Shown here in pieces: positions 1-64,000 of a DNA stretch of 64,000 nucleotides; within the stretch, counting starts at the first letter, position 1, and each line of letters opens with the position of its first letter. The DNA is taken from the NCBI GenBank assembly GCA_017480785.1, contig JAFURZ010000016.1, positions 124,001 to 188,000 on the forward strand, in the 5' to 3' direction. The notes under the pieces are model-generated. The model was not told where the DNA came from. It searched no databases and saw only the letters and a list, made by a program, of their open reading frames with translations. The position numbers and the translations under genes are program-made. The DNA is from Bacteroidales bacterium (GTDB lineage: Bacteria > Bacteroidota > Bacteroidia > Bacteroidales > P3).

Positions 1-538
1 CCCATATCTCCACCGAGCTCACACCACGCAGGGTGATATTTCCCTCGGCATCCACCTCCACACCCGGCGCGTTCTGCAGCGCGTCGCTTAGGCTGCCTGT
101 CTGGATGGAGACATCCTCCTTGGTATTATACATATTCTTCTCGCCGTCCATGGCGTAGAGGGGCTTTGCGGCCACCACCTCAACCTCCTGCAGGGTGGTG
201 CCACCTTGCAGCTTAATCTCCAGATTATCCAGATTCCCTGGAACTTCCAGGTGCTCCAGAAAAGTCTCGTAACCCACGAAGGAGGCCTGCAGCAGATAGC
301 TGCCCGTGACCACCTCCTCGATGCTGAAGCGGCCGTCGAAGCCGGTCGTCTCGCCACGCATGAAGACGGTGTCGGCCGGCCGCACGAGGGCCACATTGAC
401 GAAGGGCATCGGCTCACCCGTCCGGGCGTCGACCACGCGGCCCTGAACCGTCACATTTTGACCGTTGGCAACCCCTCCCATCAGAAAAACGGCGAAGGAG
501 ACTGCCGTGATAATTTTACTCAATTTAATGTCAATCAT
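1..538 (-). CDS. TonB-linked outer-membrane receptor, N-terminal part (runs off left edge)
   Basis: An open frame starts at the ATG at 538 and stays open to the left edge, so only about 179 N-terminal residues are visible. It opens with a signal peptide (MIDIKLSKIITAVSFAVFLM), then a carboxypeptidase-regulatory-like beta-sandwich (about residues 25-115: VQGRVVDARTGEPMPFVNV, GFDGRFSIEEV). A TonB plug-type segment follows (VSIQTGSLSDALQNAPGVEV, ITLRGVSSVEI). This order is typical of Bacteroidetes TonB-dependent receptors and of the related outer membrane beta-barrel family; the barrel and hence the substrate lie outside the window. A phylum-type promoter sits 47 bases upstream. The class is fairly sure; substrate unknown. 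Confidence 0.85.
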   Translation of the reverse strand, partial: MIDIKLSKIITAVSFAVFLMGGVANGQNVTVQGRVVDARTGEPMPFVNVALVRPADTVFMRGETTGFDGRFSIEEVVTGSYLLQASFVGYETFLEHLEVPGNLDNLEIKLQGGTTLQEVEVVAAKPLYAMDGEKNMYNTKEDVSIQTGSLSDALQNAPGVEVDAEGNITLRGVSSVEIW

Positions 539-584
539 AATGTTATATTTGTTTTGTATTACTGTATTAGTGAACTAGTACACT

Positions 585-618
585 GCAAAAGTAGTACAAT
601 TTTCCGACCCGCCAAAAT
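585..618 (-). promoter_or_regulatory. Bacteroidetes-type promoter for the TonB-linked receptor
   Basis: Read on the minus strand, a -7 element TACTTTTGC (593 to 585) is preceded after 20 bases by TTTTG (618 to 614). This matches the phylum consensus TTTG, about 19-20 bases, TAnnTTTG. Confidence 0.7.
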
Positions 619-724
619 TTATTTTGTTAAAATTACAATTTTAACACTTTTTATGATTTCAAGCCATGGCGGCCATCCCCCTGCGCCCCCTACCCTCCCA
701 ATCACCCCTCCTGACCCCCTACAT

Positions 725-833
725 CCTCCGCCATTTTTACGGTAGTATTACGGTAGTATTACGGTAGTATTACGCTTTTAAAGCGTAATACTACCGTAAT
801 ACTACCGTAATACTACCGTAAAAATGGCGGAGG
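725..833. repeat. Perfect 109-bp palindrome built of an 11-bp unit
   Basis: The two 54-base arms (725-778 and 780-833) are exact reverse complements around a single central base at 779. Each arm carries three copies of the 11-mer acggtagtatt plus a gene-proximal cctccgccattttt segment. It lies between the divergent receptor and Wzz-like genes. A second, interrupted copy of the same family lies at 43377-43436. There is no T-tract of the kind expected for a terminator. Confidence 0.95.
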
Positions 834-938
834 TGGTCCCGACCGGAAGGGGCGGGAAAACGGGTCGAGTGGAGGGGCGTTCTGTTTTTTTGTCCCACGA
901 ATCGGGTAGCGGCACAATATTATTTACAGATTCGCGTT

Positions 939-1820
939 ATGGGAACATTTATATCAGAAACGAACAACATGGAACAGAACTTTGGCAACAATTATGACCA
1001 CCAGGCCACGGGGCGTTTCTTCCGTCGCTGGTGGAAAGTGCTGACGGTGGTGGCGGTGGTGGCGGCCGCTGTGTCGCTCCTGGTGGCGATGCTCATCAAG
1101 CCCCTCTACAAGTCGAGCGCGGTCATCTTCCCCACCAACTCGAACCGCCTCTCGAAGGCCATCATGGACTACCACTACAGCCTCGACTTCATGGACTACG
1201 GCATCGAGCGCGACTGCGAGTATGCCATCCAGATACTCACCTCGAAGCGGATGCAGCGCGCGGTGTGCGAGCACTTCAACCTGATGGAGCACTACGCCAT
1301 CGGGGGCGCCCACCCGCAGGCCAAGCTGGAGAAGCAGTACAAAAGCAACATCACGGTGAAGCGCACCGACTTCCTGGGCGTGGAAATCGGCGTGCTGGAC
1401 CAGGACCCGCAGTGGGCGGCCGACATTGCCAACTACATGGCGGCGATGTACGACACGCTGTGCCACGAGATACACGCCGACCGGGCCGCTTCGGCTGCCG
1501 ACGTGATGAACGGGGTGGTGTCGGCCATGGAGGAGGAGATTGATTCGCTGGCCAAAAGCAAAGACGAAAGTGGAAAGTGGAAAGACATTCTGATTGCCGA
1601 CAAATGCGAGCAGCTGGCCGACCTGCAGACCCGCGCCATGCAGACCAATGTGGACCGTTCGCTCGAGGTGAGCTACAAATACCTGGTCGACAGCGCCACT
1701 CCAGCCGACAAGAAGGCCTACCCCAAGCGCCTGCTCATCGTGCTGGGCGGCATGCTGGGCGCCGTGGTGGTGTGCATCTTCGGCCTGCTGGTGTTCTGCC
1801 CCGCCAAGAAAGAGGAATAG
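939..1820 (+). CDS. Wzz-type chain length determinant / polysaccharide co-polymerase
   Basis: This 293-residue inner-membrane protein has a cytoplasmic N-terminus, a first membrane helix at about 33-53, a periplasmic alpha-rich domain and a second helix at about 265-286. That is the layout of Wzz/FepE-type proteins, which set the length of surface polysaccharide chains. It lacks a tyrosine-kinase domain. An alternative start is Met11 at 969. The O-antigen ligase/polymerase gene follows, supporting a polysaccharide role. Residues about 206-217 (KSKDESGKWKD) are encoded by a gtggaaa repeat array at 1566-1584 and look inserted into the periplasmic coiled region; the same peptide recurs in IspE. 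Confidence 0.8.
   Translation: MGTFISETNNMEQNFGNNYDHQATGRFFRRWWKVLTVVAVVAAAVSLLVAMLIKPLYKSSAVIFPTNSNRLSKAIMDYHYSLDFMDYGIERDCEYAIQILTSKRMQRAVCEHFNLMEHYAIGGAHPQAKLEKQYKSNITVKRTDFLGVEIGVLDQDPQWAADIANYMAAMYDTLCHEIHADRAASAADVMNGVVSAMEEEIDSLAKSKDESGKWKDILIADKCEQLADLQTRAMQTNVDRSLEVSYKYLVDSATPADKKAYPKRLLIVLGGMLGAVVVCIFGLLVFCPAKKEE
1566..1584. repeat. gtggaaa 7-bp repeat array inside the Wzz-like gene
   Basis: A short direct array of gtggaaa units with a leading gaaa, in frame, encodes ESGKWK. It belongs to the family also seen at 2614-2689, 3403-3491 and 32672-32705. Confidence 0.75.
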
Positions 1821-1954
1821 CCTCACCCCCAGCCCCTCTCCGATTGGAGAGGGGAGAAAGAGATGAATGTTTAAGATAAAAGGTGAAATATCAGAAGACA
1901 CATGACACTCCACACAACCCCCTCTCCAATCGGAGAGGGGGCAAGGGGGTGAGG
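1821..1954. repeat. Inverted repeat pair flanking the ligase start
   Basis: A copy at 1821-1856 (cctcacccccagcccctctc and onward) is followed by a near-perfect inverted copy at 1918-1954 (ccccctctccaatcggagag and onward, ending gtgagg), with about 61 bases between. Each copy also contains a small hairpin (ctctccgattggagag). The right copy lies inside the open frame of the downstream gene and ends in a GTG at 1949 that could serve as its start. Confidence 0.85.
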
Positions 1955-3406
1955 CTTGGCCTGCTGCTGGCCTTGCTGCTGACGGCGGTGTTCATCGCCG
2001 CCGAGGCGGTGGTGATGTACTGGAAAGGGCCGGGACTGATAGCGCTGGTGCCCCTGGCATTGCTGGTGGTGTGGCTCTTCTACGTGCGGCTCGAGACAGG
2101 CCTGCTGCTGATGGCGCTGCTCACCCCCTTCGCCGTCAACGTGGCCGTCTTCCCCGGCATGGAGCTCTCGATGCCGGTGGAGCCGATGATGATTCTCTTC
2201 TCAGCATTCTTCCTCTTCCGCGTTCTTGTCAGCCAAGGGAGCGGAGTCCACTCTTCACTCTTCACTCATCCAGTGACCCTGCTGCTGCTAGCGGGACTGG
2301 CGTGGTGGGTGGTGACGAGCTGCACCTCGCGCCTGCCGTGGGTGTCGTTCAAGTACCTGCTCTCCCGCCTGTGGTTCGTCATCCCCTTCTACTTCGCCGC
2401 CGCCCTCTTCTTCCGCAACCGCGAGCGCATCCGCCAGTTCTACTGGGCCTATGCCATCGGGCTGGGGGTGGTCATCCTCATCGCCACCGCGAAGACGCTG
2501 GGCAACTTCAGCGACCTGCAGACGCTGCACCGCGTGATGCGCCCCTTCTACAACGACCACACGGCCTACGGCTGCGCCATCGCCCTGATGCTGCCGGCCT
2601 GCATTTATTTCTTAAGTGTAAAGTGGAAAGTGGAAAGTGGAAAGCTTCCGGGTGCGGCAGCAAATCTTTCCACTTTCATCTTTCCACTTCTCATGCTCCT
2701 TCTGCTCTGCGTGGGTCTTTTCTTCAGCTACTGCCGCGCGGCGTGGATAAGCGTGGTGGCGGCGCTGGGCATCTACCTGCTGATACGCCTGGGGATGAAG
2801 GTGAAGTGGATGGTACTGCTCTTCGGTCTGGGCGTGGGCATGTTCTTCGTCTACCAGAGCGACGTGCTCTACCGGCTGGGCAAGAACCACCAGGACAGCA
2901 GCTACACGCTGGCCGACCAGGTGAAGAGCATCTCCAACATCTCGACTGACGCCTCCAACGTGGAGCGCCTCAACCGGTGGGCTTCGGCCATGCGCCTGTG
3001 GAAGGAGAGCCCCGTGGTGGGTGTGGGTCCCGGCACCTACCAGTTCCTCTACGGCAGCTACCAGAAGAGCTACCAGCTCTCCACCATCAGCACCAACGCC
3101 GGCGACCTGGGCAACGCCCACAGCGAGTATATCGGTCCCATGACGGAGCAGGGCCTGCCGGGCGCGCTGCTCGTGGTGGCGCTGTTCCTCACCACCTTCG
3201 CCACCGGCGTGCGCGTCTACCGCACCGCCAAGGACCCCGCCGTGGGTCGCATGGCACTGGCATTCACCCTGAGCCTGCTCACCTACTACGTGCACGGCGT
3301 GTTCAACAACTTCCTCGACACCGACAAACTCTCCGTCCCCTTCTGGGCCTTCACCGCCGCGGTGGTCGCCCTCGACCTGTACTCCGAGAAGAAAGAGGAA
3401 AGATGA
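1883..3406 (+). CDS. O-antigen ligase / Wzy-type polymerase family membrane protein
   Basis: The protein is a polytopic inner-membrane protein of about 485-507 residues with roughly ten hydrophobic helices. It has a large periplasmic loop near the C-terminus (VGVGPGTYQFLYGSYQ; NAHSEYIGPMTEQGLPGALL), the signature of the O-antigen ligase/polymerase (Wzy_C) family, which joins or polymerises surface glycans. The start is uncertain: GTG 1883 reads through a repeat copy, while GTG 1949 at the end of that copy begins directly before the first helix (VRLGLLLALLL). A gtggaaa palindrome at 2614-2689 adds a segment around KWKVESGKLPG in a loop between helices. It overlaps the next gene by ATGA. Confidence 0.8.
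   Translation: MKYQKTHDTPHNPLSNRRGGKGVRLGLLLALLLTAVFIAAEAVVMYWKGPGLIALVPLALLVVWLFYVRLETGLLLMALLTPFAVNVAVFPGMELSMPVEPMMILFSAFFLFRVLVSQGSGVHSSLFTHPVTLLLLAGLAWWVVTSCTSRLPWVSFKYLLSRLWFVIPFYFAAALFFRNRERIRQFYWAYAIGLGVVILIATAKTLGNFSDLQTLHRVMRPFYNDHTAYGCAIALMLPACIYFLSVKWKVESGKLPGAAANLSTFIFPLLMLLLLCVGLFFSYCRAAWISVVAALGIYLLIRLGMKVKWMVLLFGLGVGMFFVYQSDVLYRLGKNHQDSSYTLADQVKSISNISTDASNVERLNRWASAMRLWKESPVVGVGPGTYQFLYGSYQKSYQLSTISTNAGDLGNAHSEYIGPMTEQGLPGALLVVALFLTTFATGVRVYRTAKDPAVGRMALAFTLSLLTYYVHGVFNNFLDTDKLSVPFWAFTAAVVALDLYSEKKEER
2614..2689. repeat. gtggaaa palindrome inserted in the ligase gene
   Basis: The left arm 2614-2644 (aagtgtaaagtggaaagtgg and onward) and right arm 2666-2689 (ctttccactttcatctttcc and onward) can pair across a 21-base loop. 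The element is read in frame without stops (VKWKVESGKLPG ... STFIFPL). Confidence 0.85.
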
Positions 3407-3491
3407 AAGTGGAAAGTGGAAAACGGAAAGATATTGTAATGGTGCTTTGCTCCAGCATAACTTTCATCTTTACACTTTCAACTTTCCACAT
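3403..3491. repeat. gtggaaa palindrome forming the 5' end of the NlpC/P60 gene
   Basis: The left arm (from 3403, gaaagtggaaagtggaaaac) and right arm (about 3459-3489, actttcatctttacactttc and onward) are imperfect inverted copies of the gtggaaa family. The element contains the start codon and most of the signal-peptide region of the gene starting at 3403. Confidence 0.8.
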
Positions 3492-3990
3492 GCAAGCACA
3501 GGTGCCGACAGTGCGCCACAACTGCTGGGACATAGACATCGAGGAGGACGTCACCCGCCCGCCCTATCTCCTGCCGCACGCCATCGGCCACGCCGACACG
3601 GGGCTAATGGTCATTGCCATGGCCAAAGAATATATCGGCACCCCCTACCGTTATGCCGGCCGCTCGCCCAAGGGGTTCGACTGCGCGGGCTTCGCGCTGT
3701 ACCTTTACCGCCACTTCGGCCACGACCTGCCGGGCTGGAGCGGCGCGCAGGCCAAACTGGGCGTGGAGGTCAGCGACACACGCAACCTGCTGCCCGGCGA
3801 CCTCGTCTTCTTCGGCGGCCGCCACAACAAGAAAAGCGTCGGCCACACCGGCATCGCCATTGCCACCGACCCTCAGACGGGCATCTTCACCTTCATCCAC
3901 GCCTCCACCCACAACGGCGTCATCATCAGCCGCAGCACCGAGGAATACTACGCCTCCCGCTACCTCACCGCCCGCCGGATACTGAAGTAA
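3403..3990 (+). CDS. NlpC/P60 family cell-wall endopeptidase
   Basis: This 195-residue protein has a C-terminal NlpC/P60 cysteine peptidase domain (about 65-195). The nucleophile is Cys94 in GFDCAGFALYL, the catalytic His is His148 in VGHTGIAIA, and a third polar residue is His166 in FIHAS. Such enzymes cut peptidoglycan stem peptides in the periplasm. The start ATG overlaps the ligase stop (ATGA). The first 30 residues, including the hydrophobic stretch ITFIFTLSTFHMQAQ that acts as a likely signal peptide, are encoded by a gtggaaa palindrome. Met13 is an alternative start giving a shorter signal peptide. The next gene begins after its own promoter. Confidence 0.85.
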   Translation: MKVESGKRKDIVMVLCSSITFIFTLSTFHMQAQVPTVRHNCWDIDIEEDVTRPPYLLPHAIGHADTGLMVIAMAKEYIGTPYRYAGRSPKGFDCAGFALYLYRHFGHDLPGWSGAQAKLGVEVSDTRNLLPGDLVFFGGRHNKKSVGHTGIAIATDPQTGIFTFIHASTHNGVIISRSTEEYYASRYLTARRILK

Positions 3991-3995
3991 ATAAA

Positions 3996-4028
3996 TTTTG
4001 CCAGTTCAAAAATAGTTCGTATCTTTGC
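3996..4028 (+). promoter_or_regulatory. Bacteroidetes-type promoter
   Basis: TTTTG at 3996-4000, a 19-base spacer and TATCTTTGC at 4020-4028 match the consensus exactly. It would start a transcript near 4036 covering the structured RNA and possibly the lipoprotein gene at 4270. Confidence 0.8.
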
Positions 4029-4035
4029 ACCGGCG

Positions 4036-4241
4036 AAACGAACAATAACAAACATGTAGATAATAGAGGAAAAGTATATAACACAATAGCGATTATGCTT
4101 TAAACGTGCGGCTCGAATTCTGGACAAATTCTTGCACCAATCAACAACAAAGCAGATCGCTCACGGCAATCGTGAGCTTTCTTGTTTGATTGGTAGGTAG
4201 TCCAGAACCTCGAGCCCGACAAAAAGCTCGCGGTTTTTTTT
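4036..4241 (+). ncRNA. Candidate structured RNA (6S-like rod or regulatory leader)
   Basis: Four nested stems form a rod: GGCTCGA 4110-4116 with 4210-4216, TTCTGGAC 4118-4125 with 4200-4207, CCAATCAA 4137-4144 with 4186-4193, and GCTCACG 4159-4165 with 4171-4177. Asymmetric bubbles lie between them. The closing strand CGAGC (4211-4215) can instead pair with GCTCG (4226-4230) just before a run of eight T (4234-4241), so rod and terminator hairpin exclude each other. A strong promoter lies directly upstream. Length (about 205 bases) and bubble layout would fit 6S RNA, but I cannot confirm the family; a leader controlling the gene at 4270 is the alternative. Confidence 0.55.
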
Positions 4242-4269
4242 AATACCAATCAATAAAACAATAAAAATT

Positions 4270-5256
4270 ATGACCAAGAAATCATTTTTACTGCCAGTCG
4301 CAATCGCGCTGCTCTTTGTTGGTTGCGACGGTATGAAAGTCGACACCTCGCAGACCTATGTTCCCGAAGAGGGCGGCACCACATTCGTCAAAATCACCAA
4401 TGAGGAGAACGACCAGCTCATCATCCCAAACATCTCCTACGACCTCAGCAGCCGCCGACTCCGCTGGTGGGCCAACCCCTACTTCGCCGTAAACAACTAT
4501 GGGACCAAGTTCGCCTACCTTGGTTCGCACAACCACCGCAGCAATATCTTCGTAAAGCAGTTCATCTCGCGGACAGGCGCACAGCAACGTACCTTCAACG
4601 GACAGGCTCTGGATCTGTGCTTCTCGCCCGATGGCGACACCCTTTGCTTCACACAGGCCAACGGTGCCTACTGCAATCTCTACCTCACCAGCGCCACACA
4701 GGGCAGCATCATGCAACAGGTGACTTCGGGATCGGTGAACGATTATGCTCCTGCTTTCGCTCCCGACGGCAATCTAATATTCTTCTCACGTGCCGAGGGA
4801 GACCACTACAGCATCTGGAGCTACAACCGCTCCACAGGCATCTTCAGCAACTACTGCTACGGACTGACGCCCTTCCCCATCGGCGATAAGGAGTTTCTCT
4901 GTTCGCGCCAGAACTCGCAGAACAACTACGAGATATGGCGTGTCAACTACGCTACCGGCGCCGAAAGTATCGTACTCAGCATGGAGAACAGGTCCTTCAC
5001 CACCGCCTCCCTCTCTCCCGACGGCCGATGGATTCTGTTCGCCGCCAATACGCCCAAAAAGCCCAATGTGCCAGAGAATATCGACATCTACGTCATCCGC
5101 GCCGACGGCAGCCGCCTGACGCAGCTCACCTACCACCAGGGGCATGACCTCTCCCCCGTGTGGGCACCCGACGGCAAGAGCATCTATTTCCTCTCGCAAC
5201 GTGGCTCGGACAAGGGCACTTACAACATCTGGGAGATGAACTTCAACCTCAAATAG
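4270..5256 (+). CDS. Lipoprotein with TolB-like (PD40) beta-propeller
   Basis: The 328-residue protein has a lipoprotein signal peptide with lipobox LFVGC (Cys19). Repeated WD40-like PD40 blades follow (ALDLCFSPDGDTLCFTQ, YAPAFAPDGNLIFFSRAEG, SLSPDGRWILFAAN, SPVWAPDGKSIYFLSQRG), so it folds as a TolB-type propeller anchored in the envelope. TolB-like propellers usually bind proteins or ligands; no catalytic residues are evident and no partner is encoded beside it. It lies 28 bases after the T-tract of the candidate structured RNA and may be its regulated target. It is followed at 9 bases by an OMP-like gene, suggesting co-transcription. Confidence 0.75.
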   Translation: MTKKSFLLPVAIALLFVGCDGMKVDTSQTYVPEEGGTTFVKITNEENDQLIIPNISYDLSSRRLRWWANPYFAVNNYGTKFAYLGSHNHRSNIFVKQFISRTGAQQRTFNGQALDLCFSPDGDTLCFTQANGAYCNLYLTSATQGSIMQQVTSGSVNDYAPAFAPDGNLIFFSRAEGDHYSIWSYNRSTGIFSNYCYGLTPFPIGDKEFLCSRQNSQNNYEIWRVNYATGAESIVLSMENRSFTTASLSPDGRWILFAANTPKKPNVPENIDIYVIRADGSRLTQLTYHQGHDLSPVWAPDGKSIYFLSQRGSDKGTYNIWEMNFNLK

Positions 5257-5265
5257 CCCCGTGCC

Positions 5266-5859
5266 ATGAGAAAGACAGTATTAATCCTGCTGACACTGCT
5301 GGCCATGGCTGGCACGGCCAGCGCCCAGATGGTGGGCGCCACCAACCGGAGTCGCACACAGACTCATAGGGAAACACCCACCGACAAGCCCGTCGGCTGG
5401 CTGCTGAAAGCCGAGCTAGGGTTCCCCTCCTCCATCGTTGTGGGCAACCAGCTGAACAGCAACCTGATGGTGGGCGGCGGCGTGGGGTGGAACAGCGCGT
5501 ATTACACCATCGACCTCAACAAAGACGATTGCCGGCGCTGGTACATGCTACCTATATTTGCCGAGGCACGCTTCAGCATCCCCAAGTACCCATTTGGCTT
5601 CTTCGCCGACCTGCGCGTAGGCATCGACCTCGCTCTGTTATGGGATGACTTCTTCTATGACGACACCTTTGTGAAGTACCCCGTGGGACAAGTGATGGCG
5701 GGCATAAGCTATAGGCACATCTCGCTCGGCGCGGGCATACAGCTATCCTACAACGAGGAGCCTATCTATGACTGGTACAACGGCCATACCAACTGGCGCG
5801 GCAATACCTACCCCACCATTATTTTCTCAGTCAGTTATGACCTCATGCTTAATAGATAA
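5266..5859 (+). CDS. Putative outer-membrane beta-barrel protein, unknown function
   Basis: The 197-residue product has a cleavable signal peptide (ending in GTASAQ at about residue 21). Alternating hydrophobic/polar beta strands rich in Gly and aromatic residues follow (NLMVGGGVGWNSAYYTI, AGISYRHISLGAGIQLSYN), ending in TIIFSVSYDLMLNR. This resembles small Bacteroidetes outer-membrane barrels. I do not recognise a specific family. It sits 9 bases after the propeller lipoprotein and 24 bases before a second small lipoprotein, so the three probably form one envelope operon. Confidence 0.6.
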   Translation: MRKTVLILLTLLAMAGTASAQMVGATNRSRTQTHRETPTDKPVGWLLKAELGFPSSIVVGNQLNSNLMVGGGVGWNSAYYTIDLNKDDCRRWYMLPIFAEARFSIPKYPFGFFADLRVGIDLALLWDDFFYDDTFVKYPVGQVMAGISYRHISLGAGIQLSYNEEPIYDWYNGHTNWRGNTYPTIIFSVSYDLMLNR

Positions 5860-5883
5860 CATCAAGAATCAAATCTGCTCACA

Positions 5884-6312
5884 ATGAAAAGCAAGACATT
5901 ATTACCCCTGCTGGCACTCGGCCTCACGCTCTGCCTGACAGGCTGTTCGAGAGAGTTCGATGTAGACAACGGCACGGGCACCGGCAGCAACACGGGTGCT
6001 GCCACCGCTACGACCGGCAGTGCCACACCTGACTATGTCTCCGCCAGATGCTACCTCTCTGCCACGGCTCCCAGCAGCGCGCCCCTCACCGATGCAGGCA
6101 TCTGCTGCTGTAAAGGCTACGGTACTCCAACCACCAGCAACCTCAGTGTTCCACTCCGATCGCGAGGAATAGATGTCAATGGCAAGACTTCGGTAAGTGA
6201 CTACGTAATAGTAGGCGTCATCGAAAGAAACACCACCTACAGCTACCGCGCCTACGCCGTCAACTCGCATGGTACAGCCTACGGTGCCACCAAGACCTTC
6301 ACCACCAAGTAA
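5884..6312 (+). CDS. Small lipoprotein with a fibronectin III-like domain
   Basis: The 142-residue protein carries a lipobox LTGC (Cys21), a Thr/Gly/Ala-rich linker (about 28-48) and a compact beta domain. The end of that domain (NTTYSYRAYAVNSHGTAYGATKTFTTK) matches the closing strands of the fibronectin III-like domains common in Bacteroidales surface lipoproteins. A Cys-rich stretch (GICCCKGYG) is unusual. It ends the 4270-6312 group. Function unknown; a surface adhesion or scaffold role is only a guess. Confidence 0.6.
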   Translation: MKSKTLLPLLALGLTLCLTGCSREFDVDNGTGTGSNTGAATATTGSATPDYVSARCYLSATAPSSAPLTDAGICCCKGYGTPTTSNLSVPLRSRGIDVNGKTSVSDYVIVGVIERNTTYSYRAYAVNSHGTAYGATKTFTTK

Positions 6313-6399
6313 TACGCCACATATACCGCACGGCGTTAACCCGCAGCGAATTCTACACACGGTGCGACAAGCCTCTGTAGAGGCCACCCTTCTGTATCT

Positions 6400-6440
6400 C
6401 TACTCGTCGCTGGCGTCGGAGATGAAGCGGCGGTAGGCGT
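6400..6440 (-). pseudogene. Remnant copy of the 3' end of the ClC channel gene
   Basis: On the minus strand this stretch reads NAYRRFISDASDE followed by TAG, nearly identical to the last 13 residues of the ClC protein (SAYRRFISDTSDE, stop TAA at 6673). Only three or four of about 41 bases differ. Nothing else of the gene is present upstream, so it looks like a leftover of a local duplication or of gene replacement. Confidence 0.75.
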
Positions 6441-6510
6441 TATACCTATTTCAACAGAAACTCATCGAAATTGGCGGGAGTTATCTCCTTAAAGTTGGCA
6501 ACAGATTTAT

Positions 6511-6577
6511 TAAAACACGAATTGTCACGAATTTACCATTAATTATTAATGGATAATTCGTGGTCATTCGTGTTTTA
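6511..6577. repeat. AT-rich interrupted palindrome (aacacgaat family)
   Basis: Outer arms taaaacacgaat (6511-6522) and attcgtgtttta (6566-6577), middle segments cacgaatt/aattcgtg and a centre ccattaattattaatgg form a long imperfect hairpin between convergent genes. Confidence 0.8.
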
Positions 6578-6607
6578 TTACAATGCAAATATACAACTTT
6601 TCAGGAG

Positions 6608-6643
6608 TGTATTCCGAAAAAGTCTAGATTTTTTCGGAATACA
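6608..6643. terminator. Bidirectional intrinsic terminator
   Basis: The hairpin tgtattccgaaaaa / ttttttcggaataca with a short loop ends in T-rich or A-rich arms on either strand. It lies between the convergent lipoprotein operon and the ClC gene. Confidence 0.7.
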
Positions 6644-6672
6644 TTCCTCGTTTGTGGCTAAATCGGGAGGGG

Positions 6673-8466
6673 TTATTCGTCGCTGGTGTCGGAGATGAAG
6701 CGGCGGTAGGCGCTGAAGGTGTTGGCGCGGGAGAGGAAACCGAGGTAGTTCTGCTGCTCGTCGATGACGACGAGGTTGTAGCGGTCGCTGATGCGGAACT
6801 TCTCCACCACGTCGCTCAGCGTGTCGCTGCTGCGCACCAGGTCACCCTCGGAGAGGGGATGCATCAGCTCGTCGACCGTCACACTGTCGTACAGCTCTGT
6901 GTTGAAGATAATCTTGCGCACATCGTCCAACACAATCACGCCGAGGAACTTGTCGTCGGAGGAGAGAACAGGGAAGAGGTTGCGGCGCGAGTCCTTGATG
7001 GCTTCGACGAGGTCGCGCAGACGGTCGCCGCTGCGGACAATGACAAAGTTGTTCTCGATGAGGCTCCTCATATCGAGCAGATGCCATGCGGAGGCATCCT
7101 TGTCGTGGGTGAGCAGGTTGCCCTGTGCCGCCAGCTTGCGGGCATAGATGGAATGGCGCTCGAAGGGACTGATGCAGAGGTAGGTGACCGCCGACGCGGT
7201 GAGCAACGGCACCAGCAAGCCGTAGCCGCCGGTGATTTCGGCGATGAGGAAGGTGGCCATGAAGGGGGCGTGCATCACGCCTGTCATCACGGCCGCCATG
7301 CCCACGAGGGCGAAGTTGGCCGTGCTCTGCGGCGGGAGGCCCAGCTGGTTGCCCAGCATGGCGATGAAGTAGCCGCTCAGGCCGCCAATGACCAGCGAGG
7401 GACCGAAGGTGCCGCCCACGCCGCCGGCACCGATAGTGGTGGCGGTGGCCACACCCTTCAACAGGATGAGGGCGAAGAGGACGCCCAGCGTCACCCACGC
7501 CTTGCCGGCCTGCGAGCTGTAGAGAGAACCGGCGAAGAGGGTGCCGGGGTTGCCGTGCAGCAACTCGGTGAGCGAGGCATAGCCTTCGCCGTAGAGCGGC
7601 GGGAACACCACCACCAGCACACCCAGCAGCAGGCCGCCCACAAGCATGCGCACCCACGGGTTGCGACGACGGGCGAACCAGGCCTCCACGCGGTCGGTGA
7701 CACGTAGGAAGTAGACCGACACAGCGGCACAGAAGACGCCGAGCACCATGTAGAACGGCAGCTGCGAGAGGGCGAACTGCTCGGAGATGGAGAAGGTGAA
7801 CTGCACCGATGTGCCCATGAGGAAGTAGGCCACCGTGGCAGCCGTCAGCGAGGCGATGAGCAAAGGGAGCGCCGTGGTGGCCGTCAGGTCGAAGAGGAAA
7901 ACCTCCAGAACGAACATAATGCCCGCAAAGGGGGCCTTGAAGATGCCCGCAATGGCGCCTGCGGCGCCACAGCCGAGGAGCAGACGCACACTCTTGGGGC
8001 TGAGGCGGAACCAGCGGCCGATGTTGCTGCCGATGGCCGAGCCAGTGGAGGCGATAGGGGCCTCGAGACCCACACTGCCGCCGAAGGCCACCGTCAGCGT
8101 CGAAGCTACCAGCGACGACCACATATTCTTGGCCGGCAGGGCGGAACGATTGCGGCTGATGGCCAGCAGCACGCTGGGGAGCCCGTGGCCGATGTCGCCG
8201 CGCACCACAAACTTCACGAACAGCATCGTCAGCAGGATACCCACCAGCGGCAGGAAGAAGATGATGACCAGCGACGAGTGGTGGGTGATGACCGTCGACC
8301 CCTCCGACAGGCGCGACACCAGCGTGCCGGCATAGTGCACGACAGTCTTCAGCACCACCGCCGCCAGGCCCGACAGCAGGCCCACCACGACAGCCAGCAG
8401 AAGCAACATCCCCTGCTCGCTCACGTGGCGCAGCCGCCAACGGTGTATCGACCTGTAGAGACTCAT
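6673..8466 (-). CDS. ClC family chloride channel/transporter with C-terminal CBS pair
   Basis: This 597-residue inner-membrane protein has the ClC core (about 20-430) and two CBS domains (about 450-580, e.g. SRRNLFPVLSSDDKFLGVIVLDD). The selectivity-filter motifs are readable: GHGLP, GGSVGLEAPI with the gating-type Glu, and GGTFGPS. The middle motif has Ala where GxEGP usually has Gly. ClC proteins move chloride or exchange it for protons; CBS pairs usually sense adenine nucleotides. I start at ATG 8466 because the promoter box at 8488-8496 lies inside the longer frame that begins at 8511. A 41-base duplicate of its 3' end lies at 6400-6440. Confidence 0.9.
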   Translation of the reverse strand: MSLYRSIHRWRLRHVSEQGMLLLLAVVVGLLSGLAAVVLKTVVHYAGTLVSRLSEGSTVITHHSSLVIIFFLPLVGILLTMLFVKFVVRGDIGHGLPSVLLAISRNRSALPAKNMWSSLVASTLTVAFGGSVGLEAPIASTGSAIGSNIGRWFRLSPKSVRLLLGCGAAGAIAGIFKAPFAGIMFVLEVFLFDLTATTALPLLIASLTAATVAYFLMGTSVQFTFSISEQFALSQLPFYMVLGVFCAAVSVYFLRVTDRVEAWFARRRNPWVRMLVGGLLLGVLVVVFPPLYGEGYASLTELLHGNPGTLFAGSLYSSQAGKAWVTLGVLFALILLKGVATATTIGAGGVGGTFGPSLVIGGLSGYFIAMLGNQLGLPPQSTANFALVGMAAVMTGVMHAPFMATFLIAEITGGYGLLVPLLTASAVTYLCISPFERHSIYARKLAAQGNLLTHDKDASAWHLLDMRSLIENNFVIVRSGDRLRDLVEAIKDSRRNLFPVLSSDDKFLGVIVLDDVRKIIFNTELYDSVTVDELMHPLSEGDLVRSSDTLSDVVEKFRISDRYNLVVIDEQQNYLGFLSRANTFSAYRRFISDTSDE

Positions 8467-8487
8467 TTTTTCTAAAAAAAATCGGGT

Positions 8488-8496
8488 GCAAAAATA
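8488..8496 (-). promoter_or_regulatory. -7 promoter element for the ClC gene
   Basis: TATTTTTGC on the minus strand, 22 bases before the chosen ATG at 8466; it decides against the upstream start at 8511. No clear -33 element. Confidence 0.55.
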
Positions 8497-8546
8497 CGAA
8501 AAATATTTCATTCACGTTACTTATCTGTCAAAAAGAGCAAAAAAAG

Positions 8547-9581
8547 ATGAAAAAGACCCTTCTAATCGGCACCATGGCTGCCATTGCCATGACCTCGTGC
8601 GTCTCGCTCAGCGAGCATGAAGACCTGCAGAACAAATACGACCAAACCTCGCGCCAATACAGCCTCACGCAACAGGAACTCATCGAGTTGCGCGAGGAGA
8701 ACGCCTCGCTGGCCCGGCAGAACCAATCGCTCAACAACGACTACACCGACCTGGCGCTGGCCAAGAACGCCGCCGACGCCCGCGTCGACAGCCTGAACCG
8801 TCGCATCGAGCAGATGGCCCAGCACTACGACACCACCATGGAGAACTACATCCAGGAGGTGGCCGGCAAGAGCCGCGACCTCACCCGCGCCCAGAACCTG
8901 CTCACGGCCCGCACCAAAGAGCTGGCCGACAAGGAACGCGAGCTGCAAGCCCGCCAGCAGGAGCTGCAGGAGCAGCAGGAGTCGTTCAACCTGCAGCGCA
9001 GCGAGTTCAGCAACAAAGAGAAAGAACTCCTCGCCAAGCAGCACCAGCTGGAGCAGGAGGAGGCCATCACCCGCGCCCAGCTCGAAGCCAAGGAGCGCGA
9101 ACTGGAGAGCGTGCGCAACGCCGTCACCAAAGCCCTTACCGGTTTCAGCGACAAGGGGTTGAAGGTCGAAACCAAGGACGGCAAGGTGTATGTCTCGATG
9201 GAGAACAAGCTGCTCTTCCCCTCGGCCAGCTGGACGGTCAGCAAGGAGGGCGTCAACGCCATCAAGGAGCTGGCCAAAGTGCTTGAAAAAGACTCCAGCC
9301 TCAACATCATGGTCGAAGGCCACACCGACAACGACGCCTACCGAGGCTCGACGGCCGTCAAGGACAACTGGGACCTCAGCGTGATGCGCGCCACCGCCAT
9401 CGTCAAACTACTGATACAGAACGGCCCCGCCATCAATCCCGCCCGCATCGAAGCCTGCGGCCACGGCGAATTTGCCCCCAAGGTGCCCAACACCAGCGCC
9501 GAGAACAAAGCCATCAACCGCCGCACCGAAATCATCCTCACCCCCAACCTCGACAAACTGCTGCAGGAAGTGGGCAATTGA
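8547..9581 (+). CDS. OmpA-family lipoprotein with long coiled coil
   Basis: The 344-residue protein has a lipobox AMTSC (Cys18) and a long charged coiled coil (about 30-200, rich in Gln, Glu and Leu). The C-terminal OmpA-like peptidoglycan-binding domain (about 215-340) contains MVEGHTDNDAYRG, NWDLSVMRATAIVKLL and NRRTEIILTP. It should tether the outer membrane to peptidoglycan, with the coiled coil spanning the periplasm. It is a single gene; a hairpin of 11-bp units follows at 9630-9672. Confidence 0.85.
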   Translation: MKKTLLIGTMAAIAMTSCVSLSEHEDLQNKYDQTSRQYSLTQQELIELREENASLARQNQSLNNDYTDLALAKNAADARVDSLNRRIEQMAQHYDTTMENYIQEVAGKSRDLTRAQNLLTARTKELADKERELQARQQELQEQQESFNLQRSEFSNKEKELLAKQHQLEQEEAITRAQLEAKERELESVRNAVTKALTGFSDKGLKVETKDGKVYVSMENKLLFPSASWTVSKEGVNAIKELAKVLEKDSSLNIMVEGHTDNDAYRGSTAVKDNWDLSVMRATAIVKLLIQNGPAINPARIEACGHGEFAPKVPNTSAENKAINRRTEIILTPNLDKLLQEVGN

Positions 9582-9629
9582 CGCCCCCTTCCACCCCACG
9601 CAACACTCTCTTTTACACCACTGTTATAT

Positions 9630-9672
9630 TGCTGTTCTTTTACTGTTCTTTTAGAAAAGTAAAAGAACAGCA
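9630..9672. repeat. aaaagaacagt-family hairpin
   Basis: Arms tgctgttcttttac and gtaaaagaacagca pair around a short loop; the 11-bp unit aaaagaacagt recurs inside lpxB (16517-16560) and at 43393-43421. It lacks a following T-run, so a terminator role is uncertain. Confidence 0.8.
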
Positions 9673-9744
9673 CTTATTTTACTGATTATCAGCACCCAAA
9701 AAGTTAAAAAGAAAGAACACTGCATACAATCCAAAAAAAATGTG

Positions 9745-9753
9745 TATATTTGC
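9745..9753 (+). promoter_or_regulatory. -7 promoter element before the M28-like gene
   Basis: TATATTTGC, about 78 bases before the ATG at 9831. It is the only clear promoter before the dense + strand run that ends at 21298. A GC-rich hairpin (gcgtgc / gcacgc) lies in the leader. Confidence 0.55.
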
Positions 9754-9830
9754 AAGAATGGTTTGCGTGCACGCGCACGTGTAAAGCACGCATAATTAAA
9801 AAGTTGAAATAAATATAAAGATATAAAAAG

Positions 9831-11333
9831 ATGAAAAAGACAGTCAGAAGCGTCGTAATCCGTCTCTGTATGGCCGCCGTGCCGCTGATGGTCGCGGCAC
9901 CCGCCGCCCGGGCCCAGCATCTCGACCCGCTGCCGGTACCTGCCGTAAGCACCGACACACTGATGAAGCACATTGTCGAACTCAGCTCCGACACCTATCA
10001 GGGCCGCCTGTCGGGCACCCGCGGGCACGAGCGCGCCATGGCCTACGTGGGGCGTGTGCTGGAAGGCTACGGCATGAAAGTCGAGCAGCAGCAGTTCCCC
10101 ATCGAGTGCAACGAGGTGGAGAACTGCAAGTTCAACATCTACACCCCCGGCAGCAAGGAGCGCCGCTACTTCACGCTGGGCAACGAGTTCTGCTGCGCCG
10201 GCATGACGGGTCGCGGCTATGTGGACGCCCAGATGGTCTTCGTCGGCTATGGAGTAGACAACAGCATCTTCAACGAATACAAGGGGGTCGACGTGCAGGG
10301 CAAGATAGCCGTCGTGATGACCGGCACGCCGGAATGGCTTCCCGCCAGCGTGGCCGACCAGTACACGCAGCTGCGCGACAAAGCCCGCACCGCCGAACGG
10401 CACGGCGCCATCGGCATGCTGGCCATCAACGTGAGTCCCAGCTGCCTCAGCTACGAGCCCCAAAACCGCATCTACTGCGGCGAGCTGCCCCACCTGGGCA
10501 CCTTCCCCATCCTGCAGCTGACGATGGACTGCGGACGTGAGCTGCTCACCACCGAGGCTGTCGACCTCGATGCCGCCATACAAGCCATCGCCTCGCAGCG
10601 CACCTGCTCCTTCGCTCTGCTGAAGAAGGCCGAAATCGACGTGAACGCCATCTACCGCTCACGGGCCCGCACGGCCAACGTGCTGGGTCGCCTCGAAGGC
10701 AGCGACCGCACGCTGCGTCGCGAAGTCATCGTCGTGGGCGCCTCGCTCGACGGACCCGGCCTGCAGGGCGAGACCACCCTCTTCCCCGGAGCCGACATCA
10801 ACGCCTCGGGCGTGGCGGCAGTGCTCGAAGTGGCCCGCATTCTCAGCCAGAGCGGCTACAGCCCCAAGCGCAGCGTGCTCTTTGTCCTCTTCAGCGGCGG
10901 CGAACAGCAGTGGCTCGGCTCGCGCGAGTTCCTGGCCCAGTACTCCAAACTGAACAACGTGGAGGCCTTCCTCAACGTGCAGAACATCGGCGGCGGCGAC
11001 AGCCTCGTGGTGCTGGGCGACAACCGCTACCCCACCCTCTGGGAGATATGCCACTCGCACGACACCGCCAGCGACCGCCAGTACATGGCGCACAATGCCG
11101 AGAAGACCAACCCTCGCGGCGACGCCCGGGCCTTCGACAACCGCCACATCCCCTCGTTGGTAATCACCACGCTGAACGGCCTGCAACACAACCATGTGAG
11201 CACCGACATCTGGGAGAACATAGACCGCAGCATACTCACCAAGGCTTCGCAACTACTCCTCGAGACTGCCGCCGAGCTGGCCGATGGCCGCTACCAGGGC
11301 CGCAGTCCCAAAAGCAAAGGCAACCGATACTAA
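9831..11333 (+). CDS. Secreted M28-like peptidase, probably catalytically dead
   Basis: The 500-residue secreted protein (signal peptide ending AAPAARAQ) has a PA-type insert (about 110-260) and an M28 aminopeptidase fold (about 290-480). The metal and catalytic motifs are degenerate. The family AHxD reads VGASLDG (His to Ser). GADDNASG reads GADINASG (bridging Asp to Ile). The SGEEQ general-base Glu is Gly in SGGEQQWLGS. The usual LDMIG Asp is Gln/Asn in NVQNIGG. A late His remains (LQHNHVSTD). It may be a non-catalytic binding protein. It starts the long + strand run, 9 bases before GldF-GldG. Confidence 0.75.
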   Translation: MKKTVRSVVIRLCMAAVPLMVAAPAARAQHLDPLPVPAVSTDTLMKHIVELSSDTYQGRLSGTRGHERAMAYVGRVLEGYGMKVEQQQFPIECNEVENCKFNIYTPGSKERRYFTLGNEFCCAGMTGRGYVDAQMVFVGYGVDNSIFNEYKGVDVQGKIAVVMTGTPEWLPASVADQYTQLRDKARTAERHGAIGMLAINVSPSCLSYEPQNRIYCGELPHLGTFPILQLTMDCGRELLTTEAVDLDAAIQAIASQRTCSFALLKKAEIDVNAIYRSRARTANVLGRLEGSDRTLRREVIVVGASLDGPGLQGETTLFPGADINASGVAAVLEVARILSQSGYSPKRSVLFVLFSGGEQQWLGSREFLAQYSKLNNVEAFLNVQNIGGGDSLVVLGDNRYPTLWEICHSHDTASDRQYMAHNAEKTNPRGDARAFDNRHIPSLVITTLNGLQHNHVSTDIWENIDRSILTKASQLLLETAAELADGRYQGRSPKSKGNRY

Positions 11334-11342
11334 ACCAACACT

Positions 11343-13817
11343 ATGTGGACTCTCTATAAGAAAGAACTCTCCAGCTTTTTCGCCTCGCTCATCGGTTACC
11401 TGACGATAGCCGTTTTTCTGGTACTCACTGGCCTGATGCTGTGGGTGCTGCGGAGCGACTTCAACATCCTCGACTACGGCTATGCCGGCATGGACGGCCT
11501 CTTCCTCGTCGGCCCGTTCCTCTACCTCTTCCTCATCCCCGCCATCACCATGCGGTCGATGGCCGAAGAGAAACGCACAGGCACCATCGAAATGCTTATG
11601 ACGCGTCCGCTGAGCGACTGGACCATCGTCTTTGCCAAGTTCCTGGCCTCCTGGACGCTGGTATTCATCTCACTGCTGCCCACCCTGGTGTGCTACGTCA
11701 GTGTGTACACCCTCGGCGACCCGGTGGGCAACATCGACACCGGTAGCGTCATCGGCTCCTACATCGGCCTGCTCCTCTTGGGCGGGGCCTTCGTAGCCAT
11801 CGGCATCTTCTGCTCGTCGTTGACGAACAACCAGATAGTGTCGTTCATCCTGGCCGCCTTGCTGTGTGCCGTGGCCTATCTGGGATTCGAGAGCATCTAC
11901 AACATGGGCGTTCTGGGCGATGCCGACCTCTTCGTGAAGCGCCTCGGCATGCGCCACCACTACGAGAGCATCAGCCGCGGCGTGGTCGACTCGCGCGACG
12001 TGGTCTACTTCCTCTGCGTCATGGCGCTTTTCCTGATGGCCACCCGACTGGTGCTGCAGAGCCGTCAGTGGGGCGGCTGGGCGAAACGCCGCAGCCTCAA
12101 ACGCAGCCATTGGCTCGAGATGGGTGCCACGGTGGTCATCGTCATCGCCGTGAGCATCATCAGCAACTACCTTTTCGTCCGCGCCGACCTCACATCAGAA
12201 CGCCGCTACACCCTCAGCAAGGCCACCAAGCAGATGCTGAAAAAGATTGACGAGCCGGTGCTCTTCCGCGTCTACCTGGAAGGCGAGTTTCCGGCCGACT
12301 TCAAGCGGCTGCAGAACGAGACCAAGGAGATGCTCAACCAGTTCCGCGCCTACAACCGCAACATCGAGTACGAGTTTGTCAACCCCAACAACTTCGACAG
12401 CCGCGAGGAGCAGAAGGTGTTCTACCAGAAGCTGGCGCAGAAGGGCATCCAGCCCACCCAGATACAGATGGCCACCCGCGGCGGCACGACGACCCAGATA
12501 ATCATTCCCGCCGCCGACGTCTTCTACCGTGGCAGCGAGACCTCGGTGCAGCTCATCCAGAACCAGCGCTACGTGAGCGACGCCGACCTGCTGAACAACT
12601 CCATCCAGAACCTCGAGTACGTGCTCTCCAGCGCCATCCGCGCCCTGGCACGGGGCGAGAAGCGCCAGATTGGCTTCCTGCAAGGCCATGGCGAGCTGAA
12701 CGGACCTGTGCTCTACGACATACAGCGCGCACTGCAGGAGTACTACAGCCTCGACTACGTGACCATCGACGGACAGATACAGGCCCTCACGGCCCACCAC
12801 CGCAGCACCGCCGACACCACCAAGTACGAGTTCTTCAACCTCTACGACCTGCTGATTGTCGCCAAACCCACGCAGCCTTTCAGCGAACAGGACCAGTACA
12901 TCCTGGACCAATACGTCATGTATGGCGGCAAGGTGCTCTGGCTCGTCGACGCCCTCGATGCCGACCTCGACAGCCTGGCCGACCGGGGGCAGATGATGGC
13001 CACTCGCTACCCGCTGGGGCTCGACGAGATGTTCTTCACCTACGGCGTGCGCCTCAACCCCAACCTGCTGATGGACATGCGCTGCCGCCCGATACCCATC
13101 CAGGTGGGCCTCGTGGGCGAGAAGCCGCAATTCCGCTTCTGTCCCTGGTACTATTTCCCCGAAATAGTGCCGCTGACCGAGCATCCCATCGTGCGCAACC
13201 TTGACCTCATCAAGAGCGACTTCGTGGGCAGCCTCGACCTTATCGACAACGACATCCGCAAGACGGTGCTCCTCTCCACCTCGGAATACACCCGCCTGAA
13301 AAGCGCCCCCGCACTGGTCGACCTCAGCGAGGCGCAGGCCGAACCCGACCGACGCCTCTTCACGGCCGGCAGTCTGCCCGTTGCTGTGCTGCTCGAAGGC
13401 GAATTCCGTTCGGTGTGGCGCAACCGCCTCTCGCCCGATTTCATGTCGCAGACCGCCATGGGCTACCGTGAGCAGAGCGAACCGAACAAGATGATTGTCA
13501 TCTCCGACGGCGACATCATCCGCAACCGATACATGGACGACGGGGCCGTGCTGCCGCTGGGCTACGACTACTTCACCCAGACGCAGTATGCCAACCGCGA
13601 CCTCATCCTCAACACTGTCAACTACTTGGTCGGCGACGAGGGCATGATGGCCTCCCGCTCCCGCAGCATCCGTCTGCGCAAACTCGACGTGATGAAAGTC
13701 CACGAGCAGCGCACCCTATACCAAGTCATCAACATTGTCTGTCCGCTCGTGCTGCTGGCTGCCGCCGGCGGCGTCATCGTGCTGGTCAGGCGCAAGAAAT
13801 ACAGAAAACAGAAATGA
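11343..13817 (+). CDS. GldF-GldG fusion: ABC transporter permease plus Gldg-type protein
   Basis: The 824-residue product joins two partners usually encoded separately. Residues 1 to about 240 form an ABC-2/GldF-type permease with about six helices (MWTLYKKELSSFFASLIGYL; MAEEKRTGTIEMLMTRPLSD). From about 255 a GldG-like unit follows: one helix (TVVIVIAVSIISNYLF), a periplasmic domain with GFLQGHGELNGP and LIVAKPTQPFSEQDQYILDQ, and a final helix (about 795-815). The ATPase partner GldA is not in the window. In gliding relatives GldFG is required for motility; in non-gliding Bacteroidales its cargo is unknown. It overlaps the next gene by ATGA. Confidence 0.85.
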   Translation: MWTLYKKELSSFFASLIGYLTIAVFLVLTGLMLWVLRSDFNILDYGYAGMDGLFLVGPFLYLFLIPAITMRSMAEEKRTGTIEMLMTRPLSDWTIVFAKFLASWTLVFISLLPTLVCYVSVYTLGDPVGNIDTGSVIGSYIGLLLLGGAFVAIGIFCSSLTNNQIVSFILAALLCAVAYLGFESIYNMGVLGDADLFVKRLGMRHHYESISRGVVDSRDVVYFLCVMALFLMATRLVLQSRQWGGWAKRRSLKRSHWLEMGATVVIVIAVSIISNYLFVRADLTSERRYTLSKATKQMLKKIDEPVLFRVYLEGEFPADFKRLQNETKEMLNQFRAYNRNIEYEFVNPNNFDSREEQKVFYQKLAQKGIQPTQIQMATRGGTTTQIIIPAADVFYRGSETSVQLIQNQRYVSDADLLNNSIQNLEYVLSSAIRALARGEKRQIGFLQGHGELNGPVLYDIQRALQEYYSLDYVTIDGQIQALTAHHRSTADTTKYEFFNLYDLLIVAKPTQPFSEQDQYILDQYVMYGGKVLWLVDALDADLDSLADRGQMMATRYPLGLDEMFFTYGVRLNPNLLMDMRCRPIPIQVGLVGEKPQFRFCPWYYFPEIVPLTEHPIVRNLDLIKSDFVGSLDLIDNDIRKTVLLSTSEYTRLKSAPALVDLSEAQAEPDRRLFTAGSLPVAVLLEGEFRSVWRNRLSPDFMSQTAMGYREQSEPNKMIVISDGDIIRNRYMDDGAVLPLGYDYFTQTQYANRDLILNTVNYLVGDEGMMASRSRSIRLRKLDVMKVHEQRTLYQVINIVCPLVLLAAAGGVIVLVRRKKYRKQK

Positions 13818-14887
13818 AGAAACGCAACCTCATCCTCATCGCCGTCGTGGCAGTAGTGGCCTTGGTGGCACTGCTCATCGCGCTGCGGGGCTCACGCAAG
13901 TCCACCTTCCCCCAGGACTACCATGTCGAAGACACCGCTTCCGTCACACGCATATTCATGGCCGACAAGCAGAACCAGCACGTGCTTCTCACCCGCAGCG
14001 GCGACAGCACTTGGCTCGTCGACAACCAATACACGGCCAACCAGTCCATGGTCAACCTCCTGCTCGAGACCCTCAACACCATGCGCATCCGCCAGCAGGT
14101 GAACCGCAACGCCATCCCCACCATCAACAAAGACCTCGCCGCCCGCGCCATCAAGGTGGAAGTCTACCAGCGCAAGCCCTTCATCAACTGGTTCGGCGAC
14201 CGGCTAAAGCTCTTCCCCCGCGAGAAACTCAGCGTCACCTACTTTGTCGGGCGCGAGACGCAGGACATGATGGCCTCCTACATGTACCGTCAGGGCGACA
14301 AGACACCCTATATCATCCACATCCCCGGATTCCGCGGATTTCCCACCCCGCGCTTTGTCACCGACCCGCTCATGTGGCGCAGCCACACCATCGTCGACCT
14401 CGACGTGCATGCCATCGAACGCGTCGAGATGACCATCCCCGACCTGCCCGAGGAGAGCTTCGCCGTGCAGCGTGAAGGCGAGGGCTTCTACCTTGAACTG
14501 CAGGGCCACCAGCGCGCCGCCGGATTCGACACCGCCCGCGTGGCACAGATGCTCTCGGGATTCACCTATCTCAACTTCGACGAATTTGCCTCCATCGTGC
14601 CCAATTCGTTTGCCGACAGCTGCGTCCAGGGCACCCCGCGCACCATACTCCGCATCACCGACACCGCCGGACAGACGCATGAGATGCGCACCTTCCTCAA
14701 ATACAACAATCCCGACGACCTGTTGGCCATGCCCGACCCCGAGATGTACGAGACCTTCGACCTCGACCGCCTCTACGCCATCGTCGACGACCGCGACACG
14801 GTGCTCATCCAGTACTACATCTTCGACAACATACTCCAACCCGCCAGCTACTTCCTCGGCCACGACAAGCAACTCATAGCCCGATGA
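13814..14887 (+). CDS. DUF4340-like membrane-anchored protein
   Basis: The 357-residue product has one N-terminal membrane anchor (about 5-25) and a large periplasmic beta-rich region with DUF4340-like repeats (STWLVDNQYTANQSMVNLLL; YLELQGHQRAAGFDTARVAQ). DUF4340 proteins usually sit next to GldG-type genes and are thought to work with that ABC system. The start overlaps the GldF-GldG stop, and the end overlaps the SurE start, both by ATGA, so translation is probably coupled. Confidence 0.7.
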   Translation: MKKRNLILIAVVAVVALVALLIALRGSRKSTFPQDYHVEDTASVTRIFMADKQNQHVLLTRSGDSTWLVDNQYTANQSMVNLLLETLNTMRIRQQVNRNAIPTINKDLAARAIKVEVYQRKPFINWFGDRLKLFPREKLSVTYFVGRETQDMMASYMYRQGDKTPYIIHIPGFRGFPTPRFVTDPLMWRSHTIVDLDVHAIERVEMTIPDLPEESFAVQREGEGFYLELQGHQRAAGFDTARVAQMLSGFTYLNFDEFASIVPNSFADSCVQGTPRTILRITDTAGQTHEMRTFLKYNNPDDLLAMPDPEMYETFDLDRLYAIVDDRDTVLIQYYIFDNILQPASYFLGHDKQLIAR

Positions 14888-15648
14888 AACCACTGATACT
14901 GATTACCAACGACGATGGAGTCGACGCCCGCGGCATACACGCCCTCAGCGAGGTAGCCCTGGAGTTTGGCGAGGTAATCGTCATGGCGCCCTCCCACAAC
15001 GCTTCGGGCAAGAGCCTGAGCCTCACCACCGACCGACCACTGCGCGTCCGCGAAGTGAGGCAGGCCGACGGCCTCGCCGTCTATGCCTGCGACGGCACCC
15101 CCGTCGACTGTGTCAAGCTGGCCCTCGAGCACTTCTGCCCCCGCCGGCCCGACCTCGTGCTCAGCGGCATCAACCACGGCAGCAACAGCTCAATCAACAT
15201 TCTCTACAGCGGCACCATGGGTGCCGTGCTCGAAGCCACCACCCTCGGATTTCCCGCCATCGGCTTCTCGCTGCTGCACCACAGCCCCAACGCCGACTTC
15301 GAGCCCTCGCGCCCCATTGTGCGCCACCTCGTAGGCCATGTTCTCGACCACGGCCTGCCACCCGACGTGTCGCTCAACGTCAACATTCCGCGCCTCGGCA
15401 CCGACGACATCAAGGGCATACGCCTCTGCCGCCAGTCCAAGGCCAAATGGCTCGACAGCTTCGAGAAACGCATCGACCCGCTGGGTCGCCCCTACTGGTG
15501 GCTCACGGGCAAGTTCGTCTGCCAGAACCCGCCCGACAACTCCGACGAGTGGGCCCTCGCCCACGGCTACGTATCCGTCGTACCCGTCCACACCGACTAC
15601 ACCGACCAGGCCGCCATCGAGCAGCTGCAAACCATAGAACAATACTGA
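14884..15648 (+). CDS. surE: 5'/3'-nucleotidase SurE
   Basis: SurE is a cytoplasmic metal-dependent phosphatase that dephosphorylates nucleoside monophosphates. The 254-residue length and motifs fit: ITNDDGVDARGIHAL near the N-terminus (paired Asp metal ligands), APSHNASGKS, DGTPVDCVKLAL and SGINHGSN (Asn metal ligand). It overlaps the upstream gene by 4 bases and abuts the next ATG directly after its stop. Confidence 0.95.
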   Translation: MKPLILITNDDGVDARGIHALSEVALEFGEVIVMAPSHNASGKSLSLTTDRPLRVREVRQADGLAVYACDGTPVDCVKLALEHFCPRRPDLVLSGINHGSNSSINILYSGTMGAVLEATTLGFPAIGFSLLHHSPNADFEPSRPIVRHLVGHVLDHGLPPDVSLNVNIPRLGTDDIKGIRLCRQSKAKWLDSFEKRIDPLGRPYWWLTGKFVCQNPPDNSDEWALAHGYVSVVPVHTDYTDQAAIEQLQTIEQY

Positions 15649-15948
15649 ATGAAACGATTCTTCACCAAAGACACCATAGTGACAGGCCTCGTGGCAGGCC
15701 TCGGAGCCGAACTGCTCTTCTGCCTGCTGCTGGCCGCAGGCCTGATGGTGGCCGGACAGTGGCCTCCCACCGACAGCCAGATACGCTGGTTCGGAGGCAT
15801 GTTCATACCCCTGCTCCTCATCCTGCGGGCCTATGCCAAGACCAAACGGTACGCCATCGTCACCAAGACCTTGGTTTCCGTCCTCTTCGTCACCTTCGTG
15901 GCCTTCATGTTCTTCCTGCTCAACAGCCATATTCTTGTCCTGAAATGA
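15649..15948 (+). CDS. Small membrane protein between surE and lpxB
   Basis: The 99-residue product has three predicted helices (about 10-36, 46-62, 70-94) and a short basic loop (YAKTKRYAIVTK). I do not recognise a family. It starts right after the surE stop and overlaps lpxB by ATGA, so it is clearly translated as part of the operon. Position beside lpxB hints at an envelope role, but nothing more can be said. Confidence 0.65.
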   Translation: MKRFFTKDTIVTGLVAGLGAELLFCLLLAAGLMVAGQWPPTDSQIRWFGGMFIPLLLILRAYAKTKRYAIVTKTLVSVLFVTFVAFMFFLLNSHILVLK

Positions 15949-17177
15949 AGTACTACCTCATAGCCGGCGAAGCCTCGGGCGACCTGCACGGTGCCAACCT
16001 CATGCGGGCGCTGCGCGAACAAGACCCCGACGCGCAGTTCCGCTTCTGGGGCGGAGACCTCATGGCGGCCGTCGGCGGCATGCCGGTGCGCCACATCCGC
16101 GACCTGGCCATCATGGGCTTCGTCGAGGTGGTGGCTCACCTGGGCACCGTGCTGGGCAACATCCGGTTTTGCAAGCAGGACATCCTCGACTACCGGCCCG
16201 ATGTGGTGGTAGGCATCGACTACCCGGGCTTCAACCTCAAGATTGAAGCCTGGGCCCACAAGCACGGCCTCAAGACGGTGCACTACATATCGCCCAACCT
16301 ATGGGCGTGGAAGAAAGGACGCATCAAGGGAATGAGGAAAACCCTCGACCGTCTGTGCTACATACTGCCCTTCGAGGAGCGTTTCTTCGCCGAGAACCAG
16401 ATGCCGCAGGCAGTCTACGTAGGCCACCCGCTGCTGGATGCCGTCCGTGGAAGCAATTCCACAGAGGCCTTATCGTCTGATAATCACCTGCATTACACCA
16501 GCCATTCTTCTACAATAGTAAAAGAACAGCAAAAGAACAGTAAAAGAACAGACAAAGAACAGACAGACTCACAACAACTTACAGTCGTCCTACTTCCAGG
16601 CAGCCGACGGCAGGAACTGAAACACAGTCTGCCACTGATGGTGCAGCTGGCCGACCGGCACCCCGAATACCGCTTTGTGGTGGCCGGCATGAGCCTGCTG
16701 GGCCCCGACATCTACCGGAGCCTCATCCCCGCGGAGAGCAACGTCGAGGTGGTCTACGACCAGACCTACCCCCTGCTCGCCTCGGCCCACGCCGCCATCG
16801 TGTGCTCGGGCACCGCCACCCTCGAGACGGCCCTCTTCGACGTGCCCCAGGTGGTGTGCTACCGCGCCAACCCCATTTCCATAGCCATCGCCAAAGCCAT
16901 CGTCAGCCGCCGCATACGCTACATCTCGCTGGTCAACCTCATAGCCGACGGTGCGCGACCCGAGGGGAGCGAACCTCTAAAAATGCCGGTGGTCACCGAA
17001 CTCATCCAAGAGGACTTCAACGCCGGGCGGCTGGAGCGCGAATTCCAACTGATAGCCGACGACGAGGCTAACCGCCGCCGTATGCGCGACGAGTACGCCG
17101 CCATGCGTGCCCTGCTGGGCAACGGGGGAGCCAGCCGACGTACCGCCGACACCATCCTCAATCTGTTGAACCCATGA
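15945..17177 (+). CDS. lpxB: Lipid-A-disaccharide synthase
   Basis: LpxB joins UDP-2,3-diacylglucosamine and lipid X into the lipid A disaccharide at the inner membrane. Motifs AGEASGDLHGANLM at the N-terminus, GIDYPGFNLKIE, SPNLWAWKKGRI, LLPGSRRQEL and CSGTATLETALF are all present. At 410 residues it is longer than the usual 370-390. The excess lies between GHPLLDAVRG and VVLLPGSR, where about 45 residues are partly encoded by four 11-bp repeats (16517-16560) reading KEQQKNSKRTDKEQT. The insertion is in the linker between the two Rossmann halves, so the enzyme is probably active. Confidence 0.95.
   Translation: MKYYLIAGEASGDLHGANLMRALREQDPDAQFRFWGGDLMAAVGGMPVRHIRDLAIMGFVEVVAHLGTVLGNIRFCKQDILDYRPDVVVGIDYPGFNLKIEAWAHKHGLKTVHYISPNLWAWKKGRIKGMRKTLDRLCYILPFEERFFAENQMPQAVYVGHPLLDAVRGSNSTEALSSDNHLHYTSHSSTIVKEQQKNSKRTDKEQTDSQQLTVVLLPGSRRQELKHSLPLMVQLADRHPEYRFVVAGMSLLGPDIYRSLIPAESNVEVVYDQTYPLLASAHAAIVCSGTATLETALFDVPQVVCYRANPISIAIAKAIVSRRIRYISLVNLIADGARPEGSEPLKMPVVTELIQEDFNAGRLEREFQLIADDEANRRRMRDEYAAMRALLGNGGASRRTADTILNLLNP
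16517..16560. repeat. Four 11-bp units in frame inside lpxB
   Basis: Units agtaaaagaac, agcaaaagaac, agtaaaagaac and agacaaagaac lie head to tail. Each unit shifts frame, yet the array is stop-free in the lpxB frame. Same family as 9630-9672 and 43393-43421. Confidence 0.9.
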
Positions 17178-18502
17178 AGCGCCTTCTGCTCATAGTCCTG
17201 CTGCTTGCCGCCAGCCTGGCTGCCACGGCCGACCCTGTGCGCGTGCGCCTCTACAGCAACGCCAAGGTGACCACGCTGAACATCTCGTTCGACCTGGGCT
17301 ACTACAACCTCTATGCCGACGGCAGCCAACTGCTCGAAGACATGGTAGGCGAGGGGCGCTCGGTGCTCATACGGCCCGACGGGGGACGGCTGCACGTGAG
17401 CGTCAACAGCGACGACTACGGCTCCTACGCCAGCCTGCGCCTCGAGGCCACCGACACTGCCTGCATCCTCTGCCTCAACCCCGAAGGGTGCAAGCAGCGC
17501 ACCTACGAGGGCAACCTCGAGGTCACCCCAATGAAGGGAGGCCAGCTGCAACTGGTCAACGAGGTGGAGTTTGAGACCTACATCGCCGGCGTGGTGCAGA
17601 GCGAAATCTACGGCACACAAAGCGACATCTTCCGCATACAGGCCATCATCAGCCGCACCTGGGCCCTGCGCAACATGAAGAAACATGCCTCCGAGGGCTA
17701 CAACTTCTGCGACTACGTCCACTGCCAGGCCTACCAGAACCGCTGCATCCGGCCCGATATTATGATGGGAGCCATCCAGAGCAGCGGAGAGACCCTTGTC
17801 GACAGCCTCGGCGCGCTCATCGAGACACCCTTCCACTCCAACTCCGGCGGACAGACCGCCAACTCGGAGGATGTGTGGAAGGCCGCCCTCCCCTATCTGC
17901 GCTCCGTGCCCGACACCTTCTCCTACCGCATGCGCCAAAGCGACTGGGTGAAGACCGTAAGCATCGACCGCTGGCTCGGCTACTTCGCCCGCAAGCACAA
18001 GGTCGACACCGCCGACAGCGCCCTCGTCGACAGCCTGCTCCACTTCCAGCAGCCCACCCGCAAGGCTCGCCTGCTCGGCATCCCCCTGACCCGCATACGC
18101 ACCGACTTCCAGCTCAAGTCGACCTTCTTCAGCGTCAGTGTCGACAGTGTCACCCAGTCGGTCATCCTGCACGGCCACGGCTACGGCCACGGCGTGGGCC
18201 TTAGCCAGGAGGGCACCATCCGCATGGTGGGCCTCGGCTACAGCTACGACAGCATCCTTCGACACTACTACACCGGCGCCCTGGTGCACCACGACCCCAC
18301 CGCCAACCACAGCTACGTGGAGCGCTACGCCGGCCAGCTGGCCCGTATTATCGAAGAAGACAAGAACAAGAAGACCCAGACCCGCTCCAAGAAGGACGAC
18401 TGGCTGGGTCGACTCTTCCGCCTGCGCGACCGCGAGGAACGCGAAGAGATATACATTGAATCGGAACAAGACAACGAAAAAGATTGGCAATATGAATGGT
18501 AA
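17174..18502 (+). CDS. SpoIID/LytB-domain protein (amidase-enhancer type)
   Basis: The 442-residue product has a signal peptide (about 1-19), a beta-rich N-terminal part, and a SpoIID/LytB domain (about 125-390). Landmarks are VEFETYIAGVVQSEI, QAIISRTWALRNMKKH, HSNSGGQTANSEDVW and HGHGYGHGVGLSQEGTIRM. SpoIID-type enzymes trim denuded glycan strands; LytB-type members stimulate amidases. The C-terminal 60 residues are a charged tail (KNKKTQTRSKKDD...). It overlaps lpxB by ATGA, and its own end overlaps the next start by 11 bases. Confidence 0.85.
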   Translation: MKRLLLIVLLLAASLAATADPVRVRLYSNAKVTTLNISFDLGYYNLYADGSQLLEDMVGEGRSVLIRPDGGRLHVSVNSDDYGSYASLRLEATDTACILCLNPEGCKQRTYEGNLEVTPMKGGQLQLVNEVEFETYIAGVVQSEIYGTQSDIFRIQAIISRTWALRNMKKHASEGYNFCDYVHCQAYQNRCIRPDIMMGAIQSSGETLVDSLGALIETPFHSNSGGQTANSEDVWKAALPYLRSVPDTFSYRMRQSDWVKTVSIDRWLGYFARKHKVDTADSALVDSLLHFQQPTRKARLLGIPLTRIRTDFQLKSTFFSVSVDSVTQSVILHGHGYGHGVGLSQEGTIRMVGLGYSYDSILRHYYTGALVHHDPTANHSYVERYAGQLARIIEEDKNKKTQTRSKKDDWLGRLFRLRDREEREEIYIESEQDNEKDWQYEW

Positions 18503-19022
18503 AAAACTACTCCTGTTAATGGCAAGCGCCCTGCTCCTCGCCGGAGCCCAGGCGCAAGTGAAATGGCACACCATCGAGGAAGCCTCCACGGCTAAGATAG
18601 AGGAGCGCCTCTACTTTGTCGACTTCTACACCTCCTGGTGCGGATACTGCAAGAAGATGGACCGTGAGACCTTCAGCGACGCCACCGTCGCCAAGATACT
18701 CAACAAGTATTTCTACCCCGTCAAGTTCGATGCCGAAGGGTCGAACACCTTCCAATGGCGCGGCAAGACCTACCGCCCCGTCAACGAGGGGCGCAACCGC
18801 CAACACGAGTTTGCCCGCGGCCTGCAGGGCTACCCCACCTTCGTCCTCTACAAGGCCGACGGCACCCTGCTGCAAGCCATCCCGGGATTCTACCCGGCCA
18901 AAGACTTCGTCGTCGTCCTATGGTACTTCGCCAGCGGCGACTGCGACAAGTATCCCTTCGAGCGCTATCAGAAGATATTCGACAAAGAGATACGTCCGAC
19001 AATGGAAAAGAAACTAAAATAG
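18492..19022 (+). CDS. Secreted thioredoxin-fold protein
   Basis: The 176-residue product has a signal peptide (ending AGAQAQ), then a thioredoxin fold with the redox motif SWCGYCKKMD at about residues 48-57 and a cis-proline region (LQGYPTFVLYKADG). It should act as a periplasmic thiol-disulfide exchanger, possibly in redox repair. ATG 18492 is chosen because it gives a complete signal peptide, overlapping the SpoIID gene end. ftsY follows after 7 bases. Confidence 0.85.
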   Translation: MNGKKLLLLMASALLLAGAQAQVKWHTIEEASTAKIEERLYFVDFYTSWCGYCKKMDRETFSDATVAKILNKYFYPVKFDAEGSNTFQWRGKTYRPVNEGRNRQHEFARGLQGYPTFVLYKADGTLLQAIPGFYPAKDFVVVLWYFASGDCDKYPFERYQKIFDKEIRPTMEKKLK

Positions 19023-19029
19023 AGCGACC

Positions 19030-19989
19030 ATGGGACTGTTCAGTAGAAAAGAGAAAGACGCCGAGCGCCAGACCCTCGACCAAGGCCTGGCCAAGACCAA
19101 GGAAAGCTTCTTCCAGAAACTCTCGCGCACCATCCTCGGCAAGTCGACCGTGGACGACGACGTGCTCGACAACCTCGAAGAGACGCTCATCACCTCCGAC
19201 GTGGGTGTGGAGACCACCCTCAAGGTCATCGAGAAGCTGCAGGAACGCATCCGTCGCGACAAGTACATCTCCACCTCCGAGCTCAACTCCATCCTGCGAG
19301 CCGAGATAGCGCAGCTGCTCATCCACCCCAACGTGCAGACCCAGTTTCCCGCCACCTTTGATGCACCGCTGCCCCACACCCCCTACGTCATCCTCGTGGT
19401 AGGCGTCAACGGGGTGGGCAAGACCACCACCATCGCCAAGCTGGCCTACCGCTACAAGGAAGCCGGCCGCAGCGTGGTCCTCGGCGCCGCCGACACCTTC
19501 CGCGCCGCCGCCGTCGAACAGCTCCAGCTCTGGGCCGACCGCGTGGGCGTGCCCATCGTGCAGCAAGGCATGGGGGCCGACCCCGCCAGCGTGGCCTACG
19601 ACACCCTCCAGAGCGCCCTGGCCAAGCAGGCCGACGTCGTCATCATCGACACCGCCGGACGACTGCACAACAAGGTGGGCCTGATGAACGAGCTCACCAA
19701 GATACGCCGCGTCATGCAGAAGCTCGTGCCCGACGCTCCCCACGAGGTGCTCCTCGTCCTCGACGCCTCCACCGGCCAGAACGCCGTCGAGCAGGCACGC
19801 CAATTCACCGAGGCCACCGATGTCAACGCACTGGCACTCACCAAGCTCGACGGCACCGCCAAGGGCGGCGTCATCATCGGCATCAGCGACCAGTTCCAGG
19901 TTCCCGTCCGCTACATCGGCCTCGGCGAGAAGATGACCGACCTCCAACTCTTCAACCCCGCCGAATTCGTCGACTCCCTGTTTGAATAG
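19030..19989 (+). CDS. ftsY: Signal recognition particle receptor FtsY
   Basis: FtsY docks ribosome-SRP complexes at the membrane for co-translational insertion. This 319-residue form has the NG domain only: a four-helix N domain (about 20-95), P-loop GVNGVGKTTTIAKLA, DTFRAAAVEQL, IIDTAGRLHN and TKLDGTAKGG, ending LFNPAEFVDSLFE. It lacks the long acidic A domain of enterobacterial FtsY, as is usual in this phylum. rimO follows after 4 bases. Confidence 0.97.
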   Translation: MGLFSRKEKDAERQTLDQGLAKTKESFFQKLSRTILGKSTVDDDVLDNLEETLITSDVGVETTLKVIEKLQERIRRDKYISTSELNSILRAEIAQLLIHPNVQTQFPATFDAPLPHTPYVILVVGVNGVGKTTTIAKLAYRYKEAGRSVVLGAADTFRAAAVEQLQLWADRVGVPIVQQGMGADPASVAYDTLQSALAKQADVVIIDTAGRLHNKVGLMNELTKIRRVMQKLVPDAPHEVLLVLDASTGQNAVEQARQFTEATDVNALALTKLDGTAKGGVIIGISDQFQVPVRYIGLGEKMTDLQLFNPAEFVDSLFE

Positions 19990-19993
19990 ACCA

Positions 19994-21298
19994 ATGAAAA
20001 TCAATATTATCACACTGGGATGCTCGAAGAACACCGTCGACAGCGAGAAGCTGGCGGCGGCGTTGATGGAGCAGGGCCACAGTGTACACTACGACCGGCA
20101 GCGCAACGACTGCGATGCCGTCATCGTCAACACCTGCGGCTTCATCGGCGACGCCAAAGAGGAGAGCATCGACACCATACTGCAGCAGGTGGCCGTGAAG
20201 GCCCGTGGCCGCAAGGCGCGACGCCTCATCGTGTGCGGCTGCCTCGTGGAGCGCTACAAGGAGGAGCTCGCCCGCGAAATGCCCGAAGTGGACGCTTGGT
20301 ACGGCGTGCACGAATGGGAGAAGATAGTAAATGACCTTAAAGTCCCTAAGGACCTTAAAGACCCTAAAGGCCCTCAAGCCTTCCCCCGCCCCCTCTCCAC
20401 CCCCTCGCACTACGCCTACCTGAAGATTGCCGAGGGGTGCAACCGCAGCTGCTCCTACTGCGCCATCCCCCTCATCCGCGGCGCCCACCGCTCAATCCCC
20501 ATGGACGACCTCGTAGCCGAAGCCCGCAGCCTTGTCGGCAAGGGGGTGAAGGAGTTGCTGGTCATCAGCCAGGACACCACCTACTACGGTCTCGACCTCT
20601 ACCACCGCCGCACCCTGGGCGAGTTGCTCGACCGGCTGGCCAACGAGAGCGGGGTCCAATGGTTACGCCTGCACTACACCTACCCCTCCTCGTTCCCCGA
20701 CGACGCCATCGACGCCATCGCCCGCCACCTGAACATCTGCAACTACATCGACATCCCCCTGCAGCACATCAACTCGCGCATCCTCGACTCCATGCAGCGC
20801 GGCATCGACCGCGAGGGCACCCTGCGCCTGCTCGACCGCTTCCGCGCCAAGCTGCCCGACGTGGCCATCCGCACCACCCTCATCGCAGGCTATCCCGGCG
20901 AGACCGAGACCGAGTTTGAGGAGCTGAAAGACTTCGTCCGCACCGCACGCTTCGACCGCATGGGATGCTTCGCCTACTCGGCCGAGGAAGGCACTCCGGC
21001 CTATGCCCTCGGCGACCCCGTGCCCGACGAGGAGAAGCAACGGCGCGTCGGCGAGCTGATGGCCATCCAGGAGCAGATATCGCTTGAGAAGAACCAGGCC
21101 CGCATCGGCAAGACCTACCGCTGCATCATTGACCGCTACGAAGACGACACCCTCATTGGCCGCACCCAGTACGACAGCCCCGAGGTGGACGACGAGGTGC
21201 TGATAGAGCAGACCCGCGGAGGAATACGCCCGGGCGACTTCGTCGACGTCCGCATCACCGACGCCATGGAAAACGACCTCATCGGAGAGATGGTCTAA
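19994..21298 (+). CDS. rimO: Ribosomal protein S12 methylthiotransferase RimO
   Basis: RimO is a radical-SAM enzyme that methylthiolates an Asp of ribosomal protein S12. The three UPF0004 cluster cysteines (ITLGCSKN, VNTCGFIG, VCGCLVERY), the radical-SAM motif CNRSCSYC and a C-terminal TRAM domain are present in 434 residues. ATG 19994 is preferred over TTG 19982. The linker between the N-terminal and radical-SAM domains (KVPKDLKDPKGPQ) is encoded by five 9-bp repeats (20334-20378). This is the last gene of the dense + strand run. Confidence 0.95.
   Translation: MKINIITLGCSKNTVDSEKLAAALMEQGHSVHYDRQRNDCDAVIVNTCGFIGDAKEESIDTILQQVAVKARGRKARRLIVCGCLVERYKEELAREMPEVDAWYGVHEWEKIVNDLKVPKDLKDPKGPQAFPRPLSTPSHYAYLKIAEGCNRSCSYCAIPLIRGAHRSIPMDDLVAEARSLVGKGVKELLVISQDTTYYGLDLYHRRTLGELLDRLANESGVQWLRLHYTYPSSFPDDAIDAIARHLNICNYIDIPLQHINSRILDSMQRGIDREGTLRLLDRFRAKLPDVAIRTTLIAGYPGETETEFEELKDFVRTARFDRMGCFAYSAEEGTPAYALGDPVPDEEKQRRVGELMAIQEQISLEKNQARIGKTYRCIIDRYEDDTLIGRTQYDSPEVDDEVLIEQTRGGIRPGDFVDVRITDAMENDLIGEMV
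20334..20378. repeat. Five 9-bp units in the rimO linker
   Basis: Units accttaaag, tccctaagg, accttaaag, accctaaag and gccctcaag lie head to tail (45 bases). A 9-bp unit keeps frame, encoding a Lys-Asp-Pro-rich linker. Confidence 0.85.
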
Positions 21299-21323
21299 AC
21301 CACTGTTTCACAACATGTTCTAC

Positions 21324-21377
21324 AGCAGTTCAACTTGAGTTCGACTTGAAATCAAGTCGAACTCAAGTTGAACTGCT
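21324..21377. repeat. Perfect palindrome of 11-bp units after rimO
   Basis: The 26-base arms 21324-21349 and 21352-21377 are exact reverse complements around a 2-base loop. Units are variants of agttcaacttg. A one-armed copy (agttcaacttgagtt) lies at 43361-43375. It may stop the long run, but no T-tract follows. Confidence 0.92.
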
Positions 21378-21414
21378 GCTAAAAGGCTGAAAAAGAGACG
21401 GTATAACAATAACC

Positions 21415-21445
21415 TTGTCATATCGTTTTTTTTTCGTACTTTTGC
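21415..21445 (+). promoter_or_regulatory. Promoter of the cobalamin uptake operon
   Basis: TTG at 21415-21417, a 19-base spacer and TACTTTTGC at 21437-21445 match the phylum consensus, directly before the riboswitch. Confidence 0.8.
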
Positions 21446-21447
21446 AT

Positions 21448-21615
21448 CCGGTTTCGGTCGCCCGAGGAGGGCGCCAAGAGGGAATCAGGTGTAAGTCCTG
21501 AGCAGTCCCGCTGCTGTGAGCCTCAACAGGTTACGCATCCACGAAGCCACTGTGTGCCGCCATAGGCACATGGGAAGGCGGATGCGTGAGGGGTGAGCCA
21601 GAAGACCTGCCGGAG
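21448..21615 (+). promoter_or_regulatory. Cobalamin (B12) riboswitch
   Basis: The leader contains the conserved cobalamin aptamer landmarks in order: gggaatcaggtgtaagtcct, gagcagtcccgctgctgtga, gaagccactgtg, tgggaaggcg, and the B12 box gccagaagacctgcc ending about 21611. It lies between the promoter and the BtuB gene and should shut the operon down when cobalamin is plentiful, most likely at translation since no clear terminator is seen. Confidence 0.95.
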
Positions 21616-21658
21616 CCGTAAGAAACAACAAAAAGCCCTCGAGGAAAGGACTGCATGA

Positions 21659-23671
21659 ATGAGCAAAGTATTGTATCGTATCGTAATGTTTATCGTCGGC
21701 CGGCGGCCAGGACCACCGGTCACAGCTCTGGGCATCCTTTTCTCGTGGCTTTGCGTTGTTCCCGCCTACGGACAGGACACGGTGCAGGTGCTTGACGAGG
21801 TGGAGGTGACGACCCAACGCACCCCCGCCACGACGCGTACGGCCGCGCCGACACAAGTGCTCGACGCGGCGGCCATCGAACAGCAGGGGGCCCTGCTGCT
21901 GAGCGACGCCGTGAAGCAGATGGCCGGAGTGACGCTGAAAGACTATGGCGGTGTGGGCGGTATGAAGACCATCTCGGCCCGAGGGCTGGGGAGCCAGTTC
22001 TCGACCGTCACCATCGACGGCATCGCCGTCGACAACGCACAGAACGGGCAGGTGGACCTGGGCCGCTACCTGCTGGGCAATGCAGCCTATGTCAGCTTCA
22101 GCCAAGGGCAACAGCAGGAGCCCCTGCTCTCGGCCCGCGCATACGCCGCCGGCAACGTGCTGAACCTGGAGACCGCCAAGCCTGTCTTCTACGGCCACAG
22201 CCGCACCAACCTCAAAGTGGGCATGGAACTGGGCAGCTTCGGTCTGATGAGCCCCACGGCGCTGTGGGAGCAGAAATGGAGCCGCCGCATGAAGAGCAGC
22301 GTGTGGGTCAACTGGCTGAAGAGCGACGGCGACTATCCCTACACTCTCTACCACTCCTACAACCATGAAGGGCTCACCAGCCACGAACGGCGCCAGCATT
22401 CGGCCATGCACATGCTGAGTGCCGACGCGAACCTCTTCTACTCCATAGGTCCCGGCAGCCAGCTGACCGCCAAGGTGCACCTGATGAGCGGCATGCACCA
22501 GCTGCCCGGCCAGGTGATACTGAACAGCAGCAGCGTGTCGGCCCAGAGCTCGCACGAGAACGAGCTCTTCGCCCAGGCACGGTGGACGCTGACCCGCGGC
22601 CGGTGGTCGGCCCAGCTGCTTGGCAAAGCCATGACGGGCTATGACCAATACGAGGACAGCGCCATGCTGGGCTACCGCGACAACTACCTGGAGCACCACT
22701 ACAGCCAGCAGAAAGGTTACCTCAGCGGCAGCGCCACCTACAGCGCGCTGGAGTGGCTGGACCTGAGCGGCGCCGTCGATGGCGACCTGAGCCGGTTGGA
22801 GAACAACCAGGAGTATCGCTACGATGTGCTGCGGCGCAACCTGACGGCCGTAGCCGCCGTGCGAGCCCACCGTCGCGGATGGGAGCTGCGCGCCCACCTG
22901 CTGGCCACCGACGTGGCCGACCGCGTGGTGGACCTCGACACCACGCCCAGCTACCGTCGCCTGTCGCCCTACGTGGCCCTGATGTGGAGCGCCAACGAGA
23001 ACCTCACCCTGCGCTACTTCTACAAGGAGACCTACCGCGCGCCGACCTTCAGCGAGCTCTACTTCTTCCTGTCCAACCCCCGCAACCTGCGTCCCGAGCG
23101 GGCACGCCAGCACAACGTCGGTGTGTCCTACGTCAACAACTGGCTGCGCACCACCGTGGACGCCTACTTCAACCAGGTGCACGACAAGATAATCGCCAAG
23201 CCATCGTCGTACATGTACTATTGGACGATGGACAACCTGGGGCTGGTGCACATCCTGGGCGCGGATGCCACCGCGATGGCACAGCTGGGCAACGTCAGCA
23301 TACAGCTGAAATACAGTTTCGCCCATGCCATCGACTTGAGCGACCCCACGAACAGCGCCACCTATGGCTACCAGATACGCTACACCCCGCGGCACTCGGG
23401 CGGCGGCAGCGTGCGGTGGGAGAACGCGTGGGTGAACCTCGGCGCCACCGCCATGGCGGTGGGACACCGCTACGCCTACGTGAACGAGGACAACCTGATG
23501 CCTGCCTACTGCGACATCGGGCTGAGCGCCGACCGCAACTTCAGCCTGGAGCACGGCGCCCTGCGCGTGCAGGTGCAGGTGCTCAACCTCTTCGACGTGC
23601 AATACGAAGTGGTGCGCTACTACCCCATGATGGGACGCAACTACCGTCTATCTGTAATATATGAATTCTAA
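21659..23671 (+). CDS. btuB: TonB-dependent cobalamin receptor BtuB
   Basis: The 670-residue outer-membrane receptor has a signal peptide (ending VVPAYGQ), a TonB-box-like VEVTTQRT, a plug domain (about 60-170: LSDAVKQMAGVTLKDYGGVG, SARGLGSQFSTVTIDGIAVD) and a 22-stranded-type barrel ending in aromatic YRLSVIYEF. A B12 riboswitch directly upstream and a BtuG-like gene directly downstream identify the substrate as cobalamin or a related corrinoid. ATG 21659 is chosen; a second ATG four bases upstream (21655) is out of frame. Confidence 0.92.
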   Translation: MSKVLYRIVMFIVGRRPGPPVTALGILFSWLCVVPAYGQDTVQVLDEVEVTTQRTPATTRTAAPTQVLDAAAIEQQGALLLSDAVKQMAGVTLKDYGGVGGMKTISARGLGSQFSTVTIDGIAVDNAQNGQVDLGRYLLGNAAYVSFSQGQQQEPLLSARAYAAGNVLNLETAKPVFYGHSRTNLKVGMELGSFGLMSPTALWEQKWSRRMKSSVWVNWLKSDGDYPYTLYHSYNHEGLTSHERRQHSAMHMLSADANLFYSIGPGSQLTAKVHLMSGMHQLPGQVILNSSSVSAQSSHENELFAQARWTLTRGRWSAQLLGKAMTGYDQYEDSAMLGYRDNYLEHHYSQQKGYLSGSATYSALEWLDLSGAVDGDLSRLENNQEYRYDVLRRNLTAVAAVRAHRRGWELRAHLLATDVADRVVDLDTTPSYRRLSPYVALMWSANENLTLRYFYKETYRAPTFSELYFFLSNPRNLRPERARQHNVGVSYVNNWLRTTVDAYFNQVHDKIIAKPSSYMYYWTMDNLGLVHILGADATAMAQLGNVSIQLKYSFAHAIDLSDPTNSATYGYQIRYTPRHSGGGSVRWENAWVNLGATAMAVGHRYAYVNEDNLMPAYCDIGLSADRNFSLEHGALRVQVQVLNLFDVQYEVVRYYPMMGRNYRLSVIYEF

Positions 23672-23686
23672 AGATAATATAGCCTT

Positions 23687-24787
23687 ATGAAAAAGACCCT
23701 GACAATACTCGGCCTGGCCGCACTGGTGTTCTGCCTGGCATCGTGCGAGAAACCGCAAGCCGGCCCCGAGGGGGAAGACAGCATCCCCTCAAACGACTAT
23801 AGCCACGTAGCCCTGCATCAGGCCTTCGTGCTCAACGAAGGGCCCCAAGGCAACAACGCCTCGCTCTCGCATATCGACCTGGCAAACGGGACGCTGGAGA
23901 ACAACTGGTTTTTCGAGCACAACAGCCGTCGGCTGGGCGACGTGGCACAAGACCTGCTCGTGTATGGCGGCAAGGCCTATGCCACCGTGTGGGGGTCGGG
24001 CAACCTGGAGGTAATCGACACCGCGACGGGCAGTTCCACCCTCGTCGCCCTGGGCAACCGCGGTCCACGCTACCTGGCGGCCGACGGCGGCAAGCTGTAC
24101 ATCAGCTGCTACAATCCCGCCAGCGTCATCCGCATCGACACCGCCACATTGCAGGTCGAAGCCACCTGCCCGCTGGGCAGCTTCAATCCCGAGGGCATCG
24201 CCATCGCGGCAGGCCGCCTGTTTGCGGTAAGCTCGTGGATTGGAGGAAGTCAGAACAGCATCACCTACGACAGCACGCTCTATGTCATCGACCTGGGCAC
24301 GTTTTCCGTCGACACGCTCCTCGTGGTGGGCCGCAACCCTCAGGCCGTCAAGGCCGTCGACGCCAACCGCCTCATCGTCAACTGCTGGGGAGTGTGGGAC
24401 ATGAACAACGGGAGCACTGAAGGCGAAGGGTCGGCCATCGTCGACGCCACGACACTCAGCGTCAGCCAGACCGGACAGCTCTTCACCCGGATGTGCGTCG
24501 CCAACGGTGACATCTACGGCTACGTGCAGACCTACGACGCCAGTTGGAACATGACAACCACCTATCTGAAGATGGATGCCGCCACGATGGCAACGACCGA
24601 GCTACTGCCGCAGTGCGGAGTCGACAATCCCTACTGCATTGCCGTACATCCCGCCACGGGCGACATCTTCATCGGCACCGACGGCAACTACGCCACCAAT
24701 GGCGAACTCTACTGCTTCACCCCCGACGGCACCCGCCGCTGGAAGCGTGAAGTGGGCATGCTGCCCTCGAAAATAGTATTCTACTGA
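23687..24787 (+). CDS. btuG: BtuG-like surface cobalamin-binding lipoprotein
   Basis: The 366-residue product has a lipobox CLASC (Cys20) followed by a seven-bladed YncE/DUF5074-type propeller (VWGSGNLEVIDTATGSS, LYISCYNPASVIRIDTATLQ, LYVIDLGTFSVDTLLVVG, AVHPATGDIFIGTDGNY). In Bacteroides, BtuG propellers sit on the cell surface, bind cobalamin with very high affinity and pass it to BtuB. Fold, lipidation and the position 15 bases after btuB under a B12 riboswitch all fit. The next gene is convergent. Confidence 0.85.
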   Translation: MKKTLTILGLAALVFCLASCEKPQAGPEGEDSIPSNDYSHVALHQAFVLNEGPQGNNASLSHIDLANGTLENNWFFEHNSRRLGDVAQDLLVYGGKAYATVWGSGNLEVIDTATGSSTLVALGNRGPRYLAADGGKLYISCYNPASVIRIDTATLQVEATCPLGSFNPEGIAIAAGRLFAVSSWIGGSQNSITYDSTLYVIDLGTFSVDTLLVVGRNPQAVKAVDANRLIVNCWGVWDMNNGSTEGEGSAIVDATTLSVSQTGQLFTRMCVANGDIYGYVQTYDASWNMTTTYLKMDAATMATTELLPQCGVDNPYCIAVHPATGDIFIGTDGNYATNGELYCFTPDGTRRWKREVGMLPSKIVFY

Positions 24788-24791
24788 AATA

Positions 24792-25559
24792 TCACTTCTG
24801 CGTAGCGATATAGTCGAGCACCTTGCGCTTGTCGCTGGTGAAAGTGAGCACGTCGACTGCACGGTAATAGTTGGCCGGGTCGACGCAATAGCCATAGGAA
24901 TAGCGCAGGAAGTCGACCTGGGAATTGCTGAAATCTATCGTCTCGGCCAGTCTGGCAATCTGGGCCGCCGTGAGGTGCGACGAGGCCACGATGACCTTGC
25001 CCAGCGCCAGCCGCTCGTTGTCGAACGGCTGCGCCTTCATGCGCACCACCATCGAGTCGAGCCCGTCAGGGGTGACCCCGTAGTAACCCGGCTGCTCTTC
25101 CACCGGCGTCTCGCGTTGCTGCTCGCGGATGTCGCTGTCGACCTGCAGCACACGGCGGGTCTCCTCGCGCAACGCCAGCCGCTCCTCGGTGTCGGGTCGG
25201 TTGTGGGCCGCCGTATAGAGGTACAGCTGCTCCAGACGAGGGTCGTAGTTGACGTTGACGGTAACCACCTTCTCGCTGGGCTTGAGTTGCAGCACGGCAG
25301 CCTTCTCGGTGGGGCGCTTGAGCACCACGACAACCTCATGCACCTGGTCCGACACCTCCGACACCAGCACACGACCCTGCGGCAGGCGGTTCTGCAGGTT
25401 GCCGTCGACATAGACGCTGAAGGCCTCGCCATGCTGGGAGACAAAGTTGACGCTGTAGTGCACGGGCGGCGGCGTCTTGGTGACGGGTGGCACACCAGAC
25501 TGCGCCGACAGTGCCAGCGGGAGAAGCGACAGGAGCAAAAACAGAGAGAGACGCTTCAT
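24792..25559 (-). CDS. Secreted DUF4476-domain protein
   Basis: The 255-residue product has a signal peptide (ending ALSAQ), an N-terminal beta domain (about 35-110: VHYSVNFVSQHGEAFSVYVD) and a C-terminal helical DUF4476 domain (about 165-250). The DUF4476 pattern reads FDNERLALGKVIVASSHLTA, ARLAETIDFSNSQVDFLRYS and DVLTFTSDKRKVLDYI. The family is common in Bacteroidetes and uncharacterised. It is the last gene of a minus-strand operon, overlapping the PHP gene start by 4 bases. Confidence 0.8.
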   Translation of the reverse strand: MKRLSLFLLLSLLPLALSAQSGVPPVTKTPPPVHYSVNFVSQHGEAFSVYVDGNLQNRLPQGRVLVSEVSDQVHEVVVVLKRPTEKAAVLQLKPSEKVVTVNVNYDPRLEQLYLYTAAHNRPDTEERLALREETRRVLQVDSDIREQQRETPVEEQPGYYGVTPDGLDSMVVRMKAQPFDNERLALGKVIVASSHLTAAQIARLAETIDFSNSQVDFLRYSYGYCVDPANYYRAVDVLTFTSDKRKVLDYIATQK

Positions 25560-26329
25560 GCCGACCGTAGTTTATTGTCCCTGAAGGCCATCGTGTCAAT
25601 CCAGCGCCCATCCTCGCCACGCAGTGCCTTGGCAAACTCGTCGAAGGACCGGTGCTCCATGTAGATGATGTTGTAGACATCGCCCACGTTGTTGATGAAG
25701 TGGGCGTCGCTGTCGGTGATGAAATTGAAGCGCTTGAGATAGGCAAACTTCTTGACAATCTCATCACGGGTGATGAACTTATTGATTTCCAACCCATCGG
25801 CCCTCAAGTCGGGCGGAACGAAACCCAGCTGGCTCGTCAGGCTGGTGGTGCCCTTGTTGACATGCGCCGGCACGAAGAGGCCGCCTATGCGGTGCGCCTC
25901 GTCGTAGATGCCGTCAATGTCGACATCGATGGCATTGAGCAGGTGGTACTGTTCTTCGCCAACTATCTCTTCGTTTTCGTCGACAATCAGCTGGTAGCCG
26001 AAGCGGTCCTCGTCGTTGGGGATGGGAGGCAGGTGCCGGTCGAGGAACTCCTGGAACGCATCGAGCTGGGCGTCGGTCTCGAAGAAGCAGAGGCAGTGGG
26101 CCTCTTCCTGGCTGGTCACCTCCACGCCACCGAGCACGAACAGTCCCTTCTGCTTCCCCACGCGCTGGGTCACCTTCACCTGGCGGGTGGTGTTGTGGTC
26201 GGTGATGGCAATCATGTCAAGACCCCGTTCAAGCGCACGGTCCACGATGGCTGTGGGCGACATTTCGAGGTCGCCACACGGCGAAAGCACCGTATGGATG
26301 TGGAGGTCGGCTTTGAACGGAGAGAGCAT
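25556..26329 (-). CDS. PHP-domain metal-dependent phosphoesterase
   Basis: This 257-residue cytoplasmic protein has PHP motifs. ADLHIHTVLSPCGDLEM at the N-terminus and ITDHNT supply metal ligands, GGVEVTSQEEAH follows, and the C-terminal ITDSDAHF gives the last ligand pair. PHP proteins are phosphoesterases of varied substrate, often nucleotide or histidinol phosphates. Here it stands between a DRTGG protein (stop and start nearly touching) and DUF4476. Substrate not predictable. Confidence 0.85.
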   Translation of the reverse strand: MLSPFKADLHIHTVLSPCGDLEMSPTAIVDRALERGLDMIAITDHNTTRQVKVTQRVGKQKGLFVLGGVEVTSQEEAHCLCFFETDAQLDAFQEFLDRHLPPIPNDEDRFGYQLIVDENEEIVGEEQYHLLNAIDVDIDGIYDEAHRIGGLFVPAHVNKGTTSLTSQLGFVPPDLRADGLEINKFITRDEIVKKFAYLKRFNFITDSDAHFINNVGDVYNIIYMEHRSFDEFAKALRGEDGRWIDTMAFRDNKLRSA

Positions 26330-26665
26330 CTATGCGTTCAGCAACTGGTAAATCTTTCCGACCGTCTCGTAGGTCTGCATGTCGGTACTGAGGAACGGGA
26401 TGCCTTCTTCGTTGCTCTGCTCGATGGTGTCCTCGGGGGCGGTGAGGCCCTTGACGAGGACGACGCATGCCAGCTCCTTGAGCGAGGCGATGGCCATCAC
26501 GTTCTTGTGGGTCTGGAGGGTCACCCACACATTGCCCATCTCGGCATTGCCCATCACATCACTCAGCAGGTCGCTCACATAGCAGCCGTCAATATCGCGG
26601 TCGAGACCGCTCTCGCCACACAGCACATGGAGATTCAACTTCTCCACAAGTTCTCTAACTTTCAT
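26330..26665 (-). CDS. DRTGG-domain protein
   Basis: The 111-residue protein reads MKVRELVEKLNLHVLCG, then DIDGCYVSDLLSDVMGNA and a beta-alpha core ending MQTYETVGKIYQLLNA, as in DRTGG domains found next to CBS domains and in pyruvate-phosphotransferase-linked proteins. It probably binds a small ligand or partner. The start at 26665 is chosen because the promoter box lies at 26710-26718, inside the longer frame. First gene of the 26665-24792 operon. Confidence 0.8.
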   Translation of the reverse strand: MKVRELVEKLNLHVLCGESGLDRDIDGCYVSDLLSDVMGNAEMGNVWVTLQTHKNVMAIASLKELACVVLVKGLTAPEDTIEQSNEEGIPFLSTDMQTYETVGKIYQLLNA

Positions 26666-26709
26666 ATACAATGGTGTTTTCTGTTTACACTTGCATTTCG
26701 TTTGACGAT

Positions 26710-26718
26710 GCAAATATA
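26710..26718 (-). promoter_or_regulatory. -7 promoter element of the DRTGG-PHP-DUF4476 operon
   Basis: TATATTTGC on the minus strand, 44 bases before ATG 26665. No good -33 match. Confidence 0.55.
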
Positions 26719-26810
26719 CGAATTAATTTTTATATAATAGAAACACGCCATGTTTTTTCTCACTTCCGAAGCGGGGAGGACACCCTTTTTTAGCGAAAAA
26801 AAAGAAAATA

Positions 26811-26843
26811 TTTTGCCATTTTCAAAAAAGGTTGTATCTTTGC
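26811..26843 (+). promoter_or_regulatory. Promoter of rpmG
   Basis: TTTTG at 26811-26815, a 19-base spacer and TATCTTTGC at 26835-26843. The leader of about 80 bases to rpmG holds no rpmB gene. Confidence 0.8.
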
Positions 26844-26930
26844 ACCCGATTTGAATGCCTGAAAACGAATTGTCGATGCTCTTTTCGCTTTGAGGGTCAG
26901 ATTGTTAAACGAACAGAAAACAATACAGTC

Positions 26931-27119
26931 ATGGCAAAGAAAAATAAAGATGCACGTGTGCAAGTCATCCTCGAATGCACCGAGCAAAAGAACAGCGGTG
27001 TCGCCGGCATGAGCCGTTACATCACCACCAAGAACAAGAAAAACACTCCGGAGCGTCTGGAGCTCAAGAAGTACAACCCCTTCTTGAAGAAAGTTACCGT
27101 CCACAAAGAAATCAAGTAA
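26931..27119 (+). CDS. rpmG: Ribosomal protein bL33
   Basis: This 62-residue large-subunit protein starts [20 protein letters not shown] and ends [14 protein letters not shown], the usual L33 pattern ([19 protein letters not shown]). It keeps one Cys only, so it is a zinc-free form. ATG 26931 is chosen over the longer frame because that would run back over the promoter. DUF4295 follows after 18 bases. In Bacteroides rpmB normally precedes rpmG; here it does not. Confidence 0.95.
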
Positions 27120-27137
27120 CGAAAGGAGAATTGAACT

Positions 27138-27293
27138 ATGGCAAAGAAAGTTGTTGCAACCCTGAAGACCTCGACCGGTAAAGGTTTCGCCAAGGTGATT
27201 CGCATGGTCCGCTCCGAGAAGACCGGCGCCTACATGTTCCAAGAGGAAATCGTCCCCTCGGACAGCGTTCAGGAGTACCTGAAGAAGAAATAA
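27138..27293 (+). CDS. DUF4295 small ribosome-associated-locus protein
   Basis: This 51-residue basic protein (MAKKVVATLKTSTGKGFAKV ... VQEYLKKK) matches DUF4295, a Bacteroidetes-specific small protein always found next to rpmG. A gaaaggag-like sequence precedes the start. The ORF is short but supported by family, spacing and the terminator directly after it. Function unknown; a ribosomal role is inferred from context. Confidence 0.9.
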   Translation: MAKKVVATLKTSTGKGFAKVIRMVRSEKTGAYMFQEEIVPSDSVQEYLKKK

Positions 27294-27330
27294 GACGAAA
27301 CAATAATTTTTTCATACGCTTTTGTTTTGG

Positions 27331-27366
27331 CCTCTGCCGCAGTTCCTGTGGCGGAGGTTTTTTCAT
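27331..27366 (+). terminator. Intrinsic terminator after rpmG-DUF4295
   Basis: The GC-rich hairpin cctctgccgcag / tgtggcggagg is followed by a run of six T. Confidence 0.85.
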
Positions 27367-27440
27367 AGCCGCAGGAAAGCACCCTATTGCCCTCGGAATG
27401 AGGGCGCGGCACCCCTTGCCCACCACCATCGACTTACCAT

Positions 27441-27513
27441 CCCCTTACCAACGCCTTACCAACGCCTTATCAAGTCTTACCACGGTGGTAAGACATTAGG
27501 CGTTTAAACGCCT
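27441..27513. repeat. 11-bp array leading into two palindromes
   Basis: Units ccccttaccaa, cgccttaccaa, cgccttatcaa and gtcttaccacg (27441-27484) run into palindromes gtcttaccac/gtggtaagac (27474-27494) and aggcgtttaaacgcct (27498-27513). The rest of the 27367-27620 gap shows nothing else. Confidence 0.8.
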
Positions 27514-27620
27514 GATACCAAGCCTTTTGCAGACACCCATCCCGCGTCCCTGTCGCATACTCATGCAACACACTGGAAATCACCTTGTTCGCGTCCGGAC
27601 GGGTGGTCCCGTTTCTTTTA

Positions 27621-27653
27621 TTTTGTCTATAAGATTTATTTTAGTATTTTTGC
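27621..27653 (+). promoter_or_regulatory. Promoter of ileS
   Basis: TTTTG at 27621-27625, 19 bases, then TATTTTTGC at 27645-27653. Confidence 0.8.
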
Positions 27654-27701
27654 AGATAATATTTTCGACAACGATTATCGTCAATTGATTGTATTATAAT
27701 A

Positions 27702-30700
27702 ATGTATATGAAATACAACGAATATAAGCAGCTTAATTTGACCCGCATCGGCGAGGAAGTGCGCCGCTACTGGGAAGAAAACGAGACTTTCGAGAAAGGA
27801 CAGAGGCTGAGCGAGGGGCACCCGTCGTTCGTCTTCTACGACGGCCCGCCGTCGGCCAACGGCAAGCCCGGCATCCACCATGTGATGGCCCGCACCATCA
27901 AGGACGTCTTCTGCCGCTACAAGGCGCAGAAGGGCTTCTTTGTGGACCGCAAGGCGGGGTGGGACACCCACGGCCTGCCCGTGGAGCTGGGCGTGGAGAA
28001 GAACCTCGGCATCACCAAGGAGGATATCGGCAAGAAAATCAGCGTTGACGAATACAACCAGGCCTGCCGCACCGAGGTGCTGAAGTACAAGGACCTGTGG
28101 GATGAGCTGACGCGTGTGATGGGCTACTGGGTCGACCTGAAAGAACCCTACATCACCTTCAACAACGAGTATATAGAGACCCTGTGGTTCCTGCTGAAGA
28201 AGCTCTACGACAAGGGGTTGCTCTACAAGGGCTACACCATCCAGCCCTACTCGCCCGCCGCCGGCACGGGCCTCTCGAGCCACGAGTTGAACATGCCCGG
28301 CTGCTACCGCGACGTGAAGGACACCACCTGTGTGGCCATGTTCAAGATAGTGGATAGTGGGGAGTGTGTAGTGGATAGCATTTTCGGTCAAGTGCTACCC
28401 ACTACCCACTACCCACTACCCACTTACGCCATCGCCTGGACCACCACCCCGTGGACCCTGCCCAGCAACACGGCCCTCTGCGTGGGACCCAACATCGACT
28501 ATGTGCTCATCGAGACCACCCACCCCTACACCGAGGAACCCTGCCGCATCATCATGGCCAAGGCCCTGGTGGGCTCGATGTTCCCCGAAGGCAAGAGTCC
28601 CGAGTACAAGGTGGTGGGCGAATGCAAGGGTACCGCGCTGGAGGGGCTGCAGTATGAACAGCTCATCCCCTGGGTGAAGCCCAAGGAGGTGAGCGACAAA
28701 GGCAGCTTCAGGATTATCCTGGGCGACTATGTCACCACCGAGGACGGCACCGGCATCGTGCACATCGCGCCCACCTTCGGTGCCGACGACGCCCGCGTGG
28801 CCAAGAAGGCCGGCATCGGCGAGCTGCTGCTCTTCGACCGCGACGGCAAGCAGATGCCCATGGTCGACAAGCGCGGTCGCTTCGCCCCCATCGAGGAGCT
28901 CGACCCGCAGTGGGTTGCAGAGAATATGAACACCGGGCTTTACGGCCAATACGCCGGCAAGTTCGTCAAGAACGCCTATGATGCCACCAAGACCGAGAAG
29001 GACATGAGCCTCGACGTGGAGCTGGTCATCATGCTCAAGGGCGAGGGCAAGCTCTTCAAGAGTGAGAAGCACACCCACTCCTACCCCCACTGCTGGCGCA
29101 CCGACAAGCCCGTGCTCTACTACCCGCTCGACAGCTGGTTCATCCGCACAACGGCCCTCAAGGACCGCATGATAGAGCTCAACAAGACCATCAACTGGAA
29201 GCCCGAGGCCACCGGCACCGGCCGCTTCGGCAACTGGCTGGAGAACATCGTGGACTGGAACCTCTCGCGCAGCCGCTACTGGGGCACCCCCCTGCCCATC
29301 TGGCGCACCGAGGACGGCAAGGAAGAGAAGTGCATCGGCAGCGTGAAAGAACTCTGCAACGAGATTGAGAAGTCGGTGAAGGCCGGCGTGATGACGCAGG
29401 AGCAGGCCGACAAGCTTGGCTATTCGAGCAACCGCTTCGACCTACACCGCCCCTATATCGACAACGTGGTCCTCGTCAGTCCCAGCGGCAAACCCATGCG
29501 CCGCGAGCCCGACCTGATTGACGTGTGGTTCGACAGCGGCGCCATGCCTTACGCCCAGATACACTACATGGGTGAGGAGTTGCGCAAGGACCAGTTCCCG
29601 GCCGACTTCATCGCCGAAGGCGTGGACCAGACGCGCGGCTGGTTCTACACCCTCCACGCCATCGCCACGATGTGTTTCGACTCGGTGGCTTTCAAGAATG
29701 TCATCTCCAACGGACTGGTGCTCGACAAGAACGGCAACAAGATGAGCAAACGCCTCGGCAACGCCGTCGACCCCTTCGAGACCCTCAGCAAGTATGGTCC
29801 CGACGCCACCCGCTGGTACATGATGACCAACAGCCAGCCGTGGGACAACCTGAAGTTCGACGTCGAAGGCGTCGACGAGGTGCGCCGCAAGCTCTTCGGC
29901 ACCCTCTACAACACCTACTCCTTCTTCGCCCTCTATGCCAACCTCGACGGCTTCGACTACAGCCAGAAGGACCTGCCCATCGCCGAACGACCCGAGATTG
30001 ACCGATGGATACTCAGCGAACTCAACACGCTGGTGAAGACCGTCGAGGACGCCATGGAAGACTATGAGCCCACCCGCGCCGGCCGCGCCATTGGCACCTT
30101 CGTCGACGCCTACCTCAGCAACTGGTACGTCCGCCTCTGCCGCCGCCGCTTCTGGAAGGGCGACATGACACCGGACAAGGTGAGCGCCTACCAGACCCTT
30201 TACACCTGCCTCGAGACCCTGAGCCGCCTCATGGCTCCCATTGCCCCCTTCTTCAGCGAGCGCCTCTTCCTCGACCTCAACGCCGTCACCCATCGCTTCG
30301 ATGCCGAGAGCGTGCACCACCTGCCGTTCCCCGAAGTGCATGACGAGATGGTCGACAAGAGCCTTGAGGAGCGCATGCAGCTGGCGCAGAAGGTATGCTC
30401 CATGGTACTCGGCCTGCGCAAGAAGAGCAACCTGCGTGTGCGTCAGCCGCTACAGAAGATAGTCATCCCCGTGCGCGACGAAGCCATGCGGGCTCAAATC
30501 GAGAAGGTGCAACACCTCATCTGCTCCGAACTCAACGTCAAGACCGTGGAGTTCCTGGCAGCCGACAACGACCTGCTGGTGAAACGCATCAAGCCCAACT
30601 TCAAGACCCTCGGCCCACGCTACGGCAAGATAATGAAATCCCTCGGCAACGCCATCATGGCCTTCAGCCAGCAGGAGATTAACGCCCTTGAAGCCAACGG

Positions 30701-31103
30701 CCGCTGCACCGTCGGCGTCGACGGCCAGGAATGCGAAGTGCTGCTCTCCGACGTGGAGATAGCCACGCAGGACATCCCTGGTTGGGTGGTGGCCAACGAC
30801 GGCACGCTCACCGTGGCCCTCGACATCACCCTCACGCCCGAACTGATCGACGAAGGCATCGCCCGCGAGCTGGTGAACCGCATACAGAACATCCGTAAGG
30901 AGCAGTTCGACGTCACCGACCGCATCGTGGTCACCCTCCAGAGCGGCGAATGGGACAGCGCTGTCGAGCATCACCGCGACTACATCTGTACCGAGACGCT
31001 CTGCACCTCGCTCACCCTCGTGCCCGAAGTACAGAACGGCACTCCCGTCGAGCTCCTCGACGGACAGAACACCCTCATCAGCATCGTGAAAGCCAACCAG
31101 TGA
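27702..31103 (+). CDS. ileS: Isoleucyl-tRNA synthetase
   Basis: This 1133-residue class I synthetase charges tRNA-Ile and edits valine. The HIGH-type motif is in NGKPGIHHVMA; KMSKS is in GNKMSKRLGNA. The CP1 editing domain has WTTTPWTLPSN and FGADDARVAKK, and the anticodon-binding region and C-terminal domain are full length. Between DVKDTTCVAMFK and YAIAWTTTPW, a 78-bp palindrome (28348-28425) adds 26 residues containing LPTTHYPLPT. The insertion is in frame, so the enzyme is presumably functional. The start may be Met1 (27702) or Met3. It overlaps the next gene by GTGA. Confidence 0.97.
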   Translation: MYMKYNEYKQLNLTRIGEEVRRYWEENETFEKGQRLSEGHPSFVFYDGPPSANGKPGIHHVMARTIKDVFCRYKAQKGFFVDRKAGWDTHGLPVELGVEKNLGITKEDIGKKISVDEYNQACRTEVLKYKDLWDELTRVMGYWVDLKEPYITFNNEYIETLWFLLKKLYDKGLLYKGYTIQPYSPAAGTGLSSHELNMPGCYRDVKDTTCVAMFKIVDSGECVVDSIFGQVLPTTHYPLPTYAIAWTTTPWTLPSNTALCVGPNIDYVLIETTHPYTEEPCRIIMAKALVGSMFPEGKSPEYKVVGECKGTALEGLQYEQLIPWVKPKEVSDKGSFRIILGDYVTTEDGTGIVHIAPTFGADDARVAKKAGIGELLLFDRDGKQMPMVDKRGRFAPIEELDPQWVAENMNTGLYGQYAGKFVKNAYDATKTEKDMSLDVELVIMLKGEGKLFKSEKHTHSYPHCWRTDKPVLYYPLDSWFIRTTALKDRMIELNKTINWKPEATGTGRFGNWLENIVDWNLSRSRYWGTPLPIWRTEDGKEEKCIGSVKELCNEIEKSVKAGVMTQEQADKLGYSSNRFDLHRPYIDNVVLVSPSGKPMRREPDLIDVWFDSGAMPYAQIHYMGEELRKDQFPADFIAEGVDQTRGWFYTLHAIATMCFDSVAFKNVISNGLVLDKNGNKMSKRLGNAVDPFETLSKYGPDATRWYMMTNSQPWDNLKFDVEGVDEVRRKLFGTLYNTYSFFALYANLDGFDYSQKDLPIAERPEIDRWILSELNTLVKTVEDAMEDYEPTRAGRAIGTFVDAYLSNWYVRLCRRRFWKGDMTPDKVSAYQTLYTCLETLSRLMAPIAPFFSERLFLDLNAVTHRFDAESVHHLPFPEVHDEMVDKSLEERMQLAQKVCSMVLGLRKKSNLRVRQPLQKIVIPVRDEAMRAQIEKVQHLICSELNVKTVEFLAADNDLLVKRIKPNFKTLGPRYGKIMKSLGNAIMAFSQQEINALEANGRCTVGVDGQECEVLLSDVEIATQDIPGWVVANDGTLTVALDITLTPELIDEGIARELVNRIQNIRKEQFDVTDRIVVTLQSGEWDSAVEHHRDYICTETLCTSLTLVPEVQNGTPVELLDGQNTLISIVKANQ
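28348..28425. repeat. 78-bp tagtggg palindrome in frame inside ileS
   Basis: The left arm 28348-28379 holds four degenerate 7-bp units (tagtgga, tagtggg, gagtgtg, tagtgga, then tagc). The right arm 28394-28425 holds near-perfect inverse units (gctacccactacccactacc and onward). The loop is 14 bases. The right arm is 31/32 identical to the right terminal repeat of the cassette at 44137-44644. Length is exactly 26 codons. Confidence 0.93.
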
Positions 31104-31279
31104 AGACCCTGCTCATAGTACTCCTTGTCGCCGTGGCCTCTGTGGCGCTGATGATGGCGGGATTGGGAATGAAGATGCTCTTCCGCAAGGAGAAGGAGTT
31201 CCGTCGGCCCTGTGCCAACGCCGACCCGACCACCGGCCGCTGCGCCCACTGCACCTGCGACCTAAAAAACAAGAGATGA
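31100..31279 (+). CDS. Tiny membrane protein with Cys-rich tail
   Basis: The 59-residue product (GTG start overlapping the ileS stop) has one helix (about 3-27) and a soluble tail PCANADPTTGRCAHCTC with four cysteines. That could bind metal or iron-sulphur, though this is only a pattern. The stop overlaps the PhoH start by ATGA, so it is translationally coupled on both sides. Similar small one-helix proteins occur beside Bacteroidales genes, but I do not recognise a named family. Confidence 0.6.
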   Translation: MKTLLIVLLVAVASVALMMAGLGMKMLFRKEKEFRRPCANADPTTGRCAHCTCDLKNKR

Positions 31280-32238
31280 ACGAAGTACTGACAGAAAAGA
31301 TATTCTCGCTCGAGGAGATAGACTATGCTCGCTTCTGGGGGCAGAACGACCGCCTGCTGGAGTTCGTCAAGTTGCTGTTCCCCAAACTGAAACTCATCGC
31401 CCGTGGCGACATGCTGAAAGCTGTGGGCAGCGAGGAGGAGATAGCGTGGTTCGAGGGCAAGCTGCAGGCCATGATGACCTATTACGACAAGTTCGGCCGC
31501 ATCACAGAGAACGCCATCATGGGCATCATGGAGAGCAGCGGCGGCAGCCCCGAAGCCGAAGTGAGCGACGAGGTGCTGGTGCACGGCCGCAACGGACTGC
31601 TCATCAAGGCCCGCACCCCCAACCAGCAACGCCTCGTCCGAGCGGTCTACGACCACGACATGGTCTTCGCCATCGGCCCTGCCGGTACAGGCAAGACCTA
31701 CACCGCCGTAGCCATGGCCGTGCGGGCACTGAAGAACAAGGAAATCCGCCGCATCATCCTCACGCGCCCCGCTGTCGAAGCCGGCGAGAACCTGGGCTTC
31801 CTGCCAGGCGACCTGCGCGACAAGCTCGACCCCTACCTTCAGCCACTCTACGACGCCCTGCGCGACATGATACCGCAGCAGAAACTCCTCTCCTACTGGG
31901 AGGACAACACCATTGAAATAGCCCCCCTGGCATTCATGCGCGGCCGCACGCTCGACAATGCCTTCGTCATCCTCGACGAAGCCCAGAACGCCACCAGCGC
32001 CCAGCTCAAGATGTTCCTCACCCGCATGGGCCGCAATGCCAAGTTTGTCATCACCGGCGACCTCACGCAGGTCGACCTGCCACGCCATCAGCAGAGTGGC
32101 CTGCTGCAAGCCGTCAACATCCTCAAGGATGTGAAGGGCATCGACATCATCCAGCTTGATAACAGCGACGTCATCCGCCACCGCTTGGTGACCGACATCA
32201 TCCGTGCCTATGACAACCTACCCAAACTGCAAGATTAA
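31276..32238 (+). CDS. PhoH family ATPase
   Basis: The 320-residue cytoplasmic protein has Walker A GPAGTGKTYTAVAMA, RPAVEAGENLGFLPG, Walker B AFVILDEAQNAT and VITGDLTQVDLP, the core of PhoH/PhoL proteins, which couple ATP hydrolysis to RNA processing and often sit near RNase YbeY. Here it lies between a tiny membrane protein (4-base overlap) and ispE (29-base overlap). Confidence 0.92.
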   Translation: MNEVLTEKIFSLEEIDYARFWGQNDRLLEFVKLLFPKLKLIARGDMLKAVGSEEEIAWFEGKLQAMMTYYDKFGRITENAIMGIMESSGGSPEAEVSDEVLVHGRNGLLIKARTPNQQRLVRAVYDHDMVFAIGPAGTGKTYTAVAMAVRALKNKEIRRIILTRPAVEAGENLGFLPGDLRDKLDPYLQPLYDALRDMIPQQKLLSYWEDNTIEIAPLAFMRGRTLDNAFVILDEAQNATSAQLKMFLTRMGRNAKFVITGDLTQVDLPRHQQSGLLQAVNILKDVKGIDIIQLDNSDVIRHRLVTDIIRAYDNLPKLQD

Positions 32239-32980
32239 CCTTGGCCTGCACGTGGTGGGGCGCCGACCTGACGGCTACCACAATCTGGAGACCCTCTTCC
32301 TGCCGGTGCATGACCTGCACGACGAGCTGGAAATCACCGAGGGACCTCTAACCATGCAGCAGGACGGCATCGCACTCGACAGCGCGCCCGAGGACAACCT
32401 CTGCATGAAAGCCTGGCGCTTGCTGCACGACGGTTATGGCATTCCCACCGTCAGCATCCGCCTGAAGAAAGGCATCCCCTTTGGCGCCGGATTGGGAGGA
32501 GGCTCGTCAGACGCCGCCTTCACCCTGAGGATGCTCAACGAGTTGTTCTCCCTCGGGCTGGGTGTGGCCGACATGGAGCAATGCGCCGCCCGACTCGGCG
32601 CCGACTGCGCCTTCTTCGTCCAGAACCGCCCCGCCTACGCCACCGGCATCGGCGACCAGTTGAAGCCAATAGAGTGGAAAGATGAAAGTGGAAAGTGGAA
32701 AGTGGTTATCGAAATCCCCGCTGGCGAGCACGTCAGCACCAAGGAGGCTTACGGCGGGTTGCACCGCGACCTCTTTGGCACCCCACGCCCCGACCTGCGG
32801 GAAGCCGTCAAACGGCCAGTCGAGGAGTGGCGCCAACTTATCGTCAACGACTTCGAGGCCTCGGTCTTCCCCTCCCACCCCGCCATCGCCGCCCTCAAGG
32901 AGGACATGTACCGCCGCGGCGCCCTCTACGCCTCCATGACCGGTAGCGGTGCCGCCGTCTTCGGCATCTTCCCCAAATAA
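32210..32980 (+). CDS. ispE: 4-diphosphocytidyl-2-C-methyl-D-erythritol kinase
   Basis: IspE phosphorylates CDP-ME in the MEP isoprenoid pathway. It has GHMP-kinase motifs: NCKINLGLHVVGRRPDGYHN, PFGAGLGGGSSDAAF and YASMTGSGAAVFGIF. ATG 32210 is preferred over the in-frame GTG at 32204; either overlaps phoH by about 30 bases. Residues around EWKDESGKWKVV are encoded by a gtggaaa array (32672-32705) placed between the middle strands. The inserted peptide KDESGKWK also occurs in the Wzz-like protein. Confidence 0.93.
   Translation: MTTYPNCKINLGLHVVGRRPDGYHNLETLFLPVHDLHDELEITEGPLTMQQDGIALDSAPEDNLCMKAWRLLHDGYGIPTVSIRLKKGIPFGAGLGGGSSDAAFTLRMLNELFSLGLGVADMEQCAARLGADCAFFVQNRPAYATGIGDQLKPIEWKDESGKWKVVIEIPAGEHVSTKEAYGGLHRDLFGTPRPDLREAVKRPVEEWRQLIVNDFEASVFPSHPAIAALKEDMYRRGALYASMTGSGAAVFGIFPK
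32672..32705. repeat. gtggaaa array in frame inside ispE
   Basis: The array gagtggaaagatgaaagtgg and following gaaagtgg units is a direct (one-armed) array of the gtggaaa family. It encodes EWKDESGKWKV. Confidence 0.85.
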
Positions 32981-33055
32981 ATCTTATCCCTCTGTCAGAT
33001 TTCGCCGTTTTTGTGGGTATTATATAGGCAGATTAACCCACAAAAACACCTCAAC

Positions 33056-34624
33056 ATGATGAGTACAACATTGAAAAGAGCCGCTTCGGTGGCTATGGCA
33101 ATGGCTATGGCTGCCTTCGCACAAGCCCAAGTCGAGTTCCCGACAGTCACGCCGCAAGGCGACACCCTCTTCTGCACCGTCACCGACTCGGCCATGCACC
33201 ACGTCAGCATCCGGGCCGACAGGAAAACCCAGTGGAACCTCCCCTTCATCCACTGCAGCGACACACTGGTCATCCCCACCACCGTGGAGCACGACGGCGA
33301 GCAGTACACCGTCACCTCGTTGTCCGACAGTGCCTTCTACTGGCACGGAGAAATCGCGTCGGTATCACTGCCCGCCAGCCTGACTTCCATCGGGCAGACT
33401 GCATTCAGATTGACCGGCATCTTCGAGCTCGAAGTGCCCGACGGCGTGGCGAACATCGGCGCCGATGCATTCTCACTTATGGGGAATGTCATATACCACG
33501 GCAGCGCCAGCGGCAGCCCATGGGGCGCGAGGACGGTGAACGGCTACGAGGAAGCGGGAGTCGTCTACGCCGACAGCAGCCGCACGGCAGTCACCGCCTG
33601 CCGCCTCACAGTGACGCAGGTCGCGCTCCCCGCCACGGTGCGCTCCATCGGGCACTATGCCTTCTGGGAAGTCCCGCTGACCGGCATCGACCTGCCCGAA
33701 GGACTGGAGACGATAGGGACATCGGCATTCCAGCTGTGCGGCCAACTGGGCTCAATCGTCATCCCCTCGACCGTGACGGAAATCGGCCGCTACGCATTCT
33801 ACTTCGCCTTCCGCGAAAACGGGGAGGCCGAGGTGACCATTGCCGACGCGGCATGCAGCATCGGACAGGGCGCCTTCTACTATAGCAACTTCAGCGCCAT
33901 CGACCTCGGCAACCGCATCACCTCCATCGGCAGCGACGCCTTCGCCAGCCTCGGACGCGCCGACTCCGTCATCGTGCCCAACAGCTGCACCTACCTCGCC
34001 CCGCGCGCCTTCTGCTACAACTACTTCAACAACCTGAGGAAGATACACCTGCCCGAAGGGCTCGACACCATCCACGACGAGCTGCTGCACGGCTGCACCG
34101 AACTGGAGGAGCTGAACATCCCGCAGTCGGTGGTCTACATCGGCGAGATGGCACTGTCCGAGCTGTACCGGTTGACGGAGCTCACGCTCCCCGCCGGGCT
34201 GACCTATATCGGACCCTGGGGCCTGGGCAGCTGCACCCGCATCGGCGAGATGCGCAGCCTCGCCGCCACTCCGCCGCAGGTATGCGACAACTCCTTCGAC
34301 GGCATGAACACAGGCCTCGTCCTCACCGTCCCCTGCGGCTCGGCGGCGGCCTATGACGCAGACCCCTACTGGAGCTACTTCCAGCTCATCGATGAGGATT
34401 GCAACGGCGTGGAAGACGTAGCCGTCGAGGCACCCAAAGCCACGCTTACCGGCGCCGGCATCAAGGTCGAGGGCTGCAACGGACGCGTGCGCCTCATCGA
34501 CGCCAGCGGACGCCGGCACTGCGACCTCCCCTGCCGCGGCACCTGCACCCTGCCCCGTCCGCCGGCAGGTCTCTACCTGCTGCAAACAGAGGGCCATCCG
34601 GCCATAAAAGTGGTAGTCCCGTAA
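33056..34624 (+). CDS. BspA-like leucine-rich-repeat surface protein, T9SS cargo
   Basis: The 522-residue secreted protein has a signal peptide (ending AFAQAQ) and about ten BspA/LRR_5 repeats (IASVSLPASLTSIGQTAF, ITSIGSDAFASLGRADSVIV, SVVYIGEMALSELYRLTELT). The C-terminal Por/T9SS sorting tail reads VRLIDASGRRHCDL and GLYLLQTEGHPAIKVVV. BspA-like proteins bind host matrix or other cells. ATG 33056 is chosen over the 33011 frame because a hairpin tttttgtgggt/acccacaaaaa (33008-33046) lies in the leader. Single gene. Confidence 0.85.
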   Translation: MMSTTLKRAASVAMAMAMAAFAQAQVEFPTVTPQGDTLFCTVTDSAMHHVSIRADRKTQWNLPFIHCSDTLVIPTTVEHDGEQYTVTSLSDSAFYWHGEIASVSLPASLTSIGQTAFRLTGIFELEVPDGVANIGADAFSLMGNVIYHGSASGSPWGARTVNGYEEAGVVYADSSRTAVTACRLTVTQVALPATVRSIGHYAFWEVPLTGIDLPEGLETIGTSAFQLCGQLGSIVIPSTVTEIGRYAFYFAFRENGEAEVTIADAACSIGQGAFYYSNFSAIDLGNRITSIGSDAFASLGRADSVIVPNSCTYLAPRAFCYNYFNNLRKIHLPEGLDTIHDELLHGCTELEELNIPQSVVYIGEMALSELYRLTELTLPAGLTYIGPWGLGSCTRIGEMRSLAATPPQVCDNSFDGMNTGLVLTVPCGSAAAYDADPYWSYFQLIDEDCNGVEDVAVEAPKATLTGAGIKVEGCNGRVRLIDASGRRHCDLPCRGTCTLPRPPAGLYLLQTEGHPAIKVVVP

Positions 34625-34630
34625 AATATA

Positions 34631-34663
34631 TTTTGCCATATTAGGATTTATTTGTACTTTTGC
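34631..34663 (+). promoter_or_regulatory. Promoter of the MNT/HEPN pair
   Basis: TTTTG at 34631-34635, 19 bases, then TACTTTTGC at 34655-34663; the ATG at 34675 follows 11 bases after the box. Confidence 0.8.
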
Positions 34664-34674
34664 AGTCGGAAAGA

Positions 34675-34992
34675 ATGGAACAGGAGAAGGTTATACAACG
34701 TATCAAGGATACCGCCGAACGAATACTGCCGGAGGGGGCCTCGCTTTGGCTCTACGGCTCGCGTGCACGGGGAAATGCTCGTCCAGACAGTGATTACGAC
34801 CTGCTGATACTTCTGGACAAGAACAGCATCACTGGCGAAGACCACGACCGCTACGGCTATCCCTTGAGAGAGTCCGGATGGGAGCTTTGGGTTGATATCA
34901 ATCCACACATCTACACCAAAAAAGATTGGGACTCTTGGACTTTTTCTCCTTTCTATAAAAACGTCGAACGCGATAAAATAGTGTTGATATGA
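34675..34992 (+). CDS. MNT-type nucleotidyltransferase (antitoxin of a HEPN pair)
   Basis: The 105-residue protein has the minimal nucleotidyltransferase signature LYGSRARGNARPDSDYDLLI (GSRARG then two Asp spaced by one residue). MNT antitoxins attach AMP groups to HEPN toxins to silence them. It lies directly behind its own promoter and overlaps the HEPN gene by ATGA. Codon choice and GC are lower than in neighbours, fitting a transferred module. Confidence 0.9.
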   Translation: MEQEKVIQRIKDTAERILPEGASLWLYGSRARGNARPDSDYDLLILLDKNSITGEDHDRYGYPLRESGWELWVDINPHIYTKKDWDSWTFSPFYKNVERDKIVLI

Positions 34993-35387
34993 GCCTATCG
35001 GATGAAGAACGCGGAATCGTGGTCGGGCTTGAGGTCGAGAAGGCCCAAGTAGCATACAACGAAACAATATGGCTAATGGAAAAAAGTTCGTGGAGCGGCG
35101 CCGCAGGGCGGCTGTACTATGCCTTGTTCCATATTGTCAGCGCACTGCTTATCCATGACCATCACGCAGTCAACAGCCACAAAGACTCCCATATACTGTT
35201 CGGGAACTACTATATAAAGACAGGCAAGCTACCGAAGGAATTCGGGGCTCTCTACAGCCAAATGGAAGCAATACGCGAAGAGGGCGAGTACAACTGCACC
35301 TACAAGGTCACACAGGAAGAATTGCAGCAGAAGCTACACCCTGCAAAAGAGATGATCGACACCATCGCCGGAATAGTAAAGCAATAA
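34989..35387 (+). CDS. HEPN-domain protein (toxin of an MNT/HEPN pair)
   Basis: The 132-residue helical protein has a HEPN core GRLYYALFHIVSALL in which Arg and His are separated by six residues, matching the RX4-6H active-site pattern of HEPN RNases. Together with the overlapping MNT gene it forms a toxin-antitoxin style pair. It ends (TAA) overlapping the first ATG of the aldolase region. Target unknown. Confidence 0.88.
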   Translation: MSLSDEERGIVVGLEVEKAQVAYNETIWLMEKSSWSGAAGRLYYALFHIVSALLIHDHHAVNSHKDSHILFGNYYIKTGKLPKEFGALYSQMEAIREEGEYNCTYKVTQEELQQKLHPAKEMIDTIAGIVKQ

Positions 35388-35416
35388 TGCATTCAAATAA
35401 TCAAACAATCACAAAT

Positions 35417-36415
35417 ATGGTAGACTACAAGAAAATAGGACTTGTGAACACCCGCGAGATGTTCCGCAAGGCTGTGGACGGCGGCTATGCCATCCCGGCC
35501 TTCAACTTCAACAACATGGAGCAGATGCAGGCCATCATCCAGGCCGCAGTGGAGACCAAGAGCCCCGTCATCCTGCAGGTGAGCAAGGGTGCGCGCGACT
35601 ATGCCAACCCCACCCTGCTGCGCTACATGGCCGAAGGCGCCGTGGAGTACGCCAAGGAGCTCGGCTGCCCCAACCCGCAGATTGTGCTGCACCTGGACCA
35701 CGGCGACAGCTTCGAGACCTGCAAGAGCTGCATCGACATGGGCTTCTCCAGCGTGATGTACGACGGCTCGGCCCTGCCCTACGAGGAGAACATACGCATC
35801 TCGCGCCAGGTGGTCGAGTATGCCCACCAGTATGACGTCACCGTCGAGTGCGAGCTCGGCGTGCTGGCCGGCGTCGAGGACGAGGTGTCCTCGGAGGTGA
35901 GCCACTACACCAAGCCCGAGGAGGTCATCGACTTCGCCACCCGCACGGGCTGCGACTCGCTGGCCATCAGCATCGGCACCTCGCACGGCGCCTACAAGTT
36001 CAAACCCGAGCAGTGCACCGTCGACCCGCAGACGGGCCGCCTCGTGCCGCCTCCCCTGGCCTTCGACGTGCTCGAGGCCGTCGAGAAGAAGCTGCCCGGC
36101 TTCCCCATCGTGCTCCACGGCAGCAGCAGCGTGCCGCAGGACGAGGTGGACACCATCAACGCCAACGGTGGCGCCCTGAAGGCCGCCGTGGGCATCCCCG
36201 AGGAGCAGCTGCGCAAGGCCGCCAAGAGCGCCGTCTGCAAGATTAACATCGACAGCGACAGCCGCCTGGCCATGACCGCCGCCATCCGCAAGCACATGGC
36301 CGAGCACCCCGACCACTTCGACCCGCGCCAGTACCTCAAACCCGCCCGCGAGAGCATGAAGAAGATGTACATCCACAAGATTGTCAACGTGCTCGGCTCG
36401 AACGACAAACTGTAA
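35417..36415 (+). CDS. fbaA: Class II fructose-bisphosphate aldolase
   Basis: This 332-residue zinc-dependent enzyme cleaves fructose 1,6-bisphosphate in glycolysis. Metal-ligand region VLHLDHGDS, ECELGVLAGVED and FPIVLHGSSSVPQDEV are present. ATG 35417 (MVDYKKIGLVNTREMF) matches the usual N-terminus better than ATG 35387. It follows the HEPN gene closely; a GC-rich hairpin lies 65 bases downstream. Confidence 0.93.
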   Translation: MVDYKKIGLVNTREMFRKAVDGGYAIPAFNFNNMEQMQAIIQAAVETKSPVILQVSKGARDYANPTLLRYMAEGAVEYAKELGCPNPQIVLHLDHGDSFETCKSCIDMGFSSVMYDGSALPYEENIRISRQVVEYAHQYDVTVECELGVLAGVEDEVSSEVSHYTKPEEVIDFATRTGCDSLAISIGTSHGAYKFKPEQCTVDPQTGRLVPPPLAFDVLEAVEKKLPGFPIVLHGSSSVPQDEVDTINANGGALKAAVGIPEEQLRKAAKSAVCKINIDSDSRLAMTAAIRKHMAEHPDHFDPRQYLKPARESMKKMYIHKIVNVLGSNDKL

Positions 36416-36480
36416 CACTCTCAGAAGATAAGGAGACAGGAGGGAAGTAGCCAAGACAATAGCTCCTGTAGCCAAAGAAG

Positions 36481-36511
36481 GCCGGGGCCCGCGCTGCGCG
36501 CGGGCCCCGGC
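36481..36511 (+). terminator. Terminator hairpin after the aldolase gene
   Basis: Arms gccggggcccgcgc and gcgcgggccccggc around a 3-base loop are followed by tccgtttt, a weak T-tract. Confidence 0.7.
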
Positions 36512-36566
36512 TCCGTTTTCCGTAGCTCCGCCCTGCCTCTTCCACTACCCATCGACTGACCTTCGA

Positions 36567-36600
36567 CTACTCATCGCCTACTGAAGTAAGCGATGAGTAG
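36567..36600. repeat. ctactcatcgc palindrome in the gap before TetR
   Basis: Arms ctactcatcgc (36567-36577) and gcgatgagtag (36590-36600). Related words (ctacccatcgac, gagttaagtaggag) flank it at 36545-36616. The rest of the 36512-36812 gap holds only the TetR promoter box (TATCTTTGC at 36753-36761). Confidence 0.75.
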
Positions 36601-36752
36601 GAGTTAAGTAGGAGATGATAAGGAGATGGCAAGGCGTTGACTGGGGTGATTTCGGGGATAAACCGTATGGAAACCAGCGGATTACCCGGCGGGAGGACGG
36701 AGCCGGCGTCGACAGAATTGTTCAACAATTTTATCGAATGACAGAAAAAGCG

Positions 36753-36761
36753 TATCTTTGC
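36753..36761 (+). promoter_or_regulatory. -7 promoter element before the TetR gene
   Basis: TATCTTTGC, 51 bases before ATG 36813. No clear -33 element. Confidence 0.5.
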
Positions 36762-36812
36762 AGGCGGGACGGACGAGTGCAAACGATTGGAAAACACTAA
36801 AAAACACACATT

Positions 36813-37421
36813 ATGAAAGAGATGGGAAGCCGGGAAAGACTGTTGCAGGCGGCGATGGAGGAGTTTCTGGAGAAGGGCTACGCCGGGGCGCGCACCACCG
36901 AGATAGCGCGGCGGGCGGCGACGAGCCACTCGATGTTGCACTACTACTTCAGCAGCAAGGAGCAGCTGTACGTGCAGGTGGAGGCCGAGGCGGTGGCGCT
37001 GGTGCGGGCGCTGGCCGAGGGTGTGTGCGCCACGGAGGGGCTGCCGGCGGTGGAGCGGGTGGTGGAGACCGTGGCGGGCCAGTTCGAGTTCCTCTGTGCG
37101 CACCCTGCCCTGCCGCGGTTTCTTGTGTCCGAGGTGATGGGCAAGCCCGGGCCGACAGAGCGGCTGAGGGAGGGGGTGGCCGAGGCGGTGCAGCGCGCCG
37201 TGGCGAGCCTGCAGCGCACCCTCGACGGGGCGGCGCGGCAGGGCGTGGTGGCACAAACCGACGCCGCCATGTTGCTGTGGGACATCGTCTCGGTCAACAT
37301 GGCGGCGGTGGTGGCCGCCCCGCTCTTTGTGGCGGCCGACGGCGACTGGCAGGGCTACCTGCTCGCACGCCGTCAGGAGAACATCCAGCTCATACTGAAC
37401 CGGATAAGCCCCAACATGTGA
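36813..37421 (+). CDS. TetR family transcriptional regulator
   Basis: This 202-residue repressor-type protein has an N-terminal helix-turn-helix (ARTTEIARRAATSHSMLHYY, about 27-46) and a helical ligand-binding C-terminal part. The gene is unusually GC-rich. Target unknown; TetR genes often control neighbours, but here the adjacent genes (sppA, convergent) do not suggest one. Confidence 0.85.
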   Translation: MKEMGSRERLLQAAMEEFLEKGYAGARTTEIARRAATSHSMLHYYFSSKEQLYVQVEAEAVALVRALAEGVCATEGLPAVERVVETVAGQFEFLCAHPALPRFLVSEVMGKPGPTERLREGVAEAVQRAVASLQRTLDGAARQGVVAQTDAAMLLWDIVSVNMAAVVAAPLFVAADGDWQGYLLARRQENIQLILNRISPNM

Positions 37422-37431
37422 GCTCCGGCCG

Positions 37432-39249
37432 CTACTCGGCGACCAGCACGTAGGGCAGGCGGGCCTGCAGGCCCTCGCTCTCGGCGACAAAGAGGAGGTC
37501 GCGCTCGAGGCGGTCGAGGGCCTTCATGTCATGCTTGGAGGCTTTCCAGCGGAGAGCTGTGCGCATCTTGGCCAACAGGTTGAGGTCGTCGTCGCTGCCC
37601 TCGCCGAAAAGCTCGGAGAGCTGGGTGAAGGTGTCTTTCTCCTTGGGGAATTCCTTCACCTTGTAGCTGCCGATGCCGGCGCGCTCGGCGGCGATGCCGA
37701 GGGCGAGGTCGAGGCCGCCGAGGGTGTCGACCAGGCCGATGGCGATGGCGTCGGCACCGGTCCATACACGGCCGCGGGCTATGCGGTGCACCTCGTCGAA
37801 GGTCATGTGGCGGCCCTCGGCCACGCGTCCCACAAAGACCTTGTAGAAGTCCTCCACGTTCTTGGTCATCATGGCCATGGCGGCGGGCGAGAGGGGGCGG
37901 TAGCCGCTGAGGCTGTTGGAGTTTCGGTTGGTACTGACGGTATCGGTGTTGAGGCCGAGCTTCTGGCGCATCAGCTTGCCGACGTTGGGCACGGTGCCGA
38001 AGACGCCGATGGAGCCGGTGATGGTGGTGGGCTGGGCCACGATGACGTCGGCCATGCAGCTCATCTCGTAGCCAGCGCTGGCGGCGAGGTCGCCCATGCT
38101 GACGATGACGGGCTTCTGCTCGCGGGCGGCAATGACGGCGTGGGTCATGCTCTCGCTGGCCGTGGCCTGCCCGCCGGGCGAGTTGACGCGCAGCACGATG
38201 GCCTTCACGCTCTTGTCCTCGGCCGCCTCGCGGAGGGCCTTCACGATGTCGTCGCCATAGACGGCGGTGCCGAAGCCGTGCGACGAGCCATCGACCACGT
38301 TGCCTTCGGCATAGATGACGGCGATGGCATCCTTGGACTTGTTGGGCTGGGCCTTCACGTTGACGGCGTACTTCTCGAGGGGGAGGAGCTGGCGGCCGCA
38401 GTACTCGTCCTTGAGCATGCGGCGCACATCCTCCTCGAAGCAGAGGGTGTCGACCAGACGATTGGCCAGGGCGCCGTCGGCCATGTAGCCGCTGAGGTCG
38501 TCGGCGATGCGGTTGAGGTCGGCTTCCTGCATGCCGCGGCTGGCGGCGATGGTGGCGACGGCAGTGCGCCAGATGCTGCCGATGTAGGCGCGTATCTGCT
38601 CACGGTTGGCGTCGCTCATGTGGTTGAGGGTGTAGACCTCGCCGGCGCTCTTGTAGGCACAGCTCTCGGGGCGTATGAGCTGCATCTCGACGCCCAGCTT
38701 GTCGAGCAGGTCTTTGTAGTACATCACTTCGGCGCCCATGCCGCGGAAATCAATCATGCCGCTGGGATGCAGGCATATACGGTCGGCCAACGAAGCCATA
38801 TAGTAGCCGCCTTGCGAGTAGCCGGTGGCGTAGGCCACGACGGGCTTGCCGCCCTCGCGGAAGTCGTCCAGGGCGTCGCGCAGCTCGGTACCCGAGCCCC
38901 AGGAGAGGGTGGAGACGCCGTCGGCCTTCAAGAGGATGCCGGTCACCTTGCTGTCGGTGGCGGCGGCGCGGATGGCGTTCACGGCATCGATGAGGCCGAC
39001 GGTCTTGGTGTCGCTGAACGAGGCCTGGAGGCCGCTGGCGGTGCGGTCGCCGCTGATGCGGCCAAGGTCGACGGTGAGGAAGGTGTCGGGTTTGACTACC
39101 GTGGTGCTCTCGCTACTCATCGAGCCAAGAGACACGACCATGACTATCATCGAGAGGAAGGTCAGCAGGCCTCCGATGGCCGACACTATCACGATGCCCA
39201 GTGCCGAGGCCAGCATGGTCATTCCAAAATTCAGGGGTTTGCGTTCCAT
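37432..39249 (-). CDS. sppA: Signal peptide peptidase SppA, 67K type
   Basis: The 605-residue membrane-anchored protease (helix at about 13-45) degrades leftover signal peptides. The two tandem SppA domains carry the catalytic Lys ([11 protein letters not shown]) in the first and the nucleophile Ser ([14 protein letters not shown]) in the second, with [16 protein letters not shown] near the second half. The order matches E. coli-type SppA. It is downstream of tex with only a repeat array between, so likely one transcript. Confidence 0.95.
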
Positions 39250-39251
39250 GG

Positions 39252-39283
39252 AAGGTTTAAGGTTTAGGGTTTAAGGTTTAAGG
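39252..39283. repeat. ggtttaa tandem array between tex and sppA
   Basis: About four units of aaggttta/ggtttaa fill the gap, ending just before the tex stop (39287-39289). A similar ggttata array lies at 45221-45246. Confidence 0.75.
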
Positions 39284-39286
39284 GGG

Positions 39287-41383
39287 TTAACTGTCAATGC
39301 CTTTCAAGGTGAGGCTGATGCGGTGACGGCGCAGGTCGACCTGCAGCACCTTCACCTTCAGGTGCTGGTGCAGGTGCACCACCTCGGAGGGGTCATTGAC
39401 GCGCCGGTTGGCCATCTGGCTGACGTGGACGAGGCCGTCCTGATGCACGCCGATGTCGACAAAGGCGCCGAAGGCGGTGATGTTGGTCACGATGCCGGGC
39501 AGCACCATCCCCTCGCGGACATCCTCCAGGCGGGTGACGTTCTTGTCGAATTCAAAGACCTCGAACTTCGCCCGAGGGTCGAGGCCGGGTTTCTCCAGCT
39601 CCCGCATGATGTCCTGCAGGGTGGGCAGGCCGCAGTCGTCGGTGACAAAGTCGGACAGGTTGATTTTGGCGCGCAGCTCCTTGTCCTGCATCAGCGACTG
39701 CACATCGCCGCCGACACTCTGCGCCATCTTCTCGACGAGGGCATAGCGCTCGGGGTGGACGGCACTGCGGTCGAGGGGGTTGGAGCTCTCGCGCACACGT
39801 AGGAAGCCGGCACACTGCTCGAAGGCTTTGTCGCCGAGTCCCTTCACGTCGTGGAGTGCCTCGCGCGAGGGGAAGGCGCCGTTCTTGTTGCGGTGGGAGA
39901 CTATCTTGTCGGCCAAGGCGGGGCCGATGCCGCTCACGTAGCTGAGCAGCTCGCGGCTGGCGGTGTTGAGCTCGACGCCCACCGAGTTGACACAGCTTTC
40001 CACCGTGTCGGCCAGGCTCGCGGCCAGCATGCGCTGGTCCACGTCGTGCTGATACTGCCCCACGCCGATGCTCTTGGGGTCGATTTTGACCAGCTCGCTG
40101 AGCGGGTCCATCAGGCGGCGGCCGATGCTGACGGCGCCACGGACGGTGACGTCGTAGTCGGGGAACTCGCGGCGGGCCACGTCGCTGGCGCTGTAGACGC
40201 TGGCGCCGGCCTCACTGACGCTCACGGCCACCACCTTGCGGTTGAAGTGGCAGCGCTGCACCACCTCCTCGGTCTCGCGGCCGGCGGTGCCATTGCCGAT
40301 GGCAATGGCCTCAATCTGGAAGGCCTCGACCAGCGCCTCGAGCTTGTTCACCGCCGCGCGCTCCTCGCGCACGGAGGAGAAGGGGTAGATGGTCTCGTTG
40401 TGGAGCAGCTGGCCCTGGGCATCGAGGCAGACGACCTTGCAACCCGTGCGGAAGCCGGGGTCGATGGCGAGGGTGCGCTTCTGTCCCATGGGTGCCGCCA
40501 GCAGCAGCTGGCGCAGGTTGTCGGCAAAGACGCGTATGGCTTCCTTGTCGGCCTTCTCCTTCAGCTGGTTGCGGAACTCGGTCTCTATCGACGGTTCAAT
40601 GAGGCGCTTGTAGCTGTCGGCGATGGCCATATCCATCTGCTCGGCACAGTCTTTGCTCCCGCCCTGCGGGCGGGAGATTGCGGCGACGCATTCGTCGCTG
40701 TTGTCGGGGCGCACATGCACCTTGAGCACTCCGGCCTCTTCACCGCGGAAGAGGGCCAGGATGCGGTGCGACGGGGCCCGTCCGATGGGTTCCTTCCAGT
40801 CGAGCCACGACTCGAACTTGCCCACCCGCTCGTCGTCCTCCTTCACGCCACGGGCCAGACCCGACGAGAGCATGGCACGGCGGCGGAAGACATTACGCAC
40901 ACGCTGGCGGCAGGCGGCATCCTCGCTGATGCGCTCGGCGATGATGTCGCGCGCACCCTGCAGGTCGTCGTCAGAGGCGCCGACGGGCATGCGGCCGCGC
41001 ATAATGCTGTCGGCCAGAGGCTCGAGGCCACGCTCGATGGCGATGGTGGCACGGGTGCGACGTTTGGGGCGGAAGGGAAGGTAGAGGTCCTCAAGTTCGG
41101 TGAGGGTTTCGGCGGCCATCAGCCGGCGGCGCAGGTCGTCGGTCATCTTGCCCTGCTCCTCGACAGAGGCGACGACGGCCTCGCGACGCTTGTCGAGCTC
41201 CTTGAGTCGCAGCAGGAGGTCGCGGATGGCGGCAATCTGTACCTCGTTGAGCGAGCCGGTCACCTCTTTGCGGTAGCGCGCAATGAAAGGCACCGTGGCG
41301 CCCTGTTCGAGGAGCTCCACGGTGCGTTCCACTTGTCGCGTGCCCAACTCGAGGCGTTGGGCGATTATCGCGGCATAATCCAT
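39287..41383 (-). CDS. tex: Tex-family RNA-binding transcription accessory protein
   Basis: The 698-residue cytoplasmic protein has the Tex layout: helical N-terminal domain (VPFIARYRKEVTGSLNEVQI), YqgF-like core (TLAIDPGFRTGCKVVCLDAQ), helix-hairpin-helix (LLSYVSGIGPALADKIVSHR) and a C-terminal S1 RNA-binding domain (GMVLPGIVTNITAFGAFVDI). Tex binds RNA and influences transcription and virulence factors in other bacteria. Upstream lies the convergent-oriented Omp28-like gene with a short gap. Confidence 0.95.
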   Translation of the reverse strand: MDYAAIIAQRLELGTRQVERTVELLEQGATVPFIARYRKEVTGSLNEVQIAAIRDLLLRLKELDKRREAVVASVEEQGKMTDDLRRRLMAAETLTELEDLYLPFRPKRRTRATIAIERGLEPLADSIMRGRMPVGASDDDLQGARDIIAERISEDAACRQRVRNVFRRRAMLSSGLARGVKEDDERVGKFESWLDWKEPIGRAPSHRILALFRGEEAGVLKVHVRPDNSDECVAAISRPQGGSKDCAEQMDMAIADSYKRLIEPSIETEFRNQLKEKADKEAIRVFADNLRQLLLAAPMGQKRTLAIDPGFRTGCKVVCLDAQGQLLHNETIYPFSSVREERAAVNKLEALVEAFQIEAIAIGNGTAGRETEEVVQRCHFNRKVVAVSVSEAGASVYSASDVARREFPDYDVTVRGAVSIGRRLMDPLSELVKIDPKSIGVGQYQHDVDQRMLAASLADTVESCVNSVGVELNTASRELLSYVSGIGPALADKIVSHRNKNGAFPSREALHDVKGLGDKAFEQCAGFLRVRESSNPLDRSAVHPERYALVEKMAQSVGGDVQSLMQDKELRAKINLSDFVTDDCGLPTLQDIMRELEKPGLDPRAKFEVFEFDKNVTRLEDVREGMVLPGIVTNITAFGAFVDIGVHQDGLVHVSQMANRRVNDPSEVVHLHQHLKVKVLQVDLRRHRISLTLKGIDS

Positions 41384-41410
41384 AATATATTCCTCGGCGG
41401 GAGGACCCGC

Positions 41411-43183
41411 TTATTCTTTGACAAACTTCTGCACGCCAATGCCGTTCTCGGTGGCCACGCGGACCATGTAGACGCCGGCGGCGAGACCGCTGACGTTGAC
41501 GGTGCTCTCGGCACCGGCATTGATGACGGTGCGGCCGGTGACGTCAATCACGCTCACCTCGCGGACGGCGTCGTTGCAGTTAATGTTCAGGCGGTCGGTG
41601 GCGGGGTTGGGATAGATGCTGAAGTCAACCGAGGCCGCAACCTCGTTGATGCCCACCGAATAGCTGCCGTCGCCAGTGGAGGTCACATTGAGGTAGATGT
41701 CGTACTGCGAGAAGCTGGGACCGTAGGAATAACCCCACTGATAGGCAGCAAACTGGCCGTCGGCATTGCTAATCCAGATACCGGAGGGCACTGTGTTGTT
41801 GGTCGTTCCCCAACCATCGCCGTAGCTGTCGAGGGCGCGGAAGATGTAGAGGCCAGGCTCGGCGGGGTTGAAGGTGATGTCAAAGTAGCCGGCATTGGGA
41901 AGCTGGCTGATGTACTGGACGCCCTGCGTACCATTCCAGTCATTGCCGAAGTTGCCGGTTTCGGTCCAAATGGCCTGGCAGGTGCTCTGGTTGACCAGGG
42001 AGACACCGGCTTCGGTGCGGTAGCAGTCGAGACCGATGCGGGCGGTGAAGGGGCCGTCGGCAGTGTAGATATTGAAGTCGGCGAAGCTGATGGACAGCGG
42101 GGCAGCAGGAAGGGTGAGGGTCTCACCACCCTTGACAATGCCCGTCAGGGCGACATCCTTGGTAGTGGCGCAGTTCTGCACGGCGTCGCCGCTCACAGCA
42201 ATGGTGTACAGGGGTAAGAGGATAGTGTCGGAGCCTCCGGAAGCAACAGTCTTGTCGTAGGTCAACGTCTGACCGTCATAAGTGAAAGTCCAGCTGGTGA
42301 CAGCCTCGTCAAAGGTGTTGCACACGGTGACATAGGGCTGGAAGTCGAGAGAGCATTCGTTGTTCTCGTACTCGAAGCCACCCAGCCACACGCCGGGGAG
42401 GATTGTCATCGCGGCCTCGTTGGCAGTGAGGACATTCTTGTGGGTCTCGGTGACGAAAGCCAGCACCTGCAGGTCGTTGAAGTCGCGGATGGCGACATCG
42501 CCGATGACAGCGGGAATGCTATAGGTGTAGGTACGCTGGATGAAGACACCGCTGTCGATGGTGGAGATTTCCTCACCCCACTGGCCGGTCAGCATGTCGC
42601 GCAGCATGTGCATGTGGCGGTACTGGCCGTTCTCAATCATTTCGGGATACCAGGTCGAGGCACCCGTCTGAGGACCCATCACGTTGTTCTGAAGCAGGAC
42701 GACGTTGAGGAAATTGGAGCTGACCGTCTGCGTGCCGGTGTAGTACATCTCCACGTTGACGATAAGCTGGCGCGTCATGGGGTTGATGGTTGCCGTGGCG
42801 GCCACATTGACGGGCGAATCCTGGGTACGGACCTGAGCAGCGTAGGCCGCCCACTCGCCACGGTCCTGTAAATTGGGGCAACGGTTGGTCACACCGCTAG
42901 GCCAGCCCTGGACGCCGTATTGGTTGGCAAGAGCGTCACCCCACTGGGTGGTGTACATGGCGGCAAAGGAACCCTGATGGATGTTGATGGCCCAAGCGTG
43001 ACCCGCATACTCCTCGCAGACGGCATTGGCACGGCGATGGCCGTCGGGGCAATACTGGCAGTTGACACCCGTGAACTCCTCGATGAGGACGTTGCGCTTC
43101 TCGACATCGGTCGAGACGATGGTCTGGGCCATCACGGTGCCCATGGCACACAGCGCCGCAAAAAAGGTAAAGATTTTCTTCAT
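41411..43183 (-). CDS. Omp28-related protein with T9SS sorting domain
   Basis: The 590-residue secreted protein has a signal peptide (ending GTVMAQ) and an Omp28-like thioredoxin-fold N-terminal region (EEFTGVNCQYCPDGHRRANA, CxxC). Beta domains follow, then a C-terminal Por sorting tail (FSIYPNPATDRLNINC; VSVIDVTGRTVINAG; GVYMVRVATENGIGVQKFVK). It is expected to be exported by T9SS and anchored outside. Function unknown. Confidence 0.88.
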   Translation of the reverse strand: MKKIFTFFAALCAMGTVMAQTIVSTDVEKRNVLIEEFTGVNCQYCPDGHRRANAVCEEYAGHAWAINIHQGSFAAMYTTQWGDALANQYGVQGWPSGVTNRCPNLQDRGEWAAYAAQVRTQDSPVNVAATATINPMTRQLIVNVEMYYTGTQTVSSNFLNVVLLQNNVMGPQTGASTWYPEMIENGQYRHMHMLRDMLTGQWGEEISTIDSGVFIQRTYTYSIPAVIGDVAIRDFNDLQVLAFVTETHKNVLTANEAAMTILPGVWLGGFEYENNECSLDFQPYVTVCNTFDEAVTSWTFTYDGQTLTYDKTVASGGSDTILLPLYTIAVSGDAVQNCATTKDVALTGIVKGGETLTLPAAPLSISFADFNIYTADGPFTARIGLDCYRTEAGVSLVNQSTCQAIWTETGNFGNDWNGTQGVQYISQLPNAGYFDITFNPAEPGLYIFRALDSYGDGWGTTNNTVPSGIWISNADGQFAAYQWGYSYGPSFSQYDIYLNVTSTGDGSYSVGINEVAASVDFSIYPNPATDRLNINCNDAVREVSVIDVTGRTVINAGAESTVNVSGLAAGVYMVRVATENGIGVQKFVKE

Positions 43184-43260
43184 AACTTGATGAGTTTTTA
43201 TTTATTATTATTCACTTGTTCACAGGAAGATAGAGAGGATTGCCCCCACTACCGTCCAAT

Positions 43261-43269
43261 GCAAATATA
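43261..43269 (-). promoter_or_regulatory. -7 promoter element of the Omp28-like gene
   Basis: TATATTTGC on the minus strand with a TTTTG 17 bases upstream (43291-43287), 78 bases before ATG 43183. Confidence 0.55.
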
Positions 43270-43360
43270 CATTTTTTTCCTGATTGCAAAATATTTTTTT
43301 TGTGAACGGCGAGATGCCACCCCCCTCTCCTGCCCCCACATCCTCAGGGTTTTCGACTAC

Positions 43361-43436
43361 AGTTCAACTTGAGTTTTACGGTAGTATTACGCTTTTTCTA
43401 AAAGAACAGTAAAAGAACAACCGTAATACTACCGTA
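43361..43436. repeat. Composite of three repeat families
   Basis: agttcaacttgagtt (43361-43375; family of 21324-21377) abuts arms tacggtagtattacg (43377-43391) and cgtaatactaccgta (43422-43436; family of 725-833). Their 30-base loop is an aaaagaacagt array (family of 9630-9672 and lpxB). The rest of the 43184-43542 gap shows only the minus-strand promoter. Confidence 0.9.
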
Positions 43437-43542
43437 GAAATGGCAGAGGACGCGGGTGACGGAGGGTAAAAAAATATTTCACACGATACAATAAACGGGA
43501 GGTGTCGCCGTTATAGGCTAAAATAAAATAAAGAACAAATAA

Positions 43543-44139
43543 ATGAAACGCACTCTTGCAATAGTTCTCATGCTGTTGGCCAGCAGCACGATGTTCGGCC
43601 AGCAGGTGGCTTCGCGCGCCAAGGCCCTGCGCATGCTGGCGTTCAGCCGCCCGGAGTACCAGATTAAGGACATCAAGGTCTATACCGACACGATGACGGT
43701 CTACTCGCTGTCGCGCTCGGTGATTTATCCTTTCGGCGAATGGAAGTCGGTGGAGCAGTACATCACCGACAACCAGCTGCACTGGTATCGCGAGCAGAGC
43801 TACCGCCACTACTACGACTCGATGGAGGTGAGCGTGAACCGCATGCGGCGGGTCGACGACAGCTACATAGACCTCTACTACAGCATCTGGACCAAGCAGG
43901 TGGAGCTATTGAGCGGCTACGTGGCCGACCCGGAGATAGTGCTCGACAACGGGTTGCACGTGGGCATGTCGAAGGACGACGTGTTCAACGTCTTTTTCAA
44001 GAAGTACCCGCGGTCGTACACTTCGGACATCGCGGTGCTGAAGGTCATCAGCGGCGCCGGCGAGGTGGCCGAGATATACACCTTCAAGGGCACCAAGCTG
44101 CGTCACATCAAGATAGAGACGGCATACAAGTATTATTAG
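43543..44139 (+). CDS. Secreted hypothetical protein
   Basis: The 198-residue product has a signal peptide (ending STMFGQ) and an alpha/beta soluble region with GLHVGMSKDDVFNVFF near the C-terminus, a weak lipoprotein-SmpA-like theme (GMSKDEV). No family recognised. The stop TAG (44137-44139) is the first three bases of the left terminal repeat of the cassette at 44137-44644, so the present 3' end may have been set by that insertion. Confidence 0.6.
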   Translation: MKRTLAIVLMLLASSTMFGQQVASRAKALRMLAFSRPEYQIKDIKVYTDTMTVYSLSRSVIYPFGEWKSVEQYITDNQLHWYREQSYRHYYDSMEVSVNRMRRVDDSYIDLYYSIWTKQVELLSGYVADPEIVLDNGLHVGMSKDDVFNVFFKKYPRSYTSDIAVLKVISGAGEVAEIYTFKGTKLRHIKIETAYKYY

Positions 44140-44644
44140 TGGGTAGTGGGTAGTGGGTAGTGGGTAGCACATGACCATAGTGTTACCACCTGTTCATTAT
44201 CCATTATCCACCGCAAATGGCAGTAGATAACAATGACAGTCAAGAACTACAGGGAGCTCATCGTTTGGCAGAAGTCAATGACTGCCACTACAATGCTATA
44301 TTCTCTGGTTAGGAAATTGCCCAAGGAAGAGCTCTTTGCTCTGTCTGACCAGATGCGCCGCTGTGCAGTATCTATTCCCTCGAACATAGCTGAGGGGCAA
44401 CAACGCACTAGTGCAGCCGAGTTCTTGAAGTTCATTTCCTATGCACAAGGTTCAAGGGCGGAGCTGGAGACCCAACTACAGCTATGCGTTTCTATCGGAT
44501 ACTTGACAGAAGACGACATCACCGACTTAATGGTTCTTCTGGAGGAGATAAACAAAATGCTGTCTTCTCTTGTCAAGGCGTTGACCTCTTCCAAATAACA
44601 ACGCTCGAGAATGCTACCCACTACCCACTACCCACTACCCACTA
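44137..44644. mobile_element. Cassette with 32-bp perfect inverted arrays around a four-helix-bundle gene
   Basis: The left array 44137-44168 is four tagtggg units plus tagc. The right array 44613-44644 is its exact reverse complement. They enclose 444 bases with one gene (44233-44598) and a small attatcc array (44191-44211). The left array contributes the stop of the upstream gene and the right array encodes the N-terminus of NadD (start at 44611). A gene-less palindrome of the same units sits in ileS. No transposase or direct target repeats are seen, so mobility is inferred from architecture. Confidence 0.75.
44233..44598 (+). CDS. Four-helix-bundle protein (23S IVS / S23 family)
   Basis: The 121-residue helical protein reads NYRELIVWQKSMTATTMLYS, RRCAVSIPSNIAEGQQRTS and EFLKFISYAQGSRAELETQL, the signature of the S23/IVS four-helix-bundle family (TIGR02436 type). 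Members occur inside 23S rRNA intervening sequences and, as Avd relatives, beside diversity-generating retroelements; no retroelement is here. GC is clearly lower than in neighbours. The gene is bracketed by perfect 32-bp inverted arrays, suggesting it is cargo or a mobility factor of that element. No named function can be assigned. Confidence 0.88.
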   Translation: MTVKNYRELIVWQKSMTATTMLYSLVRKLPKEELFALSDQMRRCAVSIPSNIAEGQQRTSAAEFLKFISYAQGSRAELETQLQLCVSIGYLTEDDITDLMVLLEEINKMLSSLVKALTSSK

Positions 44645-45231
44645 AAAAAAAGAGCACCGCTCTTTTTTTCGGGTCCTTCAATCCGATACACGTCGGGCAC
44701 CTGATTATTGCCAACACGATGCTGCAGCAGGAGGGCATCGACGAGGTGTGGCTGGTGCCGTCGCCCCAGAACCCCCTGAAGGAGCGTTCCACGCTGCTGG
44801 CCGACCATCACCGGCTACAGATGGCGCAGCGGGCGGTGGAGGACAACTACCGTCTGCGGGTGTGCGACATCGAGATGCACCTGCCGGTGCCGAGCTACAC
44901 GGTGGTGACCCTGGCGGCGCTGGCCGAGAAGTATCCCGGGCGGGAGTTCTGCCTGGTCATGGGGAGCGACAACCTGGCCACCCTGCACCGCTGGCGCAAC
45001 TACGAGTACATCCTCAACAACTACTGCCTGATGGTCTATCCCCGGCCGGGGTCGGAGCGGTGCGAGCTGCGCAACCACCCGTCGGTGACCATGGTCGACG
45101 TGCCGATGATGGACATCAGCAGCAGCTACATCAGGCAACAGATTGCCGCCGGCAAGGATGTGCGCTACCTGCTCACCGAGCCGGTGTACCGCTACCTCAC
45201 GGAGATGCACTTCTACGAAGAAAGGTTATAG
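44611..45231 (+). CDS. nadD: Nicotinate-nucleotide adenylyltransferase
   Basis: NadD adenylates nicotinate mononucleotide in NAD synthesis. Motifs GSFNPIHVGHLIIAN and ISSSYIRQQI are intact in 206 residues. The N-terminus MLPTTHYPLPTKKKSTALFF is odd: LPTTHYPLPT is encoded by the right array of the neighbouring cassette (same peptide as in IleS). Relatives start close to KK-ALFFGSFNP, so the original start codon has probably been replaced. The stop TAG lies in a ggttata array (45221-45246). A hairpin aaaaaagagc/gctctttttt lies over codons 12-22. Confidence 0.93.
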   Translation: MLPTTHYPLPTKKKSTALFFGSFNPIHVGHLIIANTMLQQEGIDEVWLVPSPQNPLKERSTLLADHHRLQMAQRAVEDNYRLRVCDIEMHLPVPSYTVVTLAALAEKYPGREFCLVMGSDNLATLHRWRNYEYILNNYCLMVYPRPGSERCELRNHPSVTMVDVPMMDISSSYIRQQIAAGKDVRYLLTEPVYRYLTEMHFYEERL

Positions 45232-45246
45232 GTTAAAGGTTATAGA
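45221..45246. repeat. ggttata/ggttaaa array at the 3' end of nadD
   Basis: Units aaaggttatag and gttaaaggttatag in direct order; the nadD stop (45229-45231) is within it. Confidence 0.7.
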
Positions 45247-45257
45247 ATGACAGAGAA

Positions 45258-47258
45258 ATGAAAAAGTTCATCAAAGTACTCCTGTGGATTGTGGGCATCG
45301 TGGCGGCGCTGCTGCTGGTGGTGTCGCTGGTGGGCGGCCCTGTGGCCAAGGGCTACGTGAACCGCCACGGCGAGAGCCTCACCGGCCGCCGCGTGGAGGT
45401 GGGCAACATAGGGCTCAACCTCTTCACCGGGCACGTGTACATGCGTGGCCTGACAGTGTATGAGGACGATGCCGCCACGCCTTTTGCCGGTTTCGACACC
45501 CTCGACGTGCGGGTGCATCTGCTGCAACTGCCCTTCCGCACCGTCAACGTGCGCCACCTCACCCTCAGCGGGCTGCACGCCACCGCGCTGCAGGACGGGG
45601 AGCGTTTCAACTTCAGCACACTGATTGAACACTTCGCCTCGGACGACGAGGACGACCAAGACACTACCCCCAGCCGCTGGACCCTCAAGTTCTACAACCT
45701 GCGCCTGGCACATGCCAGCCTACACTACCGCGACCTGCGGGGCAACAAGGAGCTGAGCCTGCCCGACGTCAACCTGCGGGTCCCCGGCTTTGTGCTGGGT
45801 GGCGACGAGGCCACCGAAGGCGGCCTCAACCTGAGTTTCGACAAGGGCGGCCACCTCGCTGCCGATGCACACTACGATGCCGACAAAAAGCAATACCAAG
45901 CCTCCGTCGACCTCACCGGCTTCGCCCTGCGCAACGTGGAGGGCTATGTGCGCGACATCATAGAGCTGGACGAAGTGGGCGGCACCCTGACGGCCCACCT
46001 GACCGCCTCGGGCGGCACCAGCCACCTGCTGCAAAGCCGCATCAGCGCCAATGTGGCGCTGACCGACATGGAGCTGCGCAGCGACCATGACCGGCTGGCC
46101 GCAATGCAGGAGCTGACGGTCAAGGTGAACAACGTCAACCTCGAGCAGAACAGCTTCGACGTCGCCGAGGTGCACCTGAACGGCCTCACCGCCACCTATG
46201 AGCAATGGGACGGCTACAGCAACATCAGCCGCCTGATGAAAGCCAAAGACACCAGCGACATCCAGACTCCCGGGGACTCCACCGCCTCGGACACCACCGG
46301 CACTGCCGCCAAGAAGCCCCTACGCCTGCGGGTGGGCAACCTGCTGGTGGAGCATTGCGCACTGACCTATATCAACCACACGCTGCCCGACGAGTTCCGC
46401 TTCCCCATCATCAACCTTACGGTCAACGCCAACAACCTCACCCTCAGTGGTGACAACAACGCACAGCTGCGTGCCACGCTCCCCGGCGGCGGTCACCTGA
46501 TGGCCCGCTGGGAAGGCAACCTCGACAACTGGAAGCAGCACCAGTCGCTCTTCCTGACGGTGAAGGGCTTGGACTTGAAGCAAATCAGCCCGTGGACGGT
46601 GGCCTACACCGGTCAGCCCGTCGAGGACGGCGTCTTCGGCCTCACCTCGCGCAACAGCATCAACAACAGCATGCTCAACGGGCAGAACACCATCGACATC
46701 TATAACCCCGTGGTGGGCAAGAAGCGTAAGGACGTAAAGGCCGAAAAGCACCTGCCGCTCAAGGCAGCCCTGTACGTGCTGAAAGACAAGGACGGCAAGA
46801 TACTGCTCGACGTGCCCGTCAAGGGCAACATAGACAGTCCCGAGTTCAACTACATGAAGCTCGTGTGGAAGACACTGGGCAACCTGATTGTCAAGGTGGC
46901 CACCTCGCCGGCGCGGGCCCTGGGCAACGCACTGGGGATGGGCGGCAGCGACCTGGAGTTCATCGCCGTCAACCCCGCACAGCACGGCCTCACCTCGGAA
47001 CAGTACCACACCCTCGGCCAACTGGCCACCATTGCGCAAAGCGACAGCCTGATAGTGCTGCACCTGGAGCAGCACATGCCCGAAGCCGCCAACGACACCG
47101 TGGCACACGGCTACGAGATGCGTAACGCGATGGTGCGCCGCTACCTAGCAGAGCAGGGATTGTCCGAGGAGCAGTATATAGTCACTACCGGCGACCCCGT
47201 CGGTGCCAAGGAACCGACGGGCTATGCAGTCAGCTCGGAGATGAAGATTGAAGAATAA
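45258..47258 (+). CDS. AsmA/DUF748-type envelope protein
   Basis: The 666-residue product has one N-terminal helix (about 5-30), then a long beta-rich periplasmic region with AsmA/DUF748 features (RRVEVGNIGLNLFTGHVYMR; FRTVNVRHLTLSGLHATAL; ALYVLKDKDGKILLDVPVKG; IDSPEFNYMKLVWKTLGNLI). These proteins bridge the membranes and are linked to phospholipid or OMP transport. parE starts 6 bases after its end. Confident on class, not on substrate. Confidence 0.8.
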   Translation: MKKFIKVLLWIVGIVAALLLVVSLVGGPVAKGYVNRHGESLTGRRVEVGNIGLNLFTGHVYMRGLTVYEDDAATPFAGFDTLDVRVHLLQLPFRTVNVRHLTLSGLHATALQDGERFNFSTLIEHFASDDEDDQDTTPSRWTLKFYNLRLAHASLHYRDLRGNKELSLPDVNLRVPGFVLGGDEATEGGLNLSFDKGGHLAADAHYDADKKQYQASVDLTGFALRNVEGYVRDIIELDEVGGTLTAHLTASGGTSHLLQSRISANVALTDMELRSDHDRLAAMQELTVKVNNVNLEQNSFDVAEVHLNGLTATYEQWDGYSNISRLMKAKDTSDIQTPGDSTASDTTGTAAKKPLRLRVGNLLVEHCALTYINHTLPDEFRFPIINLTVNANNLTLSGDNNAQLRATLPGGGHLMARWEGNLDNWKQHQSLFLTVKGLDLKQISPWTVAYTGQPVEDGVFGLTSRNSINNSMLNGQNTIDIYNPVVGKKRKDVKAEKHLPLKAALYVLKDKDGKILLDVPVKGNIDSPEFNYMKLVWKTLGNLIVKVATSPARALGNALGMGGSDLEFIAVNPAQHGLTSEQYHTLGQLATIAQSDSLIVLHLEQHMPEAANDTVAHGYEMRNAMVRRYLAEQGLSEEQYIVTTGDPVGAKEPTGYAVSSEMKIEE

Positions 47259-47264
47259 CACACT

Positions 47265-49175
47265 ATGGCAGACAACAACGACATATTCACCCCACAACCT
47301 CTGGCCTCCGACTACGGCGATGACAGCATCGTGCACCTCGAAGACATGGAGCACATACGCCTGCGGCCCGGCATGTACATCGGCAAGCTGGGCGACGGCT
47401 CGTCGCACGACGACGGCATCTACGTGCTCATCAAGGAGGTCATCGACAACTCGATAGATGAATTCACCTCGGGCTTCGGCAAGAAAATCGAAGTGAAGAT
47501 AAACTTCGCCGAGCGCCGCGTCAGCATCCGCGACTACGGCCGCGGCATCCCCCTGGGCAAGCTGGTCGAGGCGGTGAGCAAGCTGAACACCGGCGCCAAA
47601 TACGACAGCAAGGTGTTCCAGAAGTCGGTGGGCCTCAACGGCGTGGGTACCAAGGCCGTCAACGCCCTGAGCAGCTACTTCTGCGTGCAGAGCTTCCGCG
47701 ACGGCAAGAGTCGTCGCGCCGAATTCTCCGAAGGCAAGCTGACCAGCGACTCCGGCATCATCCCCTACAACGGCACCGAGACTGGGAGCCTCGTGGAGTT
47801 CATCCCCGACAGCAAACTGTTCGGCAACTACCATTTCATCAGCGAATACGTCGAACGCCGCATCTGGAACTACTGCTACCTGAACCGCGGCCTGACGATG
47901 TACTATAACGACAAGCGCTACTACTCGAAGAACGGCCTACTCGACCTGCTGGAGAACAACCTGCAGGGCGAGCCCCTCTACCCCGTCATCCACATCAAGG
48001 AAGACGATTTCGAGGCCGCCTTCACCCACATCAACGGGCAGAGCAACGACTACTACTACTCGTTCGTCAACGGCCAGCACACCACCGAAGGCGGCACCCA
48101 CCAGAGCGCCTTCCGTGAGGCCTACTCCCGCGTGGTGAAGGACTTTATCAAGAAAGACTACCCGCCCGAGGTCATCCGCGGCGGCTTGGTCTGCGCCCTG
48201 TGTGTGCGCATACAGGAGCCCGTCTTCGAGGCGCAGACCAAGACCAAACTCGGCTCCACCCACCTCGAGCCAAACAATGCCGACGGCACCAACAGCAGTC
48301 CGCTGCTCAAGACCTACGTGCTCGACATCCTCAAACGTCACCTCGACAACTACCTCCACATACACTCCGAGACAGCCGACGCGCTGCTGGCCAAAATCAA
48401 CGCCAACGAAAAAGAGCGCAAAGAGATAGCCGGCATCAAGAAGGTGGCCCGCGAGGCCGGCAAGAAGGCCAGCCTCAACAACCGCAAGCTGCGCGACTGC
48501 CACGTGCACTACAACAGCAACAACGCCCGCCGCCTGGAGAGCACCATCTTCATCACCGAGGGCGACTCGGCCTCCGGCTCTATCACCAAGAGCCGCGACG
48601 TGGCCACCCAAGCCGTCTTCAGCCTGCGCGGAAAGCCCAAGAACATAATGAAGATACAGAAGGTGGACGTCTACAAGAACGAAGAGCTCAACCTGCTGCA
48701 CAACGCCCTCGACATCGACGACGGCATAGAGAACCTGCGCTACAACAACGTCGTCATTGCCACCGATGCCGATGTCGACGGAATGCATATCAGACTCCTG
48801 CTGCTCACCTTCTTCCTTCGCTTCTATCCCGAGCTGGTGCAGACCGGCCACGTGTACATCCTCCAGACCCCCCTCTTCCGCGTACGCAACAAGCAGAAGA
48901 CCACCTACTGCTACACCGACGACGAGCGCGTGGCCGCCATCAAGGCCACCCCGGGGGCCGAGATTACACGCTTCAAGGGCCTTGGCGAAATCAGTCCCGA
49001 CGAATTCAAGAACTTTATCGGCAAAGACATGAGGCTCGACCCCGTGCTGCTGACCAAAGACTTCGATTCCAAAGGTGTGCTGGGCTTCTACATGGGCGAC
49101 AACACGCTGGAGCGACGGGAGTTCATCATGCGCAACCTGCGCGTCGAAGACGACGAATCAATCGTAGTGGCATAA
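47265..49175 (+). CDS. parE: DNA topoisomerase IV subunit B (type IIA, GyrB/ParE family)
   Basis: The 636-residue ATPase subunit has the GHKL ATPase motif ([38 protein letters not shown]) and TOPRIM motifs ([23 protein letters not shown]). It relaxes supercoils and decatenates daughter chromosomes with ParC. The ParC partner is not adjacent: an acidic protein with its own promoter follows. Length fits ParE rather than the longer GyrB. Confidence 0.93.
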
Positions 49176-49231
49176 AAAAAATTTGGTCATATTAATATTT
49201 ATTTTTAATATTGCACTCAAATTCTACTGCT

Positions 49232-49894
49232 ATGTCAACTACCAGAAAACACAAAAAGAACCTGATTGTCAGCTACAAGAACCTCACTGACGACCTAAAA
49301 GAATTATTCAAAGAAGCCTATCCGGAAGGCTACAGCAACTATATCACAAAGTTCACCAAGCCCAACGGAGAGTCAATTTTTATTGTCCCCTTCGAGACCG
49401 AGGACACGGCCTATATGGTCAAATTCGATGTCAAAATCGACACCCTGGGCGAGGACCTCGACAAAGCCCTCTTCGACGACGACGGCGACGACGACGAGAA
49501 GGACGATACCTTCGCCCCCCTGAGCGAAGCCATCGAGAAGGAAGAGAACACCGGCTCGCACCGCGAACGCCACCTGCGGCATGGCGACTTCGAGGACGTG
49601 CTCGACGAGGAGAAGAAGAAGAAAGCCACCCTGGGCATCGACAAGGAAGGCCTCAAGGCCGCCTTCGCCGACGACGAGGAAGCCGAAGAACTCGACAGCT
49701 ACGAGAAAATCGGCGACGACGACGAACCCAACGACGACGACTACGAGCCCACCGACGAGGACCTGCGCGGCATCGAAGAGGAATACCTCGACGCCGAGAT
49801 ACCGCCCCTCGACGCCACCATCCCCGAAGAAGAGATGGTCAAGATAGAGAAAGAAGAGCCCAAGAAACGAGGCCGCAAAAAGAAAAACAGCTAA
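49232..49894 (+). CDS. Acidic low-complexity protein
   Basis: The 220-residue protein has a short structured N-terminal part (KNLIVSYKNLTDDLKELFKE; EDTAYMVKFDVKIDTLGEDL) and a long Asp/Glu-rich region (FDDDGDDDEKDDTF, IGDDDEPNDDDYEP) ending in a basic RGRKKKNS. Homologs are seen across Bacteroidales but have no known function. ATG 49232 is preferred over 49211 because a promoter-like box (TAATATTG, about 49206-49213) with a TTTG 20 bases upstream overlaps the longer start. Confidence 0.65.
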   Translation: MSTTRKHKKNLIVSYKNLTDDLKELFKEAYPEGYSNYITKFTKPNGESIFIVPFETEDTAYMVKFDVKIDTLGEDLDKALFDDDGDDDEKDDTFAPLSEAIEKEENTGSHRERHLRHGDFEDVLDEEKKKKATLGIDKEGLKAAFADDEEAEELDSYEKIGDDDEPNDDDYEPTDEDLRGIEEEYLDAEIPPLDATIPEEEMVKIEKEEPKKRGRKKKNS

Positions 49895-49918
49895 TAATCA
49901 ATCTAAAATAATAACAAC

Positions 49919-50653
49919 ATGAAAAAAACATTTACCCTGATGTGCCTTGCCGCCCTCATGGCCGGCATGAGCATGACCGCACAGGCGCAGTTCCGCCAGT
50001 CCATCTTCCTCAACGGCAACCTGCCCACCGGCAGCTTCGCCTCCAGCATCAACAGCAACCACATCGTCCCCCTCGGCTACCAGGAGATGGGCAAGGATGC
50101 CAGCCTCGGCTTCGGCGCCGGCTACCGTGCCAGCTACCGCTTCGACGTGGGCGTGGGCATGGTGGCTCCCTTCGCCCAGGCCGACTTCTTCTGGAACATG
50201 ATTGGCGGCACCTGGCGCGACAAATACATGGACCAGGACTACGCCACCCCCACCTACTTCAACATCCCCGTCATGGCCGGTGTCAGCTACCTCTACGACG
50301 AGCTGTGGAACGACATCACCCCCTATGGTGAATTCGCCATCGGCGCCGACCTGCTCATGATTACCCGCGAAGGCAAAGGCACGGGTACCGCCGGCGGCAC
50401 CCTCTACTATGCCTACAAGTCCAACATCGCCTTCTCCTGGATGCTCGGCCTCGGCGCCTACTTCGGCCGCCACGTCAGCGCCGGCATCTACTACTACGGC
50501 CTGGGCACCCATCCCATCGACTACACCCAGAAGACCCTCGACGAGAACACCGTCGCCGCTGCCGAAGTGGTCACCCACCAGACCATCGACGGCGTGATGC
50601 GCGAGAAGCGCAGCGTCGGCTCCCTCGCCCTCCGCATCGGTTTCCACTTCTAA
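49919..50653 (+). CDS. Outer-membrane beta-barrel protein
   Basis: The 244-residue protein has a signal peptide (ending MTAQAQ) and about eight to ten amphipathic strands (DASLGFGAGYRASYRFDVGV, FSWMLGLGAYFGRHVSAGIY), ending SLALRIGFHF with the terminal Phe typical of OMPs. No family recognised. It is followed by a strong GC palindrome (50673-50704). Confidence 0.7.
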   Translation: MKKTFTLMCLAALMAGMSMTAQAQFRQSIFLNGNLPTGSFASSINSNHIVPLGYQEMGKDASLGFGAGYRASYRFDVGVGMVAPFAQADFFWNMIGGTWRDKYMDQDYATPTYFNIPVMAGVSYLYDELWNDITPYGEFAIGADLLMITREGKGTGTAGGTLYYAYKSNIAFSWMLGLGAYFGRHVSAGIYYYGLGTHPIDYTQKTLDENTVAAAEVVTHQTIDGVMREKRSVGSLALRIGFHF

Positions 50654-50672
50654 GCCCAAGGACACCAACCCT

Positions 50673-50704
50673 AAGCGCCACGGCCTCGCGAGGCCGTGGC
50701 GCTT
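50673..50704. terminator. 16-bp perfect palindrome after the OMP gene
   Basis: Arms aagcgccacggcctcg and cgaggccgtggcgctt; followed by gctttt. Probably a terminator. Confidence 0.7.
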
Positions 50705-50756
50705 GCTTTTCACCCACCCCCCACTTGCGCCCACCATGCATCCGAAACGTTAAAAT

Positions 50757-50884
50757 GCGAGGATGATGCGAGGATGGTGCGAGGATGGTACGTGGATAAT
50801 ACGAGGGAGAAACGGCAAGAGGGGCATCGGCGGCACATTCTCTCCACATCCACTCCACACCCCCTCCACATGTGCTCCACCCCC
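50757..50884. repeat. Two different 11-bp arrays
   Basis: Units gcgaggatgat, gcgaggatggt, gcgaggatggt, acgtggataat and acgagggagaa (50757-50811), then tctccacatcc, actccacaccc, cctccacatgt and gctccaccccc (50841-50884). Both have period 11; the two are loosely complementary. Confidence 0.8.
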
Positions 50885-50945
50885 CGACGTGGACGTAGTG
50901 GTGCAGAAGACTCGTTTTCATCGGGCCAAGCACGCCCGGCGAAGG

Positions 50946-50978
50946 AAAAAAGAGAGCAGGACATCAGTCCTGCTCTCT
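50946..50978 (-). terminator. Intrinsic terminator of the tRNA-fMet gene
   Basis: On the minus strand a perfect 12-bp hairpin (agagagcaggac / gtcctgctctct) with loop TGAT is followed by six T. Confidence 0.9.
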
Positions 50979-50987
50979 TCTCTTGTA

Positions 50988-51061
<74 letters not shown>

Positions 51062-51101
51062 CTCTCTTATTTCGCCGCCTTGCGGCCTCGCGAAATCGGG
51101 T

Positions 51102-51134
51102 GCAAAAGTACGAACTTTTTTCCTTCCCGCCAAA
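51102..51134 (-). promoter_or_regulatory. Promoter of the tRNA-fMet gene
   Basis: On the minus strand TTTG (51134-51131), 20 bases, TACTTTTGC (51110-51102). A short GC hairpin lies in the leader. Confidence 0.8.
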
Positions 51135-51151
51135 TTTTTCTTGTAATTATT

Positions 51152-52966
51152 TTATTTCTGTTTGATTATACGCCGGTTATAGATGCCCACAACGGTGCGC
51201 ACCTGGACGGTGTAGGCGCCGTCGGGGAGGTCGGCAAGCGATATTTTGGCATCTCCGCCCATGCGGTTGGGGTAGTTCTCACGCAGCACAGTACGTCCTG
51301 CGGCGTCGATGACAAGGATTTCCGCCTCGTGGCCTACACCCACGGTGACGGTGACCTCGCCGGTGGTGGGGTTGGGCCAGAGCCTGAGCATGTCGTCCTC
51401 GACCTCGACCACTGCAGTGGTGGAGTTCTTCCTCCAGCGGGCATAAATCAGGATGTTGCCGTGATGGTAGAGGATATTGCCCGGCTGATACAGGGAATCC
51501 GAGGCACCGGTGCGTTTGGTGCTCCAGCCGATGAATTGGTAATTGTCGCGCGTGAAGGGACATTCAATCAGTTCGATGCCGTCGGCGGGGCAGTAATCGT
51601 GGTCGCTGATGGCGCTGAGGGTGCCCGTGTTGGCCGAATAGGATACGGTGTTGGCCCCTATCACCCGGAGGTGGAGGGCGAAGATGGTGTCGAGGTAACG
51701 CAGATTGGTGTCGTTGTTGGCCACCGGCAGCTGGTAGCCGTGGTTCTCGTAGCCGGCATAGTTGGTGCAGATGGTGTCGTAGACCACAATGGTGTCGAAG
51801 ACTTCGGGCACCGGCTGGATGCCGAAAATAGCCCCTTGGTTGTTGTTGAAAGTGTAGGTGGCGTTTCCACCGGCACCGCCACTACCGGGGGCGAGGTTGT
51901 TCATGGCATAGTATCCGTCGCCATAGCCACTCCAGCCCCAGTTGAAATGGTAGCAGGTGTCGAGGTTGGAGCCGTCAAGGACAAAGGCATGTCCGCCCGT
52001 GGTGTCGGAGCCGTCGTAGTACATCGGACGGCCGGCCGCCAGGTCTTCGTCAATCATGGCCAGCCACTCGGCGTCGCTATACTGGTAGCGCTCGCGGTAG
52101 TGCAGCATAGCGGAGTCGTACTTGAAGTAGCGGTGGAAAGCACTCTCGGCGCAGGCCGAGGCCCACCAGCCGCAGCTGGAGTAGGCGCCGCTGCCGCCGA
52201 CGGCATGGGTGCCGTACATCATGTCGACCGACACGCCACAGTGGTAGCTCAGGACACTGAGGGCCTCTTCGTTCTGTGGCAGCGTCGCGAAAGCAACGAA
52301 ATCAGGCATATTCTCCCACATGTAGGTGGTGTTCCCGAAGTCGGCCGAGAGGGTACCGAAGTAGCTATACTCGTAGCTGTGGCTGCCGGTGCCGCAGGAG
52401 GGATGGTTCCAACGCTTCATAATCTGCGCCATGGCTGTTGCCACGCATCCCACCACCGTACGGTCGTGGTAGACAGAATCGTAGGGGCAATACTTATTGT
52501 ACGGGGAGCCCTGGTCCCAGCGGGTCATGCAGAGTTGCGACACGTTGGTCAACGACACCGGCACGGGCGGCACCTCGGAGTCGAGCAGAAGGCCCCAGCG
52601 GAAATCGGCGGCACCCTCGGTGGTGGCGGCATAGGCTATCTGCTGCTCATAGCCGCCAAGCCAGTAGCGCAACTCGCGATGCAGGCGGGTGGGGAAAGGG
52701 CTGTCGAACGAATAGCCCACCACAGGCCGCACGCGGTCGTCCGAGGCCACGATGACAAATCCGTCTTCACCGTTGGCAAACACATAGAGATGCTGCAACT
52801 CGGGGAACGAATACCTTTGCATCGACGCCACAGGCTTTGCCGACGGGGTGCGGTAGGTGTTCCAGAAATTCACCGCCACACGGTGTGCAGTGGCCTCACT
52901 GACGGGGGCTGCCACCATGCCGACAGCCATAAGCAACAGTGCAACTAATACAGTCGTCTTTTTCAT
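51152..52966 (-). CDS. C10-family (streptopain-like) cysteine protease, T9SS cargo
   Basis: The 604-residue secreted protein has a signal peptide (ending VGMVAA), an inhibitory propeptide of the Spi type (VASMQRYSFPELQHLYVFAN) and a C10 peptidase domain with nucleophile in TVVGCVATAMAQIM and His in GGHAFVLDGSN. An InlB-like domain (ADGIELIECPFTRDNYQFIG) and a T9SS sorting tail (LRLWPNPTTGEVTVTV; IIDA-like VIDAAGRTVLRENY) follow. It resembles SpeB and interpain-type proteases. It is probably cleaved and exported as a zymogen. Confidence 0.9.
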   Translation of the reverse strand: MKKTTVLVALLLMAVGMVAAPVSEATAHRVAVNFWNTYRTPSAKPVASMQRYSFPELQHLYVFANGEDGFVIVASDDRVRPVVGYSFDSPFPTRLHRELRYWLGGYEQQIAYAATTEGAADFRWGLLLDSEVPPVPVSLTNVSQLCMTRWDQGSPYNKYCPYDSVYHDRTVVGCVATAMAQIMKRWNHPSCGTGSHSYEYSYFGTLSADFGNTTYMWENMPDFVAFATLPQNEEALSVLSYHCGVSVDMMYGTHAVGGSGAYSSCGWWASACAESAFHRYFKYDSAMLHYRERYQYSDAEWLAMIDEDLAAGRPMYYDGSDTTGGHAFVLDGSNLDTCYHFNWGWSGYGDGYYAMNNLAPGSGGAGGNATYTFNNNQGAIFGIQPVPEVFDTIVVYDTICTNYAGYENHGYQLPVANNDTNLRYLDTIFALHLRVIGANTVSYSANTGTLSAISDHDYCPADGIELIECPFTRDNYQFIGWSTKRTGASDSLYQPGNILYHHGNILIYARWRKNSTTAVVEVEDDMLRLWPNPTTGEVTVTVGVGHEAEILVIDAAGRTVLRENYPNRMGGDAKISLADLPDGAYTVQVRTVVGIYNRRIIKQK

Positions 52967-52974
52967 CTGCTTAG

Positions 52975-55023
52975 CTATTTCTTATAGTTTTTTATACCTT
53001 CGTTGAGCCAGGCGACGAACTGCTTCACGTCGCGGTCGTATTTGTAGTTCTCTGCCGTGAGCACCTTGCCGTCGGCATCGACAATGACATAGTAGGGCTG
53101 GGCATTCATGTTGAAAGCCGTCTTCTGGTAGTTGAGGTTCTTGCGTCCAAGGGTCTTCAGGGTGCGTCCCTTCTCGTCCACCACCCACTCGTCCTCGGGC
53201 AGCTCGATGGTGTTCTCGTCGGCATAGAGCGAGACCATGACGAACTCTTCGTTGAGCAGGCGCTTCACCTCAGGGTCAGTCCACACATAGTGTTCCATCT
53301 CACGGCAGTTGGCGCAGGTCTTGCCGGTGAAGTCGATGAAGACGGGCTTGCCCTCCTTGCGGGCATAAGCCTTGGCTTCGTCAAGGTCGAAGAAAGCCTC
53401 GAATCCCAGCGGCACATGCAGCTTGTCGGCATACTTGCGGTCGGCGGGCAGCTTGCCCACCTGCACGGTGGCACCGGCGACAGGGGTACTCTCGGAGACC
53501 ATGCGCTCGATGTCAAACTCCTGACTCGACTGCGGCGGCAGGAAGCCGCTGAGGCTCTTCAGCGGAGCTCCCCACAATCCGGGTATCATCCACACGACAA
53601 AAGCCAAGTCGGCGATGGCGAGGAAGAGGCGCAGCGTGCTTATCTCCTTCACCTCGTCGTCACCCTTGAAGCGCAGTTTGCCCAGCAGATAGAAGCCCAG
53701 CATGCCGAAGATGACAATCCACAGGGCCAGGTAGATGTCGCGTGGCAACAATCCCCAGTTGCAGTAGAGGTCGGCCATCTGGAGGAACTTCAGACCGAAG
53801 GCCAACTCCAGGAAGGCGAAGCTCACCTTGACGGTGTTCAGCCACGAGCCACTCTTCATGTTCTTTAGCGCCTGCGGGAACATGGCCAGCAAGGTGAACG
53901 GCAGGGCAAAGCCGATGCCGAAGCCCAGCATGGTGACCAGCGAAACCCAACGGTCGGTGCTGCTGGTGGTGAGGCCCACCAAGGCGGCGCCCAAGATGGG
54001 ACCGGTGCAGCTGAAGGAGACCAGCACAGTGGTCAGGGCGATGAAGAAGGGAGCCAACCAGCCTCCCTTGTCGGCTTGCTCATCGCTGCTGTTAATCCAC
54101 TTCTCGGGCATCTTTATCTCGAACAGACCGAAGAAGCTCAGCGCAAAGACAAAGAAGATGATGAAGAACAACAGGTTGGGTATCCAGTGGGTGCCGATAA
54201 AGTAGAGGGCCTCGGGACCGAAGATGAGGGCCAGGATGGCACCCAGCACTGCAAAGATAAAGACTATAGAGAAGCCAAAGAACCATGCCTGACGACGGTT
54301 TTTCTTTTTGTTGTCGCTGTTGTGCATGAAGAAGTTCACCGTCATAGGTATCATCGGGAAGACACAGGGGGTGAACATGGTGAGGATACCTCCGCCAATG
54401 GCCAGTAGGAATATCACCAACAGGCTCTGGCTTTTCTTATTCTCTTTCCCGGCAGGCTCCTCGGAGGCAAAGGCCTCCGGTTCATCCACCGTCGTCGCCG
54501 TCTCGACCACGCTGTCCTCCACAGCCTCGGCTACGACGGGTTCCTCGGCCGCTTCTTCCTTGGCACCGGGCACCTTGAAGGAGAAATCGCGGTCCTCGGG
54601 AGCGATACAGCTGCCATTGTTGCACATCTGGTAGCTGAGCACTCCGTTGACGGTGAAGTCAGTCTCGCTCAGACGTTTCACCTTCTGTCGGAAGACCACC
54701 TTGCCGCTGAACGACTTCACCACACAGTCGAAAAGGGGGTCCATCTCCTCATGCGGTTTGGGCTCCTGCACCTTGCCCACCAGCTCGTAGTCGCTGCTCT
54801 TGGTGAACTCGAAGACGATGGGCAGCGGGCCTGCCGGGTCGGTGTACTGCGAGTAGAGGTGCCATCCGTCGTCAATCTTGGCGGTGAACACCAGTTCGGC
54901 TTCGGTGGCCGACGTTTCCTTGACGGTGTAGGTCCACTTGGCAGGGTCCAACTGCTGAGCCTTGGCGGCTGTGCCCGCCAAGCTCATCAGCCCCATCAAC
55001 ACCACAATAACTATTCTCTTCAT
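52975..55023 (-). CDS. dsbD: Thiol:disulfide interchange protein DsbD family
   Basis: The 682-residue protein has an N-terminal periplasmic domain with paired Cys (QMCNNGSCIAPED), eight helices with FTPCVFPMIPMTV and SFSCTGPILGAAL cysteines, and a C-terminal thioredoxin domain with TGKTCANCREME. It relays electrons from cytoplasmic thioredoxin to periplasmic partners. An acidic linker (about 158-195) precedes the membrane part. It is 8 bases from the C10 protease gene and 7 bases from the propeller gene. Confidence 0.93.
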   Translation of the reverse strand: MKRIVIVVLMGLMSLAGTAAKAQQLDPAKWTYTVKETSATEAELVFTAKIDDGWHLYSQYTDPAGPLPIVFEFTKSSDYELVGKVQEPKPHEEMDPLFDCVVKSFSGKVVFRQKVKRLSETDFTVNGVLSYQMCNNGSCIAPEDRDFSFKVPGAKEEAAEEPVVAEAVEDSVVETATTVDEPEAFASEEPAGKENKKSQSLLVIFLLAIGGGILTMFTPCVFPMIPMTVNFFMHNSDNKKKNRRQAWFFGFSIVFIFAVLGAILALIFGPEALYFIGTHWIPNLLFFIIFFVFALSFFGLFEIKMPEKWINSSDEQADKGGWLAPFFIALTTVLVSFSCTGPILGAALVGLTTSSTDRWVSLVTMLGFGIGFALPFTLLAMFPQALKNMKSGSWLNTVKVSFAFLELAFGLKFLQMADLYCNWGLLPRDIYLALWIVIFGMLGFYLLGKLRFKGDDEVKEISTLRLFLAIADLAFVVWMIPGLWGAPLKSLSGFLPPQSSQEFDIERMVSESTPVAGATVQVGKLPADRKYADKLHVPLGFEAFFDLDEAKAYARKEGKPVFIDFTGKTCANCREMEHYVWTDPEVKRLLNEEFVMVSLYADENTIELPEDEWVVDEKGRTLKTLGRKNLNYQKTAFNMNAQPYYVIVDADGKVLTAENYKYDRDVKQFVAWLNEGIKNYKK

Positions 55024-55030
55024 AAGTCGT

Positions 55031-56314
55031 TTATTTCAGGTTGAATTTAATCTTCTTCTCGCCTCGGGCCGTCGCCACACCCACCACATACATGCCTTTG
55101 GCCAACTTGTTAATCATTATCTTCTGGTTGTTACGGTAGTTGGTCACCGTCTTGACCACCTTGCCGGCTTTGTTGGTGAAGGTCACCGTGGCCGACGGGC
55201 TCTCGAGGGTGATGGTGATATAGCCTTCGCTCAGGTGCGGGTTGATGCGCACGCGTTCCTCGCCGGCAGGCTGCTGTACGGCGGGGGCTTCGTCGCTCTT
55301 CTCCTCAGCTTCGACCACCGGTGCTGCTACCTCGGGGACGGGCATCGCGAAGCCACTGAGTTTGGCCACACCCTTGGTGTCGCTGCCAAACCACACGTCG
55401 CCCTGACGGCTGACCGCAAGCTTGTAGATATTGCCTGAGGGAAGGTCGCTGTTCTTCGAGGTGAACACCACCCAGCGACTCTCGCCATCGAACACAGCGG
55501 CGCCGTTGCTGGTGGCTATCCACAGCATGCCGTCGCCGTCAAACATCAAGTCATTCACCTGGTTGGCAGGCAGCGGACTGTTGGCCGTATTCCATATCCT
55601 CCACTCCTCGCCGTCGAAACTGGCCAGGCCGTTGAGGGTACCGAACCACTTCACGTTATTCTTGTCGATGGCCACTGCCGGCACGATGTTGTCGGGCAGC
55701 CCCGAGTTCTCCACCGTATAGCTCACCCAGCGGCGGTCGTTGAACACGCTCACACCCGCGTTGGTGGTAATCCACTTGCGGTTGGCACGGTCTACAGCCA
55801 GGTCAAGCACGAAGTCGCTCAACAGGCCGCAGTCCTCGGGAGTGTACTTCTCCCAGGTGTAGCCGTTATAGCTCACCAGACCTCCCAGCGTCACGCCAAT
55901 CCAGAACACGCCGTCCTTGTCTTGGGTAATCTCTTTAATGAACTTCATCTTCAGCCGGCGGGTCTCGGTGGCATACTCCGTCCAGTGGGTGCCGTCGAAC
56001 TCGATGACACCGTAGTCGTCGGTTCCAATCCACACCACCCCGCGCTTGTCGACCATCAGGCAGTTGACCGACTGGTCTTTAAGCTTCTCGTTGAACATGG
56101 CGTAGTCGAGCCACTCCCCGCCGTTCAGGCGGCAGAGGCCCTGGTAGGTGCCCACCCACACACCCTTGCTGTCGGCGGCAAGGGCCGAGATGTTGTTGCC
56201 TCCAATGTTGGAGTTCTTCGTGTTATACAACGTCCACGTGCCGTTGCCCTGCGCCATCGGGGCCAAGGCCGACGTGAGAAGTGCCACTAGGGCTATCGTA
56301 TGTTTCATCTTCAT
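55031..56314 (-). CDS. Two-component-regulator-type propeller protein
   Basis: The product of about 427 residues has a signal peptide (ending ALAPMAQG) and repeated Reg_prop blades (GVWVGTYQGLCRLNGGEWLD, RGVVWIGTDDYGVIEFDGTH, RKWITTNAGVSVFNDRRW, LWIATSNGAAVFDGESRW). An acidic linker and a C-terminal sorting-like domain (GYITITLESPSATVTFTN; GMYVVGVATARGEKKIKF) follow. Hybrid sensors use such propellers to read oligosaccharides; here no kinase follows, so it is a secreted binding protein. Met6 (56314) is the chosen start. Confidence 0.8.
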   Translation of the reverse strand: MKMKHTIALVALLTSALAPMAQGNGTWTLYNTKNSNIGGNNISALAADSKGVWVGTYQGLCRLNGGEWLDYAMFNEKLKDQSVNCLMVDKRGVVWIGTDDYGVIEFDGTHWTEYATETRRLKMKFIKEITQDKDGVFWIGVTLGGLVSYNGYTWEKYTPEDCGLLSDFVLDLAVDRANRKWITTNAGVSVFNDRRWVSYTVENSGLPDNIVPAVAIDKNNVKWFGTLNGLASFDGEEWRIWNTANSPLPANQVNDLMFDGDGMLWIATSNGAAVFDGESRWVVFTSKNSDLPSGNIYKLAVSRQGDVWFGSDTKGVAKLSGFAMPVPEVAAPVVEAEEKSDEAPAVQQPAGEERVRINPHLSEGYITITLESPSATVTFTNKAGKVVKTVTNYRNNQKIMINKLAKGMYVVGVATARGEKKIKFNLK

Positions 56315-56342
56315 AATCGTTGGTATCATGCAATTGAGGGGG

Positions 56343-57653
56343 TCAGGTCTTATGTTTCTCTTTCTTTGCCGCCGGGAAAAGGATATTGTTCAGTATGAGC
56401 CGGTAGCCGGCAGAGTTGGGATAGAGCGAGAGGTCGGTCGGCGGGTCGCCGATGAAGTGTCGGTAGTCCTCGGGGTCGTGTCCGCCGAGAAAAGTCCACG
56501 TGCCCTTGCCAAAGTCGCCATGCAGGTAGCGCACCTCGCCAAATTCCTTGTTCTCAGCCAGTATCACGCAGCTGCTCTTCACCACCTCACGGCGGAAGGC
56601 GGTCGTCTGGCCCATGAAGCCGTGCACCACCCGCGTGTGGTTCTGTGTCAGCATGGTGGGCACCCAGTCCCACTTGGCCGAGAAATCAAAGAGCACAAAG
56701 AAGTCGTTCCGCTCGTTCACTTGCCGCTGACGGGCACGGTCGTCGACATCGATGGTCGATATCTCGTATTCCGCCGGATTGGTACTGATACGGAAATCCT
56801 TAAAAGCGAAGCACTTGCTGTAGTCCAGAGATTCCTGTGCATTGGGCTGCATCGGGTCGCCGTCGAACATCACGTCGCAAATATCCACCCCCTCGGCGGC
56901 CAGCGCCACGTCATAGCTGTCGGGAGCCGAACACATGGCGAAGAGAAAGCCTCCGCCACTCACAAAATCTCTGATTTTGTGAGCCACAGCCAGTTTCAAC
57001 TGGCTCACCTTGCCAAATCCCAGCTTGGCGGCCATGGCCTCCTGCAGGCGCACATCCTCAATATACCACTGCTGGCTGCGGTAGTTGGCCCAAAACTTGC
57101 CATACTGCCCCGTAAAGTCCTCGTGGTGAAGGTGCAGCCAGTCGTAGGTAGGCAACACCCCGCTCATCACCTCCTCGTCATACACCACGTCGTAGGGTAT
57201 CTCGGCATAGGTGAGCACCAGGGTCACCGCGTCGTCCCATGGCAGCTTGTTCTTCGGAGAATAGACGGCGATGCGCGGGGCTTTCTGCAGCTTCACGGCG
57301 TCCATGTTCACCCCCGGGTCGGCAATGTGACTCAGTATGGCGCTGCTCTGCCCGTCGGCAATCACCTCGCAGGTCACCCCCCGCAGACGGCATTCGCGCT
57401 CCAGCGCATCGGCATACTTCGTCATGAAGGTGCCCCCGCGGTAGTTGAGCAGCCACGTCACCTCGGCTTCGTGCTGCAACGTCCAGTAGGCCACGCCGTA
57501 AGCCTTCAGGTGATTCTTCTGCACCTCGTCCATCGGGATGAGCAGGTAGCTTGCATGCGCGTGCGCGCATAAAAAAAGAAGAAACGAAAAGCACAAAACA
57601 CGCAAGAGGCTCCGACCCACGGAGCCGAGGTCCTGGCGTACCCCCTTGCTCAT
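56343..57653 (-). CDS. Conserved Bacteroidales protein annotated as asparagine synthetase B-like
   Basis: The product of about 436 residues starts MSKGVRQDLGSVGRSLLR with a hydrophobic signal peptide ending CAHAHAS, then SYLLIPMDEVQKNHLKAYGV. It is near-collinear with a Bacteroides family whose label asparagine synthetase B is doubtful: PTDLSLYPNSAGYRLILNNI is conserved but no class II glutaminase Cys at position 2 is visible. I start at 57653 because the longer frame runs back over tRNA-Leu. Function unknown. Confidence 0.75.
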   Translation of the reverse strand: MSKGVRQDLGSVGRSLLRVLCFSFLLFLCAHAHASYLLIPMDEVQKNHLKAYGVAYWTLQHEAEVTWLLNYRGGTFMTKYADALERECRLRGVTCEVIADGQSSAILSHIADPGVNMDAVKLQKAPRIAVYSPKNKLPWDDAVTLVLTYAEIPYDVVYDEEVMSGVLPTYDWLHLHHEDFTGQYGKFWANYRSQQWYIEDVRLQEAMAAKLGFGKVSQLKLAVAHKIRDFVSGGGFLFAMCSAPDSYDVALAAEGVDICDVMFDGDPMQPNAQESLDYSKCFAFKDFRISTNPAEYEISTIDVDDRARQRQVNERNDFFVLFDFSAKWDWVPTMLTQNHTRVVHGFMGQTTAFRREVVKSSCVILAENKEFGEVRYLHGDFGKGTWTFLGGHDPEDYRHFIGDPPTDLSLYPNSAGYRLILNNILFPAAKKEKHKT

Positions 57654-57681
57654 CATGCCTTTTTCCATTTCCATATCTCGG

Positions 57682-57763
57682 TGCGGATAGGGGGGCTCGA
57701 ACCCCCACTCCTCTCGGAACAAGATCCTAAGTCTTGCGCGGCTACCAATTACGCCATATCCGC
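57682..57763 (-). tRNA. tRNA-Leu (anticodon TAG)
   Basis: The cloverleaf has acceptor GCGGATA/TATCCGC, loop CTTAGGA (anticodon TAG) and a long variable arm (TTCCGAGAGGAG) as in class II tRNAs. T-arm GGGGGTTCGAGCCCCC and discriminator A are followed by CC. Promoter box at 57838-57846. Confidence 0.95.
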
Positions 57764-57837
57764 AGTTCGTCTCAATCGGCATGAACGACAGCCTGTTGCA
57801 GCCATCCACGCCCATCTCTCCCACGCACAAAACGGAT

Positions 57838-57846
57838 GCAAAGATA
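57838..57846 (-). promoter_or_regulatory. -7 promoter element of tRNA-Leu
   Basis: TATCTTTGC on the minus strand, about 75 bases before the tRNA; it would also transcribe the protein gene ending at 56343. Confidence 0.6.
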
Positions 57847-58103
57847 CGACTTTTTTTCGATACGCACATTAGTTTTCTCTCCTTTTAAGATTATTTCCGA
57901 AACAAAAAACGCACCATCCACCCGCCCTCGACCACCCGTCAAGGAGCATTCCAGAATTATATCGTGCACGACACAACTGCCGTTTTCTACCCCTATCGGC
58001 CTCCAAACCGTCACAGCCTATTGACGGTAATTTCCAGACAAATAGGCCTCAACCACAAACATAACCACCAGCAAATCAAATATAAACACAGGATTTCCCT
58101 GCC

Positions 58104-58169
58104 TCAACTCCGACTCTTCTCCGTAACAACTCCGACACAACTCCGAGGATGGTCCGACTGCAGTCGGAC
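58104..58169. repeat. Six 11-bp units ending in a palindrome
   Basis: Units tcaactccgac, tcttctccgta, acaactccgac, acaactccgag, gatggtccgac and tgcagtcggac; the last two form gtccgactg/cagtcggac (58152-58169). The other parts of the 57870-58322 gap show nothing I can assign. Confidence 0.8.
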
Positions 58170-58322
58170 ATTTTACGGTGTTGCCACGGTGAAGACTCGG
58201 ATAAATCGCGCACGATATAATTAACTTTTCTTAACTCTTCCCGCCACCTCCCGAAACTCTTTTTTGAGGCATCACATAATAAAACAGCTGTTTTTCAGTT
58301 ATCCTATTCAAAAAGACCCACC

Positions 58323-59012
58323 ATGACGAAGCGCCTCACCCTACGACTCCTTCCGCTGATAGCTGTCCTGCTGACGAGCCAATCGGCTATGGGCCAGTTC
58401 GCTACCGAGAGAAAAGACATCCAAAGAGCCCCGGCTTCCAGCACCCGCGTGCGGTCCGTTCCTCTCGACACCACCATCCACCCCATGCTCAACAAAGGAC
58501 ACTACACCTTCGCCGCCATTATCGACGGCGACACGATACCGCTCTACTACATGAAAGAGGTGAAGGTCTATGCCGATGGCATGCTGCTCACCCCGAAGGA
58601 GATACAGCAAAACCGCAAGCTCATACGCAACGTCAAGCTGATGCGTCCCTACGCCCTCGAGGGCAAGCGTCGCCTCGACGAGCTGGAGGTACAGATTGCC
58701 GCCCTGCCCCGCAAGGAACGCCGCAAAGCCATCAAAGAAGCTGAGGCCGAGCTACTTCGCGACTACAAAGGAGAGCTTTCCAACTACACTTTCTCACAAG
58801 GACTGGTGCTCATCAAGCTCATCGACCGCGAGACCAACCGCACGGCCTACAACATCGTGGGCGAGCTACGCGGTTCGCTGCGCGCCGGTCTGTATCAGAC
58901 TCTTGCCAAACTCTTCGGCTACAACCTGAAGGACACCTTCGACCCGAAGCACAACAAGAAAGACGACCTAATCGACCGTATCTGCCTCTCCATCGACCGA
59001 GAACAACTTTGA
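58323..59012 (+). CDS. Secreted DUF4294-domain protein
   Basis: The 229-residue product has a signal peptide (ending SQSAMG) and a DUF4294-like region (GDTIPLYYMKEVKVYADGML; KLIRNVKLMRPYALEGKRRL; SQGLVLIKLIDRETNRTAYN; GSLRAGLYQTLAKLFGYNLK). DUF4294 is a Bacteroidetes family of unknown function. The NlpC/P60 gene starts one base after its stop, so the pair is co-translated and may act together at the wall. Confidence 0.82.
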   Translation: MTKRLTLRLLPLIAVLLTSQSAMGQFATERKDIQRAPASSTRVRSVPLDTTIHPMLNKGHYTFAAIIDGDTIPLYYMKEVKVYADGMLLTPKEIQQNRKLIRNVKLMRPYALEGKRRLDELEVQIAALPRKERRKAIKEAEAELLRDYKGELSNYTFSQGLVLIKLIDRETNRTAYNIVGELRGSLRAGLYQTLAKLFGYNLKDTFDPKHNKKDDLIDRICLSIDREQL

Positions 59013-59013
59013 C

Positions 59014-59583
59014 ATGAAAGGATACTCGTTTCTAAGCGCCGTGCCCATGAGGGCCGAAGCCTCCGACCGCAGTGAGATGGTCAACCAACTGCTTCCGGGA
59101 GACACCATGGAAGTAATTGAACACCAAGAGAAATGGTCGCTCGTCCAGTGCACCTACGACGGCTATCGCGGATGGGTCGACAACAAGCAATACATCCCCT
59201 TCGACAGCGCCGCCGACCTGGCCGAACGCCTCTTCCTCGGCACCCCCTACCTGTGGGGCGGCCGCTCCACGGGGGGCATCGACTGCTCCGGACTCACTCA
59301 GGTATGCTTCAAAGCACTGGATATCTGGCTCCCGCGCGATGCCTCGCAACAAGCCACCTGCGGTGTCGAAGTGTGTGCCTGCGACGTGCGACGCGACGAC
59401 CTGGCGTTCTTCCACAATGCCGAGGGCCGTATCATCCACGTGGGCATCTGCATGGGCGACGGCCACATCATCCACGCTTCAGGCCAGGTGCGTGTGGATA
59501 TACTTGATAGCAAGGGTATTTACAACGAAAAAGCGCATGCCTATTCGCATGCGCTCCATTCAGTCCGGCGGATGGTGGGCTAA
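59014..59583 (+). CDS. SH3-NlpC/P60 family hydrolase
   Basis: The 189-residue protein has an N-terminal SH3-like domain (SDRSEMVNQLLPGDTMEVIE; GYRGWVDNKQYI) and an NlpC/P60 domain with Cys in GGIDCSGLTQVCF and His in RIIHVGICMGDGHIIHAS. It lacks an obvious signal peptide, unusual for a wall enzyme. Its 3' end carries a hairpin agcgcatgc/gcatgcgct (about 59532-59555), and its stop overlaps that of the convergent gene by 4 bases. Confidence 0.85.
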   Translation: MKGYSFLSAVPMRAEASDRSEMVNQLLPGDTMEVIEHQEKWSLVQCTYDGYRGWVDNKQYIPFDSAADLAERLFLGTPYLWGGRSTGGIDCSGLTQVCFKALDIWLPRDASQQATCGVEVCACDVRRDDLAFFHNAEGRIIHVGICMGDGHIIHASGQVRVDILDSKGIYNEKAHAYSHALHSVRRMVG

Positions 59584-60332
59584 GCCACTGCCATGTGCAC
59601 CGGCTCCTCCAAAGGCGACGGGTAGTTCACCGTGCGGCCAACAAGCTGGCACACATAGTTTTTCATCCTCCCATAGAGGGTGCAGAGGGCATTGTTTCCC
59701 AAGGCTGCCTGCCGGCGTCCCGACTCGGTAGCCGCCTGCTCCATAACATCCTCTATCAGCGAACGATGGGTAATCCTGCGATAGGTGCCGCCACCGGAAT
59801 ATACAAGTGTGCAGACGTCGTCGGTGGTGACGAGACTGCGGCGACGCTGGAGCTCGGCCTCGTCGGCGTTGACGCGTCCCTCGACCAAGAGTGTAGAGAA
59901 CGATGTGGCTGCATCGACAGGCTCAAGCGAGAGCAGATATTCTAGTGTATCTATTTGAGGAAGAATGAGTCGGAACCGGCCATACAACTCCTCGTCCTCG
60001 AGGAAGAGCAGTCGGACACGGGCCTTGGCGAGACACTCGGTGTATTCCTCGGCGCTCAAGCCCTTGCATAGGGGTAGCAGCACACCACCAGCCTGCATGA
60101 CAGCCATATCGACAACGTTCCATTGCGGACGGTTCTCAGAGATAAGACCCACCACCTCACCACGTTTCAACCCGCGGAGCAGGAGTGCATGGCTGAGGGC
60201 GTTGGTCATGCGACGGTAGGTGTCGGCGGTCATCTCGCTGTCGTTATACCGGAAGCAGGTGCGATGCCCGCGACGAGTGGTGCAAGAGTCCATGATGTCA
60301 AACAGACGGGCAGGAGTTTCAATATTGTTCAT
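59580..60332 (-). CDS. Truncated AMP-binding (ANL) protein, N-terminal half only
   Basis: The 250-residue protein matches the first half of long-chain acyl-CoA synthetases (LSHALLLRGLKRGEVVGLIS; VVDMAVMQAGGVLLPLCKGL), then reaches DDVCTLVYSGGGTYRRITHR where the usual YTSGTTGxPKG P-loop should be. Here Thr, Ser and the Lys are lost. It stops after 45 more residues, so the adenylation core and C-terminal domain are absent. It is either a decayed gene or a non-catalytic adaptor. The start is set by the promoter box at 60359-60367. Confidence 0.75.
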   Translation of the reverse strand: MNNIETPARLFDIMDSCTTRRGHRTCFRYNDSEMTADTYRRMTNALSHALLLRGLKRGEVVGLISENRPQWNVVDMAVMQAGGVLLPLCKGLSAEEYTECLAKARVRLLFLEDEELYGRFRLILPQIDTLEYLLSLEPVDAATSFSTLLVEGRVNADEAELQRRRSLVTTDDVCTLVYSGGGTYRRITHRSLIEDVMEQAATESGRRQAALGNNALCTLYGRMKNYVCQLVGRTVNYPSPLEEPVHMAVA

Positions 60333-60358
60333 AGCGGTGTCATTTGTCGTTTTCGGAT

Positions 60359-60367
60359 GCAAAAGTA
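60359..60367 (-). promoter_or_regulatory. -7 promoter element for the truncated ANL gene
   Basis: TACTTTTGC on the minus strand, 27 bases before ATG 60332. The gap 60368-60706 has only a short direct word repeat (gggacgaaa twice) and nothing assignable. Confidence 0.55.
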
Positions 60368-60706
60368 CACCTATTTTCATCCCTCGGCACACAATTGTTC
60401 CACCCATCAAGCAAAAGGGACGAAAACAGCCGATTTGGTGCCTAAATTGTCGTTTTTAGGGACGAAATTACACTTTTTACCGCTTATCCCACCCACCAAA
60501 AGTGACAAAATTCCGTCACAAAAACGGCTGCAAGAACCCGCTTAATGGCATTTTCGAGCCTCCCACGATGCAAAAGAACGTCCAACGATAAAAGATGGCG
60601 ACAATCTGACAGACAGCAACCGAAGACAGTATTTTTGTAAATATATGCAAAACAACTGCTAACGATAATCTTGGCACTTTTTTATTCCCATATCGCGAAA
60701 AAGTTG

Positions 60707-60715
60707 TATTTTTGC
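60707..60715 (+). promoter_or_regulatory. -7 promoter element of lysS
   Basis: TATTTTTGC, 33 bases before ATG 60749; no clear -33 element. Confidence 0.6.
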
Positions 60716-60748
60716 AATTTAAAATAAACAATAGATAAAACATACGCT

Positions 60749-62467
60749 ATGGCAGAACTAACCGAGCAAGAACAGATACGCCGCAACTCACTGGCCGAGT
60801 TAAAGAAACTGGGTATCAACCCCTACCCCGCCGCCCTGTACGAGGTGAACGCCAAGAGTGCCGACATCCTGGAGCAGTTCCCCCAGGACAACACACTGTT
60901 TCAGAGTATAAGCATCGCCGGCCGCATTATGAGCCGCCGCATCATGGGTGCCGCTTCATTCGTGGAGCTGCAGGACTCCTACGGCCGCATTCAGCTGTAT
61001 ATCAAACGTGACGAGATATGCCCCGATGAGGACAAGACCCTCTACAACACCGTCTTCAAGCGCCTGCTGGACATCGGCGACATCATCGGCGTCACCGGCT
61101 ACGTCTTCGTTACCCAGATGGGCGAAACCTCCATCCACGTAAAGACCCTCACCGTGCTCAGCAAAAGCCTCCGCCCGCTGCCCATCGTCAAGGAGAAGGA
61201 CGGCGTGGTCTACGACGCCTTCAGCGACCCCGAGCTGCGCTACCGCATGCGCTACGTGGACCTGATTGTGAACCCGCAGGTGCGCGAGACTTTCGTGCAG
61301 CGTACCAAGATAATCAATACGATGCGCTCCTTCTTCAACGAGCAGGGCTACCTCGAAGTGGAGACCCCTGTACTACAGGTAATACCCGGCGGTGCCGCCG
61401 CACGACCTTTCATAACGCACCACAATGCCCTCGACATGGAGCTCTACCTGCGCATCGCCGACGAGCTCTACCTCAAGCGCCTCATCGTGGGTGGCTACCC
61501 GGGCGTCTACGAGTTCAGCCGCAACTTCCGCAACGAGGGCATAGACCGTACCCACAATCCCGAGTTCACCTGCATGGAGATCTATGTGGCCTATAAGGAC
61601 TACAACTGGATGATGACATTCGTCGAGACCATGCTTGGACGCATTGCCATGGCCTTGCACGGCACGACGAAGGTCAACGTCTGGGGACACGAGATAGACT
61701 TCGGCGGTCCCTTCCGCCGCGCGCCGATGTGCCAGCTCATCAAGGAGGAGACGGGCGTGGACGTCAGCCCCATGAACGAAGAGGAGCTGCGCGAGGCCTG
61801 CCGTAAGCTCGGCGTGGAGACCGACGCCACGATGGGCAAGGGCAAGCTCATCGACGCCATCTTCGGCGACAAGTGCGAGGGCAAGCTCATACAGCCCACC
61901 TTCGTCACCGACTACCCCATCGAGATGTCGCCCCTCTGCAAGCGCCACCGCGACAACCCCGAGCTCACCGAGCGCTTCGAGCTCTTCGTCTGCGGCAAGG
62001 AGCTGGCCAACGCCTACTCCGAGCTCAACGACCCCATCGACCAGCTGGGCCGCTTCCAGGAGCAGCTACGCCTCAGCGAGAAAGGCGACGACGAGGCCAT
62101 GTTTATCGACATGGACTTCGTCCGTGCCCTCGAATACGGCATGCCGCCGACCTCCGGCATGGGCATCGGCATCGACCGCCTGGTGATGATGATGACCGAC
62201 GAACAGAACATACAGGACGTGCTCCTCTTCCCCTTGATGAAGCCCGAGAAGAAAGCCGCCGTCACCACCGACGCCGACTTCATCGCCCACGGCGTGCCCG
62301 CCGAATGGGTGCCCGCCCTGCGCAAAGCGGGCATCAACACCTTGTCGCAACTTAAAGAAGCCAACCCCAACAAGCTCTTCAACGACCTCGGCGGCCTCCG
62401 CAAGAAGATGAAACTCGACATCCCCGCCCTCAAACGTGAACAGTTCGACGCCTGGCTGAATGGTTAG
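60749..62467 (+). CDS. lysS: Lysyl-tRNA synthetase, class II
   Basis: The 572-residue enzyme charges tRNA-Lys. The anticodon-binding OB fold ([20 protein letters not shown]) is followed by class II motif 2 ([15 protein letters not shown]) and motif 3 ([14 protein letters not shown]). A C-terminal extension of about 60 residues ([20 protein letters not shown] onward) has a helix-hairpin-like [18 protein letters not shown], seen in Bacteroidetes LysS. Single gene with its own promoter. Confidence 0.97.
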
Positions 62468-62470
62468 CAT

Positions 62471-62496
62471 GAAGTGGTTAGTGCACTAACCACTTC
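62471..62496. repeat. Perfect 26-bp palindrome after lysS
   Basis: gaagtggttagtg / cactaaccacttc, immediately after the stop; no T-tract. Confidence 0.85.
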
Positions 62497-62620
62497 ACAG
62501 CACCTTGCTCCAGGGCGCCCTCACCGACCGCATCGCCGACCGCGAAATCTTCAATGAAAGGCATCGACTCTTCCTCCTACTACGAGCAGGAAGAGGAGCC
62601 CCGCGCTTTCGCATAAACAA

Positions 62621-62658
62621 GACAGCGAGGCCCCGCAGTGTCTCGCTGTCTGAATAAA
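62621..62658 (+). terminator. Terminator-like hairpin
   Basis: Arms gacagcgag (62621-62629) and ctcgctgtc (62642-62650) are followed by an A/T-rich tract with few T in the + orientation; strength uncertain. Confidence 0.55.
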
Positions 62659-62724
62659 TAAAAAAAAACGGCAACCCTCGGAATAATATGTGTATCTTTG
62701 CAAAAAGGATTATCGCGCAAGTAT

Positions 62725-63363
62725 ATGATTAAACAGTTTACATTCAACCATTTTGAGGTTAACACATACGTGATTGTAGATAAGGAGACCTGCCAGTGCG
62801 CCATTGTGGACCCCGCACCGGAGGCGTCGTATGAGGACGAGCAATTGTTGCGATATATCGAGGAGAACAGTCTCACGGTGAGTCATATCCTGCTCACCCA
62901 CGCCCATGTGGACCACATCGCGGGGTTGCGGCAATGCTGCGAGCACTTCCACCTACCTGTGACCATGCACGCCGAGGGGCGCAAGCTGCTGCGGCAGGCC
63001 GAGGCCTGGGGCTCGATGATGGGCTTTGCCGTCGACAACATGGGTGACCTGGAAGTGCTGGAAATCAACGACAATGACATACTGCATTTCGGCGAGACCG
63101 AAGTGGAGTGCCGCTACGTGCCGGGGCACTGCCCGGGGAGCCTCTGCTTCGTGGTGCACAGCGAGCGCCTGGTGCTCACCGGCGACGCCCTGTTCCACTA
63201 CAGCATCGGCCGCACCGACCTGCCGGGGGGCGACTACCCCACCCTCATCGAGAAACTGAAAACCCGCATCCTCACCCTGCCCGACGACTACCGCGTGCTG
63301 CCCGGCCACGGCATCGAAAGCCTGATAGGCAAAGAGAAAAAATATAATTCATTTTTAATATAA
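62725..63363 (+). CDS. Metallo-beta-lactamase-fold hydrolase, glyoxalase II type
   Basis: The 212-residue enzyme has the zinc motif THAHVDH (about 58-64) and further metal ligands in PGHCPGS, LTGDALFHYSIGRTDL and LPGHG. This set is typical of hydroxyacylglutathione-hydrolase-like enzymes, but bacteria of this group lack glutathione, so the natural thioester is unknown. ATG 62725 follows a TATCTTTGC box at 62693-62701 and is preferred over 62698. Confidence 0.9.
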   Translation: MIKQFTFNHFEVNTYVIVDKETCQCAIVDPAPEASYEDEQLLRYIEENSLTVSHILLTHAHVDHIAGLRQCCEHFHLPVTMHAEGRKLLRQAEAWGSMMGFAVDNMGDLEVLEINDNDILHFGETEVECRYVPGHCPGSLCFVVHSERLVLTGDALFHYSIGRTDLPGGDYPTLIEKLKTRILTLPDDYRVLPGHGIESLIGKEKKYNSFLI

Positions 63364-63367
63364 TATC

Positions 63368-63427
63368 TCAATCAGAACTAATAGAACAAAAAGAAAAGTT
63401 CTGATGGTTCTTGATGGTTCTGATTGA
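63368..63427. repeat. tcaatcagaac / gttctgattga interrupted palindrome
   Basis: Arms 63368-63378 and 63417-63427; the right side contains units ttctgatggttcttgatgg. It fills the gap between the hydrolase and ung. Confidence 0.8.
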
Positions 63428-63438
63428 GTAAGAACATT

Positions 63439-64000
63439 ATGGCAGTAAAGATAGATTCCAGTTGGTACGAGGTGCTGAAGCCCCAGTTCGAGGCGCCGTA
63501 CTTCGCCGAATTAAAGCAATTCCTCATCGCCGAGCGGCAGCAGCACACCTGCTACCCGCCGGGCAGCAAGATATTCAATGCCTTCGACAGCACACCGTTC
63601 GACAAGGTGAAGGCGGTCATCCTCGGACAGGACCCCTACCACGAGCCCGGCCAGGCCATGGGCCTCTGTTTCTCGGTGCCCGACCAGGTGCCGCCACCCC
63701 CGTCGCTGGTGAACATCATAAAGGAAATCAACGACGACCTCGGCACGCAGATTTCCACCACCAGCGGCGACCTCAGCGGCTGGGCCGAGCAGGGCGTGTT
63801 GCTGCTCAACGCCACCCTGACCGTCCGTGCCCACCAGGCCGGCAGCCACCAGCACCACGGCTGGGAGCAGTTCACCGACGCCGCCATCCAGGCCCTCAAC
63901 GAGCGCCGCAGCGGGGTCGTATTCCTCCTTTGGGGCAGCTATGCCATCGCCAAGCGCAAACTCATAGACCCCCGGCGGCACCACATACTCACCGCGCCCC
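63439..64000 (+). CDS. ung: Uracil-DNA glycosylase, C-terminus cut by window edge
   Basis: An open frame from ATG 63439 to the edge (187 residues visible) has the family-1 UDG catalytic motif GQDPYHEPGQAMGLCFSV with the water-activating Asp. VPPPPSLVNIIKEINDDLG, WAEQGVLLLNATLTVRAHQA and VVFLLWGSYAIAKRKLID follow. The DNA-intercalating HPSPLS loop lies beyond the window. The enzyme removes uracil from DNA in base-excision repair. Confidence 0.97.
   Translation, partial: MAVKIDSSWYEVLKPQFEAPYFAELKQFLIAERQQHTCYPPGSKIFNAFDSTPFDKVKAVILGQDPYHEPGQAMGLCFSVPDQVPPPPSLVNIIKEINDDLGTQISTTSGDLSGWAEQGVLLLNATLTVRAHQAGSHQHHGWEQFTDAAIQALNERRSGVVFLLWGSYAIAKRKLIDPRRHHILTAP

Follow-up and report, generated by a model that had tools for sequence, protein, structure and literature searches.

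Small S23-family genes between inverted arrays of short units look like an undescribed family of mobile DNA in Bacteroidales and other bacteria

In RAYT/REPIN systems the gene of a Y1/HUH transposase is flanked by inverted copies of a repeat, and the same repeat is also scattered through the genome without a gene. The Foldback elements of Drosophila, such as Galileo, occur as nearly complete, two-TIR and solo-TIR copies, and exchange between copies takes place mainly in the TIRs, according to the sections of PMC3573991 available to us. S23 open reading frames have been known since the early 1990s from rRNA intervening sequences, without a function; the S23 intervening sequence of Coxiella is 428 nt long, has terminal inverted repeats and is presumed to be selfish, a role of the S23 ORF in mobility is a hypothesis only, and the S23 protein of Xanthomonas is cited as a toroidal homopentamer (available part of PMC4990558).

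Arrays of 7-nt units form a separate literature. GGGAATC arrays in Xanthomonas and GGGGA(C/T)T arrays in Nostoc have been described without a role being settled; in two Xanthomonas genomes the arrays mostly have four units, and convergent inverted pairs number 70 and 75 (PMC4692102, in part). TAACTGA arrays occur in Beggiatoaceae, Cyanobacteria and Bacteroidetes; proteins of the S1, Csp and Csr families have been proposed to bind them and the mechanism was left open (PMC4679880, in part). The available portions of these two accounts do not mention S23, and that on TAACTGA has no four-helix protein either. Among the matches listed in the open-licence literature we found no description of S23 genes with array ends, so an earlier account may exist.

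The DNA analysed here, called the window below, is a stretch of 64,000 nt from a Bacteroidales bacterium. It contains a class A gene (see below) for an S23/IVP four-helix-bundle protein of 121 aa (44233-44598, + strand), which matches PF05635 with 130 bits (E=4.6e-38) and also TIGR02436 in profile searches. The gene lies between a left arm (44136-44169, + strand) and a right arm (44612-44645, - strand) that are perfect 34-nt reverse complements according to the sequence, repeat finders and a script; each consists of 4.4 copies of TAGTGGG plus TAGCA, the latter at the end of the left arm. The initial annotation had reported exact inverted TAGTGGG arrays of 32 nt around a lower-GC gene of the S23/IVS family, touching both neighbours. 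All of this holds, the arms being slightly longer than claimed. GC is about 0.475 over the gene versus 0.56-0.65 in its surroundings. The upstream ORF (43543-44139, + strand, 198 aa, no Pfam match in a profile search) has its stop codon within the left arm, its TAG being the start of the first unit. The ORF of nadD (44611-45231, + strand, TIGR00482) starts within the right arm, which codes for the N-terminus of NadD, while in relatives free of the insert the start coincides with the upstream stop codon. A small ATTATCC array reported earlier is present and weak (CATTATC, 2.3 copies, score 32, 44195-44210, + strand); our reading does not depend on it.

As single-stranded DNA the element is predicted to fold with z = -8.8, and none of 100 shuffles folded equally well. 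Its protein is homologous to PDB entries 2gsc (E=2.5e-21) and 2rld (E=2.9e-9), which have five chains each. Avd-type matches of the gene are weak and below cut-off (PF22296, E=4e-8; NF033474, E=2e-8). Apart from PF05635, TIGR02436 and these bAvd-like matches, profile searches of the element returned nothing: no transposase or recombinase domain and no Y1 HUH domain.

We think it probable that these roughly 510 bp are a minimal mobile element, made up of one S23-family gene and two inverted unit arrays as ends, which would move and would be recognised by a ring of its own protein. What sequence comparison demonstrates is that the element exists, that it has boundaries and empty sites, that it recurs in several phyla and that its unit co-varies with its protein; that it moves, we infer. 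With the 23S rRNA intervening sequences of Leptospira, Coxiella and others it has in common the S23 protein, a similar size and terminal inverted repeats able to form a stem. Those sequences are sited in rRNA, the location that defines them, whereas the window copy has an ORF on one side and nadD on the other; S23 elements also have several intergenic copies per genome and gene-less derivatives, and their ends are tandem unit arrays that are specific to the copy and co-vary with the protein. The likeness to RAYT/REPIN is that the end repeat is also dispersed without a gene, and Y1 genes with palindromic ends coexist in these genomes; however, S23 has no HUH/Y1 domain, the ends are four to five tandem units instead of one palindrome, and the unit varies from copy to copy within one genome. 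Internally repetitive inverted ends and solo-end derivatives give S23 elements a Foldback-like architecture, but Foldback/Galileo is eukaryotic with a transposase of the P superfamily, to which the very small S23 protein is unrelated. The S23 element thus works like RAYT/REPIN or Foldback elements and is a member of neither. The Avd protein of diversity-generating retroelements is a related four-helix-bundle protein, as the weak PF22296 and NF033474 matches indicate; beside the S23 gene of the window there are inverted arrays and no reverse transcriptase. As in a classical IS or DNA transposon, terminal inverted repeats bound a unit for which empty sites exist, but there is no recognisable transposase or recombinase. 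The described heptamer arrays resemble S23 arms in their 7-nt units, mostly intergenic location, inverted pairs and, in Xanthomonas, about four units; we propose that these arrays, those of Xanthomonas and Beggiatoaceae included, may be linked to S23.

In the genome to which the window belongs (G000; 2.25 Mb, 92% complete), seven genes match PF05635. Six lie between inverted short-unit arrays with six different units (TAGTGGG, GTTTACC, GTGAATA, AACGAT-like, GAAAGTG and ATTTCTA), the arms being 20-44 nt long and spaced 392-452 nt apart. The seventh, L007, has no flanking inverted arrays. It belongs to class B, low-scoring genes with longer open frames (152-208 aa) that occur once each in 24 of 25 genomes of the genus. 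Class A comprises genes above 65 bits, a cut between A and B that was chosen after the gap in scores had been seen, and genomes of the genus have from 0 to 12 of them. PF05635 is present in 35 of the 41 genomes of genus and order.

Flanking arms were sought at 75 of the 99 class A loci listed (59 of 73 in the genus and 16 of 26 outside it) and at 21 of the 24 class B loci of the genus, L094 having just 40 nt of right flank. An ungapped test takes the best inverted match between the two 300-nt flanks of a gene and passes a score of at least 14; the window locus scores 34. By this test 59 of the 75 class A loci are flanked, with units of 6-11 nt and varied sequence: 50/59 in the genus and 9/16 in other families of the order. 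The nulls are 22/900 for mispaired loci, 1/203 for loci mispaired within one genome and 1/225 for a shuffled flank; among the remaining ORFs of 95 aa or more in the sampled stretches 8/688 pass (9/689 with the window element), and of the class B loci none does (0/21). An array-aware test (flanks of 250 nt, 270 nt for the phylum sample and 400 nt for Y1) gives 48/59 for class A in the genus versus 10/295 mispaired, and 9/15 in the order outside the genus versus 0/75 mispaired, L036 being left out; it is passed by 6/694 other ORFs, by none of the 21 genes of class B, a conserved paralogue, and by none of 20 Y1 transposase genes. The mispaired, shuffled and other-ORF controls rule out a chance origin of the arms. 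Ordinary terminator hairpins were rejected as the main reading, since the arms enclose the gene, in G000 at the distances given above, and co-vary with it. By eye, several loci below the threshold have degenerate or one-sided arrays.

The family extends well beyond the order. PF05635 was found at E<=1e-15 in 105 of 148 Bacteroidota genomes, against none of the 14 control genomes of that search. The inverted-array pattern is weaker in this phylum-wide sample, where 13/30 loci pass the ungapped test and 7/30 the array-aware one versus 4/150 mispaired. In named genomes, for the best 80 of 496 confirmed loci, the corresponding figures are 51/80 versus 30/400 mispaired and 52/80 versus 51/400; mispaired matches are frequent here because AGTGGTT-type units are common to several phyla, and the 80 include L177 and L184, which are repeats of L010 and L008 (both are also among the 110 elements used for unit counts below). 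Passing loci within these best 80 of 496 belong to Bacteroidota, Clostridia and relatives, Selenomonadaceae, Treponema/Spirochaetaceae, Fibrobacter, Omnitrophota, Anaerolineaceae and beta- and deltaproteobacteria, and those of Verrucomicrobia, Chlorobiota and Synergistaceae score 8-12, below the threshold. The expectation that related S23 genes would be flanked by arrays is supported by the class A loci and by the named genomes. As a general rule it holds for the genus, the order and the named genomes, but not for the Bacteroidota-wide sample, where under half of the loci pass.

Where does the unit end? There are 340 pairs of elements with at least 200 nt in common, 31 of which also have common flanks (same site) and 309 of which are at different sites. 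In the latter, homology extends beyond the arms of both partners by no more than 24 nt on the left side and 6 nt on the right side, with a sorting cut-off of 60. Most of the 309 pairs are homologous over the gene only, the left arm being reached in 37 and the right in 12. Homology runs from arm to arm in five (L062/L064, L012/L037, L162/L163, L008/L232 and L182/L213, within 28 nt), and all four ends of L062/L064 coincide within 1 nt. Judged from these alignments, the arms are the ends of the putative mobile unit.

Both arrays of an element have the same unit, read inward, and left arms are mostly purine-rich (48/59). Protein identity and unit similarity go together: the Mantel r is 0.277 over 59 elements including same-site pairs and 0.289 with one element per site (n=47), neither value being reached in 2000 permutations, in a test that ignores phylogeny. 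When units are compared on opposite strands r is 0.026, i.e. the covariation exists in the same orientation only. Among elements at distinct sites, the nine pairs with at least 70% protein identity have a mean unit similarity of 0.62, versus 0.10 for pairs below 30%. The initial annotation had supposed that gene and arrays travel together, and both the distinct-site covariation and the confinement of homology within the arms between sites speak for it.

An array was found in 217 of the 220 arms of 110 elements. The median copy numbers are 5.1, 4.57, 4.5, 4.56, 4.2 and 4.14 for units of 6, 7, 8, 9, 10 and 11 nt (n = 8, 166, 21, 7, 11 and 4, double and triple periods having been folded to the unit), and the median array length rises from about 30 to 45 nt with unit length. 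Hence arms are fixed in unit number (about 4-5) and not in length. At least seven elements (L012, L013, L016, L017, L037, L040 and L041) have the inner ends GGACAA ... TTGTCC or a near form, and these have longer (9-12 nt) or irregular units. The motif CTGACGC/GCGTCAG is enriched at inner ends (7 inner flanks versus 0.59 expected), which we treat as a lead only; in the window the 9-mer GGCTGACGC is no more frequent than expected by chance.

The S23 copies look strongly constrained, as expected from purifying selection: in eight pairs pN is 0.07-0.24 versus pS 0.72-0.92, dS being saturated in seven, and the window gene compared with L157 has pN 0.13 and pS 0.92. A few copies are broken; internal stops occur in L044, L046 and L048.

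Three insertion sites were read closely, and all are directly behind stop codons. At the nadD junction (30 genus loci, out of 53 genomes with a NadD match) an S23 match is found in the window's own genome alone. Relatives were to be compared for empty sites, and clear ones exist: in at least 11 of the 29 others the upstream stop codon overlaps the nadD start. At least 8 further relatives have arrays of other units without S23. RUG12227 and RUG197 have the window insertion at the identical site, and the insertion therefore predates those species. By eye, no target-site duplication is evident at nadD against the relatives read, which need not show the empty site of the immediate ancestor. At serC-serA, S23 elements with different arm sequences are present in 5 of 30 loci, one of them truncated and one from another subfamily; in G002 the site is occupied by a gene-less array hairpin, and the remaining 24 loci, none with an S23 match, have short gaps, other repeats or hairpins (two have no serC in view). 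A third site with empty counterparts in relatives is pyrC, where the right array forms an in-frame part of the host gene; G051 has the two arrays there and no S23. No other case tells so clearly against a strict rule that arms go with the gene, and it means that arrays can exist apart from S23.

It is here that an alternative has to be weighed, in which the arrays are independent repeats, products of slippage, and S23 homes into such pre-existing hairpins by inserting between or beside matching units. The G051 arrays, the arrays of other units at the nadD junction and the abundance of gene-less hairpins (14 have loops no longer than 150 nt) are what homing would lead one to see. If it were correct, though, at least 11 of the 29 nadD relatives would offer no room for an array to home into, the five different-site pairs would have to explain why homology spans both arms and ends at their outer limits, and distinct-site copies would have to explain why unit and protein co-vary. 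We consider homing unlikely.

If the arrays are instead ends of a mobile element, gene-less copies may be its derivatives. Four such features lie in the window: an inverted hairpin AAGTGGA / TCCACTT (2614-2694, no strand assigned), whose unit resembles that of the genome's own S23 element L005; another of GTGGAAA-type / ACTTTCC (3387-3489, no strand assigned); a pair of GATAGTG followed by CTACCCA x4.3, given by a repeat finder and similar in kind of unit to the window arms (28346-28424, no strand assigned); and a solo array of AGTGGAA x4.7 (32673-32705, + strand). Stretches of 10-140 kb from each of 25 genus genomes were scanned for arrays. Genomes with more class A copies have a higher density of 7-nt arrays (Spearman rho 0.62, p 0.0009, phylogeny being ignored here too) and of 7-, 8- and 10-nt arrays pooled (rho 0.54, p 0.005); 8-nt and 10-nt arrays taken alone give 0.26 and 0.17, not significant, and 11-nt arrays show no relation (rho 0.03). 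The period-11 arrays of G000 (the TTACGGTAGTA family) were accordingly set aside as a separate repeat that does not track S23 number. Of 174 solo arrays, 52 match an arm from the genome in which they lie, versus 15.1 expected from an equal number of foreign arms; 46 of the 52 come from G000, G002, G007 and G011, and six of 12 genomes have no such match. Inverted array pairs enclose at most 150 nt in 14 of 16 cases, and the window element is one of the two that enclose more. Some arrays occur in genomes free of class A (5 per 100 kb in G009 and 10 in G019), and G003, G005, G017, G018 and G023, with one to three class A copies, have none in the 17-40 kb sampled. The earlier suggestion that S23 helps to spread or amplify arrays is consistent with the relation to copy number and with the own-arm matches; as to cause, both are correlations.

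Could the arrays be mobilised in trans by another enzyme, a reverse transcriptase or a Y1/RAYT transposase, with S23 as cargo or as a cofactor like Avd in diversity-generating retroelements? The distant relation of S23 to Avd (PF22296 and NF033474, below cut-off) fits this idea, and so do the Y1 transposases found in 19 of 25 genomes searched, whose genes we take to be those named RAYT/REP. Yet of the 16 genus genomes searched 11 lack any RVT_1 match, class A carriers among them: G002 (12 copies, 98% complete), G001, G004 and G014, as well as the less complete G006, G007, G008 and G011; G000 has one marginal match, on another contig (G000:C16). Y1 has no match in G006 (seven class A copies, 72% complete) and G008 (five class A copies, 88% complete), and the Y1 genes have flanking inverted repeats of their own, non-tandem and palindromic in 17 of 20 (e.g. 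GCCCCGTAGGGGC...CCGTGGG) and tandem in 0 of 20. Mobilisation in trans by either enzyme seems quite improbable to us.

The predicted hairpin might also act in RNA. The element would then resemble an rRNA intervening sequence, and its arms would serve as a transcript stem (an RNase III substrate or the boundary of an mRNA) instead of as ends of DNA; in Coxiella, RNase III cuts the stem that the terminal inverted repeats of the S23 intervening sequence form (PMC4990558, available part). A stem, however, needs neither tandem units nor a constant number of them, mismatches between arms show no excess of G-U on the S23 sense strand (33 G-T versus 53 A-C), and none of 20 array-poor S23 loci matches an rRNA model, all of which makes the RNA reading very doubtful. 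Scarcely credible, finally, is a host regulatory module with S23 as a repeat-binding regulator of neighbour genes and the arrays as its operators: arrays do adjoin start or stop codons at the sites read, and there is a proposal that heptamer arrays located upstream of start codons are sites of post-transcriptional action (PMC4679880, in part), but copy number varies from 0 to 12 within the genus, sites differ, empty sites are common and copies with internal stops exist (the three named above).

Several speculative steps can be suggested for the mobile element that we favour. Our best inference is that the S23 ring recognises the unit and also acts in trans on gene-less arrays. The homopentameric ring would recognise its own arm, perhaps with one subunit per unit; a ring of five subunits reading one unit each would give about 4-5 units per arm. 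Recognition may take place on DNA able to fold into a hairpin, and both ends would thereby be brought close to each other. The targets of S23 would be the element that encodes it and also, in trans, gene-less hairpins similar to MITEs or REPINs, with spread or amplification as the outcome. The strands might be cut by host replication or repair while S23 holds the ends, or by an unrecognised activity of S23. Slippage and template switching between the arms could keep them alike while the unit drifts.

A wider conjecture can be made, which we regard as tentative and somewhat less likely to be true than false. S23 elements may form a pan-bacterial mobile class, in which a non-catalytic pentameric ring counts about 4-5 units per inverted end, and ring specificity and unit coevolve to give many mutually blind subfamilies per genome. 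The heptamer arrays of cyanobacteria, Xanthomonas and Beggiatoaceae would be its gene-less offspring, and rRNA intervening sequences one specialised branch.

The elements look like an undescribed family of mobile DNA, one that would tie S23/IVP genes ('four helix bundle protein'), common in Bacteroidota, to the heptamer arrays of several phyla. They may account for puzzling 7-nt repeats scattered through many bacterial genomes, and they offer a hypothesis for the origin of rRNA intervening sequences and of the Avd of diversity-generating retroelements. Parts of the S23 family become testable, as a small protein of known ring structure is paired with the short unit that it should recognise. With unit and protein changing together at several loci per genome, nature would have supplied a library for a new code of nucleic-acid recognition. 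The elements would represent a new mode of DNA mobility if they move without a transposase.

Phage records gave no S23 match. Plasmid-borne S23 genes are mostly cyanobacterial (28 records), and 6 of the 10 cyanobacterial plasmid loci inspected among these records have arms. One plasmid S23 gene lies between cas6 and cas4 in a type I-D CRISPR locus of Anabaena sp. 90.

The motif CTGACGC / GCGTCAG adjoins the arms of S23 elements at their inner ends (L006, L010, L025, L047, L048, L072 and L074). It is found at 7 inner flanks, where 0.59 would be expected, and the elements that carry it are built from different units. The same motif also lies inside the loops of gene-less hairpins, i.e. inverted array pairs that enclose no S23 gene (L254 and L268). 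At L017, L038, L041, L048 and L056, the right arm and its tail are tandemly duplicated downstream of the S23 gene, as if the right end of the element amplifies.

The serC-serA intergenic site is a hot spot for S23 elements. It is occupied in different species (L337, L354, L359, L360 and L361) by elements whose arms differ, one of them belonging to another S23 subfamily. In an Anabaena plasmid, an element with AGGTGAC-type arms is located between cas6 and cas4 of a type I-D CRISPR-cas operon (L238). Some arrays are read as protein. The NadD N-terminus in three genomes (window 44611-44652, L157 and L158) includes MLPTTHYPLPTKKK, and that of dihydroorotase (pyrC) in two (L307 and L316) includes FHFPLSTFHLQ, both encoded in frame by the array.

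The conserved, low-scoring S23 paralogue of class B is present as one copy in 24 of 25 genus genomes (L007, L077-L096), with open frames of 152-208 aa, and no inverted arrays were found at these loci. This paralogue may be an S23 protein that has been domesticated and now serves the host.

Two other kinds of repeat deserve mention. Hairpins of the 11-nt units TTACGGTAGTA / CGTAATACTAC recur across the window's own genome as homogeneous copies (window 737-821; L247, 9946-10030; L248, 17191-17275; L249, 16578-16662; L250, 12784-12864; L251, 7819-7899). Arrays of 11-nt units do not follow the number of S23 genes, and these hairpins probably form a REP-like family of their own. Palindromic repeats with CCGTGGG cores, in inverted orientation, are found on both sides of Y1 (IS200-like) transposase genes (L368, L369, L372, L376, L383 and L386), in what looks like a RAYT/REP system existing in parallel with the S23 arrays of the same genomes. 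In the genus relative G002, a Y1 match (C3:74588-74878) lies about 1 kb from the S23 element L051, a proximity that is possibly due to chance.
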